DNA from: Kitasatospora sp. NBC_00374
Lineage (GTDB): Bacteria; Actinomycetota; Actinomycetes; Streptomycetales; Streptomycetaceae
Direction of reading: 5' to 3'
NCBI RefSeq assembly: GCF_041434935.1
Contig: NZ_CP107964.1
Coordinates: forward strand, 7,113,001-7,177,000
Length of the DNA: 64,000 nucleotides
Part shown: positions 1 to 64,000 of the stretch, piece after piece
Numbering within the stretch: the stretch's first letter is position 1
How the letters are laid out: each line of letters opens with the position of its first letter
Position numbers and translations under genes: made by a program
Notes under the pieces: generated by a model
The model's database searches: none
What the model was told of the DNA's origin: nothing
The model's input: the letters and a program-made list of their open reading frames with translations, nothing else

Positions 1-62
1 CCCACGCCGCCGCACCGGCCGCCACCCTGACCCGCCCGGCCCCAGGAAGGCACCACCCCGAC

Positions 63-1547
63 ATGCTCCGCAGCGCCACCGCCACCCTCGTCAACTCCTG
101 CCTGCTGCCCGCCTACGCGGGCCGAACCCCCGCCGACTGGATCCTGCGCGCCGCGGACGAGGGCCTCGCCGGCGTCGCCCTGTTCGGCACCAACCTGCTC
201 GACGCCCGCGGCCCGCTCCGCGCGGACATCACCGACCGGCTGCGGGCCGTGCGCCCCGACCTGCTGATCGCGTTGGACGAGGAGGGCGGCGACGTCACCC
301 GCCTGGACTACCTCACCGGCAGCGCGTACCCGGGCAACCACGCGCTGGGCGCCGTCGACGACCCGGAGCTGACCCGCCGGGTCGCCGCCGCCATCGCCGC
401 GGACCTGACCGCGGCCGGGATCAACCTCTGCCTCGCCCCCTGCGCGGACGTCAACTCCCGCCCGGACAACCCGATCATCGGAGTCCGTTCGTTCGGCGCC
501 GACCCCGATCTGGTCGCCCGGCACACCGCCGCCTTCGTCACCGGGCTGCAGCGGTACGGCGTCGCCGCCACCCTCAAGCACTTCCCCGGCCACGGCGACA
601 CCCGGACCGACTCGCACACCGCACTGCCGGACGTCGACCGCGACCTCGACGCGCTGGCCGTCCTCGACCTGCCCCCGTTCGCCGCGGGTATCGCCGCCGG
701 TGCCCGGCTGGTGATGACCGGCCACATCCGGCTGCCCGGCCTCGACGCGCTGCCCGCCACCCTCAGCCGTGCCGTCCTCACCGGCCTGCTGCGCGAACGG
801 CTCGGCTTCCGCGGCGTCATCGTCACCGACGCCCTGGACATGGCCCCGATCGCGGGCCGCTGGGGTTTCGGCGGCGCCGCCGTGGCGGCCCTGGCCGCCG
901 GCTGCGACCTCGTCCTGCTCGGCTCCCCGGACGCGGAGAAGCTCCTCCCGGAGATCCACGCCGCCGTCGACCGGGCCCTGCTCGACGGCAGCCTGCCGGA
1001 GCAGCGGCTCAACGAGGCCGCCGCAGCCGTGGCCGACCTGCGGGCCTGGGCCCACCCCCGGGCCACCGCGCCCGAGCCCGACCCGGCCGTCGGCCTGGAG
1101 GCGGCCCGCCGCGCCCTCCGGACGCACGGGCTGACGCCGCCGGACGAGCCCCGGGCGGTCCACACCGTCCGCCTCGGCGCCACCGCCAACCTCGCCGTCG
1201 GCGAGGCGCCCTGGGGCCTCGCCGCGCCGCTGGCCGCGCTCCGCGCACTCGCCGGCGGCACCGAGGTCGACGCCGGCACCGACCCGGCGCTGATCCCGCT
1301 CCCCGCCACGGGCCCCCTCGCGGTCGCCGTCCGCGACGCCCACCGCGACCCGTGGCAGCGGGACGCCCTGCATGCCCTGCGTGCCCGCCGCCCCGACCTG
1401 GTCACCGTGGAGTTCGGCCTCCCGCCGCACACGGTCGACGGCCCGACCCTGCTCGCCGGGGGCGCCGGCCTGGCCAACGCGGCCGCCGCGGCCGAGTACC
1501 TCACCGGCCGCACCTGGAGCGGACCGCTGCGCCCGGGCCGGGTGTGA
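63..1547 (+). CDS. Glycoside hydrolase family 3, NagZ-like beta-N-acetylhexosaminidase
   Basis: The 494-residue protein has a GH3 N-terminal barrel. The loop KHFPGHGDT (172-180) followed by D183-S-H185 is the His/Asp acid-base dyad typical of NagZ-type beta-N-acetylglucosaminidases, and D256 in VTDALDM is the expected nucleophile. I see no signal peptide, so it is probably cytoplasmic. Residues after about 340 are Ala/Pro-rich and form an extra C-terminal part not seen in minimal NagZ (about 340 residues). The ATG at 63 has AGGAAGG at 44-50, a rather long spacing of 12. The downstream DUF1796 gene starts four bases after the stop. The reaction would be removal of terminal GlcNAc-like residues from a glycan or glycoconjugate; the substrate is not shown by the sequence. 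Confidence 0.85.
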   Translation: MLRSATATLVNSCLLPAYAGRTPADWILRAADEGLAGVALFGTNLLDARGPLRADITDRLRAVRPDLLIALDEEGGDVTRLDYLTGSAYPGNHALGAVDDPELTRRVAAAIAADLTAAGINLCLAPCADVNSRPDNPIIGVRSFGADPDLVARHTAAFVTGLQRYGVAATLKHFPGHGDTRTDSHTALPDVDRDLDALAVLDLPPFAAGIAAGARLVMTGHIRLPGLDALPATLSRAVLTGLLRERLGFRGVIVTDALDMAPIAGRWGFGGAAVAALAAGCDLVLLGSPDAEKLLPEIHAAVDRALLDGSLPEQRLNEAAAAVADLRAWAHPRATAPEPDPAVGLEAARRALRTHGLTPPDEPRAVHTVRLGATANLAVGEAPWGLAAPLAALRALAGGTEVDAGTDPALIPLPATGPLAVAVRDAHRDPWQRDALHALRARRPDLVTVEFGLPPHTVDGPTLLAGGAGLANAAAAAEYLTGRTWSGPLRPGRV

Positions 1548-1550
1548 ACG

Positions 1551-2210
1551 GTGTACGACCACTGCGTCGGGCTCGGCTACCACTGCGAATCCACCTACCA
1601 GCTGCGCCGGATCACCGGCAGCGACCGGGCCCACTTCTTCGACTGGCTCGACCTCGACTTCGAGTCGGTGGTCGAGACCGTCGCGGCCGGCTTCCGGAAC
1701 GTGCTGCGCCCCGGCCTGGTCGAACCCTTCGACGAGGGCCGTTGCGCGCTCGACCGGGGCAGTGACATCAGGTTCTTCCACGAGTTCCACCCGGCCGCTC
1801 CCGGGCCGCTCACCCAGGCCGACATCGACCGCCAACTCCCGGCCGTAAGGACGAAGTTCACGGCTCTCGCCGAGCGCTGGCAGACCCTGGCCGGCTCCGC
1901 TCACCGGGTGCTCTACGTCCACCACGACGCCTTCGACGAACTGACCGCCGACGACCTGCGCCGCCTGCGCGCGACCATGGCCGCCGAACACCCCGGCCAC
2001 CGCTTCGACCTGCTGTGGCTGCGCCGCACCCCGCCCGAGGACGCCCACCGTCTCCCGCCCGGCATCGCCTGGGGCACGGTCGCCGCCGCCCCCGGCCGCT
2101 GGCAGGGCGACGACACCCAGTGGGACGAGGCCCTCGCCGCCCTGTACCGACGCGGGCCGGCCCTGCTCGAACCCCCGCACCGACCGTCCCCCGGAGAACG
2201 GCACCGATGA
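1551..2210 (+). CDS. DUF1796 family protein (putative papain-like cysteine peptidase)
   Basis: This 219-residue protein matches the DUF1796 pattern: a GLGYHCESTYQLRR opening with a conserved Cys (C12) and then FFDWL, as in proteins annotated as putative papain-like cysteine peptidases. The family's biochemical role is not established, and members often sit in polysaccharide or cell-surface gene clusters. The GTG at 1551 follows the glycosidase stop by three bases, and its TGA overlaps the ATG of the deacetylase gene, so it is translated as part of the cassette. I see no membrane segment or signal peptide. Function beyond the family call is unknown. Confidence 0.75.
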   Translation: MYDHCVGLGYHCESTYQLRRITGSDRAHFFDWLDLDFESVVETVAAGFRNVLRPGLVEPFDEGRCALDRGSDIRFFHEFHPAAPGPLTQADIDRQLPAVRTKFTALAERWQTLAGSAHRVLYVHHDAFDELTADDLRRLRATMAAEHPGHRFDLLWLRRTPPEDAHRLPPGIAWGTVAAAPGRWQGDDTQWDEALAALYRRGPALLEPPHRPSPGERHR

Positions 2211-2941
2211 ACCACCCGACCTGGCGTACCGTCATCCTCTCCCCGCACTTCGACGACGCCGCGCTCTCCCTGGCCGGCCTGATCCCCGGGCTTCCCGGCC
2301 CCGTCGCCGTGGTCACCGTCTTCGGCGGCGCACCCGCCGCCCACCACCCGGTCTCCTGGTGGGACAGCACCTGCGGCTTCTCCACCCCGCGGGAGGCCCA
2401 CCGGGCCCGACTGGCGGAGGACGCCCGGGCCTGCCTGCTCCTCGGCGCCCACCAGCTGGTCCTCGACCACCCGGACGGCCCCTACGGCGACGGCGCCGAA
2501 CCCACCGGCATCGACCGGCTGTTGGCGGCCCTGCCGAGAGACGCCGCGGTGCTCGTCCCGGTCGGCTCCAACCAGCCCGACCACCAACGCGTCCGCGACC
2601 GGGCGCTGGCCGTACGCGCCGCCCTCGGCGCGCCCCCGCCGCTGCTCTACGCCGACCTGCCGTACACCGGCCACCTCCCCGAGTGGGGCACCGACGAGGC
2701 CGACCGGGCGCTGGCCCGCAGCCCGATGTGCGGCCTCGCCTACCAGGACCTGCTGCGCACCCACCGCACCACCGTCCGCCACCATCTGCGGCTGACCGAC
2801 GCGCAGTGGGCCGCAAAGCGCGAGGCCGTGCTGTGCCACGCCTCCCAGCTCGCCCCGCTCGCGGCCGACCACGGCAGCCTGCTGGCCCGCACCGGCCCGC
2901 TGCGCGCCGAGCTCGTCTGGTCGCTGGAGGTCCGCGGATGA
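2207..2941 (+). CDS. PIG-L/LmbE family deacetylase
   Basis: The 244-residue protein begins with the zinc-binding SPHFDDAALS motif (the family form is HPDDE) and has the second metal motif around NQPDHQRVRD. These are hallmarks of PIG-L/LmbE enzymes, which remove N-acetyl groups from GlcNAc-containing sugars, as in MshB and GlcNAc-PI deacetylase. The ATG at 2207 overlaps the previous stop (ATGA), and the TGA at 2939-2941 overlaps the ABC ATPase start. With an upstream hexosaminidase-like GH3 protein and a downstream exporter, a GlcNAc-containing conjugate is the likely substrate, but that is inference. Confidence 0.85.
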   Translation: MNHPTWRTVILSPHFDDAALSLAGLIPGLPGPVAVVTVFGGAPAAHHPVSWWDSTCGFSTPREAHRARLAEDARACLLLGAHQLVLDHPDGPYGDGAEPTGIDRLLAALPRDAAVLVPVGSNQPDHQRVRDRALAVRAALGAPPPLLYADLPYTGHLPEWGTDEADRALARSPMCGLAYQDLLRTHRTTVRHHLRLTDAQWAAKREAVLCHASQLAPLAADHGSLLARTGPLRAELVWSLEVRG

Positions 2942-3696
2942 GCCCGACCGGGCGGATCCTCACCGCCCGCGGCCTGGTGAAGGAGTACCGCCGCGGCCGC
3001 GCCGTCGACGGCGTCGACCTGACCGTCCACGCGGGGGAGCGGGTCGGCCTGCTCGGGCCGAACGGCGCGGGCAAGACCACCACCCTGCTGATGTGCCTGG
3101 GCGCCGTCGAACCCGACGGCGGCAGCGTCGACATCCTCGGCCACCGCCTGCCCGCGGCCCGCCCGGCCGCCATGCAGGCGGTCGGCTTCGTCGCCGGGTA
3201 CCTCCCGCTCCCGGACCGGCTGCGGGTCCGCGAGTACCTTCGCCTGTTCGCCGACCTGTACGGCCTGCGGCACCCCGCCGCAGCCGTCGACGCGGCCCTG
3301 GAACGCTTCGGCCTGACCCGCCTCGCCGCCGCGATCGGCACCGAACTCTCCAGCGGCCAGCGGACCCTGGTCGGCATCGCCAAGGCGGCCCTGCACGCGC
3401 CCCGGCTGCTCGTCCTGGACGAGCCGACCGCCTCGCTCGACCCCGAGACGGCCCTGCGGGTGCGCACCGCGCTGCTCGCCCTGGCCGCCGAGCACGGCAC
3501 GGCGCTCCTGGTGACCAGCCACGACATGGTGGAGGTCGAACGGCTCTGCGAGCGGGTGGTGTTCCTCGCGGCCGGCCGGGTGGCGGCCGACGGCACCCCC
3601 GCCGAGATCGCCCGCCGCTACGGGCGCCAGGACCTGGAAGGCGTCTTCCTGCACCTGGCCGCCGAACGCGACCGGGCCCGGGGGGACGCCGCGTGA
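2938..3696 (+). CDS. ABC transporter ATP-binding protein (ABC-2 exporter type)
   Basis: A 252-residue nucleotide-binding subunit. It has Walker A GPNGAGKTT, a degenerate signature SSGQRT, Walker B LLVLDEPTASLD, and a switch-His region in TSHDMVEVE. The order and the DrrA/CcmA-like C-terminus fit the ABC-2 exporter class rather than an importer. The ATG at 2938 overlaps the deacetylase stop, and its own stop overlaps the permease GTG at 3693, so the two exporter subunits are translationally coupled. It would power efflux or flipping of the product handled by the cassette. Confidence 0.9.
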   Translation: MSPTGRILTARGLVKEYRRGRAVDGVDLTVHAGERVGLLGPNGAGKTTTLLMCLGAVEPDGGSVDILGHRLPAARPAAMQAVGFVAGYLPLPDRLRVREYLRLFADLYGLRHPAAAVDAALERFGLTRLAAAIGTELSSGQRTLVGIAKAALHAPRLLVLDEPTASLDPETALRVRTALLALAAEHGTALLVTSHDMVEVERLCERVVFLAAGRVAADGTPAEIARRYGRQDLEGVFLHLAAERDRARGDAA

Positions 3697-4523
3697 GCCT
3701 CGACCTGTCCGCCCGCCGCGCACCCGGCCCCGCCGCCCTGTACCGGATCCGCGCCGTCACCCGCCGCCACTGGCTGGTGCTGAGCCGCAGCCCGCACCGG
3801 CTCTTCGACGTGCTGGTCTGGCCCGCCGTCGACACCCTGCTCTATGGCTCGATCGGCCTGTTCGCGGCCGACGCGGGCGGCTCCACCGGCACCGACCTCG
3901 GGGTCTTCCTGCTCAGCGGGACGGTGCTGTGGCACCTGGTGCACCAGACCCAGATCTCGCTGGCCACCGGCTTCCTGGAGGAGACCTGGTCCCGGAACGT
4001 GCTCGGTCTGCTCACCACCCCGCTGCGGGGCTGGGAGTACCTCGCCGGGGTCGGACTGTTCGCCCTGCTGCGGACGGCGGTCAGCACCACCGCCGTGGCC
4101 GGACTCGCCCTCGCCGCCTACGCGTTCGACGTCACCTCGCTCGGCCTGGGGCTGCTCCCGGTGGCCGCCCTGCTGCTCGCCTGCGGGTGGGCCGTCGCGC
4201 TGCTGGTCGTCGGCCTGGTCCTGCGCTACGGCAGCGGGGCCGAGGCCCTGGTCTGGGGCGCCCTGTCGGTGGTGATGCCGCTGTCCGGCGTCTTCTACCC
4301 GGTGTCCACCCTCCCGGCGCCACTGCGGCCGGTCGCCGAGGCACTGTCCACCACCCATGTCTTCGCGGTCGGCCGGGCGCTCGCCGCGGGCCACGGCATG
4401 CCCTGGCGGGAACTGGCCCTCGCCACCGGCGGGACGGCCCTCCTGCTCGGCGCCGGAATGCTCGGCCTCGCCCGGATGCTCCGCTCCTTCCGCCGCCGGG
4501 GCCTGATCACCCGCTACTCCTGA
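3693..4523 (+). CDS. ABC-2 type transporter permease
   Basis: A 276-residue integral membrane protein with about six hydrophobic segments, starting near residue 30 (region after RRHWLVLSRSPHRLFD) and ending near 265. This is the normal size for an ABC-2 permease that works as a homodimer with the preceding ATPase. The GTG at 3693 lies in a GTGA overlap with the ATPase stop. The 3' end overlaps the convergent GHKL ATPase gene by 17 bases, leaving no room for a terminator between them. Substrate unknown; the neighbours suggest a sugar-containing molecule. Confidence 0.85.
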   Translation: MSLDLSARRAPGPAALYRIRAVTRRHWLVLSRSPHRLFDVLVWPAVDTLLYGSIGLFAADAGGSTGTDLGVFLLSGTVLWHLVHQTQISLATGFLEETWSRNVLGLLTTPLRGWEYLAGVGLFALLRTAVSTTAVAGLALAAYAFDVTSLGLGLLPVAALLLACGWAVALLVVGLVLRYGSGAEALVWGALSVVMPLSGVFYPVSTLPAPLRPVAEALSTTHVFAVGRALAAGHGMPWRELALATGGTALLLGAGMLGLARMLRSFRRRGLITRYS

Positions 4524-4968
4524 CCGTCGCCCCCGCGAGCCCCTCCGGGACGGGGATCTCGGCCCACACGGTCTTCCCGGACGGCGGACGCGGCACACTG
4601 CCCCACCCGCAGGTGAGCGCCCGGACCAGTACCAGGCCCCGGCCGGACTCGGCGCCCTCCCTCCCGGTGGCGGGCCGGGGCAGCCGCTCGCCGCGGGAGT
4701 CCGACACCTCGACACGGAGCGTGGCCGGCCCGGCCCCGTCGACCCGCAGGGCCAGCCGGAGCAGGAAGTCCCGCCCGGGGACGTGCCCGTGGGTGACGGC
4801 GTTGGCGGCGAGCTCGATGACGACCAGCGAGGCCGCCTGGAAGGCGTCCGTCGTGCGAGGCCAGCCCCACTCCGTGAGGCACTGCTCGGCGGCCCGCCGG
4901 GCCAGACTCGCGCCGCGCCGGGACGAGGCGAACCGACCGGCCAGCTGAGGGGTGATTTCTGAGTTCAC
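4507..4968 (-). CDS. GHKL (HATPase_c) anti-sigma-factor-like ATP-binding protein
   Basis: A 153-residue single-domain protein of the RsbW/SpoIIAB-like class common in Streptomyces. The N-box reads VVIELAANAVTHG, with VSDSRG as the G1-type box and GRGLVLV as the G2-type glycine box. These proteins bind ATP and act as anti-sigma or partner-switch kinases, although many streptomycete copies have no known target. It is divergent from the HTH gene at 5096 and, with the DUF397 gene, forms the WhiJ-type triad described for SCO4542–SCO4544. Start: ATG at 4968. Confidence 0.85.
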   Translation of the reverse strand: MNSEITPQLAGRFASSRRGASLARRAAEQCLTEWGWPRTTDAFQAASLVVIELAANAVTHGHVPGRDFLLRLALRVDGAGPATLRVEVSDSRGERLPRPATGREGAESGRGLVLVRALTCGWGSVPRPPSGKTVWAEIPVPEGLAGATVRSSG

Positions 4969-5013
4969 GTCACCGAGCGTGCCCGGCCGGTCGTACGCTT
5001 GCCAGGAGTCGGA

Positions 5014-5038
5014 CCGGTACGCACAGCAGCTGTACCGG
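5014..5038. promoter_or_regulatory. Candidate operator: inverted repeat CCGGTAC-N11-GTACCGG
   Basis: A perfect 7-base inverted repeat with an 11-base spacer lies between the divergent GHKL and HTH genes, 57 bases before the HTH start. A centre-to-centre spacing of about 18 bases could be bridged by a dimeric HTH protein, so it is a plausible autoregulatory site for the adjacent Scr1-type regulator. This is inferred from position and symmetry only. Confidence 0.4.
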
Positions 5039-5095
5039 CGCAGACGGTTGCATGTCCGGCTCGGCGGTCGTATCGGCGAAGTGCGGGGTGGAGCG

Positions 5096-5986
5096 ATGTC
5101 CGACCGGACGGTTGACCGGGAGCCGGTCGTGGGCGAGCCACGCCGTCCCGAGCCCCAGCAGGACGAGGACGGCGCGGCGGACCTCTTCCGCGCGGTCGGG
5201 CGGCAGGTCAGGCTGCTGCGCGAACGGGCCGGCCTGACCCAGAAGGAGCTGGGCGACCGTCTGGGATACGGCGAGGACCAGATCTCCTCCCTGGAACGCG
5301 GGCGCCGGACCCCACAGCCCGAATTCCTGGACGCGGCCGACGAACTGCTCGGCGCGGGCGGCCTGCTGAAGGCGACGGCGGAGGATGTGGCGCGGGCGAA
5401 GGCGCGGTCCCGGGTACGGCATCCGGCGTGGTTCCGGGACTACGCCCGGCTGGAGGCGGAGGCGGTCGAGCTGTACGAGTACAGCAACCAGGCCGTCCCG
5501 GGGCTGTTTCAGACGGTCGGCTACGCCAGGGCCATCTTTGCCGGGCGCAGACCGCTGCTGGACGAGGAGACCGTCGAGCAGCGTGTGACCGCGAGGCTCG
5601 CGCGGCAGGACATCCTGTCGCGATGGCCCGCCCCCATGGTCAGCTCGATCATCCAGGAGTCCGTTCTCCAGCAGCCCTTCGGTGGCCAGGATGTATGGAG
5701 GGCGCAGCTGGAGCGATTGCTGAACCTCGGGCGGCAGCGCAACATCGAGCTTCAGGTGATGCCGACCGACCGGGTCGAACACGCGGGCATGGGAGGCCCG
5801 TTCACCCTTCTGACGCCGCGCGGAAGGGCGCAGCTCGGCTACGTCGAGGTGCAGCACATCAGCCGTCTGATCACCAGTCCGGATGAGGTACGTGTGCTCG
5901 CGGCGAAGTATGGAAGCATGCGGGGACAGGCGCTCACACCGTGGGAGTCGCTCAACCTGATCGAGAAGCTGCTGGGGGCACTATGA
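5096..5986 (+). CDS. XRE-family HTH regulator with DUF5753 (Scr1/WhiJ-like)
   Basis: A 296-residue protein. An N-terminal helix-turn-helix spans roughly residues 25-85, with VGRQVRLLRERAGLTQKELG and the recognition region around GYGEDQISSLERGRRTP. The rest is a DUF5753 domain, with the typical YEYSNQAVPGLFQT and the C-terminal WESLNLIEKLLG. Such proteins are the DNA-binding members of streptomycete WhiJ-like loci and work with small DUF397 proteins. I chose the ATG at 5096; an upstream in-frame extension would run through the divergent promoter. Its stop overlaps the DUF397 start (ATGA), so the pair is coupled. Confidence 0.9.
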   Translation: MSDRTVDREPVVGEPRRPEPQQDEDGAADLFRAVGRQVRLLRERAGLTQKELGDRLGYGEDQISSLERGRRTPQPEFLDAADELLGAGGLLKATAEDVARAKARSRVRHPAWFRDYARLEAEAVELYEYSNQAVPGLFQTVGYARAIFAGRRPLLDEETVEQRVTARLARQDILSRWPAPMVSSIIQESVLQQPFGGQDVWRAQLERLLNLGRQRNIELQVMPTDRVEHAGMGGPFTLLTPRGRAQLGYVEVQHISRLITSPDEVRVLAAKYGSMRGQALTPWESLNLIEKLLGAL

Positions 5987-6174
5987 CCGTCCAGGCGGAC
6001 AATCACGAGTGGTTCAAGAGCAGTTACAGCGGCGACGAGGGTGGCAACTGCGTCGAGGTCGCCTTCTCCGACAACGCCGTCCGGGTCCGGGACTCGAAGA
6101 ACCGCCAGGGCCCGCAGCTCGCGGTCACTCCCGAGGCGTGGGCGGCGTTCGTCCGGTTCGTCGTCACGGGCTGA
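5983..6174 (+). CDS. DUF397 domain protein
   Basis: A 63-residue protein made almost entirely of the DUF397 fold: WFKSSYSGDEGGNCVEVAF, then VRVRDSKN, then WAAFVRFV. DUF397 proteins are encoded next to Scr1/WhiJ-type HTH regulators and are thought to antagonise or complete them; the biochemical role is not settled. The ATG at 5983 overlaps the regulator's stop, implying a fixed ratio of the two. A hairpin at 6185-6219 follows directly. Confidence 0.88.
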   Translation: MTVQADNHEWFKSSYSGDEGGNCVEVAFSDNAVRVRDSKNRQGPQLAVTPEAWAAFVRFVVTG

Positions 6175-6184
6175 ACAGCCGCAC

Positions 6185-6219
6185 GGGCTGCGCCGGGCCC
6201 GTGGCCTGCGGCGCAGCCC
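6185..6219. terminator. Bidirectional hairpin terminator
   Basis: A perfect 11-base stem (GGGCTGCGCCG / CGGCGCAGCCC) encloses a 13-base loop between the convergent DUF397 (+) and rpmE2 (-) genes. There is no U-tract, as is common for actinobacterial terminators. Confidence 0.7.
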
Positions 6220-6228
6220 GGTGAGGGG

Positions 6229-6474
6229 TCAGCTCTGTCCGTAGCGGCGGCGGTACTGCTCGATCCGGCCGGCGGTGTCGAGGATCCGGGCCTTGCCGGT
6301 GTAGACCGGGTGGCTGGCCGAGGAGGTCTCGACGTCGATCACGGGGTAGCTGTGACCGTCGGTCCACTCCACCGTGCGGCTGCTGGAGAGCGTCGAGCGG
6401 GTGAGGAAGGCGAACTCGCCGGACCGGTCGCGGAAGACCACCGGGCGGTACTCGGGGTGGATGCCGTGGTTCAT
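6229..6474 (-). CDS. rpmE2: 50S ribosomal protein L31 type B (zinc-free paralogue)
   Basis: The 81-residue sequence begins [16 protein letters not shown], the signature of type B L31, and lacks the CxxC pairs of zinc-binding L31. In streptomycetes this form replaces the zinc-containing protein under zinc limitation, which frees zinc from ribosomes, and it is repressed by Zur. It follows the L33 paralogue on the same strand after 40 bases and shares the promoter with the Zur-like box at 6695-6715. Confidence 0.95.
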
Positions 6475-6514
6475 GTCGTCGCTCCTTCGGCTGTGTGCGG
6501 GGTGGGGAGTCGGG

Positions 6515-6679
6515 TCAGCGCTGTTCGCGGAAGAGCACGTGTGCTCCGGCGACCGGGTCGAACTTGCGGATCTCCAGCCGGTCGGGGTCGTTTCGGCGGC
6601 TCTTGCGGGTGACGTAGGTGTAGCCGGTGCCGGCCGTCGAGCGCAGGGTGACGATCGGGCGCAGGTCGCTGCGGGCCAT
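6515..6679 (-). CDS. rpmG: 50S ribosomal protein L33 (Cys-less, zinc-independent)
   Basis: A 54-residue L33 protein ([17 protein letters not shown]..., ending VLFREQR). It contains no cysteine, so it is the zinc-free C-minus form. The ATG at 6679 is preceded by a strong AAGGAGG on the minus strand. An alternative start seven codons upstream would lie in the ribosome binding site. It is the first gene of the rpmG–rpmE2 operon and lies 15 bases downstream of the Zur-like box. Confidence 0.95.
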
Positions 6680-6694
6680 CGTTCCTCCTTCTGT

Positions 6695-6715
6695 TGGCAA
6701 TGGAAGTCATTGTCA
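6695..6715. promoter_or_regulatory. Zur-box-like palindrome upstream of rpmG-rpmE2
   Basis: TGGCAATG-N5-CATTGTCA is a near-perfect inverted repeat (7 of 8 positions pair) of the form TGnCAATG/CATTGnCA expected for Zur operators in Streptomyces. It lies immediately upstream of the Cys-less L33 and L31 genes, which are classical Zur targets. Inference from motif plus gene content. Confidence 0.75.
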
Positions 6716-6792
6716 TAGGGTCACAACCGGCCGGGCCGGCGAATCATTCCCGGGTCGACACGCCACTTCCACCGAGGCGTATGCACTCGGTG

Positions 6793-6811
6793 TATACCTC
6801 GGGGGTATAGT
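6793..6811 (+). promoter_or_regulatory. PadR promoter: TATACC-N5-GGTATA operator overlapping a -10 box
   Basis: TATACC (6793-6798) and GGTATA (6804-6809) form a perfect inverted repeat. Its right half overlaps TATAGT (6806-6811), a good -10 hexamer. The ATG of the PadR gene is at 6819, seven bases after the -10 box, so transcription would start at or next to the ATG. A PadR dimer bound here would block its own promoter. The -35 region is weak. Confidence 0.6.
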
Positions 6812-6818
6812 CGCTGCC

Positions 6819-7346
6819 ATGTCACTCGGACACACCATCCTCGGGCTCCTGGAGTCCCATCCGCGCCACGGCTACGACCTGAAACGCGCCTACGACGAGC
6901 AGTTCGGCCGCACCCGCTCCCTCGCCTACGGCCAGGTCTACTCGACCCTCTCCCGGCTGCTGAAGAACGGCCTGGTCGAGGTCGAGGGCGTCGAGCCGGG
7001 CGACGGGCCCGAGCGCAAGCGCTACGCCATCACCGAGGCGGGCGTCACCGACGTCGCCGACTGGCTGGCCCGCCCGGAGAGCCCGGAGCCCTACCTGCAG
7101 AACACCCTCTACACCAAGGTCGTCCTGGCCGTGCTGACCGGCCGCCGGCCGTACGAGGTGCTCGACGTCCAGCGCTCCGAGCACCTGCGGCAGATGCGCG
7201 AACTGACGCGCCGCAAGGCCGACGGCGATCTGGCCGACCAGCTGATCTGCGACCACGCGCTGTTCCACCTGGAGGCGGACCTGCGCTGGCTGGAACTGAC
7301 CAGCGCCCGGCTGGACGAGCTCACCCGGGAGGTGCGGCCGGCATGA
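6819..7346 (+). CDS. PadR family transcriptional regulator
   Basis: A 175-residue protein with an N-terminal winged helix, residues about 1-85: LGHTILGLLESHPRHGYDLKRAYDE, then YGQVYSTLSRLLKNGLVE and a wing around RKRYAITEAG. A C-terminal helical dimerisation region follows, as in subfamily PadR-s2. PadR repressors usually control an adjacent transporter in response to a toxic ligand; here the ABC system starts at 7343 in an ATGA overlap with its stop. It is probably autoregulated through the palindrome at 6793-6809. The mRNA appears leaderless. Confidence 0.9.
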   Translation: MSLGHTILGLLESHPRHGYDLKRAYDEQFGRTRSLAYGQVYSTLSRLLKNGLVEVEGVEPGDGPERKRYAITEAGVTDVADWLARPESPEPYLQNTLYTKVVLAVLTGRRPYEVLDVQRSEHLRQMRELTRRKADGDLADQLICDHALFHLEADLRWLELTSARLDELTREVRPA

Positions 7347-8110
7347 GGATCTCCCCCGTCGAAGCGGCCGACGAGCTCGCCGACCACCGGGCCCGGCCCG
7401 CGGAGCAGCCCCCGGCCCGTCCCGGCGCACTGCTCACCGCGACCGGCCTGGTCAAGAACTACGGCCCGACCAGCGCGCTGGACGGCGCCTCGCTCGCCCT
7501 CATGCCGGGCGAGCTGCTCGCCGTGATGGGCGCCTCCGGCTCCGGCAAGTCCACCCTGCTGCAGTCCCTGGCCGGAATCGTCCGGCCGGACGCCGGGACC
7601 GTGACCTACCGCGGGCAGGATCTGGCCGACCTCTCGGACTCCCGGCGGAGCGCGCTGCGCCGTACCGACTTCGGCTTCCTGTTCCAGTTCGGACAGCTCG
7701 TCCCCGAGCTGTCCTGCCTGGAGAACGTCGCGCTGCCGCTGCGGCTGAACGGCATGCGCCGCCGGGCCGCCGAGGCCCATGCCCGCACCTGGCTCGACCA
7801 GTTGGAGGTCGGCGACACCGCCGGCCAGCGACCCGGTGAGATATCCGGCGGCCAGGGGCAGCGGGTGGCGGTCGCCCGGGCGCTGGTCACCGGCCCGCGG
7901 GTGGTCTTCGCCGACGAGCCGACCGGCGCGCTGGACTCGCTCAACGGCGAGCGCGTGCTGCGACTGCTGCGGGCCGCCGTCAAGGAGTCCGGCGCCGCCG
8001 TGGTGCTGGTCACCCACGAGCCGCGGGTCGCCGCGTACACCGACCGCGAGGTCGTCATGCGCGACGGCCGCACCGACGACCGCGCCGACGGCCGAGGGGC
8101 CGGCCGGTGA
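7343..8110 (+). CDS. ABC transporter ATP-binding protein (MacB/LolD type)
   Basis: A 255-residue ATPase of the LolD/MacB class. It has Walker A GASGSGKS, a Q-loop in FGFLFQFGQLVPELS, signature SGGQGQR and Walker B VVFADEPTGALDS. The GTGALDS-type Walker B and the Q-loop wording are typical of subunits that pair with FtsX-like permeases in mechanotransmission systems, which export antimicrobial peptides or lipids or signal resistance. It is coupled to the PadR gene by a 4-base overlap and its stop overlaps the small membrane protein start. Confidence 0.92.
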   Translation: MRISPVEAADELADHRARPAEQPPARPGALLTATGLVKNYGPTSALDGASLALMPGELLAVMGASGSGKSTLLQSLAGIVRPDAGTVTYRGQDLADLSDSRRSALRRTDFGFLFQFGQLVPELSCLENVALPLRLNGMRRRAAEAHARTWLDQLEVGDTAGQRPGEISGGQGQRVAVARALVTGPRVVFADEPTGALDSLNGERVLRLLRAAVKESGAAVVLVTHEPRVAAYTDREVVMRDGRTDDRADGRGAGR

Positions 8111-8352
8111 CCCGCCGAGCACCCGCCGGGGCCCGGCCCGCCTCGGCCGCGCCCGTCCTCGGCCTCGCCGCGGTCACGGTGCTGCTCGCCACCGTCTCCT
8201 GGGCGGGTGGGCCCGCCCCCGACGACCGGACCGCCGGGCCGATGGACGACGGCCGACGGCTGGTCCGCGTCCTGTGGACCGTCTCCACCGCACCCGACCA
8301 CGCCGCCCGTCTCGTCACCGGCGGCCCCCGATCCCCGGAGAGGGCACCGTGA
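8107..8352 (+). CDS. Small single-pass membrane protein of the ABC operon
   Basis: An 81-residue protein with one hydrophobic segment at about residues 16-34 (VLGLAAVTVLLATVSWAGG), then a polar tail rich in Asp/Arg. I recognise no family. Its GTG at 8107 overlaps the ATPase stop and its TGA overlaps the permease GTG at 8349, so it is coupled on both sides and is probably a real gene. It could be an accessory subunit of the ABC system. The alternative is an open frame that bridges a long permease leader. Confidence 0.5.
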   Translation: MTRRAPAGARPASAAPVLGLAAVTVLLATVSWAGGPAPDDRTAGPMDDGRRLVRVLWTVSTAPDHAARLVTGGPRSPERAP

Positions 8353-10742
8353 ACCAGCCCGCCCCGCCCACCGCCGACCGGCCGACCCCGACCGTACGGC
8401 TGCAGACCGTACGGCTGCGCCGCCTGGGCCAGGTCGGCATCGGTCTGCGACTCGCCTTCACCGGCGGCCGGAACAGCCTGGCCCGCACCCTGCTGACCGC
8501 CGTCGGCGTCGGGCTCGGGGTCGCCACACTGCTCTTCGCGTCCTCGTTCCAGACCATGAAGCACCACCGTGACGACCGGATCCACGCCCTGGTCGACACC
8601 ATGCACGCCGACGACGGTCTCGCCCCCGGCCCCGGCACCCTGCTGCTGATGGACGCCTCCACCGCCTACCACGGCTCCGAGGTGCGCGGCCGGATCATGC
8701 AGCCGGAGGGGCCGCAGGCGCCGCTGCCACCCGGCCTGACCGGCTATCCGAAGCCCGGCGAGATGGCCGTCTCGCCGGCGCTGGCGAAACTGCTCGACTC
8801 GGCCGACGGACGGCTGCTGAAGCAGCGCCTCGACCACCCGGTCGGCGGCCGGATCGCCGACAGCGGCCTGGTCGGCCCCGGCGACCTCACCTTCATCCTC
8901 GGTGCCGAGGACCTGAGCCCCGACCGCGGCGCGATGCGGATCGAGTCCTTCGGCGACTCCTATCCGCCCCGGCAGCTGGAGCCCGAGCTGGTCCTGCTCA
9001 GCGTGACCGGCATCGTGGTGCTGCTCACCCCGGTCGCGGTGTTCGTCGCCGCGGCGACCCGGTTCGGCGGGGAGGCCCGCGACCGCAGGCTGGCCGCGCT
9101 GCGGCTGGTCGGCGCGGACCGGTCGATGACCGCCCGGATCGCGGCGGGGGAGGCGCTGGCCGGGGCGCTGACCGGGCTGGCGGTCGGCTGGCTGCTGTTC
9201 GGGGTGGCCGGGCGGCTCGCCGAGTCGGTGACCATCGAGGGCCTCAGCGTCTTCGCGGCCGACATCGACCCGGACCCGCTGCTGGCCGCCGCCGTGATGG
9301 CGGCCGTGCCGGCGCTCGCGGTCGCGGCCGCGCTGCTCGCGATGCGCGGGATCGTCGCGGAGCCGCTCGGCGTGGTGCGCGGCAGCGACCGGACCCGCCG
9401 CAGGCTGTGGTGGCGGCTGGCCCTGCCCGCCACCGGGGGCCTGCTGCTCTCCCAGACGCCACGGGGGGTCGACCTCGGCGTCGAGCCGCTCGACCTGGCG
9501 ATCGTGGTGGCCGGGCTGGTCCTGCTGCTCACCGGCATCGCCGCCCTGCTGCCGGCCCTGCTCGACCTGACCGTCCGTGACCTCTCCTTCGGTCCGCCCT
9601 CCCTTCAGCTGGCCCTCGGCCGTCTGCGGCTCAGCGGCGGCGGCGCCGCCCGCGCCACGGCCGGCACGCTGGTCGCGGTCGCCGGCGCCGTCGTCCTGCA
9701 GACCCTGTTCGGCGCGATCGCCGACCAGCACAGCTCCCGCGGCCCGCACGCGGGCGGGAGCACCGGCGTCGTGGGGGTCCAGGCCCGGGCCAGGTTCGCG
9801 GGGGCCGGCGGATCCGCCGCGGAGCTGGCCGCCCGGCTGCGGGCCGGGGACGGGGCGCGGTCGGCCGTCGGCTACGTCCCGATCTACCTGCACGGCGCCC
9901 ACCGGGACCCGAACCGGACGTCCCTCGCGCTGGTCGGTGCCTGCGCCGACCTCAAGGAGCTGGCCGACCTGCCCTCCTGCGCCGACGGCGACGGCTTCCA
10001 GGTCACGGGGACGGGCTCGGCCGGCGCCGCCGGGGCAGGCCCGCAGCCCGGCGCCGAGGTCACGGCCGACCTGGCCGGCGCGGCAGCGCCGGCCTGGCGG
10101 CTCCCGGCGACGCTGCCGTCCGTGCCGGGGCGTTCCCGCGCGCTCCCCGCCGACCCGGCCGGGGTCCTGCTGGTCACCCCCGCCGCCGTTCCGGCCGGCG
10201 TCCTGACCGGCCAGGACGCCCAGGTCGACGTGGAGCTCGACACCGCGGTGCCGGACGCCCGGGAGGTCCTGCGCACCGCCGTCCACCGGATCGACCCCCG
10301 GGCCCGGCTGTTCCTCCCCGACGAGCAGGTCTTCGCGCCGGACCGCGCCTTCAACAGCGTCCGCCGGGCGCTCACCGCCGCGGTGGTGGCCACCCTGCTG
10401 CTGATCTCGCTGAGCATGCTGGTGAGCCTGCTGGAGCAGCTGCGCGAGCGCCGGCGGGCGCTGGCCTGCCTGCTGGCCCTCGGTACGCCGCGGCGCACCC
10501 TCGGCCTGTCGCTGCTGTGGCAGAGCGCGCTGCCGATGGGGCTCGGCCTGGTCCTGGCGGTCGGCATCGGCACCGGGGTCGGCCGCCTGCTGCTCCAGCT
10601 GGCCGGTCTGCCGCAGCAGGTCGCCTGGGAAGGGGGCCTCGCCATGGCGGGCGCCGCGGCGGCCGGGATCCTAGGCGTCACCGCGCTCACCCTCCCGGTG
10701 CTCTGGCGGACCACCGGAACGGGCGCCCTGCGGCACGAGTAG
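8349..10742 (+). CDS. FtsX-like ABC transporter permease
   Basis: A 797-residue protein with the duplicated FtsX layout. A first membrane segment near residue 35 precedes a periplasmic region. A first three-helix FtsX block lies at about 215-335, followed by further helices at about 350-410. A second extracytoplasmic region spans about 450-665, and a final FtsX block covers about 675-790. It forms the permease of the MacB-type system with the ATPase at 7343. The GTG at 8349 sits in a GTGA overlap with the preceding stop. The long extracellular parts suggest peptide or lipid sensing or export. Substrate unknown. Confidence 0.88.
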   Translation: MNQPAPPTADRPTPTVRLQTVRLRRLGQVGIGLRLAFTGGRNSLARTLLTAVGVGLGVATLLFASSFQTMKHHRDDRIHALVDTMHADDGLAPGPGTLLLMDASTAYHGSEVRGRIMQPEGPQAPLPPGLTGYPKPGEMAVSPALAKLLDSADGRLLKQRLDHPVGGRIADSGLVGPGDLTFILGAEDLSPDRGAMRIESFGDSYPPRQLEPELVLLSVTGIVVLLTPVAVFVAAATRFGGEARDRRLAALRLVGADRSMTARIAAGEALAGALTGLAVGWLLFGVAGRLAESVTIEGLSVFAADIDPDPLLAAAVMAAVPALAVAAALLAMRGIVAEPLGVVRGSDRTRRRLWWRLALPATGGLLLSQTPRGVDLGVEPLDLAIVVAGLVLLLTGIAALLPALLDLTVRDLSFGPPSLQLALGRLRLSGGGAARATAGTLVAVAGAVVLQTLFGAIADQHSSRGPHAGGSTGVVGVQARARFAGAGGSAAELAARLRAGDGARSAVGYVPIYLHGAHRDPNRTSLALVGACADLKELADLPSCADGDGFQVTGTGSAGAAGAGPQPGAEVTADLAGAAAPAWRLPATLPSVPGRSRALPADPAGVLLVTPAAVPAGVLTGQDAQVDVELDTAVPDAREVLRTAVHRIDPRARLFLPDEQVFAPDRAFNSVRRALTAAVVATLLLISLSMLVSLLEQLRERRRALACLLALGTPRRTLGLSLLWQSALPMGLGLVLAVGIGTGVGRLLLQLAGLPQQVAWEGGLAMAGAAAAGILGVTALTLPVLWRTTGTGALRHE

Positions 10743-10832
10743 CACCACCCCCGGGCCCGGTCCGGGCCCCGTCCGAGCCCCGTCCGATCGGCTCGACGGG
10801 CGCCCGGCCGCCGTGGTTCGTACGCTCGACCC

Positions 10833-11939
10833 ATGTCCGATGCGCACGCGGCCCGACGAGAACGTCTCCGGGAGTACTGCAGTGCCTCCGGGGCCGACGC
10901 GGTGCTGGTCACCAGGGCCGCCAACGTCCGTTACCTGACCGGCTGCCCGCCCTGCGGGGCGAGCGTGCTGCTCACCCGGGAACGGGTGCTGCTGGCCGTC
11001 CCGGAGGACCTCCCCCCGGACGACACCGGCGAGCACCTGATGCCCGAGGACGTCGCCCGGCTGCCCGTCCCGCCGCTGGCCGACACGGCTCCGGCCCTGG
11101 CCGAGGCCGCCGTCCGGCTCAGGGTCGCCGACCTGGCGGTGGAGGAGCACGACCTCACGGTCAGCCGCCACCGCGCGGTGGCCGGGGCGGCGGCCGGGGT
11201 CCGGCTGCTGGACCTCGACCAGGCGGTCGAGCGGCTGCGGGTGGTGAAGGACGAGCACGAGATCGCCGACCTGCGGATCGCGGCCGAGATCGCCGACCAG
11301 GCGCTCGGCGAGCTGCTGGAGTCGATCCTGGTCGGCCGGACGGAGCGGCACCTGGCGATGGAACTGGAGCGCCGCATGATCGACCACGGCGCGGACCGGG
11401 CCTCCTTCCCGGTCTCGGTCGGCACCGGCGCCCACTCGGGCCTGGAGAAGCACCAGCCGACCGACCGCCGGGTCGAGGAGGGCGACTTCCTCACCGTGGT
11501 GCTCGGCGCGCAGTACCGCGGCTACGGGGTCTCCACCGCGCGGACCTTCGTGATCGGCGCGGCTCCGGCGCCCTGGCAGGTGGAGCTGCACCGGCTGGTC
11601 TTCCACGCCCAGCGGGCCGGTCGTGAGGCGCTCGGGCCGGGGGTCCCGCAGCACGTGCCGGACGACGCGGCCCGTTCGATCCTCCAGGCGGCCGGTCACG
11701 CCGAGCGCTCCGTGCATCCGGTCGGACACGGAATCGGGCTGGAGATCCGGGAGGCGCCGCGCCTGGGCCCCGCCGACATGGGTAAACTGGACAATCGCGT
11801 GCCGGTCACCGTCGGTCCAGGAGTCCACCTCCCGGGCAAGGGCGGGGTCCGGATCGAGGACACGCTCGTGGTGCGCCCCCCTGAGGAGGGCGGGCCCGAG
11901 CTGCTCACCATAACGACCAAGGAGCTCCTCGCCCTGTAG
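10833..11939 (+). CDS. M24 (Xaa-Pro aminopeptidase-like) protein lacking metal ligands
   Basis: The 368-residue protein has a creatinase-type N-terminal domain (about 1-135) and a pita-bread M24 domain (about 140-360), as in PepP/PepQ genes found next to efp in actinobacteria. By motif alignment three of the five usual metal ligands are replaced. The DFG-type Asp is V223, the SDxTRT-type Asp is S234, and the TVEPG Glu is G328. The catalytic His before EAP is R306. H299 in VGHGIG and E342 in RIED remain. It is therefore probably not a metallo-aminopeptidase and may bind peptides or ribosomes without cleavage. It ends 77 bases before efp on the same strand. Confidence 0.85.
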   Translation: MSDAHAARRERLREYCSASGADAVLVTRAANVRYLTGCPPCGASVLLTRERVLLAVPEDLPPDDTGEHLMPEDVARLPVPPLADTAPALAEAAVRLRVADLAVEEHDLTVSRHRAVAGAAAGVRLLDLDQAVERLRVVKDEHEIADLRIAAEIADQALGELLESILVGRTERHLAMELERRMIDHGADRASFPVSVGTGAHSGLEKHQPTDRRVEEGDFLTVVLGAQYRGYGVSTARTFVIGAAPAPWQVELHRLVFHAQRAGREALGPGVPQHVPDDAARSILQAAGHAERSVHPVGHGIGLEIREAPRLGPADMGKLDNRVPVTVGPGVHLPGKGGVRIEDTLVVRPPEEGGPELLTITTKELLAL

Positions 11940-12016
11940 TCCGCGGCCCCGGCCCGGCGGCAGGTTGCGCATCCTTCTTGGTTCCTTGACAGCTATATCC
12001 AGGAGTTAGTGCGCCC

Positions 12017-12583
12017 GTGGCTTCCACGAACGATCTCAAGAACGGCATGGTCCTCAAGCTTGACGGCGGCAAGCTCTGGTCCGTCGTCGAGTTCCAGCAC
12101 GTCAAGCCCGGCAAGGGCCCGGCCTTCGTGCGCACCAAGCTGAAGGAGGTCCTGACCGGCAAGGTCGTCGACAAGACCTTCAACGCGGGCACCAAGGTCG
12201 AGACCGCCAACGTCGACAAGCGCGGCATGCAGTTCTCCTACAAGGACGGCGAGCAGTTCGTGTTCATGGACACGGACACCTACGACCAGCTGTTCATCAG
12301 CCCCGACGTCGTCGGCGACGCGTCCAAGTACCTGCTGGAGGGCTTCGAGGCCCTGGTCGCCGTCTACGAGGGCGCCCCCCTGTACATCGAGCTGCCGGCC
12401 TCGGTCGAGCTGCTGATCGACCACACCGAGCCGGGCGTCCAGGGCGACCGCTCCACCGGTGGCTCCAAGCCGGCCACCCTGGAGACCGGTGCCGAGATCC
12501 AGGTCCCGCTGTTCATCGTCACCGGTGAGAAGATCAAGGTCGACACCCGCGACGGCAGCTACCTCGGCCGGGTGAACAAGTAA
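12017..12583 (+). CDS. efp: Elongation factor P
   Basis: A 188-residue EF-P with the three beta-barrel domains and the C-terminal [17 protein letters not shown] motif. It binds ribosomes stalled at polyproline and stimulates peptide bond formation. The tip loop is VKPGKGPAF; the Lys (K33) followed by Gly-Pro matches the actinobacterial type thought to work without lysine modification, and no epmA-like gene is nearby. The GTG at 12017 has AGGAG at 12001-12005. nusB starts two bases after the stop. Confidence 0.97.
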
Positions 12584-12585
12584 CC

Positions 12586-13026
12586 GTGGCGGCTGCACGC
12601 AGCAAGGCCCGCACCAGGGCTTTCCAGATCCTGTTCGAGGCGGATCACCGCGGTGTCTCCCCGGAGCAGGTGCTCGCCGACTGGGTGGCCCGCGCACGCG
12701 AGCCCAAGCCGGACGAGGGCATCCCGCAGGTCGCCGAGTACACCATGCAGTTGGTCGAGGGCTACACGCAGTACGCCCGCCGGATCGACGAGCTGATCGC
12801 GACCTACGCCGTCGGCTGGACGATCGACCGGATGCCGGTCGCGGACCGCAACGTCCTGCGGCTCGGCACCTACGAGCTGATCTGGGAGGACGGTGTCCCG
12901 GACGCGGTCGTGGTCGACGAGGCCGTCGAGATCGCCAAGGAATACTCCACGGACGAGTCGCCCGCCTTCGTGAACGGCCTGCTGGCCCGCTTCATGGAGC
13001 TGAAGCCGACCATCCGTCGGGACTGA
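12586..13026 (+). CDS. nusB: Transcription antitermination factor NusB
   Basis: A 146-residue all-helical NusB protein (ARTRAFQILFEADHRG at the start, VVVDEAVEIAKEYSTDESPAFVNG-type C-terminal region). With NusE (S10) it binds boxA RNA and supports antitermination of rRNA transcription. It follows efp by two bases, in the conserved efp–nusB pair, and is closed by the strong hairpin at 13034-13075. Confidence 0.97.
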   Translation: MAAARSKARTRAFQILFEADHRGVSPEQVLADWVARAREPKPDEGIPQVAEYTMQLVEGYTQYARRIDELIATYAVGWTIDRMPVADRNVLRLGTYELIWEDGVPDAVVVDEAVEIAKEYSTDESPAFVNGLLARFMELKPTIRRD

Positions 13027-13033
13027 CGTCCCG

Positions 13034-13075
13034 CGCGTGAAGGCCGCCGGACCCAGGTCCGGCGGCCTTCACGCG
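13034..13075 (+). terminator. nusB terminator, 20-bp perfect stem
   Basis: A perfect 20-base inverted repeat with only two bases at the centre (effectively a 4-base loop) starts eight bases after the nusB stop. There is no U-tract. It is the strongest hairpin in this half of the window. Confidence 0.85.
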
Positions 13076-13162
13076 TTGCTGGCCCGGGTACGGGGCCGCG
13101 GCGTAGGCTACTCATCAGTAATGAGGAGTCGGGCAGGACCGTCGCAGCGAAGGACAGCACCC

Positions 13163-13990
13163 ATGACCACCGCGGTACGCAGCGAGTTCGACCGGGGCAT
13201 CGCCCTGACCCCCCAGGCCGACGGGCCGGGCCGGTACGCGGCCGAGCTGGACGCCGGCTGGCAGATCGGCGGCGGGATCAACGGCGGCCTGCTGCTCGCG
13301 GTCGCGGGCCACGCGCTGTCGCTGCGGCACGGGGAGCACCCCGACCCGGTGTCGATCAGCGGGTACTACCTGTCCGCCGCCAGACCCGGCCCGGCGAGCG
13401 TGGCCACCGAGCTGGTCCGGCAGGGCCGTTCGCTGTCCACCGGCACCGCCTCGCTGACCCAGGACGGCGAGGAGCGGCTGCGGGTGCTGGCCACCTACGG
13501 CGACCTGGCCGCGCACACCGGCGAGGTCCGCACCAGCGCACGGCCGCCGGTCATGCCCCCGCCCGAGGACTGCATCGGCGTCGAGCACGCGCCGAAGGAG
13601 CTGATCGAGCAGGCCGCCCTGCTGGCCCGCTTCGACCTGCGGCTCGACCCGGCCACCATCGGCTGGGCGCTCGGCCGGCCCTCGGAGGAGGGCCGGATCC
13701 AGGGCTGGTTCAAGCTCGCCGACGGCCGCGAACCGGACCCGCTGCTGCTGCTCCTGGTGGCCGACGCGCTGCCGCCGGTCACCTTCGACCTCGGTATCCC
13801 CGGCTGGGCGCCGACCATCGAGCTCACCGTCCACCTGCGGGCGAAGCCGGCGCCGGGCTGGCTGCGGGTCAGCCACGCCACCCGCAACCTGGCCGGCGGC
13901 TACTTCGAGGAGGACGCCGAGGTCTGGGACTCGACGGGCCGCCTGGTCGCGCAGTCCCGCCAGCTGGCCCGGGCCCCGAGGGGGCGGTAG
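13163..13990 (+). CDS. Thioesterase-family (hot-dog fold, TesB-like) protein
   Basis: A 275-residue protein whose pattern fits the double hot-dog acyl-CoA thioesterase superfamily. An INGGLLLAVAGHAL helix starts the first hot-dog, then ISGYYLSAARPGPASVATELVRQGRS. The second repeat (about 150-270) ends in YFEEDAEVWDSTGRLVAQSRQLA. It would hydrolyse an acyl-CoA of unknown chain; the catalytic Asp/Gln/Thr set of TesB cannot be confirmed by eye. The ATG at 13163 was chosen because the upstream extension would run into the promoter region. It stands alone between the nusB terminator and an unknown gene. Confidence 0.8.
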   Translation: MTTAVRSEFDRGIALTPQADGPGRYAAELDAGWQIGGGINGGLLLAVAGHALSLRHGEHPDPVSISGYYLSAARPGPASVATELVRQGRSLSTGTASLTQDGEERLRVLATYGDLAAHTGEVRTSARPPVMPPPEDCIGVEHAPKELIEQAALLARFDLRLDPATIGWALGRPSEEGRIQGWFKLADGREPDPLLLLLVADALPPVTFDLGIPGWAPTIELTVHLRAKPAPGWLRVSHATRNLAGGYFEEDAEVWDSTGRLVAQSRQLARAPRGR

Positions 13991-14119
13991 CACGCGCGTT
14001 CGTCGCACTCGGTTACATTGCTGTGACACCCCGTACGTGTGCGGCGCGTGGGGGTGGGGAGGAAGAGGGGCAGCGGCGCACCCGGCCGCGCCCGTCGACC
14101 CCCCGCCCCAGGAGCCCCG

Positions 14120-14986
14120 ATGCCCCGCAACAGCCGCACCCCCCGGTCCTCCCGCTGCACCTCCGCCGGGGCGGGCGGCCGCAGGCCCGAGGAGGCCTTC
14201 GTCACCGGCATCCTGACCAGCCCCGAGGACTTCGAGCTGGCCCGGCCCTGGGGGCTGACCGAGGCCGCCGACCACGCCGGCTACCTGGTGGACACCGCCG
14301 CCCTGCTGACCGAGGCGCGCCGGGTCTTCGGCACCGTCCAGGCCCGGATGTTCCACCCGGGGGACTTCGCCGACTTCTGCCTGCTGCACGGGCTCGACCC
14401 GGCGGAGCAGACCGCCCGGGACCGCTACCTGGTCAACCCCCCGCTGCAGACCCAGCTGCTGCCCTACCAGGGTGAGGACCTGGTGGGCGACTTCCTCCCG
14501 CGCCTGGTGCGGGCCCGCGAGGGCGGGCTGACGCTGCGCCACGCCGACCTGCTGCTGGACGGCGGGCTGTGCGCCGCGCAGGAGCAGCTGCCGCCGCAGA
14601 TCCGGCAGGCGTACGAGCAGGGCTCCGAGATCTTCCGGCGGATGCTGGTGGGGGCCGGCGCCGGCACGTTCCAGTTCCACTGCGTGGTGGACGCGCCCGG
14701 CGGGCGGCTGCAGGCGGACGCCCGGATCCTGCGCTGGGAGGACGGCGTGGTGCGGATCAACGACGAGGACCTGGACCTGGTGTGCGCCGTACTCTGCGCG
14801 GGCCTGGCCCGGGAGCTGCCGGGGGCGGCGCTGCTGCACGGCTCGCAGGGCTCCGCGGGCTCCTGCGGCGAGTACCGGCAGGTCGCCTGGGCCTGGCAGA
14901 GCACCGGGTTCGGCTATGCGCCGGCGGCCGTCGAGCTGGACGGTGTGGAGGCCCGGCCGGGGTTCAGCCTCGGCTCGGTGTGCTGA
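14120..14986 (+). CDS. Hypothetical protein, actinobacterial
   Basis: A 288-residue soluble protein that I do not assign to a known family. The basic N-terminus (about 25 residues) is followed by an acidic, Leu-rich body. Residues about 195-245 (FQFHCVVDAPGGRLQADARILRW and IRWEDGVVRIND-like stretches) suggest a mixed beta region. No signal peptide or membrane helix is visible. AGGAG at 14110-14114 supports the ATG at 14120. It is convergent with bldD, with a 17-base hairpin between them. Confidence 0.7.
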   Translation: MPRNSRTPRSSRCTSAGAGGRRPEEAFVTGILTSPEDFELARPWGLTEAADHAGYLVDTAALLTEARRVFGTVQARMFHPGDFADFCLLHGLDPAEQTARDRYLVNPPLQTQLLPYQGEDLVGDFLPRLVRAREGGLTLRHADLLLDGGLCAAQEQLPPQIRQAYEQGSEIFRRMLVGAGAGTFQFHCVVDAPGGRLQADARILRWEDGVVRINDEDLDLVCAVLCAGLARELPGAALLHGSQGSAGSCGEYRQVAWAWQSTGFGYAPAAVELDGVEARPGFSLGSVC

Positions 14987-15018
14987 CAGCGCCGCCGGGC
15001 CTGGGCCCGGACAGCGCG

Positions 15019-15056
15019 ACGGCGGGGTGTGCGGCCGATGCCGCACGCCCCGCCGT
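15019..15056. terminator. Bidirectional terminator between hypothetical gene and bldD
   Basis: A 17-base stem with a single G-U wobble and the 4-base loop CGAT lies between two convergent genes. It is a strong GC-rich hairpin without a U-tract. Confidence 0.8.
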
Positions 15057-15080
15057 GACGTTTCTGCTGGCCGCTGGGCG

Positions 15081-15584
15081 TCAGCCCGCGTCCTCCTCGC
15101 GGACCGCGCGGCGGGCGTCGGGGTTGAGGACGCCCCAGCTGATCAGCTGCTCGGTGAGGATCGACGGCGACTGGTCGTAGATCACGGCGAGGGTGCGCAG
15201 GTCGTCCTGGCGGATCGAGAGCACCTTGCCGTTGTAGTCGCCGCGCTGGCTCTGGATGGTGGCCGCATAGCGCTGGAGCGGGCCGGCCTTCTCGGACGGC
15301 ACCTGAGTCAGTCTCTCCAGGTCGAGGACCAGGCGCGGCGGCGGCTCGGCCGCACCGCCCGGAGTCCCGCCGGGCAGCAGCTCCTGGACCGGGACGCCGT
15401 AGAACTCGGCCAGCTCGGCCAGGCGCTGCACCGTCACCGCGCGGTCGCCACGCTCGTACGAGCCGACGACGACTGCCTTCCAGCGACCCTGGGACTTCTC
15501 CTCGACGCCGTGCAGGGAGAGACCCTGCTGAGTGCGGATCGCCCGGAGCTTGGCCCCGAGTTGCTTCGCGTAGTCGCTGGACAT
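15081..15584 (-). CDS. bldD: Developmental master regulator BldD
   Basis: A 167-residue protein nearly identical in pattern to streptomycete BldD. The N-terminal XRE HTH (about 1-80) starts MSSDYAKQLGAKLRAIRTQQ. The C-terminal domain carries the cyclic-di-GMP motif R114-G-D116 with R125-Q-D-D128 at the S. coelicolor residue numbers. Tetrameric cyclic di-GMP holds two BldD monomers together, and the complex represses sporulation genes during vegetative growth. The ATG at 15584 matches the conserved N-terminus. It is divergent from the pyr operon, and a BldD-like half-site pair lies about 110-135 bases upstream, consistent with autoregulation. Confidence 0.97.
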   Translation of the reverse strand: MSSDYAKQLGAKLRAIRTQQGLSLHGVEEKSQGRWKAVVVGSYERGDRAVTVQRLAELAEFYGVPVQELLPGGTPGGAAEPPPRLVLDLERLTQVPSEKAGPLQRYAATIQSQRGDYNGKVLSIRQDDLRTLAVIYDQSPSILTEQLISWGVLNPDARRAVREEDAG

Positions 15585-15693
15585 AGATCTCCCCGGACGA
15601 GATTGCTTCGCGTTCAGTGGTGAGCCACGAGCGAGCGGGTGATGACCGCGGATCCGGCCGGCCGTACCGGTGGGTACGGAGGCGGTCTCGTAA

Positions 15694-15732
15694 CTCACTG
15701 TGAGGTTACGTAGAGTGAGGTAGTCGCGTCAA
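15694..15732 (-). promoter_or_regulatory. bldD promoter with BldD-type operator (CTCACT-N14-AGTGAG)
   Basis: CTCACT (15694-15699) and AGTGAG (15714-15719) are perfect inverted half-sites containing the AGTGA core recognised by BldD. On the minus strand a TTGACG -35 (15727-15732 as CGTCAA) lies just upstream, so a bound dimer would cover the promoter core. Negative autoregulation is known for S. coelicolor bldD; here it is inferred from sequence. Confidence 0.6.
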
Positions 15733-15820
15733 GCCGAATGGGGCAGTCGTGCGAATAGCTCCCGGCCGCTCCGTGAACCGCCGAGGTACGGCCGAACGGG
15801 CAAAGCGGAACCATCCGGTC

Positions 15821-15849
15821 CTGAACGCAGGTGGGCGCACTGCTACCAT
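15821..15849 (+). promoter_or_regulatory. Candidate pyr operon promoter
   Basis: CTGAAC (15821-15826), a 17-base spacer and TACCAT (15844-15849) make a reasonable HrdB-type promoter. The start point would be near 15856, giving a leader of about 82 bases that contains the PyrR-type hairpin. Confidence 0.5.
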
Positions 15850-15890
15850 GGGCGAGGCTTCCGCCACGGTCGGGAGTGCACTCCCAGGCA

Positions 15891-15924
15891 TCCTTTAAGG
15901 CCCGTCCAGTGAGGCGGGGAAGGA
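15891..15924 (+). promoter_or_regulatory. PyrR-binding RNA hairpin sequestering the pyrR ribosome binding site
   Basis: The leader reads CCTTTAAGGCCCG, then loop TCCAGTGAGG, then CGGGGAAGG. The stems CCCG/CGGG and CCTT/AAGG are separated by a purine-rich internal bulge. The loop and bulge match the PyrR-binding element of Bacillus (TCCAGAGAGG with flanking TTTAA). The 3' strand is part of the GGAAGGAGG ribosome binding site (15918-15926), 11 bases before the pyrR ATG. This fits PyrR-dependent translational repression, as shown in mycobacteria, rather than terminator-based attenuation. Confidence 0.75.
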
Positions 15925-15937
15925 GGTCCGCTTCGGC

Positions 15938-16561
15938 ATGACCACACACAACTCATCCGCGCCGCGCCCGCCGCACCAGGTGCTCGACGCCGGGGACATC
16001 ACCCGGATCGTCACCCGGATCGCCCACGAGATCGTCGAACGCGCCAAGGGCGCCGACGACGTGGTGCTGCTCGGCATCCACACCCGCGGCGTCCACCTCG
16101 CCCGCCGGCTGCAGTCCCGGCTGAACCAGGTCGCCGGCCGCGAGATCCCGCTCGGCACCCTCGACATCACCATGTACCGGGACGACCTGCGGCTGAAGCC
16201 GGCCCGCGCGCTGGAGCACACCGAGATCCCCGCCGAGGGCATCGACGGCAAGCTGGTCATCCTGGTCGACGACGTGCTGTTCTCCGGCCGCACCATCCGG
16301 GCCGCCCTGGACGCCCTGAGCGACATCGGCCGCCCGCGCGCCGTCCAGCTCGCCGTCCTGGTCGACCGCGGCCACCGCGAGCTGCCGATCCGCGCCGACT
16401 ACGTGGGCAAGAACCTGCCCACCTCGCTGCGCGAGGCCGTCCAGGTCCAGCTCGCCGACACCGACGGCCGCGACGCCGTCCTGGTCGGCGACCGCGACTA
16501 CGCGGCCCGCTCCTCCCAGGCGCTCGCCGCCCAGCCGTCCGACCAGCCCCTCCCGGAGTGA
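15938..16561 (+). CDS. pyrR: Bifunctional pyr operon RNA-binding regulator / uracil phosphoribosyltransferase
   Basis: A 207-residue type I phosphoribosyltransferase fold. The PRPP loop is [15 protein letters not shown], with an N-terminal [19 protein letters not shown] helix and the [13 protein letters not shown] region typical of PyrR. It binds pyr mRNA leaders when UMP/UTP is high and has weak UPRTase activity. The C-terminus carries about 20 extra residues compared with Bacillus PyrR (about 180). The ATG at 15938 follows a strong ribosome binding site that is itself inside the putative PyrR target hairpin. It is the first gene of the pyr operon, coupled to pyrB. Confidence 0.96.
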
Positions 16562-16566
16562 CCGCC

Positions 16567-17556
16567 GTGAAGCGCCATCTCGTCTCCACCGCCGACCTCA
16601 GCCGCGACGACGCGCTGCTCATCCTGGACACCGCCGAGGAGCTGGCCCACCTCTCCGGACGGTCCGTCAAGAAGCTGCCCACGCTGCGCGGCCGCACCGT
16701 CGTCAACCTCTTCTTCGAGGACTCCACCCGCACCAAGACCTCCTTCGAGGTCGCCGAGAAGCGGCTGTCCGCGGACGTCATCAACTTCTCCGCCAAGGGC
16801 TCGTCGGTCTCCAAGGGCGAGAGCCTGAAGGACACCGCGCTGACCCTGCAGGCGATGGGCGCCGACGCCGTCGTCATCCGGCACCACGCCTCCGGCGCGC
16901 CCGCCCGGCTCGCCCAGTCCGACTGGCTGCACGGCAGCGTCATCAACGCCGGCGACGGCACCCACGAGCACCCCACCCAGGCGCTGCTCGACGCCTTCAC
17001 CATCCGCCGCCACCTCAACCCCGGCGCCGGGCACGACCTGGCGGGCCGCCGGGTCACCATCGTCGGCGACATCCTGCACAGCCGGGTGGCCCGCTCCAAC
17101 GTCCACCTGCTGACCACCCTCGGCGCCGAGGTCACCTTCGTCGCCCCGCCGACCCTGCTCCCGATCGGCATCGAGAACTGGCCCTGCCAGATCTCGTACG
17201 ACCTGGACGCGGTGCTGCCCAAGACCGACGCGCTGATGATGCTGCGGGTCCAGCGCGAGCGGATGAACGCCGCGTTCTTCCCGACCGAGCGCGAGTACTC
17301 CCGGCGCTACGGCATGGACGGCCTGCGGATGGCCCAGCTGCCCGAGCACGCCATCGTGATGCACCCCGGCCCGATGGTCCGCGGCATGGAGATCACCGCC
17401 GAGGTCGCCGACTCCCCGCGCTGCACCGCGGTCGAGCAGGTCGCCAACGGCGTCTCCACCCGGATGGCCGTGCTCTACCTCCTGCTCGGCGGGGCGGTCT
17501 TCGCCGACGCCTCCGCCGACACCACCCGTACCGACAACCCGGAGGCCGCCAAGTGA
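16567..17556 (+). CDS. pyrB: Aspartate carbamoyltransferase catalytic subunit
   Basis: A 329-residue ATCase chain. The carbamoyl-phosphate motif is STRTKTSFE, with HPTQALLD for the phosphate/aspartate interface and MHPGPMVRG near the C-terminus. It condenses carbamoyl phosphate with aspartate. No pyrI regulatory chain is present, as expected for actinobacteria. I preferred the GTG at 16567 (MKRHLVS...) because GGAG at 16555-16558 is eight bases upstream. A GTG at 16558, inside the pyrR stop overlap, would add three residues and has no clear ribosome binding site. Confidence 0.95.
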
Positions 17557-18857
17557 CGAGCTACCTGATCCGCAACGTCCAGATCCTCGGCGGTGCGCCC
17601 CAGGACATCCTCATCGCCGACGGCGTGTTCCGGGAGATCGGCACCGGCCTGACCGCCGAGGCGGACATCGACATCGACGGCCACGGGCTGATCGCCCTGC
17701 CCGGCCTGGTCGACCTGCACACCCACCTGCGCGAGCCCGGCCGCGAGGACGCCGAGACCGTGCTGACCGGCACCCAGGCCGCCGCCAAGGGCGGCTACAC
17801 CGCCGTGCACGCGATGGCCAACACCTTCCCGGTGGCCGACACCGCCGGCGTGGTCGAGCAGGTCTGGCGGCTCGGCCAGGAGTCCGGCTACTGCGACGTG
17901 CGGCCGGTCGGCGCCGTCACCGTGGGCCTGGAGGGCAAGAAGCTCGCCGAGCTCGGCGCCATGCACGACTCCGCCGCCGGCGTGCGGGTCTTCTCCGACG
18001 ACGGCAAGTGCGTCGACGACGCGGTGATCATGCGCCGCGCGCTGGAGTACGTGAAGGCGTTCGACGGCGTCGTCGCCCAGCACGCCCAGGAGCCCCGGCT
18101 CACCGAGGGCGCCCAGATGAACGAGGGCCAGGTCTCCGGCGAGCTCGGGCTCGGCGGCTGGCCGGCCGTCGCCGAGGAGGCGATCATCGCCCGCGACGTG
18201 CTGCTCGCCGCCCACGTCGGCTCCCGGCTGCACGTCTGCCACCTCTCCACGGCCGGATCGGTCGAGATCGTCCGCTGGGCCAAGGCCAAGGGCTGGGACG
18301 TCACCGCCGAGGTGACCCCGCACCACCTGCTGCTCACCGACGAGCTGGTCCGCAGCTACGACCCGGTCTACAAGGTCAACCCGCCGCTGCGCACCGCCGC
18401 GGACGTGGAGGCGCTGCGCGCCGCGCTGGCCGACGGCACCATCGACGCCGTCGCCACCGACCACGCCCCGCACCCGGCGGAGGACAAGGACTGCGAGTGG
18501 GCGGTCGCCGCGATGGGCATGGTCGGCCTGGAGACCGCGCTGTCGGTCGTGCAGCAGACCATGGTCGACACCGGCCTGCTGAACTGGGAGGGTGTGGCCG
18601 ACCGGATGTCCCACCGCCCGGCCCGGATCGGCCGTCTGACCGGCCACGGAAGGCCCGTCTCGGTCGGTGAACCGGCCAACCTGGTGCTCTTCGATCCCGC
18701 GTACCGTGGGACCGTGGACCCGGACAGCTTTGCGACGCGCAGCCGAAACACCCCCTACCGAGGCCTGGACCTGCCCGGGCGGGTGCACGCCACCTTCCTG
18801 CGCGGCACCGCCACGGTGCTGGCCGGCGAGCTGGCCGAGCAGGGCGATCTCGCGTGA
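17553..18857 (+). CDS. pyrC: Dihydroorotase (type I)
   Basis: A 434-residue amidohydrolase. It has the zinc motif [10 protein letters not shown], Asp in FSDDGKCV, His in QHAQEPRL and [10 protein letters not shown], and the catalytic Asp in ATDHAPHP. An Asp rather than a carbamylated Lys at the bridging position marks type I enzymes. It cyclises carbamoyl aspartate to dihydroorotate. The GTG at 17553 overlaps the pyrB stop, and the pyrC stop overlaps the next gene's GTG, so it is fully coupled within the operon. Confidence 0.95.
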
Positions 18858-19411
18858 GCGGCCTCCTCTCCGCGGGGCAGGCCCAGGTCACCAACTGGCC
18901 GGGCTACATCGGCTGGACGGTCGGCCTGGCGGTCGTGGTCGGGCTGGTCTACTGGCTGATGCGGCAGGGCTGGAACTGGCGCCGCACCCTGCAGTCCGAC
19001 CTGCCGCCGCTGCCCGAGGTCCCGGCCGACCCCGGCCCGGCCACGCTCACCGCCGCCGGCCGCTACCACGGCACCACCACCGCCGGGAACTGGCTGGACC
19101 GGGTGGTCGCCCACGACCTGGGCACCCGCAGCCTCGCCGACCTCACCCTCACCGAGCGCGGCCTGCTGGTCCGCCGCCCGGGCGGCACCGACCTGTGGAT
19201 CCCGGTCGAGGTGCTGGCCGGCGCCCGCCTCGACTCCGGTATCGCGGGCAAGGTCGTCCCCTCCGGTCTCCTGGTCATCGGCTGGCGCCTGGGCACCACC
19301 GGCCTGGAGTCCGGCGTCCGGCTGGACTCGCCGGACCGGCACGCGGCCTGGGTCGCCGCGATCCTCGAACTCTCCACCCGCACGCAGCAGACGGAAGGCA
19401 CCGCATCATGA
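18854..19411 (+). CDS. Membrane-anchored PH-like domain protein of the pyr operon
   Basis: A 185-residue protein with one N-terminal membrane segment at about 17-36 ([19 protein letters not shown]). A cytoplasmic beta-rich domain (about 60-180, [25 protein letters not shown]...) resembles the bacterial PH-like domain found in this operon position across actinobacteria. No enzymatic residues are evident, and its role in pyrimidine synthesis is unknown; docking of pyr enzymes at the membrane near quinone-dependent PyrD is one possibility. The GTG at 18854 overlaps the pyrC stop, and its stop overlaps the carA ATG. Confidence 0.8.
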
Positions 19412-20583
19412 CCGCACCTGCCCCCACCACTCAGCGCTTGAGGCGGGAGCGAGTGCCCGCCGTGCTCGTCCTGGAGGACGGCCGGACCTTCCGCGGCCAG
19501 GCCTACGGCGCGATCGGCGAGACCTTCGGCGAGGCCGTCTTCAACACCGGCATGTCCGGCTACCAGGAGACCCTCACCGACCCCTCCTACCACCGCCAGG
19601 TCGTCGTCATGACGGCCCCGCACGTCGGCAACACCGGCGTCAACGACGAGGACCCGGAGTCGAAGCGGATCTGGGTCGCCGGCTACGTCGTCCGCGACCC
19701 CGCCCGGGTCCCGTCCAACTGGCGCTCGCAGCGCTCGCTGGACGAGGAGCTCGCGACGCAGGGCGTCGTCGGCATCTCCGGCATCGACACCCGGGCGCTC
19801 ACCCGGCACCTGCGCGAGCGCGGTGCCATGCGGGTCGGCATCTTCTCCGGCCCCGCGCTGGCGGACGAGGCCGCGCTGCTGGCCCGGGTCAACGAGGCGC
19901 CCGAGATGAAGGGCGCGGACCTCTGCGCCGAGGTCGCCACCACCGAGCCGTACATCGTCCCGGCCGTCGGCACCAAGCGCTTCACCGTCGCCGCGATCGA
20001 CCTCGGCATCAAGGCGATGACCCCGCAGCGGATGGCCGAGCGCGGCATCGAGGTGCACGTGCTGCCCGCCGACTCGACCGTCGAGGACGTCTACGCGGTC
20101 GACCCGGACGGCGTGTTCTTCTCCAACGGCCCGGGCGACCCGGCCACCGCCGACCACCAGGTCGCGGTCATGCGCGGCGTGCTGGAGCGCAGGACCCCGC
20201 TGTTCGGCATCTGCTTCGGCAACCAGATCCTCGGCCGCGCCCTCGGCTTCGGCACCTACAAGCTGAAGTACGGCCACCGCGGCATCAACCAGCCGGTGCA
20301 GGACCGCACCACCGGCAAGGTCGAGGTCACCGCGCACAACCACGGCTTCGCCGTCGAGGCGCCGCTGGACAAGGTCAGCGACACGCCGTACGGCCGCGCC
20401 GAGGTCTCCCACGTCTGCCTGAACGACAACGTGGTCGAGGGCCTTCAGTGCCTGGACACCCCGGCGTTCAGCGTGCAGTACCACCCGGAGGCCGCGGCCG
20501 GTCCGCACGACGCCGCGTACCTCTTCGATCGGTTTGTCGACTTGATGGCCGGTGCCCCGGCCCGCACCACCACAGGGAGCTGA
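19408..20583 (+). CDS. carA: Carbamoyl-phosphate synthase small subunit (glutaminase)
   Basis: A 391-residue subunit. The N-terminal CPSase_sm domain has [14 protein letters not shown]. The class I glutamine amidotransferase domain has nucleophile Cys in FGICFGNQ (E. coli GICLGHQ; here Asn replaces His) and the His/Glu dyad in [12 protein letters not shown]. It hydrolyses glutamine and passes ammonia to CarB. The ATG at 19408 was chosen because it overlaps the preceding stop (ATGA). An upstream extension of the frame overlaps the PH-like gene and is not supported. Confidence 0.95.
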
Positions 20584-20586
20584 CCC

Positions 20587-23895
<3,309 letters not shown>

Positions 23896-23905
23896 CACGA
23901 CCCTA

Positions 23906-23936
23906 GTGGGGGGCACCGCGACCGGGTGCCCCCCAC
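23906..23936 (+). terminator. Hairpin between carB and class 2 pyrD
   Basis: A perfect 12-base stem (GTGGGGGGCACC / GGTGCCCCCCAC) with a 7-base loop begins ten bases after the carB stop. It may be a partial terminator that lowers expression of the distal pyr genes. There is no U-tract. Confidence 0.7.
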
Positions 23937-23982
23937 TTCCCATGTCCTTCAGCTGTCGTCCCAGGAAGGCGCACCCCCGCCC

Positions 23983-25083
23983 GTGTACAAGACCCTGTTC
24001 AACCTCGTCTTCCGGAAGATGGACCCGGAGAAGGCCCACCACCTGGCCTTCTTCTGGATCCGGCTGGCCGCCTCCGTCCCCGGCCTGCGGCAGCTGGTCC
24101 GGCTGGTGCTCGCCCCGCGGGACCGTTCGCTGCGCACCACCGCGCTCGGCCTCGACCTGCCCGGCCCGTTCGGCCTCGGCGCGGGCTTCGACAAGAACGG
24201 CATCGGCATCGACGGCCTGTCCATGCTCGGCTTCGACTTCGTCGAGATCGGCACGGTCACCGGCGAGCCGCAGCCCGGCAACCCGGCGCCGCGGCTGTTC
24301 CGGCTGGTCGAGGACCGCGCGCTGATCAACCGGATGGGCTTCAACAACCAGGGCTCCGCCCGGGTCGCGGCCCGTCTCGCCAAGCGCCCGCACACCACCT
24401 CCACCCCGGTGATCGGCGTCAACATCGGCAAGACCAAGGTGGTCGAGGAGGCCGACGCCACCGCCGACTACCTCAAGAGCACCGAGCGGCTCGCCCCCTA
24501 CGCCGACTACCTGGTGGTCAACGTCAGCTCGCCGAACACCCCGGGGCTGCGCAACCTGCAGGCCGTCCAGGTGCTCGGCCCGCTGCTGTGGGACGTCCGC
24601 AAGGCCGCCGACGCCGCCGTCGCGCACCACGTGCCGCTGCTCGTGAAGATCGCCCCCGACCTGGCGGACGAGGACATCGACGAGATCGCCGACATGGCCC
24701 TCCAGCTCGGCCTGGACGGCATCATCGCCACCAACACCACGATCGGCCGCGAGGGCCTGCGCGAGAGCGCCGCCCGGATCGAGGAGATCGGCGCCGGCGG
24801 CCTGTCCGGCGCGCCGCTCAAGGACCGCTCGCTGGAGGTCCTGCAGCGGCTGCGGGCCCGCACCGAGGGCCGGCTGGCGCTGATCTCGGTCGGCGGCATC
24901 GAGACCGCCGAGGACGCCTGGCAGCGGATCCTGCACGGCGCCGACCTGGTCCAGGGCTACAGCGCCTTCGTCTACGAGGGCCCGTTCTGGATGCGCCGGA
25001 TGCACAAGGGCCTGGCGGACCGGCTGCGGGCCAGCGGTCACCGGACCGTCGCCGAGGCCGTGGGCACGGCGAAGGCGAAGTAG
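23983..25083 (+). CDS. pyrD: Dihydroorotate dehydrogenase, class 2 (quinone-dependent)
   Basis: A 366-residue class 2 DHODH. The N-terminal amphipathic helices ([20 protein letters not shown]) serve for membrane and quinone contact. FMN-binding motifs are present, and the catalytic Ser lies in [12 protein letters not shown]. It oxidises dihydroorotate to orotate and reduces menaquinone at the membrane. The GTG at 23983 gives the conserved start; an earlier GTG at 23926 would begin inside the carB hairpin. A second, class 1B DHODH lies 1 kb downstream. Confidence 0.93.
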
Positions 25084-25163
25084 CCCGAGGGCGAAGTGAC
25101 AGTGTCCGTGCCGGTTTGGGAGAGTTCAGACCGTCGTACCGGCCGGCCGAAAGGTGAACCACG

Positions 25164-26021
25164 ATGGCCCACCCCGTCCAGACCGACGCCGAGGTGCTCG
25201 CCAGCACCCCCGAAGGGGTGTACCGCAGGCTCGTCCTGCACGCCCCCGAGGCGGCCTCCCGGGTGAGACCGGGCCACTTCGCGACCCTCGCGGTCGGCGG
25301 CCCGCACTCGTCGATGCTGCTGCGCCGGGCCTTCGCGATCCACCGGGCGGACCCGGCCGCCGGCACCGTGGAGCTGGTGGTCGCCGAGCGCGGCGCGGGC
25401 AGCCGGGAGCTGGCCCGGGCCGCGGTCGGGGAGCGGCTGAGCCTGATCGCCCCGCTGGGGACGCCGTTCCCGCTGCCCGAGGGCCCGGTCAGCGCGCTGC
25501 TGGTGGCCGGCGGCTACGGCGCCGCGCCGCTGTTCGCGCTCGCCGAGGAGATCCGGCGCACCGGCGGCCAGGTGGGCTTCATCCTGGCCGCGGCGGACGC
25601 CGGCCGGCTGTTCGGCGTCGAGCGGGCCCGGGCGCTCACCCCGGACGTCCTGGTGGTCACCGAGGACGGCTCGGCCGGCCTCACGGGCCGGGCCACCGAC
25701 CCGCTCGCCCAGGCGATCGGGGCGATCGACGCCCGGGTCGTCTACGCCTGCGGCCCGATGCCGATGCTCGCGACCGTCAGCCGGATCTCGCTCGACCTGG
25801 GCGCCCGCTGCTGGACGTCGGTGGAGGAGGCGATGGCCTGCGGCACCGGGATCTGCATGACCTGCGTGCTGCCGGTGGTCGGCGCGGACGGCGTGAGCCG
25901 CTTCACCCGCACCTGCACCGACGGCCCGGTCTTCGACGGGGCCCGGGTGCGCTGGGCCGAGATCGGCACCGTACCGCCCGATCTGGAAGGTGCGCGGGGG
26001 ACGGGGGCGGGCGCCCGATGA
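25164..26021 (+). CDS. pyrK: Dihydroorotate dehydrogenase electron transfer subunit (PyrK-like)
   Basis: A 285-residue ferredoxin-reductase-like protein. The FAD-binding barrel at the N-terminus includes LLRRAFAIHR. The NAD domain is around LVAGGYGAAPLFALAEEI, and the C-terminal [2Fe-2S] cluster has MACGTGICMTC and a final Cys in TRTCTDGPVF. PyrK passes electrons from class 1B PyrD to NAD+. Its stop overlaps the ATG of the class 1B catalytic subunit (26018), so the two form a coupled pair. The RRAF motif replaces the common RRPxS flavin motif. Confidence 0.92.
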   Translation: MAHPVQTDAEVLASTPEGVYRRLVLHAPEAASRVRPGHFATLAVGGPHSSMLLRRAFAIHRADPAAGTVELVVAERGAGSRELARAAVGERLSLIAPLGTPFPLPEGPVSALLVAGGYGAAPLFALAEEIRRTGGQVGFILAAADAGRLFGVERARALTPDVLVVTEDGSAGLTGRATDPLAQAIGAIDARVVYACGPMPMLATVSRISLDLGARCWTSVEEAMACGTGICMTCVLPVVGADGVSRFTRTCTDGPVFDGARVRWAEIGTVPPDLEGARGTGAGAR

Positions 26022-26992
26022 CCCCCGAGGACGTCGACCTCTCCGTCCCGTTCGGCCCGATCACCCTGCCGAACCCGCTCACCACCGCCTCCGGCTGCGC
26101 CGGGTACGGCCGGGAGCTGGCCAAGTTCGTCCCGCTGGACGGGCTCGGCTCGATCACCACCAAGACGATCATGCTCCGGCCGCGGGCCGGCTCGGCCACC
26201 CCGCGGATGGCCGAGACCCCGTCCGGGATGCTCAACTCGATCGGCCTCCAGGGCTCCGGCATCGAAGCCTTCGTCCGGGACGAACTGCCCTGGCTGGCCG
26301 AGCGCGGCGCGCGGGTCCTGGTCTCGATCGCGGGGGAGCGGCTGGAGGAGTTCGCCGAGGTGGCCGCCCGCCTGAACGGGCAGCCCGGGGTGATCGGCAT
26401 CGAGGTCAACATCTCCTGCCCGAACGCCGCCGACCGCGGCCTGGTCTTCGCCGCCAACCCGGCCACCTCCTACGACGTGGTCCGCGCCGTGCGCGAGACG
26501 GCCGAGGCGGCGCTGCCCGTCCACGCCAAGCTCTCGCCCGACGTCACCTCGATCACGGAGATCGCCGCCGCCTGCGTCCAGGCCGGCGCCGACGGTCTCT
26601 CGATGATCAACACCACCCTCGGCCTGGGCATCGACCTGGACACCCTGCGCCCGGCCCTGGCGGGCGTCACCGGCGGCCTCTCCGGCCCGGCCGTCCGCCC
26701 GATCGCCGTCCGCTGCGTCTACCAGGTCCACGCCGCGATGCTGGCCGGCCGGATGCCGCCGGTGCCGATCATCGGCATGGGCGGCCTGCGCACCGGCCGG
26801 GACGCCCTGGAGTTCGCCCTCGCCGGCGCGAGCGGCGTCGCCGTCGGCACCACCCTGTTCAACGACCCGACCGCCCCGCTGCGCATCCTGGACGAGCTGC
26901 GCGCCGAGCTGGCGGCCCGGGACCTCGCCACGTTCTCCGAGGCGGTGGGTCTGGCCCACCGCCCCGCAACCCCTGCTGGAAGGACCCCATGA
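26018..26992 (+). CDS. pyrDB: Dihydroorotate dehydrogenase, class 1B catalytic subunit
   Basis: A 324-residue class 1 enzyme. It lacks the membrane helices of class 2 and has Cys as active-site base in EVNISCPNA. It also has the FMN phosphate motifs IIGMGG and GVAVGTTLF. With PyrK it reduces NAD+. Together with the quinone-dependent enzyme at 23983 the operon encodes two DHODH types. The ATG at 26018 overlaps the pyrK stop, and its TGA overlaps the pyrF ATG, so it is inside the functional operon and not a stray copy. The C-terminus (HRPATPAGRTP) is a short disordered tail. Confidence 0.93.
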   Translation: MTPEDVDLSVPFGPITLPNPLTTASGCAGYGRELAKFVPLDGLGSITTKTIMLRPRAGSATPRMAETPSGMLNSIGLQGSGIEAFVRDELPWLAERGARVLVSIAGERLEEFAEVAARLNGQPGVIGIEVNISCPNAADRGLVFAANPATSYDVVRAVRETAEAALPVHAKLSPDVTSITEIAAACVQAGADGLSMINTTLGLGIDLDTLRPALAGVTGGLSGPAVRPIAVRCVYQVHAAMLAGRMPPVPIIGMGGLRTGRDALEFALAGASGVAVGTTLFNDPTAPLRILDELRAELAARDLATFSEAVGLAHRPATPAGRTP

Positions 26993-27825
26993 CCCTCGCC
27001 CCCTTCGGTACCCGCCTGCGCCACGCCCTCGACACCCGCGGCCGGCTCTGCGTCGGGATCGACCCGCACGCCGCCCTGCTCGGCGCCTGGGGCCTGACCG
27101 ACGACGTGGCCGGCCTGGAGACCTTCTCCCGCACGGTGGTCGAGGCGCTGGCCGACCGGGTCGCCGTGCTCAAGCCGCAGGCCGCCTTCTTCGAGCGTTT
27201 CGGCAGCCGCGGCATCGCGGTGCTGGAGCGGACGGTGGCCGAGGCCCGCGCGGCCGGCGCGCTGGTCGTGATGGACGCCAAGCGCGGTGACATCGGCTCC
27301 ACCATGGCGGCCTACGCCGAGACCTTCCTCTCCCTGGCCAGCCCGCTGTTCTCGGACGCGCTGACCGTCAGCCCGTACCTGGGCTTCGGCTCGCTGCAGC
27401 CCGCGGTGGACCTGGCCCGCGCCAACGGGGCGGGCCTGTTCGTCCTGGCCCTCACCTCCAACCCGGAGGGCTTCGAGGTGCAGCGGGCGGTCGACGCCGA
27501 CGGCACCAGCGTCGCCCAGGGCGTGCTGAACCGGCTGGCGGCCGAGAACGCCGGCGCCGAGCCGCTCGGCTCGTTCGGCGCGGTGGTCGGCGCCACCCTG
27601 GCCGAGGCCGGGGTGGACCTCGCGATCAACGGCCCGCTGCTGGCGCCCGGGGTGGGTGCGCAGGGTGCCACCGCGAAGGACCTGCCGCGGGTCTTCGGGG
27701 CCTCGGTGGGCAACGTGGTGCCCAGCGTGAGCCGTGACGTGCTCAAGCACGGGCCGTCCGTCGAGGCCCTGCGTGAGGCCGCCGCGCGCTTCGTCGAGGA
27801 TGTGAGGGCAGTCACAAACGGCTGA
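26989..27825 (+). CDS. pyrF: Orotidine 5'-phosphate decarboxylase
   Basis: A 278-residue OMP decarboxylase of the long actinobacterial/archaeal-like (type 2) group. The catalytic array is MDAKRGDIGST, with VGIDPHAALL near the start and a phosphate loop around VGATLAEAG. It makes UMP, the end product of the pathway. The ATG at 26989 overlaps the class 1B pyrD stop. A hairpin with a T-rich tail follows at 27859, marking the end of the operon. No pyrE is in the window, as in other streptomycetes where it lies elsewhere. Confidence 0.95.
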   Translation: MTLAPFGTRLRHALDTRGRLCVGIDPHAALLGAWGLTDDVAGLETFSRTVVEALADRVAVLKPQAAFFERFGSRGIAVLERTVAEARAAGALVVMDAKRGDIGSTMAAYAETFLSLASPLFSDALTVSPYLGFGSLQPAVDLARANGAGLFVLALTSNPEGFEVQRAVDADGTSVAQGVLNRLAAENAGAEPLGSFGAVVGATLAEAGVDLAINGPLLAPGVGAQGATAKDLPRVFGASVGNVVPSVSRDVLKHGPSVEALREAAARFVEDVRAVTNG

Positions 27826-27858
27826 GAATCCCGGCCGCAAGCCGGTGGATTTGCCCGG

Positions 27859-27896
27859 AAAGTCCTGGGTCGGCCCCTGCTGACCAGGACTTTTCG
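27859..27896 (+). terminator. pyr operon terminator with T-rich tail
   Basis: AAAGTCCTGG and CCAGGACTTT form a 10-base stem with further pairing inside (GTC/GAC with one bulged G). TTTTCGTGTTCTTTT follows. This is one of the few canonical intrinsic terminators in the window. Confidence 0.85.
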
Positions 27897-27906
27897 TGTT
27901 CTTTTC

Positions 27907-27935
27907 CTGACGTGGAAGCCCAAGTTGGGTAGTGT
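27907..27935 (+). promoter_or_regulatory. Candidate mihF promoter
   Basis: CTGACG (27907-27912), a 17-base spacer and TAGTGT (27930-27935) resemble an HrdB promoter. It lies just after the pyr terminator and about 140 bases before the mihF start. Confidence 0.5.
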
Positions 27936-28070
27936 CCGGCGGTAGGTCACCGAACGGCGGCGCATCGCGTCGCTTTTGCAGGTCAGAGCCCTGTGTTCAG
28001 GGTCTGCGTTCGGCGGCCGGGCACCACCAGTCATAGCTCATCCCTTCCATTCACACCTGAGGTGAACGGC

Positions 28071-28397
28071 GTGGCTCTTCCGCCCCTTACTCCTGAACAG
28101 CGCGCCGCTGCGCTCGCCAAGGCCGCCGAGGCTCGTCGGAAGCGTGCCGACGTCAAGAACCGGCTCAAGCACTCCGGCGCCTCGCTGCACGACGTGATCA
28201 AGGCCGGCAAGGCCGACGACGAGGTCATCGGCAAGATGAAGGTCTCCGCCCTGCTGGAGAGCCTGCCGGGCGTCGGCAAGGTTCGTGCCAAGCAGATCAT
28301 GGAGCGTCTCGGCATCAGCGAGAGCCGTCGCGTCCGCGGCCTCGGCACCAACCAGATCGCCTCCCTGGAGCGGGAGTTCGGCGGCGCGGCCTCCTGA
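28071..28397 (+). CDS. mihF: Integration host factor, actinobacterial type (mIHF/sIHF)
   Basis: A 108-residue DNA-binding protein with a long N-terminal helix (LTPEQRAAALAKAAEARRKR) and a helix-two-turns-helix region containing LESLPGVGKVRAKQIMERLGI, which contacts DNA. Streptomyces sIHF compacts the nucleoid and affects sporulation and antibiotic production. The GTG at 28071 (reading MALPPLTPEQ) matches family starts and has GAGGTG at 28059-28064. A longer frame from 27993 has no ribosome binding site. It lies between pyrF and gmk, as in other actinobacteria. Confidence 0.96.
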   Translation: MALPPLTPEQRAAALAKAAEARRKRADVKNRLKHSGASLHDVIKAGKADDEVIGKMKVSALLESLPGVGKVRAKQIMERLGISESRRVRGLGTNQIASLEREFGGAAS

Positions 28398-28424
28398 TCT
28401 GGGGCCGCTTCGTACCCCGTGGTC

Positions 28425-28446
28425 CCCGGATCGTCCGCGATCCGGG
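28425..28446 (+). terminator. mihF hairpin abutting the gmk -10 box
   Basis: CCCGGATCG / CGATCCGGG forms a perfect 9-base stem with the 4-base loop TCCG. The last G is the first base of GATAAT (28446-28451), the likely gmk -10 box, so terminator and promoter overlap. The palindrome could instead be an operator. Confidence 0.6.
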
Positions 28447-28451
28447 ATAAT
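28446..28451 (+). promoter_or_regulatory. gmk -10 box GATAAT, leaderless start
   Basis: GATAAT ends seven bases before the gmk ATG at 28458, so the transcript should begin at or very near the start codon. The -35 region is poor. Confidence 0.5.
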
Positions 28452-28457
28452 CGGTGC

Positions 28458-29015
28458 ATGAGTGAGCGTCCGCGGCTGACCGTGCTCTCCGGCCCTTCGG
28501 GGGTCGGCAAGAGCACGGTCGTCGCTCATATGAGGCAGCAACACCCCGACGTCTGGCTCTCGGTATCGGCGACGACCCGCCATCCGAGGCCCGGCGAGAA
28601 GGACGGGGTCCAGTACCACTTCGTCGACAACGACGAGTTCGACAAGCTGGTCGCCAACGGCGAGCTGCTGGAATGGGCCGTGTTCGCGGGCAACCGCTAC
28701 GGCACCCCCCGGCAGGCCGTGTTGCGGAAGCTGGAACGCGGCGAGCCGGTCCTGCTGGAGATCGACCTGCAGGGCGCGCGCCAGGTGCGCGAGTCGATGC
28801 CCGAGGCGCAGCTGGTCTTCCTGGCCCCGCCGAGCTGGGACGAGCTGGTCCGCCGGCTCACCGGCCGGGGCACCGAACCGCAGCACGTGATCGACCAGCG
28901 GCTGGATGCCGCCAAGGTCGAGCTGGCCGCGGAGCCGGAGTTCGACACGACGCTGGTCAACACCTCCGTCGAGCAGGTCGCCTCCGAGCTGCTAGCCTTG
29001 CTCGGTGTAGTCTGA
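28458..29015 (+). CDS. gmk: Guanylate kinase
   Basis: A 185-residue P-loop kinase with GPSGVGKST, the GMP-binding [13 protein letters not shown] and YHFVDNDEF regions, and a lid around RLTGRG. It phosphorylates GMP to GDP and is essential for GTP and (p)ppGpp pools. I chose the ATG at 28458, since the extra 13 residues of the longer frame would read through the -10 box. The -10 placement suggests a leaderless mRNA. rpoZ follows after 57 bases, a conserved pair. Confidence 0.95.
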
Positions 29016-29072
29016 CCGGATCGGCTCGTGAGTCGGATCGTGTCGGAGATATCCACTTCGGAAGGTTTTAGC

Positions 29073-29339
29073 GTGTCCTCTTCGATGACCGCGCCTGAGG
29101 GCATCATCAACCCGCCGATCGATGAGCTGCTCGAGGCCACCGACTCCAAGTACAGCCTGGTGATCTACGCGGCCAAGCGCGCGCGCCAGATCAACGCCTA
29201 CTACTCGCAGCTCGGCGAGGGCCTGCTGGAGTACGTCGGTCCGCTGGTCGACACCCACGTGCACGAGAAGCCGCTGTCGATCGCGCTCCGCGAGATCAAC
29301 GCCGGCCTGCTGACCGCTGAGGCGATCGAGGCCGCCTGA
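29073..29339 (+). CDS. rpoZ: RNA polymerase omega subunit
   Basis: An 88-residue omega subunit with the conserved [28 protein letters not shown] block and the C-terminal REINAGLL. It stabilises beta-prime in RNA polymerase; in streptomycetes loss of rpoZ impairs antibiotic production and aerial growth. The GTG at 29073 gives the known N-terminus ([10 protein letters not shown]) and has GGAAGG at 29060-29065. An upstream in-frame extension is not conserved. The hairpin at 29360 closes the transcript. Confidence 0.96.
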
Positions 29340-29359
29340 GCTCCGGCACCCCTTCGGTG

Positions 29360-29403
29360 AGGGCCCGTCCCGCCCGGTCGAAAGACCAGGTGGGGCGGGC
29401 CCT
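29360..29403 (+). terminator. rpoZ terminator with GAAA tetraloop
   Basis: AGGGCCCG pairs with CGGGCCCT. The stem continues with a few mismatches to GGTC-GAAA-GACC, a GNRA tetraloop that stabilises the hairpin. TTCCGTGT follows. Confidence 0.8.
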
Positions 29404-29488
29404 TCCGTGTGCTCCGAGCCACATCGCGCCCGGTGTCTGAAGGGTCGTAAGGTGAACGTCGACCCGACCCGGAGGAGATGCAGCACCC

Positions 29489-30727
29489 ATGAACGCGAGC
29501 CCGGAGCAGCCCCACGCCCCGCGCGTGGTCCTCGGCGTCAGCGGCGGGATCGCCGCGTACAAGGCCTGTGAGCTGCTGCGGCGGCTCACCGAGTCCGGGC
29601 ACCGGGTCACCGTGGTGCCGACCGCCGCCGCGCTGCACTTCGTCGGCGAGGCGACCTGGGCGGCCCTCTCCGGCCGCCCGGCCGCCACCGCGACCTGGGA
29701 GAGCGTGCACGAGGTCCCGCACGTGCGGATCGGCCAGCAGGCCGACCTGGTCGTGGTCGCCCCCGCCACCGCCGACCTGATGGCCAAGGCCGCCCACGGC
29801 CTCGCCGACGACCTGCTCACCAACACCCTGCTCACCGCGCGCTGTCCGGTGGTCTTCGCACCGGCCATGCACACCGAGATGTGGGAGCACCCGGCCACCC
29901 AGGAGAACGTGGCCACGCTGCGCCGCCGGGGCGCGATCGTGCTGGAGCCCGCCGTCGGCCGGCTCACCGGGGTGGACACCGGCAAGGGGCGGCTGCCCGA
30001 GCCGTCCGCGATCTTCGAGGCCTGTCGCCGGGTGCTCGCCCGGGGCGGCCTGGACCGGGACCTGGCCGGGCGGCACGTGGTGGTCTCGGCCGGCGGCACC
30101 CGCGAGCCGCTCGACCCGGTGCGTTTCCTGGGCAACCGGTCCTCCGGCAAGCAGGGCTACGCGCTGGCCGCCACCGCGGCGGCCCGCGGCGCCCGGGTGA
30201 CCCTGCTGTCCGCCAACGCCGAGCTGCCCGACCCGGCCGGCGTGGACGTGGTCCGCGTCTCCACCGCGCTGCAGCTGCGGGAGGCCGCGCTCAAGGCGGT
30301 GGTGGACGCCGACGTGGTGGTGATGGCGGCGGCGGTGGCCGACTTCCGGCCCGCCGAGTACGTCACCGGGAAGATCAAGAAGGTGGACGGGGTGGATCCC
30401 GCGCCGGTCGCCCTGGTCCGCAACCCCGACATCCTGGCGGAGCTGTCCGCCCACCGCGCCCGTTCGGGCCAGCTGGTCGTCGGTTTCGCCGCCGAGACCG
30501 ACCGGGTGCTCGAGAACGGCCGGGCCAAGCTCGCCCGCAAGGGCTGCGACCTCCTGGTGGTGAACGAGGTCGGCGACGGGAAGGCCTTCGGCCAGGACAC
30601 CAACGCCGCCGTGGTACTGGCCGCCGACGGCGCCGAGGTGCCGATCCCGGACGGTCCGAAGGAGGCCCTCGCGGACACCGTCTGGGACGAGGTCGTCGCC
30701 CTGCTGGGCAGGTCGGCCGGGCTGTGA
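29489..30727 (+). CDS. coaBC: Phosphopantothenoylcysteine decarboxylase / phosphopantothenate-cysteine ligase
   Basis: A 412-residue bifunctional enzyme. The N-terminal flavin CoaC domain (about 1-185) has GVSGGIAAYKA and the PAMHTEMW substrate motif. The CoaB domain (about 195-410) begins VVVSAGGTREPLDPVRF, with GFAAETD and the NAAVV ending motif. It couples cysteine to phosphopantothenate and decarboxylates the product on the way to coenzyme A. GGAGG at 29471-29475 supports the ATG at 29489. It sits between rpoZ and metK, the conserved order. Confidence 0.95.
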   Translation: MNASPEQPHAPRVVLGVSGGIAAYKACELLRRLTESGHRVTVVPTAAALHFVGEATWAALSGRPAATATWESVHEVPHVRIGQQADLVVVAPATADLMAKAAHGLADDLLTNTLLTARCPVVFAPAMHTEMWEHPATQENVATLRRRGAIVLEPAVGRLTGVDTGKGRLPEPSAIFEACRRVLARGGLDRDLAGRHVVVSAGGTREPLDPVRFLGNRSSGKQGYALAATAAARGARVTLLSANAELPDPAGVDVVRVSTALQLREAALKAVVDADVVVMAAAVADFRPAEYVTGKIKKVDGVDPAPVALVRNPDILAELSAHRARSGQLVVGFAAETDRVLENGRAKLARKGCDLLVVNEVGDGKAFGQDTNAAVVLAADGAEVPIPDGPKEALADTVWDEVVALLGRSAGL

Positions 30728-30881
30728 TCCCGGTTGCTTGTACATCCCATTGCGCGGGCAGGTAGCCCGTCCCAGGTGCCTGACCGTTACACTCCAGGAA
30801 TCAAGTCTTTCCGGATGACCACGGCCGGTCTGCCGAGCCGTGGTCCTTCAGTCAGCAGCCGCTGCAACCCCAGGGAGCGCT

Positions 30882-32090
30882 GTGTCTCGCCGCCTGTTCA
30901 CCTCGGAGTCGGTCACCGAGGGACACCCCGACAAGATCGCTGACCAGATCAGCGACACCATCCTCGACGCCCTCCTCAAGGAGGACCCCACCTCGCGCGT
31001 GGCCGTGGAGACGCTGATCACCACCGGCCTGGTGCACATCGCCGGTGAGGTCACCACCAAGGCCTACGCGCCGATCGCGCAGCTCGTCCGGGAGAAGATC
31101 CTGGAGATCGGCTACGACAGCTCCAAGAAGGGCTTCGACGGCGCCTCGTGCGGCGTCTCGGTCTCGATCGGCTCGCAGTCGCCCGACATCGCGCAGGGTG
31201 TGGACACGGCGTACGAGGCTCGGGTCGAGGGCGATGACGACCACCTGGACAAGCAGGGCGCGGGCGACCAGGGCCTGATGTTCGGCTACGCGTGCGACGA
31301 CACGCCCGAGCTGATGCCGCTGCCGATCACCCTGGCGCACCGGCTCTCCCGCCGGCTGTCCGAGGTCCGCAAGAACGGGACCATCCCGTACCTGCGTCCC
31401 GACGGCAAGACCCAGGTCACCATCGAGTACGACGGCGACAAGGCCGTCCGCCTCGACACCGTGGTGGTCTCCTCGCAGCACGCGAGCGACATCGACCTGG
31501 AGTCGCTGCTCACCCCGGACATCCGCGAGTTCGTCGTGGAGCCGGAGCTCAAGCGCCTCGCCGACGACGGCATCAAGCTCGTCACCGACGGCTACCGCCT
31601 GCTGGTCAACCCGACCGGCCGCTTCGAGATCGGCGGCCCGATGGGCGACGCCGGTCTCACCGGCCGCAAGATCATCATCGACACCTACGGCGGCATGGCC
31701 CGCCACGGCGGCGGTGCCTTCTCCGGCAAGGACCCGTCCAAGGTCGACCGCTCGGCCGCCTACGCCATGCGCTGGGTCGCCAAGCACATCGTCGCCGCCG
31801 GCCTCGCCACTCGCGCCGAGGTCCAGGTCGCGTACGCGATCGGCAAGGCCGAGCCGGTCGGCCTGTTCGTCGAGACCTTCGGCACCGAGACCGTCCCGGT
31901 CCTCAAGATCCAGGAAGCCGTGGTGAAGGTCTTCGACCTCCGCCCCGCCGCGATCATCCGTGACCTGGACCTGCTCCGCCCGATCTACGCGAAGACCGCC
32001 GCGTACGGCCACTTCGGCCGTGAGGACGCGGACTTCACCTGGGAGCGCACCGACCGGGTCGAGGAGCTGAAGAAGGCCGTCCAGGCCTGA
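30882..32090 (+). CDS. metK: S-adenosylmethionine synthetase
   Basis: A 402-residue enzyme with the family motifs [11 protein letters not shown] at the N-terminus, [12 protein letters not shown] and the phosphate-binding [16 protein letters not shown]. It makes AdoMet from methionine and ATP; in Streptomyces, AdoMet levels influence antibiotic output. The GTG at 30882 ([10 protein letters not shown]) matches the conserved start and has AGGGAG close upstream; the 14 residues of a longer frame are not conserved. I looked for a SAM riboswitch in the 154-base leader and found none convincing. A 15-base hairpin follows at 32105. Confidence 0.96.
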
Positions 32091-32104
32091 CCCCCGCCTC
32101 CGCA

Positions 32105-32138
32105 GGACGGCGGCCGCCCGGCAGGGCGGCCGCCGTCC
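32105..32138 (+). terminator. metK terminator
   Basis: A perfect 15-base stem (GGACGGCGGCCGCCC and complement) with the GGCA loop begins 14 bases after the metK stop, with TTTCC a few bases beyond. Confidence 0.85.
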
Positions 32139-32230
32139 GCTGCGTTTCCGGGGGTTGTCGGCGGGATCGGCTACGTTGAGGGTCGGGCCCGGGCGGCTGA
32201 CCTGGGCGGGGAGTGCGGAGCACGGGAGCG

Positions 32231-34297
32231 ATGGGCAGCGCAGAGGGCGCCGGCGAGCAGCTGGCCTTCATCCGGGAGACGGTCCGCCGCGCCCGGCCCA
32301 AGGTCGCCCGCGGGCTGGAGCTGGCCGATCCGCTGCCGGTGGCCCGCGTCCTGGTGGACAAGGGCGTGCTCAGCCTCGACCAGTACTTCGACTACGCGGT
32401 GCCGGCCGCCATGGACGAGGACGCCCAGCCGGGCGTCCGGGTCCGGGTCCGGTTCGGCGCCCGGGTCGGCGCCTCCGGCCGGCGTGAGGGCGGGCAACTG
32501 CACGACGGGTTCGTCGTGGAGCGGCTGGCCGCCTCCGACTACCCCGGGCCGCTGGCCCCGCTCTCCCGGGTGCTGTCCCCGGAGCGGGTGCTCACCCCCG
32601 CGCTGCTGCGGCTGTGCCGGGCGGTCGCCGACCGCTACGCGGGCACCCTGGCCGACGTCCTGCAGCTCGCCGTCCCGCCCCGGCACGCCGGCGCCGAGGC
32701 CGAGCCCTCACCGCGCCCGCTGCCCCCGCCGACGCTCCCCGACCCCGGCAGCTGGGCCCGCTACCCACAGGGCCCGGCCTTCCTCACCGCCCTGGCCGCG
32801 GGCCACGCGCCGCGCGCCGTGTGGACGGCGCTGCCCGGGCCCGACTGGCCCGCGGAGATCGCCCGAGCCGTCGCGGCCACCCTGGCCGGCGGCCGCGGCG
32901 CCCTGGTGGTGCTGCCCGACGGCCGGGCGGCCGGGCGGGTCGACGAGGCACTCACCGCGCTGCTCGGCCCCGGCCGGCACACCGCGCTGGCCGCCGACGC
33001 CGGCCCGCAGGAGCGCTACCGGCGCTGGCTCGCGGTCAGCCGCGGCTCGGTCCGGGCCGTCATCGGCACCCGGGCGGCGATGTTCGCCCCCGTCCGCGAC
33101 CTCGGCCTGGTCGTCGTCTGGTCGGACGGTGACAGCAGCCACAGCGACCTGCACGCCCCGTACGCGCACGTACGGGAGGTGGCGCTGCTGCGGGCCGCCG
33201 AGGAGGGCGCCGGGGTGCTGCTCGGCGGGCTGTCCACCACCGTCGAGGCGGCCCAGCTGGTGCGGACGGGCTGGGCCCGGCCGCTGGCCGCCGACCGCGA
33301 CACCGTCCGGGCGCTGGCGCCGCGGGTCCGTACCGTCACCGATCTGGACGAGGCCAGGGACGAGGCCGCCAGGGCCGCCCGGCTGCCCTCGGTGGCCTGG
33401 ACGGCGGCGCGGGAGGCGCTGGAGCGCGGCCCGGTGCTGATCCAGGTGCCCCGACGCGGCTACCAGCCCCGGCTCGCCTGCGGACGCTGCCGGGAGCCGG
33501 CCCGCTGCCGGCCCTGCGGCGGGCCGCTGGAATCCGTCGGCGCGGACCAGCCGCCGTCCTGCACCTGGTGCGGGACGCCCGAACCGGACTGGCACTGCGC
33601 CGAGTGCGGCTCCTTCCGGCTGCGGGCCCAGGTGGTCGGTGCCCGGCGGACGGCGGAGGAACTCGGCAAGGCCTTCCCCCGGGTGCCGGTGCGTACCTCC
33701 GGAAAGGACGCCGTGCTGGCCACCGTGCCCGGCACACCCGCCCTGGTGATCGCCACACCCGGAGCCGAACCTCTGGCCGAGGGCGGCTACGCGGCCGCCC
33801 TGCTGCTCGACGGCTGGGCCCTGCTCAACCGGCCCGACCTGCGGGCCGGCGAGGAGGCCCTGCGGCGGTGGCTGACGGCCGCCGCGCTGGTGCGGCCCGC
33901 GGCGGCGGGCGGCACGGTGGTGGTGGTCGCCGAGGCGACGGCGCGGCCGGTGCAGGCGCTGGTCCGCTGGGACCCGGCGGGGCACGCCGCACTGGAACTG
34001 GAGGAGCGGGCCCAGCTGCGCTTCCCGCCGGTCTCGCGGATGGCCTCCGTCACCGGGCCGCCGCAGGCCGTGGCCGACCTGCTGGGCCTGGTCAGGCTGC
34101 CGGAGGGGGCCGACATCCTGGGGCCCGTACCGGCGCACGGCGCACGGGGCGAGGAGCTGGAGCGGGCGCTGCTGAGGGTCGAGCCCGGGCAGGGCGCGGC
34201 GCTGGCGGCGGCGCTGAAGGCGGCCCAGATCGCGCGGCTCGCGCTGCGGGGGTCCGAGCCGGTGCGGATCCGGATCGACCCGCCGGACATCGGCTGA
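32231..34297 (+). CDS. priA: PriA-family primosomal protein N', ATPase motifs degenerate
   Basis: A 688-residue PriA-like protein. The N-terminal DNA-binding domain (about 40-140, with VLVDKGVLSLDQYFDYAVP) is followed by a helicase-like core and a zinc region with CGRC, CRPC, CTWC and CAEC pairs. The Walker A loop is replaced by a sequence around LPGPDWPAEI, and the DEEH box by WSDGDSSH, so ATP hydrolysis is unlikely. The same loss is known for actinobacterial PriA annotated as lacking helicase activity. The zinc pairs are intact. I used the ATG at 32231; a GTG at 32213 is the alternative. It may help load DnaB without unwinding. Confidence 0.88.
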   Translation: MGSAEGAGEQLAFIRETVRRARPKVARGLELADPLPVARVLVDKGVLSLDQYFDYAVPAAMDEDAQPGVRVRVRFGARVGASGRREGGQLHDGFVVERLAASDYPGPLAPLSRVLSPERVLTPALLRLCRAVADRYAGTLADVLQLAVPPRHAGAEAEPSPRPLPPPTLPDPGSWARYPQGPAFLTALAAGHAPRAVWTALPGPDWPAEIARAVAATLAGGRGALVVLPDGRAAGRVDEALTALLGPGRHTALAADAGPQERYRRWLAVSRGSVRAVIGTRAAMFAPVRDLGLVVVWSDGDSSHSDLHAPYAHVREVALLRAAEEGAGVLLGGLSTTVEAAQLVRTGWARPLAADRDTVRALAPRVRTVTDLDEARDEAARAARLPSVAWTAAREALERGPVLIQVPRRGYQPRLACGRCREPARCRPCGGPLESVGADQPPSCTWCGTPEPDWHCAECGSFRLRAQVVGARRTAEELGKAFPRVPVRTSGKDAVLATVPGTPALVIATPGAEPLAEGGYAAALLLDGWALLNRPDLRAGEEALRRWLTAAALVRPAAAGGTVVVVAEATARPVQALVRWDPAGHAALELEERAQLRFPPVSRMASVTGPPQAVADLLGLVRLPEGADILGPVPAHGARGEELERALLRVEPGQGAALAAALKAAQIARLALRGSEPVRIRIDPPDIG

Positions 34298-34483
34298 GGA
34301 GCGGCAGCGGCGCGAGGCCGGGGGACAGGGCCGGCGCGGGTTGCGGCGTACGGAGGCGCACAGGTCGTCCGGCGGTCTCGCCCCGGCGTGGCCGGGAGGG
34401 GAGTTCGCCGGTCCGGGGGTCCTCGCGCCCCTGGGGGTGGCCCGGTCGCAGGGGGCGGGGCGCGAGGAGGTCGGGCGTCGGGC

Positions 34484-35020
34484 TCAGTGGGTGATGCGGG
34501 CTCCCTGCGGGGTGAGGCCGCCCTGGCGGGCCTGCGGCACGGAGCGCGAGAGCGCGGCCGCGGGCAGCAGGGACTCCTCGCGCTGCGGGGCGACCGGGAG
34601 GGGCTCGGGGAGCCGGTCGTCGCGCGGGGCCCCGGGGGCCGGGACGGAGGCGGCGGCCAGCAGGTCGCCGGCCGGGCGGCGCATCCCGTACCGGCGGTGC
34701 ACCGCCTGCTTGGTCACCCCCAGCGCGGAGCCGACCGAGTCCCAGGAGAAACCCAGGGCCCGGTCGAACTCCACCGCCGCACCGACCAGCGTCTCGACGC
34801 TCTCCCGCAACTCCTGGGCGAGCCGGACGGTGGGGGCGGGAGCCCGCCCGTACACGACGAACCCGGCGGAGGTGCTGGGCCGCCGGGGCCGGTAGACGTT
34901 GCCCAGTTGGGCGGTGAGGGTCCGCAGCGCATCGACCTGCCGCCGCACCCGCTCGATGTCCCGCACCAGCAGGTGCAGGCTCGCCCGCGCCCGGGCGTCG
35001 TGGTTGATCTGCTCGGCCAT
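34484..35020 (-). CDS. HTH-containing protein, function unknown
   Basis: A 178-residue protein. An N-terminal helical part (about 1-60, [24 protein letters not shown]) looks coiled. A central helix-turn-helix-like stretch (about 95-125) reads [27 protein letters not shown]. The C-terminus is Pro/Arg-rich and disordered. The HTH resembles those of actinobacterial proteins that avoid a clear family name. It is divergent from def, with 256 bases between starts. The ATG at 35020 begins [14 protein letters not shown]; the frame is open further upstream but enters the divergent promoter region. No target is evident. Confidence 0.72.
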
Positions 35021-35276
35021 GGCCTGGATGCCACCTCTCTCCGTACGGTCGCCTGGTGGGCCCCTCCTGCCCGATGGCGGGCAAGGAGGGAGGGACGCAC
35101 TGGCGCCCCGGTCAACTCCACTTGACCAACGCCCGACCGGGGCCGGGGTCACGCGCCCGTTCAGAGAAGGGGTATGCCAGATCGTGGGCCGAACGTGGGG
35201 CGGGCATTGCATAGACTTCCCGGTGGTCCTCCGTGGACCCCGCCCACCGACCCGGTACGAACAGGAGCACGACGCC

Positions 35277-35822
35277 ATGGCGATCCAGCCGATCCGGATC
35301 TTCGGCGACCCGGTGCTCCGGGCCACCGCCAGGCCGGTGACCGTCTTCGACAAGGAGCTCCGCCGCCTGGTCAAGGACCTCACCGACACCATGCTGGACG
35401 CCCCGGGCGCCGGCCTGGCGGCCCCTCAACTGGGCGTGTCGCTTCGGGTCTTCACGTACTGCGTGGACGGCGTGGTCGGGCACCTGATCAACCCGGACCT
35501 CAGCCTCACCGACGAGGAGCAGGACGGCCCCGAGGGCTGCCTCTCGCTGCCCGGCCTGCAGTTCGACACCAAGCGGGCCCACGGGGTGGTCGCCAAGGGC
35601 TTCGACATGCACGGCGAACCGGTGACCGTCGAGGGCACCCAGCTGCTCGCCCGCTGCATCCAGCACGAGACCGACCACCTGGACGGCATCATCTTCATCG
35701 ACCGCCTCGACCGCGAGCAGCGCAAGGCCGCGCTCCGGGCGATACGCGAGGCGGAGTGGGGCGACGGGCCCGCGCCGACCGTCCGGGTCTCCCCGCACAG
35801 CACCTTCGGCTCCGCCCGCTGA
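35277..35822 (+). CDS. def: Peptide deformylase
   Basis: A 181-residue enzyme with the three canonical motifs [13 protein letters not shown] and QHETDHLDG, which supply the metal ligands Cys, His and His and the catalytic Glu. It removes the formyl group from new polypeptides. AGGAG at 35263-35267 supports the ATG at 35277. fmt starts 22 bases after the stop, so the formylation and deformylation genes are adjacent, the usual arrangement. Confidence 0.95.
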
Positions 35823-35843
35823 ACCCCTGAGAGAAAGGCACCC

Positions 35844-36779
35844 ATGCGCCTCGTCTTCGCCGGCACCCCCGAGGTCGCCGTCCCCGCCCTGGACGCCCTG
35901 CTGGCCTCCGACCGGCACGAGGTCGTCGCGGTGGTCACCCGCCCCGACGCCCCGGCCGGCCGCGGCCGCAAGCTGGTGGCCAGTCCCGTCGCGCAGCGCG
36001 CCGAGCAGGCCGGGATCGAGATCCTCAAGCCGGCCAGGCCGAGCGAGCCCGAGTTCCTGGCCCGGCTGGCCGAACTCGCGCCGGACTGCTGCCCGGTGGT
36101 CGCCTACGGCGCCCTGATCCGCCCCGGCGCGCTGGAGATCCCCGAGCACGGCTGGGTCAACCTGCACTTCTCGCTGCTGCCGGCCTGGCGCGGCGCGGCC
36201 CCCGTGCAGCACTCGGTGCTGGCCGGCGACGAGGTGACGGGCGCGTCCACCTTCCTGATCGAGCAGGGCCTGGACTCCGGCCCGGTGTTCGGCATCGTCA
36301 CCGAGGAGATCCGCCCGGCCGACACCAGCGGCGAGCTGCTCACCCGGCTCTCGCACTCCGGCGCCCGACTGCTGGCCGCCACCATGGACGGCATCGCGGC
36401 CGGCTCGCTGCAGCCCGTGCCGCAGCCGGCCGAGGGCATCAGCCTGGCACCGAAGATCAACGTCGAGGACGCCCGGATCGACTGGGCCCACCCCGCGCTG
36501 CGGGTCGACCGCCTGGTCCGCGGCTGCGCCCCCGCGCCGGGCGCCTGGACCACCTTCCGCGGTGAGCGGCTCAAGCTCTCCGGCCCGGTCAAGCTGGTCA
36601 CCGACAGCGCCGAGCTGGCGCCCGGCGAGCTCGCCGTCGGCAAGAACAGCGTCCGGGTCGGCACCGGCAGCCACGAGGTCGAGCTGGGCGAGGTCCAGCC
36701 GCAGGGCAAGAAGCCGATGCGCGCGGCAGACTGGGCCCGTGGGGTCCGGATCGCGTCCGGTGAGCTGCTCGGAGAGTAA
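35844..36779 (+). CDS. fmt: Methionyl-tRNA formyltransferase
   Basis: A 311-residue enzyme. The N-terminal formyltransferase domain has [19 protein letters not shown], the catalytic Asn/His in [18 protein letters not shown] and the Asp in GLDSGPV. The C-terminal OB-like domain (about 210-310) contacts initiator tRNA. It transfers a formyl group from 10-formyl-THF to Met-tRNA. GAGAAAGG precedes the ATG at 35844. It is transcribed with def and probably rsmB (58-base gap). Confidence 0.95.
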
Positions 36780-36836
36780 CCCTGGACCTCACGTCGACCG
36801 TCTCCCATCTGATTCCGTAGCACCTTAGAGGCACCA

Positions 36837-38267
36837 GTGACCACCCCCAGCGCCAAGCGCGCCCCCCGTCCGCACCGCCGCCCCAAGAAGGACCCGGCCC
36901 GGATCGTCGCCTTCCGCGCCCTGCGCGCCGTCGACGAGCGCGACGCCTACGCCAACCTCATCCTGCCCTCCCTGCTCCGCGAGGCCGAGCAGAAGGGCAT
37001 GGACCGGCGCGACGCCGCCCTCGCCACCGAACTCGTCTACGGCACCCTGCGGATGCAGGGCAGCTACGACGCGATCATCGCCGCCTGCGTCGACCGCCCG
37101 CTGCGCGAGGTCGACCCGCCGGTGCTGGACGTGCTCGCACTCGGCGCGCACCAGCTGCTCGCCACCCGCATCCCCAGCCACGCGGCGGTCTCCGCGACCG
37201 TGGAGCTGGCCCGGGTGGTGCTCGGTGACGGCCGGGCCAAGTTCGTCAACGCCGTGCTGCGCAAGATCAGCGCCCAGGACCTGGACGCCTGGCTGCAGCA
37301 GGTCGCCCCGCCGTACGAGCAGGACGCCGAGGACCACCTCGCCGTACTGCACTCCCACCCCCGCTGGGTGGTCTCCTCGCTCTGGGACTCGCTCGGCCGC
37401 TGGCAGCCCGACGCCAGCGGGCGGAGCGCGATGGAGGAGCTGCTGGCCGCCGACAACGAGCGGCCCGAGGTGACGCTGATCGCCCGCCCCGGCCGCTCCA
37501 CCGTCGAGGAGATCGCCGCCGCCCTGCCCGAGGCCGAGCCCGGCCGCTGGTCCCCCTTCGCGCTGCGGCTCGCCGAGGGCGGCGACCCGGCCGGCGTCGA
37601 CGCCGTCCGGGAGAACCGGGCCGGCGTCCAGGACGAGGGCAGCCAGCTGGTCGCGCTCGCGCTGGCCGCCGCCCCACTGGAGGGCCCTGACCGGCTGTGG
37701 CTGGACGGCTGCGCCGGCCCCGGCGGCAAGGCCGCGCTGCTCGGCGCGCTCGCCGCCGAGCGCGGCGCCGCGCTGGTCGCCTCCGAGAAGCAGCCGCACC
37801 GGGCCCGGCTGGTGGCCAGGGCGCTCGACGGCAACCCCGGCCCGTACACCGTGATCGCCGCCGACGGGACCAGACCCGCCTGGCGCGAGGGCTCCTTCGA
37901 CCGGGTCCTGGTCGACGTCCCCTGCTCGGGCCTCGGCGCCCTGCGCCGCCGGCCGGAGGCCCGCTGGCGGCGCCGCCCCGAGGACATCGCCGGCTTCGGC
38001 CCGCTCCAGCGCGACCTGCTGCGCACCGCGATCCGGGCCACCCGGCCCGGCGGCGTGGTCGGCTACGCGACCTGCTCCCCGCACCTGGCCGAGACCCGCG
38101 CGGTGGTCGACGACGTGCTGCGCGAGGACCCCGGCGTCGAGTGGATCGACGCCCGCCCGCTGCTGCCCGGTGTCCCCGCCCTCGGCGCCGGCCCCGACGT
38201 GCAGCTCTGGCCGCACCTGCACAGCACCGACGCGATGTACCTGGCCCTGCTGCGCCGCACCTCCTGA
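36837..38267 (+). CDS. rsmB: 16S rRNA m5C967 methyltransferase
   Basis: A 476-residue RsmB/Fmu protein. The N-terminal NusB-like RNA-binding domain (about 20-150, ATELVYGTLRMQGSYDAII) is followed by a SAM-dependent methyltransferase domain with DGCAGPGGKAALL. The active-site cysteines lie in VDVPCSGLGALRRRPEARW and GYATCSPHLAET. It methylates C967 of 16S rRNA (E. coli numbering). The GTG at 36837 is preceded by AGAGG. A strong hairpin at 38279 ends this transcript. The basic N-terminus (APRPHRRPKK) probably binds RNA. Confidence 0.94.
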   Translation: MTTPSAKRAPRPHRRPKKDPARIVAFRALRAVDERDAYANLILPSLLREAEQKGMDRRDAALATELVYGTLRMQGSYDAIIAACVDRPLREVDPPVLDVLALGAHQLLATRIPSHAAVSATVELARVVLGDGRAKFVNAVLRKISAQDLDAWLQQVAPPYEQDAEDHLAVLHSHPRWVVSSLWDSLGRWQPDASGRSAMEELLAADNERPEVTLIARPGRSTVEEIAAALPEAEPGRWSPFALRLAEGGDPAGVDAVRENRAGVQDEGSQLVALALAAAPLEGPDRLWLDGCAGPGGKAALLGALAAERGAALVASEKQPHRARLVARALDGNPGPYTVIAADGTRPAWREGSFDRVLVDVPCSGLGALRRRPEARWRRRPEDIAGFGPLQRDLLRTAIRATRPGGVVGYATCSPHLAETRAVVDDVLREDPGVEWIDARPLLPGVPALGAGPDVQLWPHLHSTDAMYLALLRRTS

Positions 38268-38278
38268 CGGCCGGGCCC

Positions 38279-38313
38279 GCCCGCCGCCGCGGGGAGACCC
38301 GCGTGCGGCGGGC
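38279..38313 (+). terminator. rsmB terminator
   Basis: GCCCGCCGC-CGCGGG pairs with CCCGCG-T-GCGGCGGGC (one bulged T), and the GAGA tetraloop closes the stem. It begins 12 bases after the rsmB stop. Confidence 0.8.
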
Positions 38314-38542
38314 ACCCCCCGGGCGGGCACCGGATCCGGCCGCAGCTCAGCGGCGGCGCCCATCCGTGCTTCGCCCGCAATCCCGGGCCGGTGAGCCGTC
38401 CGCGTCCGCGACCCGCTCGGCCACGGTCGAGATCTCGATCCAGCACCGTCCGGCGCTCGTCCTGCCCGTGGCCGACGGGAGTTGATGCACCGACGGCAAG
38501 TAATGCTGGACAAAGCGGCCGGTGCGGCAGAGGGTTGCGGTC

Positions 38543-39514
38543 ATGGAGTTCACCCACCTCGGCCGTACCGGCCTGACCGTGTCCCGGCTGTGCCTCGGCA
38601 CCATGAACTTCGGCCCGCACACCGAAGAGGCCGACGCCCACCAGATCATGGACACCGCCCACGAACAGGGCATCAACTTCTTCGACAGCGCCAACGTCTA
38701 CGGCTGGGGCGAGAACAAGGGCCGCACCGAGGAGATCATCGGCAGCTGGTTCGCGCAGGGCGGCGGCCGCCGCGAGAAGACCGTGATCGCCACCAAGCTC
38801 TACGGCGACATGGGGGAGTGGCCCAACGAGGGCAAGCTCTCCGCGCTCAACATCCGGCGCGCGGTCGACGCCAGCCTGCGCCGTCTGCAGACCGACCACA
38901 TCGACCTGTACCAGATGCACCACGTCGACCGGGCCACTCCCTGGGAGGAGATCTGGCAGGCGATGGAGGTGCTGGTCGCCCAGGGAAAGATCATCTACGT
39001 CGGGTCCAGCAACTTCGCGGGCTGGCACATCGCCCAGGCCCAGGAGGCGGCGAAGTCCCGCAACTTCCTCGGCCTGACCAGCGAGCAGTCGATCTACAAC
39101 CTGCTGGAGCGCAACGTCGAGCTGGAGGTGATCCCGGCCGCCCAGCACTACGGCCTCGGGCTCATCCCGTGGTCCCCGCTGCACGGCGGGCTGCTCGGCG
39201 GCGTGCTGCGCAAGGAGGCCCAGGGCGTCCGCCGCGCCACCGGCCGGTCGGCCGAGACGCTGGAGGCCAAGCGCGAGCAGCTCCAGGCGTACGAGGACCT
39301 GGCCGCCGAGCTGGGGCACGAGCCCGGGGACGTGGCGCTGGCCTGGCTGCTGTCCCGTCCGGCGGTCACCGCCCCGATCGTCGGCCCGCGCACGCTGGAG
39401 CAGTTGCACGCCGCCGTCCGGGCGCTCGACCTGACGCTGGACCAGAAGACCCTCGACCGGCTGGACGAGATCTTCCCCGGCCGCCGCACCGCCCCCGAGG
39501 ACTACGCCTGGTAG
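38543..39514 (+). CDS. Aldo/keto reductase
   Basis: A 323-residue barrel oxidoreductase. The tetrad is visible: Asp and Tyr in FFDSANVYGWGENKG, Lys in ATKLYG and His in LYQMHHVD. The C-terminal NADPH site is around VGPRTLEQL. It resembles the YghZ/Kvβ-like group of Streptomyces. It reduces carbonyls with NADPH; the natural substrate is unknown. The ATG at 38543 (MEFTHLGRTGLTV) is the conserved start; the seven-residue extension is not. It is a monocistron between two hairpins. Confidence 0.9.
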   Translation: MEFTHLGRTGLTVSRLCLGTMNFGPHTEEADAHQIMDTAHEQGINFFDSANVYGWGENKGRTEEIIGSWFAQGGGRREKTVIATKLYGDMGEWPNEGKLSALNIRRAVDASLRRLQTDHIDLYQMHHVDRATPWEEIWQAMEVLVAQGKIIYVGSSNFAGWHIAQAQEAAKSRNFLGLTSEQSIYNLLERNVELEVIPAAQHYGLGLIPWSPLHGGLLGGVLRKEAQGVRRATGRSAETLEAKREQLQAYEDLAAELGHEPGDVALAWLLSRPAVTAPIVGPRTLEQLHAAVRALDLTLDQKTLDRLDEIFPGRRTAPEDYAW

Positions 39515-39523
39515 ACCCGGCAG

Positions 39524-39561
39524 CGGCGGGGCCGGCGCTCCTCGACGCACCGGCCCCGCCG
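39524..39561 (+). terminator. Aldo/keto reductase terminator
   Basis: A perfect 12-base stem (CGGCGGGGCCGG and complement) with a 14-base loop begins nine bases after the stop codon. Confidence 0.7.
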
Positions 39562-39605
39562 CCCGGTTGCCGGGCATCCGGGCCGGGACAGGTCAGGATG
39601 GCGGG

Positions 39606-40280
39606 GTGAACCCGATCCTCAACCAGGTCCCCTACTACTCCCAGTGGGAGTCCCCCGAGCTGGTGCCGGACATCCTGGCCGGCACCGTCCAGGCCGGCGA
39701 CGACCCGCTCTGGGAACGCTCCGGCGCGGTGAGCGAGGAGGAGTACACCTACTGGTCCTGGCGGATCTGCGGGATGGCCTGCCTGCGGATGGTGCTCGAC
39801 TTCTGGTGGGGGGTCGCCCCGGCCTCGATCCGGCTCGCCGAGGAGTGCCTGGCGGCCGGGGCGTACGTCCGGCACCCGGACGGGCGGCTGGACGGGCTGA
39901 TCCACGGCCCGTTCGCGGAGTACGTCCGGACCCGCTGGGGCCTGTACGCCGAGGCCCGCGACCCGCTGCCGATGAAGGAGCTCGCCGCCCAGATCGAGGG
40001 CGGACGGCTGCTGGTGCTCTCCGTCCACCCGGGCATCCGCACCCTCGACCCGGAGCCGGCCCGCAAGGGCGGCCACCTGGTGCTCGGGGTCGGCGCCAAC
40101 GACCGGGAACTGCTGATCCACAACCCGTCCGGCTTCCCCGACGGCTCGCAGCAGTACGCCCGGGTGCCGTGGGCGGACCTGTCCCGCTTCTACGCCGGGC
40201 GGGGCATCCTGCTCGGACCACCCCGGCGCGGCCGGGTCAGCGCCGGGACCGGACGCCGCTCGGTCGCGCCCGGGCACTGA
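39606..40280 (+). CDS. C39-like (peptidase_C39_2) papain-fold protein
   Basis: A 224-residue protein with the peptidase_C39_2 pattern. NQVPYYSQW at the start supplies the oxyanion Gln region, the Cys lies in WRICGMACLRMVL, the His in KGGHLVLGVGAND, and the acidic/Asn partner in LIHNPSGF. Such proteins can be cysteine peptidases or bind peptides. No signal peptide is seen, which is unusual for secreted C39_2 proteins, so it may act in the cytoplasm. The GTG at 39606 is taken as the start because the longer frame lies in the hairpin region. Confidence 0.82.
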   Translation: MNPILNQVPYYSQWESPELVPDILAGTVQAGDDPLWERSGAVSEEEYTYWSWRICGMACLRMVLDFWWGVAPASIRLAEECLAAGAYVRHPDGRLDGLIHGPFAEYVRTRWGLYAEARDPLPMKELAAQIEGGRLLVLSVHPGIRTLDPEPARKGGHLVLGVGANDRELLIHNPSGFPDGSQQYARVPWADLSRFYAGRGILLGPPRRGRVSAGTGRRSVAPGH

Positions 40281-40327
40281 CGCGGCGGCCGGGACGCCTC
40301 GGGACGGACGCGGGTCGCGGGGAGGGA

Positions 40328-40354
40328 CCGCGCCGTACGAGCCGGTCGGCGCGG
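40328..40354. terminator. Possible bidirectional terminator
   Basis: CCGCGCCG / CGGCGCGG, an 8-base stem with an 11-base loop, lies between the convergent C39-like and GNAT–AAA genes. The stem is short, so confidence is modest. Confidence 0.45.
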
Positions 40355-40416
40355 CCGTGCGGGGGACGCCGCGGCCCGCGAGCGCGATGTCGGCGCGGCG
40401 CCCGACCGGGGGCAGG

Positions 40417-41685
40417 TCAGGTACGGCCGTAGCGGGTGGTCTGGTCGGCGAACTCCAGTGCCATGTCACTGGTGACGGTGGGGCGGGTGCGACGGATGGT
40501 GACGAGGTAGTCCTCGGTGGCGGGATGGGTCCGCTTCCCCGTGTCCAGGGTGCGTTCGAACACTGTCTGGGCGACGGCGCGGGCGGCCTGCGCGATGTCC
40601 GCCGGAGTGAAGCCTTCGGACGCGTCGGCGAGCACACCGATGTCGGCCTCGGCCTCCGCCCGGGCGAGGTAGCTGGTCCACAGCGCGCAGCGGGCCTCGT
40701 GGTCCGGCGGCCCGATCGGCAGCACGTAGTCGAAGCGGCCGTGCCGCAGGAACGCCGGGTCGAGGGCGGCCACGTTGTTGGTGGCGCAGACCAGCAGCCG
40801 GTCCGCCCGCTCGCGGAACCGCACGATCGACTTCAGCAGCTCGTTCACCACCCCGACCGCCGCCGGGTCGGCGCTGCTGCGGGTGCCGGCCACCTCCTCG
40901 ACCTCGTCGATGAAGACCAGGGCGGTGTCGAGCTGGGCGATCTCCTCGAACCGGCGGCTCAGCCCGTTCGCCAGGCCGTCCTCCAGCGCCAGCCGGGACG
41001 GGAACAGCTCCACGTACGGCCAGCCCAGCCGGCCGGCGACGGCCCTGGCGAAGGTGCTCTTGCCCGTCCCGGGCGGCCCGAACAGGACGACGGCCTGCGG
41101 TGGCTCCACGCCGTGCTGGGAGGCGAGCTCGGGGTGCGCCAGCGGCAGCACGAGGCGGCGTTCGATCAGTTCCTTCTCCCGCGCCATCCCGGCCAGCCGG
41201 CCCCACAGCCCGGACGGCGGCTCGACCGCGCCGAGCGAGGACAGCAGGACGACGTCCCGGGCCCGTACGGAGCGGCTCTTCTCGAAGTACGTCACGCCCT
41301 CGCGGGGCCGGAAGCCGCTGTTGCGCAGGGCGGCGGCGCCGGTCCCGTTCTCGGGGAGCACCGCGGTCAGGGTGCGGGCGCCGGCGGCCTGCAACCGGGG
41401 TTCCAGCGCGGACAGCAGAGCGCTGCCCAGGCCCAGATGGCGCCAGGCCCGGTGCAGGTTGATCCGCAGCACCCAGGCGCGCTCGCCCTCCACCCGGGCC
41501 ACCGCCGCGCCGACCAGCTGGCCGTCGGCCACGGCGACCACGCTGGGGTGCCGTGCCTGCAGCGCGGCGACCACGTCGGCGAGGTGGAAGACGGCGGGCC
41601 CGTCGGAGCCGCTGTTCTCGGCGTCGAGCCGGACGATCGCCTCCAGATCCTCCGGCACGAAGTCCCGTACATGCCAGCCTGTCAT
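40417..41685 (-). CDS. GNAT acetyltransferase–AAA ATPase fusion protein
   Basis: A 422-residue two-domain protein. Residues about 1-135 form a GNAT domain; the acetyl-CoA loop is RHLGLGSALL at 82-91 and the fold runs to GFRPREGVTYFEKS. Residues about 165-420 form an AAA module. Walker A is GPPGTGKS (203-210), Walker B LVFIDE (ending near 261), sensor 1 is ATNN and the arginine-finger region is RHGRFDYVLP, as in FtsH/p97-like ATPases. No protease or membrane part is present. The AAA ring could remodel a target that the GNAT domain acetylates. It stands alone. The ATG at 41685 gives a full GNAT N-terminus. Confidence 0.88.
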   Translation of the reverse strand: MTGWHVRDFVPEDLEAIVRLDAENSGSDGPAVFHLADVVAALQARHPSVVAVADGQLVGAAVARVEGERAWVLRINLHRAWRHLGLGSALLSALEPRLQAAGARTLTAVLPENGTGAAALRNSGFRPREGVTYFEKSRSVRARDVVLLSSLGAVEPPSGLWGRLAGMAREKELIERRLVLPLAHPELASQHGVEPPQAVVLFGPPGTGKSTFARAVAGRLGWPYVELFPSRLALEDGLANGLSRRFEEIAQLDTALVFIDEVEEVAGTRSSADPAAVGVVNELLKSIVRFRERADRLLVCATNNVAALDPAFLRHGRFDYVLPIGPPDHEARCALWTSYLARAEAEADIGVLADASEGFTPADIAQAARAVAQTVFERTLDTGKRTHPATEDYLVTIRRTRPTVTSDMALEFADQTTRYGRT

Positions 41686-41864
41686 CGGCCCGCCTCCGAT
41701 CCGTCCGTCGCCGATCCGGCACTCCTCCCATCATCGGCCCGTGGGGCGCGCGGGGGCGGGTGGCCGAGCGGACGGGAGGGGTGAGGCGGGAGGGGACGGA
41801 CATGAGAGCGCCCGGCCGGGGGAGGCCGGTCGGGCGGCGGGGGAGCGGGGGAGCGGGGCGGCAG

Positions 41865-42719
41865 TCAGCTGCCGACCGGGAGCCCTATCGGGTTGAGCTG
41901 GGGGAGCTCGGGGCGACAGGCCGTCACGATCGGCCGCAGGGCGGTGGCCAGCTCGTCGAGCTCGGCCCGGCGGAAGTCGGCCCAGACCCGGGAGGCGGCG
42001 AGATCGGTGGCGGCCTCCAGGGCCTGGTGGCGGGAGCGGCCCTCGTCGCTCAGCGAGCCGTCCCGGTCGAGCCAGCCGCGCTCGACCAGGCGGCCGGTGG
42101 CCCCGTCCCACTCCTCGTCCGTCCAGCCGCGGTAGGGCTGCATGACCTCCCGGCGGATGTCGAGGGCGCACCGCACCACCAGCGCCTCGCAGCCGTCCAG
42201 ACCCTCCGCGACCAGGGCCGCGACATGGCCGTCGCCGCGGTGCTCGCGCAGCACGGTGGTGGCGTGCCAGAGCCGGGCGAGCTGCCCCTCGGGCCGGGCC
42301 AGGGCCGCGTTGGCGGCGGCCAGCACCCGCCCGCAGCAGTCCAGCCCGTCGATCGCGCGCTCCAGCAGCTCCACCGAGCGCTCGATCAGATGCGGCTTCA
42401 CCGTCTCCAGCACCCGCTGCAGTGCGGCCTCCGAGCCCGAGACCCGGGCGGCGAGGGCCGCCTCCGGGGTGGCCCTGCTCCAGATGTCCGGCAGGGCCCG
42501 CTCGACCATGCCGGGCGCGAAGTTGAAGAAGGCCGCGACCACCGGCGTCGCGTCGACCGCGCCGAGCGGCGCGGACCGGCCCGCGAAGTAGCCGCGCCAG
42601 CTGCCGCGCAGGCCCGCCGCCTCGTAGGCGGCCCGGCCCTCGGGCGAGAAGTAGGTCAGGGCGTGGACCGGTTCGAAGAGCCACCACAGAGCACGGGCGG
42701 GGTGCACCAGCTCGGCCAT
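41865..42719 (-). CDS. SCO6745 family protein (helix-rich, HTH-like)
   Basis: A 284-residue protein with the pattern of the streptomycete SCO6745 family. It starts RALWWLFEPVHALTYFSPEGRAAYEAAGL and continues WRGYFAGRSAPLGAV, with FFNFAPGMVERALPDIW. The C-terminal half (about 190-250) resembles a winged helix. The family's function is unknown. I use the ATG at 42719, which is preceded by AAAGGTG on the minus strand. It is divergent from rpe. Confidence 0.82.
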   Translation of the reverse strand: MAELVHPARALWWLFEPVHALTYFSPEGRAAYEAAGLRGSWRGYFAGRSAPLGAVDATPVVAAFFNFAPGMVERALPDIWSRATPEAALAARVSGSEAALQRVLETVKPHLIERSVELLERAIDGLDCCGRVLAAANAALARPEGQLARLWHATTVLREHRGDGHVAALVAEGLDGCEALVVRCALDIRREVMQPYRGWTDEEWDGATGRLVERGWLDRDGSLSDEGRSRHQALEAATDLAASRVWADFRRAELDELATALRPIVTACRPELPQLNPIGLPVGS

Positions 42720-42888
42720 CGGACACCTTTCTCGGAGCGGGGCCACGGCGTTCGTGACCCTGGTACGCGTCGGATGTGACGCGGGTCACGGGGAGAGGTC
42801 GCCGCTCACGGCCGGCCGATCACACGAGAGATGATGGACCTTGATGGCAGCTCCAGCCGCCCGCACCGAGTTGTGAAGGTACCCTCAA

Positions 42889-43572
42889 ATGGCTCAGATC
42901 AACCCCAGCATCCTCTCCGCCGACTTCGCCCGCCTGGCCGAGGAGGCGGAGGCCGTCCGAGGCGCGGACTGGCTGCACGTCGACGTGATGGACAACCACT
43001 TCGTCCCCAACCTCACGCTGGGCGTCCCGATCGTGGAGTCACTGGCCCGGGCAACCTCCACCCCGCTCGACTGCCATCTGATGATCGAGCAGCCGGACCG
43101 CTGGGCCCCGCAGTACGTCGAGGCCGGCGCCGGCTCCGTCACCTTCCACGTCGAGGCCGCCGCCGCCCCCGTCCGGCTCGCCCGGGAGATCCGCGCCAAG
43201 GGCGCCCGCGCCTCCATGGCGCTGCGCCCCGCCACCCCGATCGAGCCGTACGAGGACCTGCTGCCCGAGCTCGACATGGTGCTGATCATGACGGTCGAGC
43301 CCGGCTTCGGCGGCCAGGCCTTCCTGGACATCATGCTGCCCAAGATCCGCCGCACCCGTGAGCTGATCGACAAGCACGGCCTGGACCTCTGGCTCCAGGT
43401 GGACGGCGGCGTCTCCGCCACCACCATCGAGCGCTGCGCCGAGGCCGGCGCGAACGTCTTCGTGGCCGGCTCGGCCGTGTACGGCGCCGAGGACCCGGCG
43501 GAGGCCGTCCGCGCACTGCGCGCCCAGGCCGACGCCGTCACCGCCACCGCGCCCTGGGCCTGCCGCCACTGA
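42889..43572 (+). CDS. rpe: Ribulose-phosphate 3-epimerase
   Basis: A 227-residue barrel enzyme. It has [13 protein letters not shown] at the start, the catalytic Asp and metal site in [24 protein letters not shown], and the second Asp in QVDGGVS. It interconverts ribulose 5-phosphate and xylulose 5-phosphate in the pentose phosphate pathway. GTGAAGGT upstream supports the ATG at 42889. The C-terminal tail (ATAPWACRH) is slightly longer than usual. Confidence 0.95.
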
Positions 43573-43677
43573 GCCGCCCGACGGCGGGGCTCGTCCGGCC
43601 GGCGGGGGCCTGTCCGGACGGCGGCGCCGCCTGACGGTTCGTCGTGTCACCGACCGGCGGCGCGTACGGTGGCCGGT

Positions 43678-44637
43678 ATGAGCGACCTCGATCTCAAGCC
43701 CACCGCGTTGCGCTGCGGCCGGGAGGCGTCCGCCGGTCCGGTCAAGGACCTGCTCACCGGCAGGACGGTGACGCTGGGGGAGTCCACGCAGGTCCGGAGG
43801 CTGTTGCCGAACCTGGGCCGGCGGATGGTCGGCGCCTGGTGCTTCGTCGACCACTACGGCCCGGACGACATCGCGGACCAGCCCGGCATGCAGGTGCCGC
43901 CGCACCCGCACATGGGGCTGCAGACCGTCAGCTGGCTGCACCAGGGCGAGGTACTGCACCGCGACAGCCTCGGCAGCCTGCAGACCGTCCGCCCACGCGA
44001 GCTCGGCCTGATGACCTCCGGCCGGGCGATCTCGCACTCCGAGGAGTCCCCGCGCGAGCACGCCCGCATGCTGCACGGCGCCCAACTGTGGGTCGCCCTG
44101 CCCGACGCCCACCGGCACACCGCCCCCGCCTTCGAGCACCACACCGACCTGCCGGTGGTCACCGCCGCCGGCCTGGACGCCCGGCTGATCCTCGGCACCC
44201 TGGACGGCGCCACCTCACCGGGCACCACCCACTCACCGCTGGTCGGCGCCGACCTGACCCTGCGCGGGGGCGCCGAGCACCGGCTCCCGCTGGAGCGCGA
44301 CTTCGAGTACGCCGTGCTGGCGATCTCCGGCAGCGTGGACGTGGACGGCGTCCGGGTCGAGCCCGGGTCGCTGCTGTACCTCGGCTGCGGCCGCGACGAG
44401 TTGCCGCTGCGCGCGCTCACCGACAGCTCGCTGCTGCTGCTCGGCGGGGAGCCGTTCGAGGAGGAGATCGTGATGTGGTGGAACTTCATCGGCCGCACCG
44501 GCGAGGAGATCGCCCAGGCCCGGGGGGAGTGGATGGCCGGCACCCGCTTCGGCGAGGTGCACGGCTACGACGGTGCCCGCCTGGACGCGCCCGCGCTGCC
44601 GCCGGTGCCGCTGAAGCCGCGCGGCCGGACGCGCTGA
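43678..44637 (+). CDS. Pirin family protein
   Basis: A 319-residue bicupin. The N-terminal pirin metal site is PPHPHMGLQTVSW, with LHRDSLG and SGRAISHSEE giving the His/Glu ligands. The C-terminal cupin (about 230-310) includes FEEEIVMWWNFIG. Bacterial pirins can act as quercetinases or bind metabolic enzymes and modulate them, and the exact role is unknown. The ATG at 43678 is chosen over an in-frame start three codons upstream. Confidence 0.92.
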   Translation: MSDLDLKPTALRCGREASAGPVKDLLTGRTVTLGESTQVRRLLPNLGRRMVGAWCFVDHYGPDDIADQPGMQVPPHPHMGLQTVSWLHQGEVLHRDSLGSLQTVRPRELGLMTSGRAISHSEESPREHARMLHGAQLWVALPDAHRHTAPAFEHHTDLPVVTAAGLDARLILGTLDGATSPGTTHSPLVGADLTLRGGAEHRLPLERDFEYAVLAISGSVDVDGVRVEPGSLLYLGCGRDELPLRALTDSSLLLLGGEPFEEEIVMWWNFIGRTGEEIAQARGEWMAGTRFGEVHGYDGARLDAPALPPVPLKPRGRTR

Positions 44638-44665
44638 AGCCGGGTCCGCCGCGGCCGCGTTCGTC

Positions 44666-45112
44666 CTATCGGCGGCGGTCGACCACGGACAGCGGGTTGC
44701 CGCGGGCGATCTCGCCGAGGGCGTGGGCGGCGTACCGGACGGTTGTCCCGGGCAGGGCGTCAAGGGGCCACCAGTGCAGTTCGTGGCACTTGTCGGGCTC
44801 CCGGTTGGTGATCCGGCCGGTGTAGTGGGCGGGTCGGAAGAAGAGCTGGAGCCGCCCGCCACCGCCGTCGTGGTCGAGGTGGTGGACGGTGTGGAGGAGG
44901 TCGAGATCCCGTTCGGCGATGGTGATGCCGAGTTCCTCGTCGGCCTCGCGGGCCATCGCCCGGGTGACCGACTCGCGCGGTTCCATGTGGCCGGCCGGGA
45001 CGTGCCAGAGGCCGTCGGCGTAGGAGGTGCCCTTGCGGCGGCCGAGCAGGACGCGGCCGTCCTCGACGACGACCAGGTGGACGCCGACAACCAGGGTGGG
45101 CGGGTGTGCCAC
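44666..45112 (-). CDS. Nudix hydrolase
   Basis: A 148-residue protein with a complete Nudix box. It begins at AGHMEPRESVTRA and ends in READEELGI, carrying the catalytic Glu residues. The N-terminal VVGVHLVVVEDGRVLLGRRKG is typical of ADP-ribose or nucleotide pyrophosphatases of the MutT type. Substrate unknown. The GTG at 45112 with AAGGG seven bases upstream is a better start than the long upstream extension, which is rich in His/Arg and unlike the family. It lies downstream of the SpoIIE phosphatase gene on the same strand. Confidence 0.9.
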   Translation of the reverse strand: MAHPPTLVVGVHLVVVEDGRVLLGRRKGTSYADGLWHVPAGHMEPRESVTRAMAREADEELGITIAERDLDLLHTVHHLDHDGGGGRLQLFFRPAHYTGRITNREPDKCHELHWWPLDALPGTTVRYAAHALGEIARGNPLSVVDRRR

Positions 45113-45251
45113 GGGGATGCCCTTCGGGTGATGGGTCGTTGAAAAGGCTCTGTGGAGCGGGAGTTGATGACTCCGGTGGTCCGGTCGTCGTCGATGATGG
45201 TGCTGTTCGAATCGCCCGTTCAAGTGGGTTTTCCGAGCGGGCCCGCGCCGG

Positions 45252-46922
45252 TCAGCGGATGCGGGGGCGGGCCGCGAGGAGGGCGGTGTCGTCGTCGGCG
45301 GGCTGGTCGGCGAGGTGTTCCAGGACGGTGTCGAGGAGGTCCTCCAGCCCGCCGGTGGCGGACAGGGGGAGGTTGGCGAGCCTGGCGAGGGAGACGTCGA
45401 TGTCCTCGCCGCGGCGTTCGACCAGGCCGTCGGTGTAGAGCAGCAGGGTCTGGCCGGGGACGAGCGGGAGGGTGGCCTGCTCGTAGTCGGCGAGGCCGGT
45501 GCCCAGGGGCGGGCCGGTGGGGATCCGCACCAGCTCGGTGGGCCGGCCCGGGGTGATGAGCGCGGGTGGGAGGTGGCCGGCGCTGGCGAGGGTCCAGCGG
45601 TGGCGGGCCGGGTCGGCGAGGGCGAGCAGGCAGGTGGCGGGACGGGCCGACTCGTCCTCGGTGATCACCGTGTCGAGCTGGCGCAGGATGCGGTGCGGGG
45701 GCAGGTCCATGCCCGCGGTGTAGCGGAGCATCGACCGGTAGGTGCTCATGTCGACCGCGGCCTCCACCCCGTGGCCCATGACGTCGCCGATGACGAGCAG
45801 GGTACGGCCGAAGGGCAGCCGGACGGTCTCGTACCAGTCGCCGCCGACCACCGAGCTGCTGCCCGACGGCAGGTAGCGGGTGGCGAGTTCGAGGTTGGGG
45901 TGCGGGCTGGCCGGCTCGGAGAGCAGGGCCCGCTGCAGGTCGAGGGCGACGTGCTGGGAGCGGGTGTAGCGCTGCGCGTTGTCGACGGCGAGAGCGGCGT
46001 GGGTGGCGAGGTCGCCCACGAGTGCGAGGTCGCGCTCGGTGAAGCCGGCGTGTGGGCCGTGCCGCCGGGCGAGTTGCAGGACGCCGACGGTACGGCCGCG
46101 CGCGGCCAGCGGGACCACCAGCAGGACGTCGGCGGACAGGTCGACGTCGACGGCCCGGCCGGTGCCGAGGACCTCGGCGACGGGGGAGTCGCGGGCGTAG
46201 CGGACGCCCTTGCCGGGCTGGGCGAGGGCCGAGAGGTCGGCGTGGACGCCCGGCAGTGCGGCCAGTGCGGCGCGGTGCAGACGGACCCGGTCGCCGATGT
46301 GCGCGGTGTGGTCCCCCGGCAGCAGGTCCACCGCGGCGACGTCGGCGAGACCCCGGGCGAGCGCGAAGTGGGCGAGTTCGGAGCAGGTCCGGTCGGTGTC
46401 GAGGGTCGTCCCGATCGCGCCGGAGGCGGCCTCGACCAGGGCGAGGCGCGCGGCGGCGGTGTCCGGTCCGGTGCCGGGCTCGTCGGCCGGGACGGCGACG
46501 GCGACCACGCCGGCCGTCCCTCCGGGCACGGTGATGCGCCGGCACCGCAGGCGCAGGCCCGCCGCCGTGCCGCCCGGCCGGAGGGTGCCGGTGGTCCCGT
46601 CGGCGCTCGCCCCGTCGCCGGGAGGACCGGGCGCGCCGGCCAGGACCCGCGCGAGGACGGGCACCGCGGCCGCGAGCGCCGTCTCCTGCGCCGGGCGGCC
46701 CACCAGGTCGCGGGAGCGCAGCCCGGTGGCCTGCTCGAACGCGGGGTTGGCGTACAGCCAGCGCAGGTGGGTGTCGGCGACGGCGAAGGCCGCGGGGGCG
46801 CAGTCGAGGGCGCCGAGCAGCAGTTCCGTGACGCTGCCGGCCGCTGGGGCCGGGGCCCGCGCCCGGTCGTCGCCCCCGGGTGCCTGGCTGTGCACCGTGC
46901 CGCACTCCCTCGTGACGCTCAC
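45252..46922 (-). CDS. PAS/GAF-containing SpoIIE-type serine phosphatase
   Basis: A 556-residue protein. The PAS domain is about 35-150 (APAAFAVADTHLRWLYANPAFEQATG). A GAF domain is about 160-320 (LVEAASGAIGTTLDTDRTC to FTERDLALVGDLATHAALA). The PP2C/SpoIIE domain is about 340-555 (GGDWYETVRLPFGRTLLVIGDVMGHG with metal Asp residues, LLYTDGLVERR and DDDTALLAARP). This is the standard streptomycete layout for phosphatases that dephosphorylate anti-anti-sigma factors in partner switching. It has no membrane helix. The sensed signal is unknown. Confidence 0.92.
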   Translation of the reverse strand: MSVTRECGTVHSQAPGGDDRARAPAPAAGSVTELLLGALDCAPAAFAVADTHLRWLYANPAFEQATGLRSRDLVGRPAQETALAAAVPVLARVLAGAPGPPGDGASADGTTGTLRPGGTAAGLRLRCRRITVPGGTAGVVAVAVPADEPGTGPDTAAARLALVEAASGAIGTTLDTDRTCSELAHFALARGLADVAAVDLLPGDHTAHIGDRVRLHRAALAALPGVHADLSALAQPGKGVRYARDSPVAEVLGTGRAVDVDLSADVLLVVPLAARGRTVGVLQLARRHGPHAGFTERDLALVGDLATHAALAVDNAQRYTRSQHVALDLQRALLSEPASPHPNLELATRYLPSGSSSVVGGDWYETVRLPFGRTLLVIGDVMGHGVEAAVDMSTYRSMLRYTAGMDLPPHRILRQLDTVITEDESARPATCLLALADPARHRWTLASAGHLPPALITPGRPTELVRIPTGPPLGTGLADYEQATLPLVPGQTLLLYTDGLVERRGEDIDVSLARLANLPLSATGGLEDLLDTVLEHLADQPADDDTALLAARPRIR

Positions 46923-47080
46923 CGCCGGCGTCTGTCCATGATCACGCCACCGTGGCCGGCCCGCATCCCCCGGCCGGATCCGGGCTCACAGTGTGGCAGT
47001 GCCGTCCCGCGGACGGGCCGCCGGGGCGGGGCGGGGCGGCCGTGGACGGTTCGGGGTGGTCGCGGACGGTTCCGGGCGGG

Positions 47081-47869
47081 TCAGAGCGTGGTGATCAGCC
47101 CGCCGTCGATCCTGAAGTCGGCTCCGGTGACGTTGGCCGTCCGCTCTGCGGCCAGCAGCAGGACGAGGTCGGCGACCTCCTCCGGGCGGGTGAAGCGCCG
47201 CGTCGCGGATTCGCCGGCGGCGTGCCGGACGACGTCGTCCGCCGTGCCGCCGCCGGCCTTGGCGACGGTGGCGGCGACACCGTCCTCGCCGAGCCACAGC
47301 GCGGTGGAGACCGGCCCCGGACTGACCGTGTTGACGCGTACGCCCCGCGGGCCGACCTCTTTCGACAGGGACTTGCAGAAGTTGGCCAGCGCGGCCTTCG
47401 CCGCGCTGTAGTCGATCACCGCCGGATCGGGCAGGGTGGCGTTGACCGAGCTGACCGTGACGATCGAGGCGCTGCCGCGATCGAGGAGGTGCGGCAGCGC
47501 CGCCCGGGTGGTGCGGACGGCGGCCAGGAAGTTGATCGTCAGCGACCAGGTCCAGTCCTCGTCGGTCACCGCGCCGAAGCCGTCGAGGCGCGGCCGGACG
47601 CCGCCGACGTTGTTGACCAGGACGTCCAGCCCGCCGAACCGGGCGACCGCCTCCTCGACCGCCCGGGCGGGGCCCTCCGGCGTCGTGAGGTCGACCGGAA
47701 GGGGCAGGACACGGCCGCCGGCGGCGAGGTCGGCCAGTTCGTCGGTGATGGTCCGGGCGGCGGCCAGGACGCGGACGCCCTCGGCGGCGAGCGCCCGGGT
47801 CACCGCGAGGCCGATGCCCTTGCTGGCGCCGGTGACCACGGCCGCCTTGCCCGACAGGTGCAGGTCCAT
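47081..47869 (-). CDS. Short-chain dehydrogenase/reductase
   Basis: A 262-residue SDR. The cofactor motif is TGASKGIG, with NNVGG, catalytic Ser in VSSVNA, YSAAK and the C-terminal IDGGLI. Classical SDR with NAD(P)H; substrate unknown. GGAGG lies close upstream of the ATG at 47869 on the minus strand. The frame remains open upstream across the region with the fasciclin remnant, but those residues are unlike SDRs, so I exclude them. Confidence 0.92.
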   Translation of the reverse strand: MDLHLSGKAAVVTGASKGIGLAVTRALAAEGVRVLAAARTITDELADLAAGGRVLPLPVDLTTPEGPARAVEEAVARFGGLDVLVNNVGGVRPRLDGFGAVTDEDWTWSLTINFLAAVRTTRAALPHLLDRGSASIVTVSSVNATLPDPAVIDYSAAKAALANFCKSLSKEVGPRGVRVNTVSPGPVSTALWLGEDGVAATVAKAGGGTADDVVRHAAGESATRRFTRPEEVADLVLLLAAERTANVTGADFRIDGGLITTL

Positions 47870-48268
47870 CACGCGCTCCTCCAGGGTGTCCGGGCCGGTG
47901 GCGGTGCGGGCGGGTCGGTGATCGTCCGCGACCCGCGGCCCGGCGGGGCCGACTCCCCGCACGATCGCAGGAAAGCCCGGCCGCCGCATCCGGTCCCGCC
48001 GGGACGCCGTCACCCGGCGTCCCGTGCCGAGCCGTTCGCGGCCGCCGTGCCCGGCAGGTCCGGCGGGCGGCATCAGCACGGTGTCCACCAGGTGGACGGA
48101 GGCGTCGGAGGTCCGGATGCCGTCGCAGACGACCTCGGCGTCACCGTCGAGCCCGCCACCGGATCACCCCTGCCGACCGGTACCCCGGTCCTGCTGTCCC
48201 GCTCACCGCGCAGAGCGCCGCGGGCGGGCCGGCAGCCGGCCACCGTGCGCGCCGCCGAGCGGGAGCCG
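47870..48268. other. 399-base gap holding a degenerate fasciclin fragment
   Basis: No intact gene is seen here. The right part holds a fasciclin-like (FAS1) C-terminal remnant on the minus strand (48030-48230). The left part (47870-48030) shows only GC-rich sequence. The GH92 stop at 48269 forms the right edge. Confidence 0.5.
48030..48230 (-). pseudogene. Fasciclin (FAS1) domain C-terminal remnant
   Basis: On the minus strand one frame reads GDAEVVCDGIRTSDASVHLVDTVLMPP in pieces. DASVHLVDTVLMPP closely matches the end of FAS1 domains (NGxVHVIDxVLLPP), and DAEVVCDGIRT matches the preceding strand. A stop codon interrupts this frame just upstream, and a neighbouring frame continues with GERDSRTGVPVGRGDPVAG, so a frameshift seems to separate them. 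The N-terminal 80-100 residues of the domain are absent. I judge it a decayed gene; nothing indicates expression. Confidence 0.45.
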
Positions 48269-51028
48269 TCAGCGGTGGTGCGCCGCGCGGGGCACGTCCC
48301 ACCGCTGGGCGCCGCCGCCGTCGCAGGCGCGCAGCCGTGGCCCGGCCCCGCCGCCCGCGTCATCGGAGGCGTCGAGGCAGCGGCCGGTGGGCTGGTGGAG
48401 CAGTGAACCGTCCGGGCGGGGCCACCACTGCTGGGCTCCGGTGCCGTCGCAGGTCCGCAGCCGGACGGCGGCGCCGCCGACCTCCAGGCAGCTGCCGAGC
48501 GCGCGCAGGGTCCCGTCGGAGGCCGTCGTCCAGCGCTGCGAGGCCGCGCCGGGCTCGCACGCCCCGAGGCCGACGGCGGTCGCGCCGGCGGCCGGGTCGG
48601 TGGCCGGGTCGGTGGCCGGTGCCGTGGCGCCGAGGCAGCTGCCGCCCGGGCCGCCGATCGGTCCGGTGGCCGGCCGGGCGGGGCCGACGTCGAAGGAGGG
48701 CGGTGCGTCCTCGGGCGCGCTGCCCCAGGCGGTGTCGGGCTGCTCGGCGAGCGTGAAGGCCACCGTCCCGCCGCGGCGCAGGAGGTGCTCGCCGAGCCAG
48801 GGGCGCTGCGACGGCCGGGAGTCCACCGTGAGCGCGTGGACGTAGCGGGCCGCCTCGGACGCCCCCGGCGCCGAGACGTCGATCACGGCGCCGTTGCCCC
48901 GGCGGACGGTGACGGCGGGGAACAGCGGGCTGGCCAGCACCAGTTCGGCGCGGCCGGGTACCTGCGGGTACATGCCGAGGGCGGCCCAGACCGCCCACGC
49001 GGACGTCTGCCCGAGGTCGTCGTTGCCCGGTTCGCCGTCGGGGGCGTCCGCGAAGAGTGTGGTCAGCGCCCGCCGCACGACGTCCTGGGAGCGGTACGGG
49101 CGGCCCGCGTAGGCGTACGCCCACGGGACGTTGGACGAGGGCTCGTTGCCGAGGTAGGCGCGCGCGGCGTCGGGCCCGGCGTTGAGCTCGGTGAAGAACT
49201 GGTCCAGCCGGTCGGCGGCCGCCGCGTCGCCGCCCATCGCGTCGAACAGGCCGCGGTGGTTGTACGGGACCATCCAGGCGTACTGCCCGGCGCTGCCCTC
49301 GACGAAGCCGCTCTGCTGGGCGGGCCGGAAGCCGGGCCACGTCCCGTCACTGCGGCGCGGTTGGAGGTAGCGGCTCGTGGCGTTGAGCAGGTTGCGCCAG
49401 TTCGCCGATCGGTGCAGCAGGGCGTCACGGGTGTCGCGTTCGCCGATCCGGCCGGCCAGTTGGGCGAGGGCGAAGTCGGCGCTGGTGTACTCCAGGGTGG
49501 TGGCGGCCGTGCCCCACACCCCGCCGGCGTCGGTCGGGACGTAGCCGATCGCGTCGTAGCGGTCGTGGCCCGGGCGCTCGCGGGCGTCCCGGCGGCCGGC
49601 CAGGGCGAGGCGGAGCAGTCCGGCCGCGTCGAAGTCGGTGCCGCCGAAAGCGTGGATGGTGGCGGCGATGAGCGGCAGCGGGTCGCCGACCATCACCCCG
49701 GTGCCCCCGTTGGCCAGCGTCCAGCGGTCGAAGTAACCGGCGGTGGCGCCCTGGTCGACGATCGACTGGGCGATGTCGGCGGCCCGCGCGGGGTCGAGCA
49801 GGGCGATGAGCTGGACCTGCGACCGGTAGACGTCCCAGCCGGAGTAGTCGGCGTACTGGGCGTGGCCGGGCCGCGCGGTACGGACCGTTCCGTCGAAGCC
49901 GGGGTAGCTGCCGTCGGTGTCGCTGAGCAGGCTCGGGTGCAGCGTCGCGTGGTACAGCGCCGTGTAGAACACCCGGCGCTGCGCGGTGGTGCCGCCGGAC
50001 ACGGCGATCCGGCCGAGCAGGTCGTTCCAGGCGCCGCGCGCCGCCGACCTGACCCGCTCGAAACCCGAACCGCGTTGCTCGGCGCGGAGGTTGGCAAGGG
50101 CGCCCGCGGCACTGACGAACGAGATGCCGACCCGGGCGGTGACCGTGCGGCTCGCCGTGGTGTCGAAGGAGACCAGGGCCTTCGCGCCGGACTCCGTCCG
50201 GGCCGCCGTACCGGCCCCGGGGTTCAGCAGACGCGTCCCGTCCGGGCGGGCCGGCTGCGGGGCGACGCCCTCGCTCCCGCCGGCGGCGCTGCGCCGGCCG
50301 GTGTCGACGCCGCCGGAGCGGACGACGCCCGCACTGCTGAACGGCCGGTCGAACTCGGCGTGGAAGTAGACCCGGTAGCGGTTCCCGGTGCCGCAGAAAC
50401 CGCCGCTGTCGGTGTAGCCCGTGATGGTGTCGGTGCCGATGGTCAGCGCGCCGGAGGCCCGGTTGAACGCCCGGCCGGCGTCGACGGTGAGCGAGGCGGT
50501 GTGGCCCTCGGGGTAGGTGAAGCGGGCGATGCCCGAGCGCGGGGTCGCGGCCAGTTCGGTCCGCAGCCCGTTGGCGAAGGTGACGGCGTACGAGCCCGGG
50601 GCGATCACCTCGTCCTCGTGCCGGAACTCCGTGTGGTCCACCGGCGTGCCGTCCAGCACGGGCAGGAACGGAGTGGTGCCGTAGTCCCCGCAGCCCGCGC
50701 CGGAGATGTGGGTGAGGCTGAAGCCGGCGATCCGGTGGTCGTCGTACAGGTAGCCGCCGTGCTGGTACGTCGCGGTGTCCGGGCTCCACTGCACCATGCC
50801 GAACGGCGCCGAGGCACCGGGGAAGGTGTTGCCGGCGCCGCCGCCGTGGCCGAAGTCCGGCGCGCCCTGCCTGGTCCCGACGTAGGCGTTGACGTACCTC
50901 GCCGGGTCGTGGACGGTGACCCGGGCCGGGGCGGCCGCCGCACCCGCCGGTGCGGACAGCAGCCCCGCCAGCACGGCCGCGGCGGCGCCCGCGGCGAGTG
51001 CGGACGACATGGACCTGAACCGCTGCAC
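48269..51028 (-). CDS. Secreted GH92 alpha-mannosidase with C-terminal ricin-type lectin domain
   Basis: A 919-residue protein. The signal peptide is MQRFRSMSSALAAGAAAAVL followed by an Ala-rich cleavage region to about residue 33. The GH92 region (about 40-785) has VGTRQGAPDFGHGGGAGNTFPGAS-type N-terminal motifs, the acid Glu in EGSAGQYAWMVP and GNDDLGQTSAW for the base Asp. In VPYN the usual VPHD is altered. The C-terminal beta-trefoil (about 795-919) has three QxW-type repeats (SQRWTT, QQWWPR, AQRWDV). GH92 enzymes are calcium-dependent exo-alpha-mannosidases, and the lectin domain would bind host or fungal glycans. The GTG at 51028 has AGGAGG immediately upstream. Confidence 0.9.
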   Translation of the reverse strand: MQRFRSMSSALAAGAAAAVLAGLLSAPAGAAAAPARVTVHDPARYVNAYVGTRQGAPDFGHGGGAGNTFPGASAPFGMVQWSPDTATYQHGGYLYDDHRIAGFSLTHISGAGCGDYGTTPFLPVLDGTPVDHTEFRHEDEVIAPGSYAVTFANGLRTELAATPRSGIARFTYPEGHTASLTVDAGRAFNRASGALTIGTDTITGYTDSGGFCGTGNRYRVYFHAEFDRPFSSAGVVRSGGVDTGRRSAAGGSEGVAPQPARPDGTRLLNPGAGTAARTESGAKALVSFDTTASRTVTARVGISFVSAAGALANLRAEQRGSGFERVRSAARGAWNDLLGRIAVSGGTTAQRRVFYTALYHATLHPSLLSDTDGSYPGFDGTVRTARPGHAQYADYSGWDVYRSQVQLIALLDPARAADIAQSIVDQGATAGYFDRWTLANGGTGVMVGDPLPLIAATIHAFGGTDFDAAGLLRLALAGRRDARERPGHDRYDAIGYVPTDAGGVWGTAATTLEYTSADFALAQLAGRIGERDTRDALLHRSANWRNLLNATSRYLQPRRSDGTWPGFRPAQQSGFVEGSAGQYAWMVPYNHRGLFDAMGGDAAAADRLDQFFTELNAGPDAARAYLGNEPSSNVPWAYAYAGRPYRSQDVVRRALTTLFADAPDGEPGNDDLGQTSAWAVWAALGMYPQVPGRAELVLASPLFPAVTVRRGNGAVIDVSAPGASEAARYVHALTVDSRPSQRPWLGEHLLRRGGTVAFTLAEQPDTAWGSAPEDAPPSFDVGPARPATGPIGGPGGSCLGATAPATDPATDPAAGATAVGLGACEPGAASQRWTTASDGTLRALGSCLEVGGAAVRLRTCDGTGAQQWWPRPDGSLLHQPTGRCLDASDDAGGGAGPRLRACDGGGAQRWDVPRAAHHR

Positions 51029-51106
51029 TGCGCCTCCTACGACTGTCGGACCGTCGGCACATCGTGCAGGCCGGACCCGGGCCGACCGGGCGGCGACAGG
51101 CGGGGA

Positions 51107-51141
51107 GTCCCCCGCCCGGACCAACCGGTCGGGCGGGGGAC
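51107..51141 (-). terminator. Terminator of the EF-G paralogue
   Basis: GTCCCCCGCCCG and its complement form a 12-base stem, with three further base pairs (ACC/GGT) inside. The hairpin lies between the EF-G paralogue stop and the GH92 start, both read leftward. Confidence 0.75.
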
Positions 51142-51172
51142 CCCTTCGGGACGGCCCGGGACGGCCGAACGG

Positions 51173-53266
51173 CTACCGGGCGGGTGCCGGGGCCGGTGCC
51201 GGGGCGTAGCCGGTGGGCCGGGCGGTGAAGGTGCCGCGGCCCTGGGTACGGCTGCGCAGCCGGGTCGCGTAGCCGAACAGCTCGGCCAGCGGCACGGTCG
51301 CGGTCACCACCGCGGTGCCGGCGCGTGCGGTGGAGCCCGTGACCCGGCCGCGGCGGGCGGCCAGGTCGCCGAGCACCCCGCCGACGGCGTCCTCGGGCAC
51401 GGTCGCGGTGACCTCGACCACCGGTTCGAGCAGCTGCATCGCGCCGGCCCGCAGCGCCGCCCGGAGGGCGAGCCGGCCCGCGGTGCGGAAGGCCAGCTCC
51501 GAGGAGTCCTTGGCGTGGGTCGCGCCGTCCGTCAGGGTGACCCGGACACCCGTCACCGGGTGCCCGCCGAGCGGACCCTCGGCGAGGGCGTCCCGGCAGC
51601 CCGCCTCGACCGCACGCACGTACTCCTGCGGCACCCGCCCGCCGACGACGGTCGACCGGAACTCGAACTCCGGCCGGCCGTCGCCGTCACCGGCGGCCCC
51701 GAGCGGCTCCGTGTCCAGCACGACATGGGCGAACTGGCCCGCGCCGCCGTCCTGTTTGACGTGCCGGTAGACCAGCCCGGACACGCCGCGGGCGACCGTC
51801 TCGCGGTAGGCCACCTGGGGCCGGCCGACGTTGACGTCCAGCCCGAGGGCGCGCCGGATCTTCTCCACCGCGACCTCCAGATGCAGCTCGCCCATGCCCG
51901 ACAGCACCGTCTGACCGGTCTCCCGGTCGGTGCGCACGGCCAGTGACGGGTCCTCCTCGACCAGCCGTGCCAGCGCCGACATCAGCCGTTCGGTGTCGGC
52001 GCTCCGCCGGGCCTCCACCGCCACCGAGACCACCGGGTCGGCCGCGGTCGGAGGTTCGAGGACCAGCGGCGCCGAGGGCGCGCACAGGGTGGCTCCGGCG
52101 CGGGCGGCCTTCGGCCCGACCACCGCGACGATGTCGCCGGCCAGCGCCTGCTCGACCTCCGCGTGCCGGTCGGCCTGCACCCGCAGGATCCGGGCGATCC
52201 GCTCGGTGCGCCGCGCGCCCGCGTCCATGACGGTGTCTCCCTTCCGCATCGTTCCCGAGTACACCCGCAGGTAGGTGAGCCGCCCGGTGGCGGTCGAGTT
52301 CACCTTGAACACCAGCGCGGCGAGGGGCGCCGCCGGATCGGCGGCCCGCTCCTGCACGCCGCCGTCGTCGGTGCCGGCCGTCGTGCCGCGGACCGCCGGG
52401 ACGTCCAGCGGCGACGGCAGGTACGCCACGGCGGCGTCCAGCAGCGGCTCGACGCCGCGGTTGCGGTACGCCGATCCGCACAGCACCACCACCGCCTCGC
52501 CGGTCCGGGTGAGGTCGCGCAGGGCGGCGGCCAGGGTCGGCGCGGAGATTGTCGAGTGCGTGCAGAACTCCTCCAGCGCGGCCGGGTGGAGCTCCGCCAC
52601 CGCCTCCTCCAGCAGGCGCCGGCGTCGCTGTGCCTCCTCGCGCAGGCCGTCCGACACCTCGCCCTCCTCGAAGGTGTCGCGCCCGTCGGCCCAGACCAGC
52701 GACCGCATGCGCAGCAGGTCCACCACGCCGGTGAAGCCGTCCTCCGCGCCGATCGGCAGCTGGACCACCAGCGGGACGGTGTGCAGCCGCTCCCGGATCG
52801 AGGCGACGGCCGCGTCGAGGTCGGCACCGGCCCGGTCCAGCTTGTTGACGAAGGCGATCCGCGGAACGCCGTGCCGGTCGGCCTGCCGCCACACCGACTC
52901 GCTCTGCGGCTCGACTCCCGCGACGGCGTCGAACACGGCGATCGCGCCGTCGAGCACCCGCAGCGAGCGTTCGACCTCGTCGGAGAAGTCGACGTGGCCG
53001 GGGGTGTCGATCAGGTTGACCCGGTGGCCGGCCCAGTCGCAGCTGACGGCCGCGGCGAAGATGGTGATCCCGCGGTCGCGTTCCTGGGAGTCGAAGTCGG
53101 TGACGGTGGTGCCGTCGTGGACCTCACCCCGCTTGTGGGTGCTGCCGGTGAGGTACAGGATCCGTTCGGTGACGGTGGTCTTGCCGGCGTCGACGTGGGC
53201 GAGGATGCCCAGGTTGCGGACGGCGGTCAGCGGGCTGGTGGGGCGGGGGTGAAGGTCGGTACGCAC
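51173..53266 (-). CDS. Elongation factor G paralogue
   Basis: A 697-residue translational GTPase with full EF-G architecture. The P-loop is AHVDAGKT, switch I contains RGITI, then DTPGHVDF and NKLD. Domain II, the domain III region with GMGELHLEV, domain IV with [10 protein letters not shown] and domain V follow. The main fusA normally lies in the str operon with rpsL and rpsG, so this isolated copy in an accessory region is a paralogue. The family includes EF-G2 types of unclear function and fusidic-acid-resistant alleles. A 39-residue open frame and a small hairpin lie in its leader. The C-terminus is a Pro/Ala tail (PAPAPAPAR). Confidence 0.92.
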
Positions 53267-53322
53267 GGCCCAGGGCCTTTCGGAGTGATCCGGGAGTGGG
53301 GCGGCGCGATCTCCGGACGAAC

Positions 53323-53340
53323 CGGCCTGTGGTCAGGCCG
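53323..53340 (-). other. Small hairpin in the EF-G paralogue leader
   Basis: CGGCCTG-TGGT-CAGGCCG, a perfect 7-base stem with a 4-base loop, lies between the 39-codon frame and the EF-G paralogue start. It could be an attenuator or simply a weak terminator of the short frame. Confidence 0.4.
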
Positions 53341-53403
53341 CGTTGGGACCCCCGTGCGGCGGGGCAGGCCGGCCCGGCGGTTCACCACCGGGCGCGGAGG
53401 GGG

Positions 53404-53523
53404 TCAGACGGTCGTCGTCGCGGACGTCCGGTGCAGGCCGCGCAGCCTGCACCGGGCGCACGAAGACACCAGGATCACCTCGTACCGCGACGGGGGGACG
53501 ACGACAGCGGTGCGGTTGCGCAC
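53404..53523 (-). CDS. Small ORF (39 aa) upstream of the EF-G paralogue
   Basis: A GTG-started frame of 39 residues (MRNRTAVVVPPSRYEVILVS, then CARC and a basic tail) with a good ribosome binding site, GAGGGGAG seven bases upstream. It contains a CxxC pair. It lies 137 bases upstream of the EF-G paralogue on the same strand, separated by a small hairpin. It could be a leader peptide or a small protein. I recognise no family, and the coding case rests on the ribosome binding site and position only. Confidence 0.35.
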   Translation of the reverse strand: MRNRTAVVVPPSRYEVILVSSCARCRLRGLHRTSATTTV

Positions 53524-53654
53524 GGCCGTTCTCCCCTCACTCGTCACGGGGCGCGCCGGCCCTGACGGTCGCGGCGCGCGATCGATGACGAGTCTAGGGA
53601 CGCCGCCGCGGCCGGGGAACCGGTTTTCCGGGCAGGCGGTCGGTGGGCCGGCGG

Positions 53655-55517
53655 TCAGCCGCAGTGCACCGCCCGGTTGCCGAGGCTGCCCGACGTGGTG
53701 GCCGTGACCCCGTTCCAGGTGATGCTGCCGAATCCGGTGATGCACTTGGCCGCGGCGTTCACCTTCACCGGCCCGGCGTACTTGGCGAAACTGCCCTCGT
53801 CGTTGGCGGTGGTGCCCGCCACCGGCGAGCAGCTGTTGGAGGGGGCGGTGTTGCTGCAGCGGCTGATGCTCGCCTTGACCGCGGAGGCCGTGCCGTAGCC
53901 GCTGTTGGCCGTCTTGATGGTGGCCGCGCAGTTGTTGCCGGTGGAGCCGTCGAAGTAGAGGTAGTAGTAGCCGAACACGACACCGGTGCTGGTCTTGACC
54001 GGGTAGCTGTCGATCAGCCCGCCACTGCACCCGTACGCCGCGGCGCCCGTCGCGGGTGAGGCGGGCGGGTTCGGGACGGGGGCGGCGGTCGTGCCGCCGG
54101 GGGCGGGGGCGGTGGCCCCCGGGGTGGTGCCGGGGGCGGGGGTGGTCCCGGCCCGGGTGGTCGCGGCCGGACCGGGAGTACCGGTCGAGCCGGCGGCCGG
54201 CGGGGCGGAGGCCGAGGCTCCGGGGGCCGTCGGGCTCTCGGCCGGCGCCGTGGAGGACTCGGCGGCGGCGGAGGCGGCCGCCTGCTCGGAGGCGGAGCCG
54301 AACGGGATGGCACCGGCGCCGTCCGGACCGATGGCCTTTCCGCCCGCGTCCACCGTCCGGGTGGGCCGGCCGCCGTCGGCCCCGGCGCCCTGGCTGCCGA
54401 CCGCCCAGACCAGCCCGGAGATCAGGGCCAGGGCGAGCGCGCTGCCGGCGGCGGCCAGGCCGGCCCGACGGCCCGACGGCCGGCGCCACCAGGGCTCCGG
54501 CTCGAAGTTCCCGAACGGGGTGTCCATGGTCACGGCCGCCGGTGTGGCTATCGGCGTGGGCACCGGCACTGGCACCGGCACCGGCTGCGCCGCCGCGGCG
54601 GCCGTCGCCGGGAAGCCGGCGATGCGCGGGGCGGGGGTGTGCGCAGCGGTGGCCGCCGCCGTGGTCCCCGCCGTTGCCACCGTCGTGGTCCCCGCAGCCA
54701 CCGTGCCCAGCAGCGCCGCGACCTCGGCGGCGCTCTCCGGCCGCTCCTGCGGCGCCTTCGCCAGCAGGTGGAGGACGAGCTCGTCCAGCCCGGCGGGGAT
54801 GCCGGCCCGGCGCAGGCTCGGGGCGGCCGGTGCCTCCCGCAGGTGCGCGCCGAACTGCACGGTCACCTCGCGGTGCCCGAACGGCGTTGCGCCGGTGAGC
54901 AGTTGGTAGAGGATGCAGCCGACCGCGTACAGATCGCTGCGGTGGTCGGCCTCCTGGTCGCCGCGGACCTGCTCCGGCGACATCCAGGGGACGCGGCCCA
55001 GGCCGGTGTCGGCCCCGCCGGCCGGCTCGGGTCCCCGTGCGGGCCGGAGCCGGGCGATTCCGAGGCCGAGGATCTTCACCGTCCCGTCCTCGGTGAGGAC
55101 GAGGTCGGCCGGCGTGAGGTGGTGGTGCACCACACCGGCCTCGTGCGCGGCCGCCAGGCCGGCGCAGATCTGCCGGGCCCAGTCCACGGCCCGCGCGGCC
55201 CCCGGCGCCCCCTCGGCGGCCAGGAGCTCGTCCAGGGCGCGCCCGGTCACCCGGTCCGTCACCACGAACAGCTCGCTGCCGTCACGGCCGAACTCGTGGA
55301 CGGCGGCGAGGTGGGGATGGTCCGTCAGCGCGGCCGCGGCACCGGCCTCGGCGGCGAGCCGCTCGGCGTCCTCGGGCGAGAGCTCGGCCTCGGCGACGAC
55401 CGTGAGGGCCACGGTGCGGTCGAGCTGCCGGTCGTGTGCCGCCCAGGCGGTTCCCGTCCCGCCGGAGCCCAGGTGTTCCATCAGCTCGTAGCGTCCGCCG
55501 AGCAGCTGCCCCTCCAT
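53655..55517 (-). CDS. Membrane-anchored pseudokinase of the PknB type with exported C-terminal domain
   Basis: A 620-residue protein. Residues about 10-270 have the serine/threonine kinase fold, with a Gly-rich loop LGSGGTGTAW. The catalytic residues are lost: the VAIK Lys is T39, HRD is H131-H-H133, the catalytic-loop Lys is T135 and the Asn D138, and DFG is G151-L-G153. SPEQ (APE-type) and later helices are kept. An Ala/Thr-rich linker leads to a transmembrane helix (near 350-375, LAAAGSALALALISGLVWAV). A Pro/Thr/Ala linker and a cysteine-containing extracellular domain (about 495-620) follow. It probably binds ligand or partner rather than phosphorylating. It is divergent from an SDR gene. 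Confidence 0.9.
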   Translation of the reverse strand: MEGQLLGGRYELMEHLGSGGTGTAWAAHDRQLDRTVALTVVAEAELSPEDAERLAAEAGAAAALTDHPHLAAVHEFGRDGSELFVVTDRVTGRALDELLAAEGAPGAARAVDWARQICAGLAAAHEAGVVHHHLTPADLVLTEDGTVKILGLGIARLRPARGPEPAGGADTGLGRVPWMSPEQVRGDQEADHRSDLYAVGCILYQLLTGATPFGHREVTVQFGAHLREAPAAPSLRRAGIPAGLDELVLHLLAKAPQERPESAAEVAALLGTVAAGTTTVATAGTTAAATAAHTPAPRIAGFPATAAAAAQPVPVPVPVPTPIATPAAVTMDTPFGNFEPEPWWRRPSGRRAGLAAAGSALALALISGLVWAVGSQGAGADGGRPTRTVDAGGKAIGPDGAGAIPFGSASEQAAASAAAESSTAPAESPTAPGASASAPPAAGSTGTPGPAATTRAGTTPAPGTTPGATAPAPGGTTAAPVPNPPASPATGAAAYGCSGGLIDSYPVKTSTGVVFGYYYLYFDGSTGNNCAATIKTANSGYGTASAVKASISRCSNTAPSNSCSPVAGTTANDEGSFAKYAGPVKVNAAAKCITGFGSITWNGVTATTSGSLGNRAVHCG

Positions 55518-55662
55518 GGAACTTCCCTCTCCCTCGCCCGTCAGATGATCGGTCAGAACCTATCGGCAGCGCCTCGGCGGGCGTGAACCGGGGACGGTGA
55601 CCCGGTGCCGGCGGCTATGATCGAACAGTCCGTGTACGACTGCTCTGGAGAACCGAAGCCCC

Positions 55663-56490
55663 ATGGCTGATCAGCGAGTTGTCATTGTCACCGGCGGGGG
55701 AACGGGCATCGGGGCGGCGACCGCCCGGCTGCTGCGCGCCGCCGGGCACCAGGTCGTCGTCTCCGGCCGGCGGCCGGAGCCGCTGCACCGCATCGCGGCG
55801 GAGACCGGCGCCCTGGCCCACCCCTCGGACACCGGCGACCAGGACGCCGTCCGCGGCCTGGTGGACGCGGCGGTGTCGGCGTACGGGCGCCTCGACGGGC
55901 TGGTCCTGAACGCCGGTACCGGGCGCAGCGGCGCCGTCGGGGACCTGTCGGTCGAGGACTGGGACGCCGTGATCCGGACCAACCTCACCGGCCCCTTCCT
56001 GCTCCAGCGGGCCGCGCTGCCGCACCTGCTGGAGGCGCGCGGCGCGGTCGTCGCCGTCGCCTCGGTGTCCGCGCTGCGCAACGGCGCAGGCAACGCCGCG
56101 TACGCGACCTCCAAGGCCGGGCTGCTGCAGCTCTGCCGCTCCCTCGCGGTCGACTACGGCCACCGCGGGCTGCGGGCCAACGTCGTCTGCCCGGGCTGGG
56201 TGCGGACCGAGATGGCCGACCGGCGGATGGCGCGGTTCGCGGACGAGGCGGGCCTGGACGGCAGCGACGCGGCGTACCGGGAGGCGACCCGGCTCGTCCC
56301 CGCCGGCCGCGCCGGTGACCCGCAGGAGGTCGCCGAGGTGGTCGGCTGGCTGCTGTCGCCCGCCGCGAGCTTCGTCAACGGAGCGACTCTCACCGTCGAC
56401 GGCGGGGTGTCGGCGGTGGACCCCGGGACGGCCGCCTTCGACTTCCGGATCGAACCGCGCGGCGGCTCGGCGCCCTCGGCGGGCCGGTAG
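55663..56490 (+). CDS. Short-chain dehydrogenase/reductase
   Basis: A 275-residue SDR. The cofactor loop is TGGGTGIG, with NAGTG, catalytic Ser in ASVSA, YATSKAG and the C-terminal VDGGVS. Beyond the common length there is a tail of about 25 residues (AVDPGTAAFDFRIEPRGG...). Substrate unknown. It lies between the pseudokinase (divergent) and the MATE gene (convergent), and I see no operon partner. A TATGAT (55616-55621) is a plausible -10 box. Confidence 0.9.
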   Translation: MADQRVVIVTGGGTGIGAATARLLRAAGHQVVVSGRRPEPLHRIAAETGALAHPSDTGDQDAVRGLVDAAVSAYGRLDGLVLNAGTGRSGAVGDLSVEDWDAVIRTNLTGPFLLQRAALPHLLEARGAVVAVASVSALRNGAGNAAYATSKAGLLQLCRSLAVDYGHRGLRANVVCPGWVRTEMADRRMARFADEAGLDGSDAAYREATRLVPAGRAGDPQEVAEVVGWLLSPAASFVNGATLTVDGGVSAVDPGTAAFDFRIEPRGGSAPSAGR

Positions 56491-56533
56491 GGACGCCGGG
56501 GCCGGTGCCGTCCGGGGCCCGGCCGGCCCGCCG

Positions 56534-57991
56534 TCAGGCCGCCACGGTCCGCGGTGCGCCGGCGTCGGTGTCGGCCCTGGCGCCGAGGGCCCGGCCGTAC
56601 CGCCGCAGGAGCAGTACGGCGGTGGTGGCGAGGCCGACGAGGAGGCCGAGCCACAGGCCGCGGGTGTCGCCGCCGAGGGGGTAGGCGAGGAGCCAGGAGA
56701 CGGGGAGGCCGGCGAGCCAGTACCCGACGAGGGTGATCCACAAGCCGCTCCGGGTGTCGTCGAGGCCGCGCAGCAGGCCGACGCCGATGTTCTGCGCGCA
56801 GTCGAAGAACTGGAGGACGGCGGCGACGACGAGCAGGCCGGTGGCGATGTGCAGGGCGTCCTGGTCGGCGGCGCTGTCCGGATCGAAGTAGGGCCGCAGG
56901 ACCAGCTGGGGCACCGTCAGGTACGCGAGGCCGACCAGGGTGGTGGCGGCGGCCCCGCAGGCGAGGGCGGTGTTCTTGATGCGGCGGGCCGCGTCGTGGG
57001 CGCCGAGGGCGAGTTCGCGGCTGACGTTGATGGAGGCCGCGTGGGAGAGGCCGACGGCCACCTGGAAGACGATGTAGACGAGTTGGTTGACGGCGGTGTG
57101 GGCGGCGAGGGCCGCGGGGCCGAAGCTGCCGGCCATCAGGGCGGTGACGAAGAAGAAGCCGGCCTCGGAGCCGTAGGTGGCGGCGATCGGGGTGCCCAGG
57201 CCCAGGAGCCGTCGCACCGTGCGGGCGTCGGCCCGCCAGAACGCGAGGCTGAGCAGCGGCGCGAGCCGCGGGTCGCGGCGGGCGGAGGCGTACAGGGCGA
57301 TGAAGGCCAGCAGGTGGACGCTGCTGGTGGCGACGCCGATGCCGGTGAGGCCGAGCTCGGGGGCGCCCCAGGTGCCGTGGATGAACGCCCAGTTGAGGGC
57401 GGCGTTGACGGCGACGGAGGCGATGGTGATCCGCAGCAGTGCCTGCGGCCGGCGCATGCCGACGGTGAACTGCCGGACGGCCTGGAACCAGAGACAGGGG
57501 ATCAGCCCGGGGGCCAGCGCGACCAGCATGCTCTGGGCGCGGTCCGCGACGGCGGCGTCCTGGCCGAGCAGGGTCGCGGCCCGGCCGATGAGGATCATGA
57601 GGACGGCTCCGGCGACGCCGGCGATGGTGGCGACGGCGAGCGCCGCGCGGACGAGGCCGCGGACCTCCGCGCCGTCCTCGTCCGTACCGTCGGTGGTGCC
57701 GGTGGTGCCGGTGGTGCCGGTGGTGTCGGCCGCGGTCCGTTCCGCGCGGGCGGCCGCCGCGGCGACCTGGTTGCCGACGGAGGTGACCAGGCCGACGCCC
57801 ATGGTGCGCAGCTGGTTGAAGACCACCAGGGCGAGACCGCCGGCCGCCAGCGCCTCGGTGCTCAGGGCGCCCATCATGACGGTGTCGGTGGTGGTCAGGG
57901 CGACCTGGGCGAGTTGGGTGAGGGCGAGGGGGACGGCGAGTACGGCGAGCGCGCGGCTGTCGCGGGCCAGGGTGCTGAGCTGCTGCTGCAT
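56534..57991 (-). CDS. MATE family efflux transporter
   Basis: A 485-residue protein with about 12 hydrophobic segments in two six-helix halves, and TDTVMMGALSTEALAAGGLALVVFNQL typical of the first helices. An acidic Thr/Gly-rich insert (about 88-108) comes from a short tandem DNA repeat at 57690-57730. MATE proteins export organic cations or, in siderophore loci, the product itself. It is the last gene of the leftward dioxygenase–SbnB–SbnH–SbnA–MATE unit, starting 52 bases after the SbnA-like stop, and may be the exporter of the product. The multidrug role remains possible. Confidence 0.88.
   Translation of the reverse strand: MQQQLSTLARDSRALAVLAVPLALTQLAQVALTTTDTVMMGALSTEALAAGGLALVVFNQLRTMGVGLVTSVGNQVAAAAARAERTAADTTGTTGTTGTTDGTDEDGAEVRGLVRAALAVATIAGVAGAVLMILIGRAATLLGQDAAVADRAQSMLVALAPGLIPCLWFQAVRQFTVGMRRPQALLRITIASVAVNAALNWAFIHGTWGAPELGLTGIGVATSSVHLLAFIALYASARRDPRLAPLLSLAFWRADARTVRRLLGLGTPIAATYGSEAGFFFVTALMAGSFGPAALAAHTAVNQLVYIVFQVAVGLSHAASINVSRELALGAHDAARRIKNTALACGAAATTLVGLAYLTVPQLVLRPYFDPDSAADQDALHIATGLLVVAAVLQFFDCAQNIGVGLLRGLDDTRSGLWITLVGYWLAGLPVSWLLAYPLGGDTRGLWLGLLVGLATTAVLLLRRYGRALGARADTDAGAPRTVAA
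57690..57730. repeat. Short GGTGGTGCC tandem repeat inside the MATE gene
   Basis: The unit GGTGGTGCC repeats three to four times in frame and encodes a Gly/Thr-rich loop between membrane segments. Slippage here would change loop length without a frameshift. Confidence 0.7.
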
Positions 57992-58043
57992 GGGTGTCGG
58001 TTCCCGGGGTCAATGCCTGTGGAGTGTCACGGCGGGCGGGCTG

Positions 58044-59072
58044 TCAGTGCCTGCGGAGCTTGGTCAGGGTCTCGTCGATCTCGGCCTCGACGGTCTCGTC
58101 GACGAGGTCGCGGGCGGTCATCCAGTCGTCGTTGAACACGGTGTCCAGGTACTTCTCGCCGCCGTCGTTGACGAAGGCGACCATAACGGCGTCGGGGGGA
58201 AGGTCCCGCAGGCGGGCGAGGGCCTCGTGGACGACGCCGCCGGCGGAGCCGCCGATGAGCAGGCCGGTGCGGCGGGCGACGACGCGGGCGGTCGCGAACG
58301 CCTCGACGTCGCCGACCTTGACGCCTTCGTCGATGAGGTCGAAGTCGACCAGCAGGCCGAGGGTGGCGCCCTCGGGGGTGCCGGTGCCGGACTGGTAGTA
58401 GTCGTGGGCGGGCGGCCCGAAGGCGATGGAGCCCTTCGGTTCGACGCCCACGACCCGGACGTCGGGGACGTGCTTGCGCAGTTCGAGGGCGGTGCCGCAC
58501 AGGCCGCCGCCGGTGCCGACGGCGCCGATGAACACGTCGACCCGGTTGTCGAGGGCCTGGGCGATCTCGCGGCCGACGGGGTGGTAGCCGACGGCGTTGC
58601 TGGGGTTGTTGTGCTGCTCGGTGAAGAAGGTGTTGTCCTTGCCCCGGGCCAGCGCCTCGGCGAGCTCCTCCCGGGCGGCGGTGTTGAGCTCCTCCGCGCC
58701 GTCCTCGACGACGTAGACCAGCTCGGTGCCCATGGCCTTCATCCCGCGCAGCTTGTCGACGGCGGCGTGGTTGTCGACGACGGCGGTGAACCGGTAGCCG
58801 CGTTCGGCGGCGACGACGGCGAGCCCGAGGCCGGTGTTGCCGGAGGTGGATTCGATGATGTGGCCGCCGGCGCGCAGTTCGCCGCGCGCCTCGGCGTCGA
58901 GGACCATCTGCCGGGCCATGCGGATCTTCGCGCTGCCGGTGGGGTTGTACATCTCCAGCTTGAGCAGGAGCCGGGCGCCGTTGTCGGCGCGGGCGAGCTC
59001 GAACAGCGGGGTGTAGCCGATGAGGTCGGAGACGCGGGTGACCACCGGAGGTCGGCGGAGGGCGTCGGTCAT
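58044..59072 (-). CDS. SbnA-like cysteine-synthase-family PLP enzyme
   Basis: A 342-residue fold-II PLP enzyme. The PLP Lys is K49 in NPTGSAKIR, with the phosphate and Asn loop STSGNTGLGLA and a GTGGG-type loop. The KDR of true cysteine synthases is KIR here, and the AVVDNHAAVDKL region resembles SbnA (VVDP...) rather than the MPESMS of O-acetylserine sulfhydrylases. SbnA joins O-phospho-serine and glutamate; with SbnB this yields L-2,3-diaminopropionate. The gene lies 46 bases after the decarboxylase and 52 before MATE on the same strand. An ordinary cysteine or cystathionine synthase is the alternative. Confidence 0.78.
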   Translation of the reverse strand: MTDALRRPPVVTRVSDLIGYTPLFELARADNGARLLLKLEMYNPTGSAKIRMARQMVLDAEARGELRAGGHIIESTSGNTGLGLAVVAAERGYRFTAVVDNHAAVDKLRGMKAMGTELVYVVEDGAEELNTAAREELAEALARGKDNTFFTEQHNNPSNAVGYHPVGREIAQALDNRVDVFIGAVGTGGGLCGTALELRKHVPDVRVVGVEPKGSIAFGPPAHDYYQSGTGTPEGATLGLLVDFDLIDEGVKVGDVEAFATARVVARRTGLLIGGSAGGVVHEALARLRDLPPDAVMVAFVNDGGEKYLDTVFNDDWMTARDLVDETVEAEIDETLTKLRRH

Positions 59073-59118
59073 GGTGGGGGCTCCTCGGGGCGGCGGGGCC
59101 GTGGTGGTGGCAGGTGGG

Positions 59119-60465
59119 TCAGCGGGAGGGGTGGTGGTCCAGGCGCCAGCGGGGGCGGGGCTCGGGGCCGTCCAGGACGACCTTGGGCGGCAGCGGGAGG
59201 TCGTGGAAGGGGGATTCGTTGGAGTCCATCTGGTAACCGGCCGTGTTCGGGTAGACCAGCAGGTCGCCCGCCTCGGGCCGGACCGGGAAGCCGACCTTGC
59301 GCCAGGTCAGCAGGTCGGAGTCCAGACAGCTCGCGCCGCCGACGCAGGCCCGGTACGCCGTGTCGTCGTCGGCGGGCCGGCCGTCGGTCAGCAGGACCGG
59401 GTCGGGCAGGAACTCACTGTTGAACCACTGCTCGGACAGGCTGAGGCTGGTGCCGTCGACGGTGACGATCCCGTACCCGGCGCGGTCCTTGACGCCCTGG
59501 ATCCGGAACACGGAGGACCCGGCGCCGTCCAGCAGCGCGCGGCCCGGTTCCAGCAGCAGCATCACGCCGGCCTCGCGCAGGCGCGCGGCCAGCGGCGCGC
59601 CGGTGTGGCCGGGGCGGGCGGCGAGGACGGCGCGCAGCGCGTCGGCGCCGGCGACGGGCGAGTGGTACGGGTAGAAGTCGTCCGGGCCGAAGGACTTCCG
59701 TGCGTGGTAGTCGTCGGGGCGTTGGGCCGCGAGGAAGGTCCGCCAGGCCCCCTCGGAGGTGTAGTCGACGGCGAAGCCGCCGCCGATGCTGATCCGGTCG
59801 GCCTGCAGGCCCAGGATCCTGGCCTTGAGGCAGAGTTGGACCAGCTCGCCGGCGAGGTCGGTGCGCGGCTGCACCGCGTAGCCGGACAGGTGGAAGCTGA
59901 AGCCCTCCATCCGGATCCGGTCGCCGGCGGCCGCGCAGCGCAGCAGCGCCGTCTCCAGCTGGGCGTCGTCGAGGCCGAAGCGGCTGTCCGGCTGGGTGGG
60001 CGGGTGGCGGCGCAGGAGGATCCTGACCGGCCGGGGGCCGTCCGCCCGCAGCAGGCGGTCGAGTTCGTCGAGGGAGTCCACGGCGATGAGTGCGCCCTGC
60101 AGCACGGCGACCCGCAGCAGGCGGTCGGCCTTGGCCGGGCCGGTGACCACCAGGTCCTCGCCGCGGACGCCGTGGCCGAGTGCCTCGCGCAGCTCGCCGT
60201 GGCCGGCGACGTCCACCCCGGCGCCGGCCTCGGCGCAGCGCTCGACGAAGGCGGCGGCCTTGTTGGCCTTCTTCGCGTAGTACACCTTCCCCTCCACCCC
60301 GGACTCGTCGAGGACGGCCCGGAAGGCGGCGAGGTTGGCGTCGAACCGTTCGGGGAGCAGGAAGTGGAACGGGCCGCCGAGCGCGTGCGCCAGCTCCTGC
60401 AGCAGTCCGCTCGCCAGTACCGCGTCGTGGCCGGGGTCGGGGTGGGTGGGGAGGGTCAGCGCCAC
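59119..60465 (-). CDS. SbnH-like fold-III PLP decarboxylase
   Basis: A 448-residue member of the diaminopimelate/ornithine decarboxylase family. The PLP Lys is K66 in YYAKKANKA, with FSFHLSGYAVQ and IGGGFAVDY. EPGRAL and the intersubunit Cys-Asp (SCLDSDLL) are also present, with YPNTAGYQ at the C-terminus. It resembles SbnH-type enzymes of siderophore loci more than free diaminopimelate decarboxylase, a judgement made from cluster context. The GTG at 60465 overlaps the SbnB-like stop at 60456 by ten bases. It probably decarboxylates Dap, an adduct or a related amino acid to give a diamine unit. Confidence 0.82.
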   Translation of the reverse strand: MALTLPTHPDPGHDAVLASGLLQELAHALGGPFHFLLPERFDANLAAFRAVLDESGVEGKVYYAKKANKAAAFVERCAEAGAGVDVAGHGELREALGHGVRGEDLVVTGPAKADRLLRVAVLQGALIAVDSLDELDRLLRADGPRPVRILLRRHPPTQPDSRFGLDDAQLETALLRCAAAGDRIRMEGFSFHLSGYAVQPRTDLAGELVQLCLKARILGLQADRISIGGGFAVDYTSEGAWRTFLAAQRPDDYHARKSFGPDDFYPYHSPVAGADALRAVLAARPGHTGAPLAARLREAGVMLLLEPGRALLDGAGSSVFRIQGVKDRAGYGIVTVDGTSLSLSEQWFNSEFLPDPVLLTDGRPADDDTAYRACVGGASCLDSDLLTWRKVGFPVRPEAGDLLVYPNTAGYQMDSNESPFHDLPLPPKVVLDGPEPRPRWRLDHHPSR

Positions 60466-61463
60466 AGTGCGACCTCGGTGCCCAGCCCCTGCTCGGCGGC
60501 GAGTTGGGCGAAGCGGTGGCCGAGTGCGATGTCGGTGACGACCAGCCCGCTGTTGTACGCGAAGATCCGCTCGGTCGGGGAGGTGCGGGCCGTGGCGGTG
60601 CCGGCGAGGACGGCGGGCAGTTCCACGTCGACGGCGGGCAGCCTGCCGTCGGCGTCTGCCATGTCGGTGCCGGTGACCTGCATCTGGGCCTCGCTGGTGG
60701 CGATCACCCGGTCGGCCCGGTGCAGGGTGGAGGGGGCCAGGCCGTGGCCGACCAGGACGGCCAGGGCGCCCGGCCGGAGCCGGTCGGCCTCGACGGCGGC
60801 GGGGGTGTGGCCGCCGGCGGTCGCGACGATGATGTCGGCGTCCTGTGCGGCCCGGTCCAGGTCGGTGACCAACTCCGGCTCGCGGTCCGGGAAGTGCCGG
60901 GCGAGCTGGTCGCGCACGGCGGCGATGCCGTCGGGGTGGGTGCCGGAGAACATCAGCCGCTCCAGCCGGGGGAGGGCGGTCAGCAGGAACGGGAGTGCCA
61001 GGCGGCCCTGCGTGCCGGTGCCGATCACCAGGGCGGTGCGGGCGTCGGGGGAGGCGCACTCGCGGGCCAGCAGGGCGGTGACGGCCGGGGTGCGCAGCGA
61101 GCCGATCCGGCCGCAGTCCATCATCGCGACCGGCAGGCCGGTGACGTCGTCGTAGAGGCTGAGCGTCGTGTAGTAGTGCTGCCGCTCGCGGCTCTCCCGC
61201 AGGCCGTGCTTGTACGAGGTCTTGATCGCCACCACGTTGCGCACGCCGTCGCGGCCGAGCATGGCGTAGGAGACGGAGTGTCCGTCGGCGGGCTTGACGG
61301 TGAGTTTGCGCGGGTTGTCCGACTGCCCGGCGGCCAGCGTGCGGTAGGCCTGCTCGACGGTGTCGAGGACGTCGGTCAGGGTGATGTCGATACCGGCGAG
61401 GTCGCCGGTGCTCAGGACGCGCAGGGTGCCGTCGTGGGGCGTCACGGTGTCCTGGGAGGTCAT
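60456..61463 (-). CDS. SbnB-like ornithine-cyclodeaminase-family dehydrogenase
   Basis: A 335-residue OCD/mu-crystallin-family protein. The NAD-binding motif is IGTGTQG, with the substrate Arg in RIGSLRTPAVTALLAR and the C-terminal NSGLVVTDIALGHRFAQLA. SbnB oxidatively cleaves the SbnA product to L-2,3-diaminopropionate and 2-oxoglutarate; the neighbouring SbnA-like gene makes this more likely than ornithine cyclodeaminase. AAGGGAC precedes the ATG at 61463, and the coding region overlaps the decarboxylase by ten bases. Role in the cluster: supply of Dap. Confidence 0.85.
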   Translation of the reverse strand: MTSQDTVTPHDGTLRVLSTGDLAGIDITLTDVLDTVEQAYRTLAAGQSDNPRKLTVKPADGHSVSYAMLGRDGVRNVVAIKTSYKHGLRESRERQHYYTTLSLYDDVTGLPVAMMDCGRIGSLRTPAVTALLARECASPDARTALVIGTGTQGRLALPFLLTALPRLERLMFSGTHPDGIAAVRDQLARHFPDREPELVTDLDRAAQDADIIVATAGGHTPAAVEADRLRPGALAVLVGHGLAPSTLHRADRVIATSEAQMQVTGTDMADADGRLPAVDVELPAVLAGTATARTSPTERIFAYNSGLVVTDIALGHRFAQLAAEQGLGTEVALWR

Positions 61464-61513
61464 GGGGGTGTCCCTTCGGGAGGCGGGTGCGACGGTGGTG
61501 CGGCCGGTCCGGG

Positions 61514-62506
61514 TCAGGCGGCCCAGGCCTCGACGGCGGCCTGGCCGTAGCCGTGCTCGTCGGCCTCCGCCTCGGGGCGGGTACGGCGGCCGGGCACCCG
61601 GACGGAGGCGCGCTTGAGCCAGCGGTCGGTGCCGTCGTAGCGGGCGGTGAAGGGGACGCGGCCGTGCACGACGAGGTCGTTGTCGACGACCAGGACGTCT
61701 CCGGGTTCGAGGCTCACCGCGACGGAGACCCGGGCGAGTTCGTCCTCCAGCCGGCGGTAGGCGGCGCACCAGGTCTCGTCCGCCTCGTCGAGCGGGGTGT
61801 AGGCGGGGTCGAAGCGGAGGGTGAGGCCGTCCTCGCCGGCGAACAGGGTGGGCACCGACGCGGGCCGGCCGCCGAACCGCTGGGCCTCCTGGTAGGCGTC
61901 GTCCGGGAGGATCGGGGCGACGGGCCTGGTCAGCTCGGTGACGTCGGCCGGGGACAGCTCGGTCAGGCGGATGCTGGCCGCGGTGGTGGCGATGTCGTCG
62001 TGGTTGCGCATACAGCACAGCAGCAGCAGGTGGGCGCGGCCCGGGTGGAAGGCGTCCTCGGTGTGCGGGGTGAGCAGGACGCTGCTGCTGGCGCCGGTCT
62101 GGACGCTCTCGTGGCCGGGGGAGGGGACGATGTTGTGGACGAAGCGGCCATCCTGCTGGCCGTCCCAGGCGATCGGAGTGCCCATCAGGGCGGAGACCAG
62201 CAGCAGGACGACGTCCCAGACGGCGCCGGCCTCGCCGACACCCGCCCAGTGGCCGGGGGTGGGGCCGAGTTCGGTGTCGTCGACCTGCAGTCCGCGCAGC
62301 ACGAACAGGCCGTCGGCGGTGTCCACCGGGCGCAGGGCGTGGTGCAGTTGGCGGCTGAGCCGGGCGCAGGCGGGGGGAAGGCCGGCGAGCAGGGCGGGGC
62401 TGGTGGCGGAGCCGTGGAGGTCCAGCAGTTCGGCCGCGGTGGTGGTGAGCTCGGCGACGTGGGTGGCGTCGAGCCGGCGTACCGGGGCGGGGGCGGCGGT
62501 GGGCAC
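61514..62506 (-). CDS. Fe(II)/2-oxoglutarate-dependent oxygenase (AsnO/VioC-like)
   Basis: A 330-residue clavaminate-synthase-like oxygenase. The metal triad is H148-T-E150 (LTPHTEDAFHPGR) and H281 (LVVHGRVPF). The 2-oxoglutarate Arg is R295 in DGTDRWLKRAS. This wording is close to VioC and AsnO, which hydroxylate C-beta of free amino acids. The GTG at 62506 follows GGAAGG and gives a sensible N-terminus; a longer frame is Pro-rich and unlike the family. It is the first gene of the leftward operon, behind the palindrome at 62652. Its product would be a beta-hydroxylated amino acid for the metallophore or peptide. Confidence 0.85.
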   Translation of the reverse strand: MPTAAPAPVRRLDATHVAELTTTAAELLDLHGSATSPALLAGLPPACARLSRQLHHALRPVDTADGLFVLRGLQVDDTELGPTPGHWAGVGEAGAVWDVVLLLVSALMGTPIAWDGQQDGRFVHNIVPSPGHESVQTGASSSVLLTPHTEDAFHPGRAHLLLLCCMRNHDDIATTAASIRLTELSPADVTELTRPVAPILPDDAYQEAQRFGGRPASVPTLFAGEDGLTLRFDPAYTPLDEADETWCAAYRRLEDELARVSVAVSLEPGDVLVVDNDLVVHGRVPFTARYDGTDRWLKRASVRVPGRRTRPEAEADEHGYGQAAVEAWAA

Positions 62507-62651
62507 GGGGGCACCTTCCGTTGCGGAGGCAGGGGGGAGTGCGGGCGCACGGCATGGCGCGGCCCGGCAGGAACGCGGGAGGGAACGCGGAGGCGTCGGG
62601 TCCGGCGCGGCTCGGGCAGCCGGACACCGAGGAACGTAACAACGACTCGAA

Positions 62652-62669
62652 GGTAAGGCAAGCCTTACC
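62652..62669 (-). promoter_or_regulatory. Iron-box-like palindrome for the leftward operon
   Basis: GGTAAGGC-AA-GCCTTACC is a perfect palindrome resembling the DtxR/IdeR/DmdR half-sites (AGGTWAGGC). It lies 146 bases upstream of the dioxygenase start. Iron-dependent repression of the operon is inferred. Confidence 0.6.
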
Positions 62670-62826
62670 ATCGGAACTGTCTACATTTCTGTCGTCGCCC
62701 GTGGGGTAGGTGCACGATCGATGCATGCCGCGGCAACATGCCTGATGGGATGGGGAATTGACGCATAGTCGGCAGTGGTCGTCCGTCGGCCAAGTTGGTC
62801 CGGGCGGGTTGCGGAGATCCCAAAAC

Positions 62827-62845
62827 TTAGGGTAGGTAAACCTAA
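62827..62845 (+). promoter_or_regulatory. IdeR/DmdR iron box upstream of the binding protein
   Basis: TTAGGGTAGGTAAACCTAA agrees at 16 of 19 positions with the actinobacterial consensus TTAGGTTAGSCTAACCTAA. It lies 34 bases upstream of the GTG at 62879, and a TAGGTA within it could be the -10 box. The gene should be iron-repressed. Confidence 0.8.
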
Positions 62846-62878
62846 GCAACTTCTGCTCGACCTGAAACGAGGACCGAC

Positions 62879-64000
62879 GTGGGCGTCACCAGACGACAGC
62901 TGCTGTGGGCCGGTGCCGGGATCGGGGCGGCCGGTGCGCTCGCGGCCTGCAGCAGCGGCAAGGGCGGATCGACGGACACCGCGGCCTCCGGATCCGCGTC
63001 CGAACAGCCGCGCAGCGGCGGCACGCTGAAGGTCGGTGCGCTCGGCAAGGCGTCCGCCGTGACCCGCGACCCGCACGGCACCCAGGCCAACGAGAGCGAC
63101 TACCTGATCCTCAGCCTGGTCTACGACACCCTGACGGTGCCCGGGGACCGGACCAACACCGCGCCCAGGCTCGCCGCGGGCTGGAAGCCCTCCGAGGACC
63201 TCAAGACCTGGCGCTTCACCGTCGCCGACGGCGCGAAGTTCCACGACGGCACCCCGGTCACCGCCGACGACGTGGTCTGGTCGCTGAAGCGGCTGCGGGC
63301 CACCCCCTCCGGTGCGTCCCGGCTGCCGGGCATCAAGCCGGAGGGCATCACGGCCGAGGACGCGAGGACCGTCGTCCTGGTCTCCGACTACGCCAACGCC
63401 GATCTGCCGCTGCTGACCCGGCTGACCACCTTCGTCCTGAAGAAGGGCACCGGGGACGACGCGATCGCCACCGCGCCGGGCACCGGCCCCTTCAAGCTCG
63501 ACTGGTTCCGCGACGGCAACGCCCGCCTGGTGCGCAACGACGACTGGTACGGCGGCAAGGTGCTGCTCGACGCCGTCGAGGTGAGCATCTTCGAGAGCCC
63601 GCAGGCGATGGCCAACGCCCTGCTCGCCGGACAGATCGACGTCGCCTCCAACGTCGGCGCCGTCGCGGCCCGTACCGCCGAGGCCCGCAAGGACGTCCAG
63701 ATCCTGCGCCGCCCCAACGACATGGCGATGCCCATCGTGATGCGCACCGCCGACGGCCCGTTCGCCGACCCGAGGGTCCGTGAGGCGCTGCGCCTCGCCG
63801 TCGACCGCGACGCGATGGTCAAGCAGGTCCTGTCCGGCTACGGCACGGTCGGCAACGACGTCCTCGGCACCGGCGACCCGGCGTTCGCCAAGGACCTGCC
63901 CCAGCGCAGGCGCGACCTGGACAAGGCCAGGCAGTTGCTGGCCGAGGCCGGTTTCGACAGCGCCAAGACCTACGACCTGCTCACCACCGAGGACATCTCC
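62879..64000 (+). CDS. Tat-type lipoprotein, SBP_bac_5 substrate-binding protein (partial)
   Basis: At least 374 residues, truncated by the window edge. The N-terminus has TRRQLLWAGAGIGAAGA with an RR pair and the lipobox ALAAC (C24), so it is probably a twin-arginine-exported lipoprotein. The mature part matches family-5 binding proteins (OppA/NikA type): LVYDTLT, FTVADGAKFHDGTPVTADDVVWSLKR, and AGQIDVASN later. These serve ABC importers for peptides, nickel or metal–metallophore complexes. The GTG at 62879 follows GAGGA and lies behind the iron box. The permease and ATPase genes presumably follow beyond 64000. Confidence 0.9.
   Translation, partial: MGVTRRQLLWAGAGIGAAGALAACSSGKGGSTDTAASGSASEQPRSGGTLKVGALGKASAVTRDPHGTQANESDYLILSLVYDTLTVPGDRTNTAPRLAAGWKPSEDLKTWRFTVADGAKFHDGTPVTADDVVWSLKRLRATPSGASRLPGIKPEGITAEDARTVVLVSDYANADLPLLTRLTTFVLKKGTGDDAIATAPGTGPFKLDWFRDGNARLVRNDDWYGGKVLLDAVEVSIFESPQAMANALLAGQIDVASNVGAVAARTAEARKDVQILRRPNDMAMPIVMRTADGPFADPRVREALRLAVDRDAMVKQVLSGYGTVGNDVLGTGDPAFAKDLPQRRRDLDKARQLLAEAGFDSAKTYDLLTTEDIS

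Follow-up and report, generated by a model that had tools for sequence, protein, structure and literature searches.

A conserved actinobacterial fusion of a GNAT-fold domain to a classic-clade AAA module in Kitasatospora sp. NBC_00374

The stretch of the Kitasatospora sp. NBC_00374 genome analyzed here (the window, 64,000 nucleotides; contig NZ_CP107964.1, positions 7,113,001 to 7,177,000) contains a gene that appears to join an acetyltransferase to an AAA ATPase, which raises the question of whether the two halves form one conserved protein and what such a protein would do. The initial annotation suggested a ring that both unfolds and acetylates its target. The gene is a complete open reading frame on the minus strand (ATG at 41685, stop at 40417), encoding a single chain of 422 amino acids with an N-terminal GNAT fold (residues 1-140) followed by one classic-clade AAA module (159-422). 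Pfam assigned Acetyltransf_1 (PF00583, residues 44-113, E-value 1.1e-8, above the cut-off) and AAA (PF00004, residues 199-324, E-value 1.3e-22), with a weak match to AAA_lid_3. No protease domain was found by Pfam, and the chain stops after the AAA lid, in agreement with the initial annotation. In the AlphaFold2 monomer model, built from an alignment of 47 sequences (mean pLDDT 89, pTM 0.70), a complete GNAT fold, a linker helix, the AAA core and the lid follow one another. Finally, 141 distinct sequences of the same architecture were aligned, all from Actinomycetota, and the ATPase residues invariant among them argue against a chance reading frame. The fusion is thus real by its complete reading frame, Pfam domains, predicted fold and relatives. 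Coordinates of the features are listed in Table 1.

Table 1. Features of the GNAT-AAA gene and its surroundings, in window coordinates.
Feature	Position	Strand	Evidence
GNAT-AAA fusion gene, 422 aa	40417..41685	-	same architecture in 141 distinct sequences
GNAT-fold domain, residues 1-140	41266..41685	-	PF00583; AlphaFold2 pLDDT 89; Ard1, RimI, YpeA fold matches
Acetyl-CoA pyrophosphate loop R82-H-L-G85-L-G87	41425..41442	-	G85 and G/A at 87 in 128/141
L120, where GNATs usually carry the catalytic Tyr	41326..41328	-	L 127, F 13, M 1 of 141
Linker with helix, residues 141-158	41212..41265	-	K136-to-W161 spacing 25 residues in 139/141
Classic-clade AAA large subdomain, residues 159-330	40696..41211	-	PF00004; CDC48/VCP best by sequence; p97/spastin/Vps4 Z ~26
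Walker A GPPGTGKS, residues 203-210	41056..41079	-	invariant through K209, 141/141
Pore-loop-1 region LALEDGLANG, residues 232-241	40963..40992	-	aligns with K-W-V-G of archaeal VAT, shorter
Walker B VFIDEV, residues 257-262	40900..40917	-	D260, E261 invariant, 141/141
Sensor-1 N303 and arginine fingers R314, R317	40735..40779	-	invariant, 141/141
C-terminal lid, residues 331-422	40420..40695	-	reaches VAT D2 C-terminal helices; D363, R421 invariant
Segment missing in genome G002, the locus being otherwise syntenic	40281..41849		blastn blocks stop at 40280, restart at 41850
Promoter-like element CGATGATGGGAG, ~40 bases before the start codon	41725..41736	-	ATGATGG enrichment upstream of homologues

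The family seems to be restricted to Actinomycetota, as judged from the best 80 matches in GTDB contigs (80/80 actinobacterial), an even sample of the phylum and 23 matching plasmid records, all actinobacterial. In the phylum sample it occurs in 29 of 396 genomes, some of them outside the class of Kitasatospora. Within the genus, at least one copy is present in 17 of the 37 genomes (the present one included), and six genomes have a close (>70% identity) counterpart of the 422-residue protein. The genome itself carries a second GNAT-AAA copy with 52% identity. A fragment matching only family residues 293-417 (G005:C3:5481839-5482225) is probably a decayed copy. The domain pair is already present in automatic naming: NCBI labels the proteins on the plasmid records as bifunctional GNAT/ATP-binding protein or simply GNAT, and its "bifunctional GNAT family N-acetyltransferase/ATP-binding protein" is a computed name for the same architecture, with no assigned function. 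No published study of the fusion was found in the searchable literature, where most subscription journals are absent, and in that literature its function is unstudied.

The key residues of the motor are unchanged across the alignment: the GPPGTGK motif, D260-E261, N303, D363 and both arginine fingers of the second region of homology R-x-G-R-F-D (R314 and R317), so that Walker A, Walker B, sensor 1 and the arginine fingers are intact, as had been proposed. Among solved structures, sequence comparison ranked VCP-like ATPases, CDC48 and p97 best, with the VAT D2 alignment extending into the C-terminal helices. In fold comparison p97 (CDC48 D2), spastin, FIGL-1 and Vps4 are tied at Z 25-26. Of the earlier description as FtsH/p97-like, the likeness to CDC48/VCP D2, spastin and Vps4 stands, but FtsH is more distant; membership in the FtsH family was rejected, as there is no C-terminal zinc metalloprotease. 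The classic-clade core, Walker A and B, sensor 1 and two arginine fingers are shared with CDC48/VCP/VAT and spastin/Vps4, and the lid resembles that of VAT D2. However, CDC48 has two AAA modules and the present family one, the CDC48 N-domain is replaced by GNAT, and the protein ends with the invariant R421 and one further residue, unlike the CDC48/spastin/Vps4 type. Membership in CDC48/VCP proper was also rejected, given the single AAA module joined to GNAT and a score of 115.6 bits where the NCBIfam cut-off is 802.65. Another actinobacterial protein, Cpa, does belong with the CDC48/VCP/VAT group (PMC6017811).

Pore loop 1 of the family is shortened compared with VAT and has no conserved aromatic residue. 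Position 236 is tyrosine in 38 of 141 members and aspartate here, so the aromatic that marks a threading unfoldase is missing from the 422-residue protein. The shortened loop and the non-conserved aromatic make classical threading uncertain, less certain than ATP hydrolysis.

Several observations show that the two halves belong together. The final GNAT strand and the AAA module are 25 residues apart in all but two members. Pairwise identities of GNAT and AAA are correlated over all pairs (Spearman 0.80), with none of 200 label permutations reaching this value. Together, the fixed linker length and the correlated identities indicate that the halves stay together. No AAA-only sister without GNAT was found among 61 sampled genomes, where scores fall from ~348 bits for the fusion to ~106 bits for a fragment, followed by generic AAA proteins; no intermediate score was seen. 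The union of the two domains is old and fixed. The halves are conserved to different degrees, as the mean entropy in the family alignment is 1.00 bit for AAA and 1.71 bit for GNAT, and of the two it is the ATPase that looks indispensable.

The GNAT domain modelled alone is also well predicted by AlphaFold2 (pLDDT 89, pTM 0.83). Its best Foldseek match is YpeA; in VIA-align comparisons it matched Sulfolobus Ard1 with Z 15.9 (rmsd 2.9, 130 aligned residues) and RimI with Z 14.6 (rmsd 4.2, 133 aligned). The protein N-acetyltransferases Ard1, NatA/NatC and RimI are among the best fold matches, but many other GNATs tie with them, and aminoglycoside and phosphinothricin acetyltransferases are likewise similar in fold; because of these ties the substrate is not readable from fold matches. 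The R-x-x-G-x-G loop of the ACETYLTRANSFERASE half is intact here, with the acetyl-CoA-binding residues R82-x-x-G85-x-G87 kept on alignment. The fold and this loop are common to RimI, Ard1 (Naa10) and YpeA. The differences from these enzymes are the AAA fusion, the replacement of the motif-B tyrosine by Leu, Phe or Met, and the loss of the CoA loop in one clade.

The tyrosine, which normally acts as the general acid, is expected four residues ahead of the motif-B G-F/Y. L120 occupies this position in the 422-residue protein, whereas YpeA, the nearest solved GNAT relative, has Tyr, and the canonical residue is absent in 141/141 members. Many GNATs carry a general base on the strands corresponding to columns 69-77 and 105-110, and no conserved acidic residue was found in these columns among the 141 sequences. 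Some GNATs are active without the motif-B tyrosine, using other catalytic residues, and therefore the missing tyrosine is compatible with activity. Of the "complete acetyltransferase" of the initial annotation, the fold and the acetyl-CoA loop are present, but the usual tyrosine is not. The CoA-loop pattern [QR]-x-x-G-x-[GA] is not matched by 13 of the 141 sequences, three of them deviating only through a single substitution at position 87. In a tree built from AAA columns alone, seven of the eight dereplicated sequences that deviate sit in one well-supported clade of eight. The ATPase of this clade is unchanged and the GNAT fold signature is kept; with the loop lost, GNAT must have a role there other than the usual acetyl-CoA binding. 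Judged from the alignment, the acetylation half of the original idea appears weaker than the fusion half.

Two more specific functions of the GNAT domain were considered. First, the protein could be a dual enzyme, in which a client unfolded or extracted by the ring is acetylated by the GNAT domain as it becomes exposed. The acetyl-CoA loop found in most members, the present protein included, the constant spacing of the domains and a GNAT fold ranking alongside N-terminal acetyltransferases are all consistent with this function; yet the tyrosine missing throughout, the strands devoid of a conserved acidic residue, the loss of the CoA loop in a clade whose ATPase is unchanged and the non-conserved pore aromatic make it rather doubtful. 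Second, GNAT could be a sensor, in which binding of acetyl-CoA gates the ATPase and links remodelling to the metabolic state. A CoA loop mostly conserved next to a motif-B tyrosine that is not, a constant linker suggestive of conformational coupling, and the ATPase being the invariant half all fit a sensor. We nevertheless consider it fairly improbable, since other residues can serve catalysis in GNATs and the clade without the CoA loop would have to be constitutive. Sequence does not separate these two functions. A broader formulation, an acetyl-CoA-dependent remodeller whose GNAT domain couples ATP-driven remodelling either to acetylation of the client or to sensing of acetyl-CoA, is put forward tentatively, at less than even confidence; such a combination is not described in the searchable literature.

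Two further explanations are unlikely. The protein could acetylate a small molecule or itself, with AAA merely an oligomerisation or regulatory part, as might be expected from the fold likeness to aminoglycoside and phosphinothricin acetyltransferases and from a patchy, single-gene distribution. However, the invariance of the AAA catalytic residues, far better conserved than GNAT, and the disappearance of the CoA loop from a clade render this very improbable. The other explanation, an anti-phage defence ATPase related to IetA of the IetAS system, stems from partial PADLOC and NCBIfam matches over the similar AAA core. We regard it as extremely improbable, as the match is confined to approximately residues 179-374 and scores 74.8 bits against the NCBIfam cut-off of 510, CDC48 profiles score higher, and no IetS subtilisin was seen among the inspected neighbours, where C39-type peptidase and HTH_67 genes are found instead. 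On the same grounds, membership in the IetA defence family was rejected. A phage origin was rejected as well, phage and viral-contig matches being of low identity and limited to the AAA core.

The motor being the constant half, and its relatives being remodellers of proteins, a single-ring remodeller carrying GNAT as its N-domain is the most cautious interpretation. In its full form, to which we give about even weight, the protein would be an accessory remodeller of the CDC48/spastin/Vps4 type, working as a single ring and possibly linked to stress, with GNAT as the client-handling N-domain. The subunits would assemble into a ring, as the arginine fingers must reach the neighbouring subunit, and ATP hydrolysis would power the remodelling stroke. 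The rigidly linked GNAT domain, expected to bind acetyl-CoA in most members, would pick the client, which might be a protein N-terminus or a lysine, and may either acetylate it or read the acetyl-CoA level. A precedent for an ATPase and GNAT in one chain exists in TmcA/NAT10, the ATP-driven RNA acetyltransferases; TmcA has an ATPase of the helicase type and acts on tRNA, in contrast to the protein-remodelling AAA module here.

In line with the initial annotation, the gene stands alone: its downstream neighbour, a C39-type peptidase gene, is convergent, and the HTH_67 gene on its upstream side is unrelated. In genome G002 these two flanking genes are separated by a gap of ~70 bases, compared with ~1.57 kb here, and the ~1.57 kb insertion holds the GNAT-AAA gene alone. 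The gene is absent from the syntenic site in 29/29 other genomes shown at the locus. Close counterparts in other genomes of the genus occupy different contexts, and thus the gene is gained or lost singly. Upstream of the start codon, CGATGATGGGAG is a candidate, promoter-like element. ATGATGG precedes 18 of 67 dereplicated homologues, more than any other 7-mer (in shuffled controls any 7-mer reaches at most 13), the genome contains only four matches to SGATGATGGRAG, CGATGATGGGAG being one of them, and CGATGATGG occurs some 40-55 bases upstream of many homologues of the clade to which the present protein belongs, with differing flanks. No enrichment of SigB-like, SigE-like, SigR-like, HspR, CIRCE (HrcA) or DosR sites was detected upstream.

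No conserved operon or fixed partner gene was found across genera in the neighbourhoods compared. Many Streptomyces homologues adjoin genes for a GAF-containing SpoIIE-type phosphatase and for DUF5994, CorA and SPFH proteins. DUF5994, a family of unknown function for which the literature search returned no paper, occurs near GNAT-AAA genes at G021:C1, G014:C6, G046:C10, L167, L175 and L187. In the own order at least one such gene is present in 4 of 20 loci, which partly share ancestry, against ~0.05 expected from its density in 41 relatives (67 genes in ~367 Mb, ~0.18 per Mb or ~0.003 per 15-kb locus). A Rhodococcus plasmid locus holds one too. One Rhodococcus plasmid copy has Hsp20 genes, a peroxidase-encapsulin pair and a universal stress protein nearby, and in Mycobacterium/Mycolicibacterium (L101, L104 and L112) a Lon protease gene adjoins the GNAT-AAA gene divergently. 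Further neighbours across genera include CstA, hydrogenase maturation and proton-antiporter genes. The neighbourhoods are possibly a lead toward stress physiology; this link is weakened by their partly shared ancestry and by the lack of stress-site enrichment upstream. The second copy in the own genome (L164, G000:C1:6427626-6442870) directly follows a cytochrome P450 gene and is part of a block, also holding TrkA-N and DUF308 genes, that is common to several genomes of the genus. The closest plasmid counterpart, on Kitasatospora plasmid NZ_CP108290.1 (L184), is located beside a full hyp hydrogenase maturation cluster.

A fixed GNAT-AAA fusion with an invariant motor across actinobacterial classes points to a conserved, so far unstudied device of protein quality control or signalling. 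Were acetyl-CoA binding coupled to the motor, the metabolic state of the cell, or protein acetylation, would be linked to remodelling within one chain. The clade without the CoA loop provides a natural control for which half matters, and members of the family are available in tractable streptomycetes, rhodococci and mycolicibacteria.
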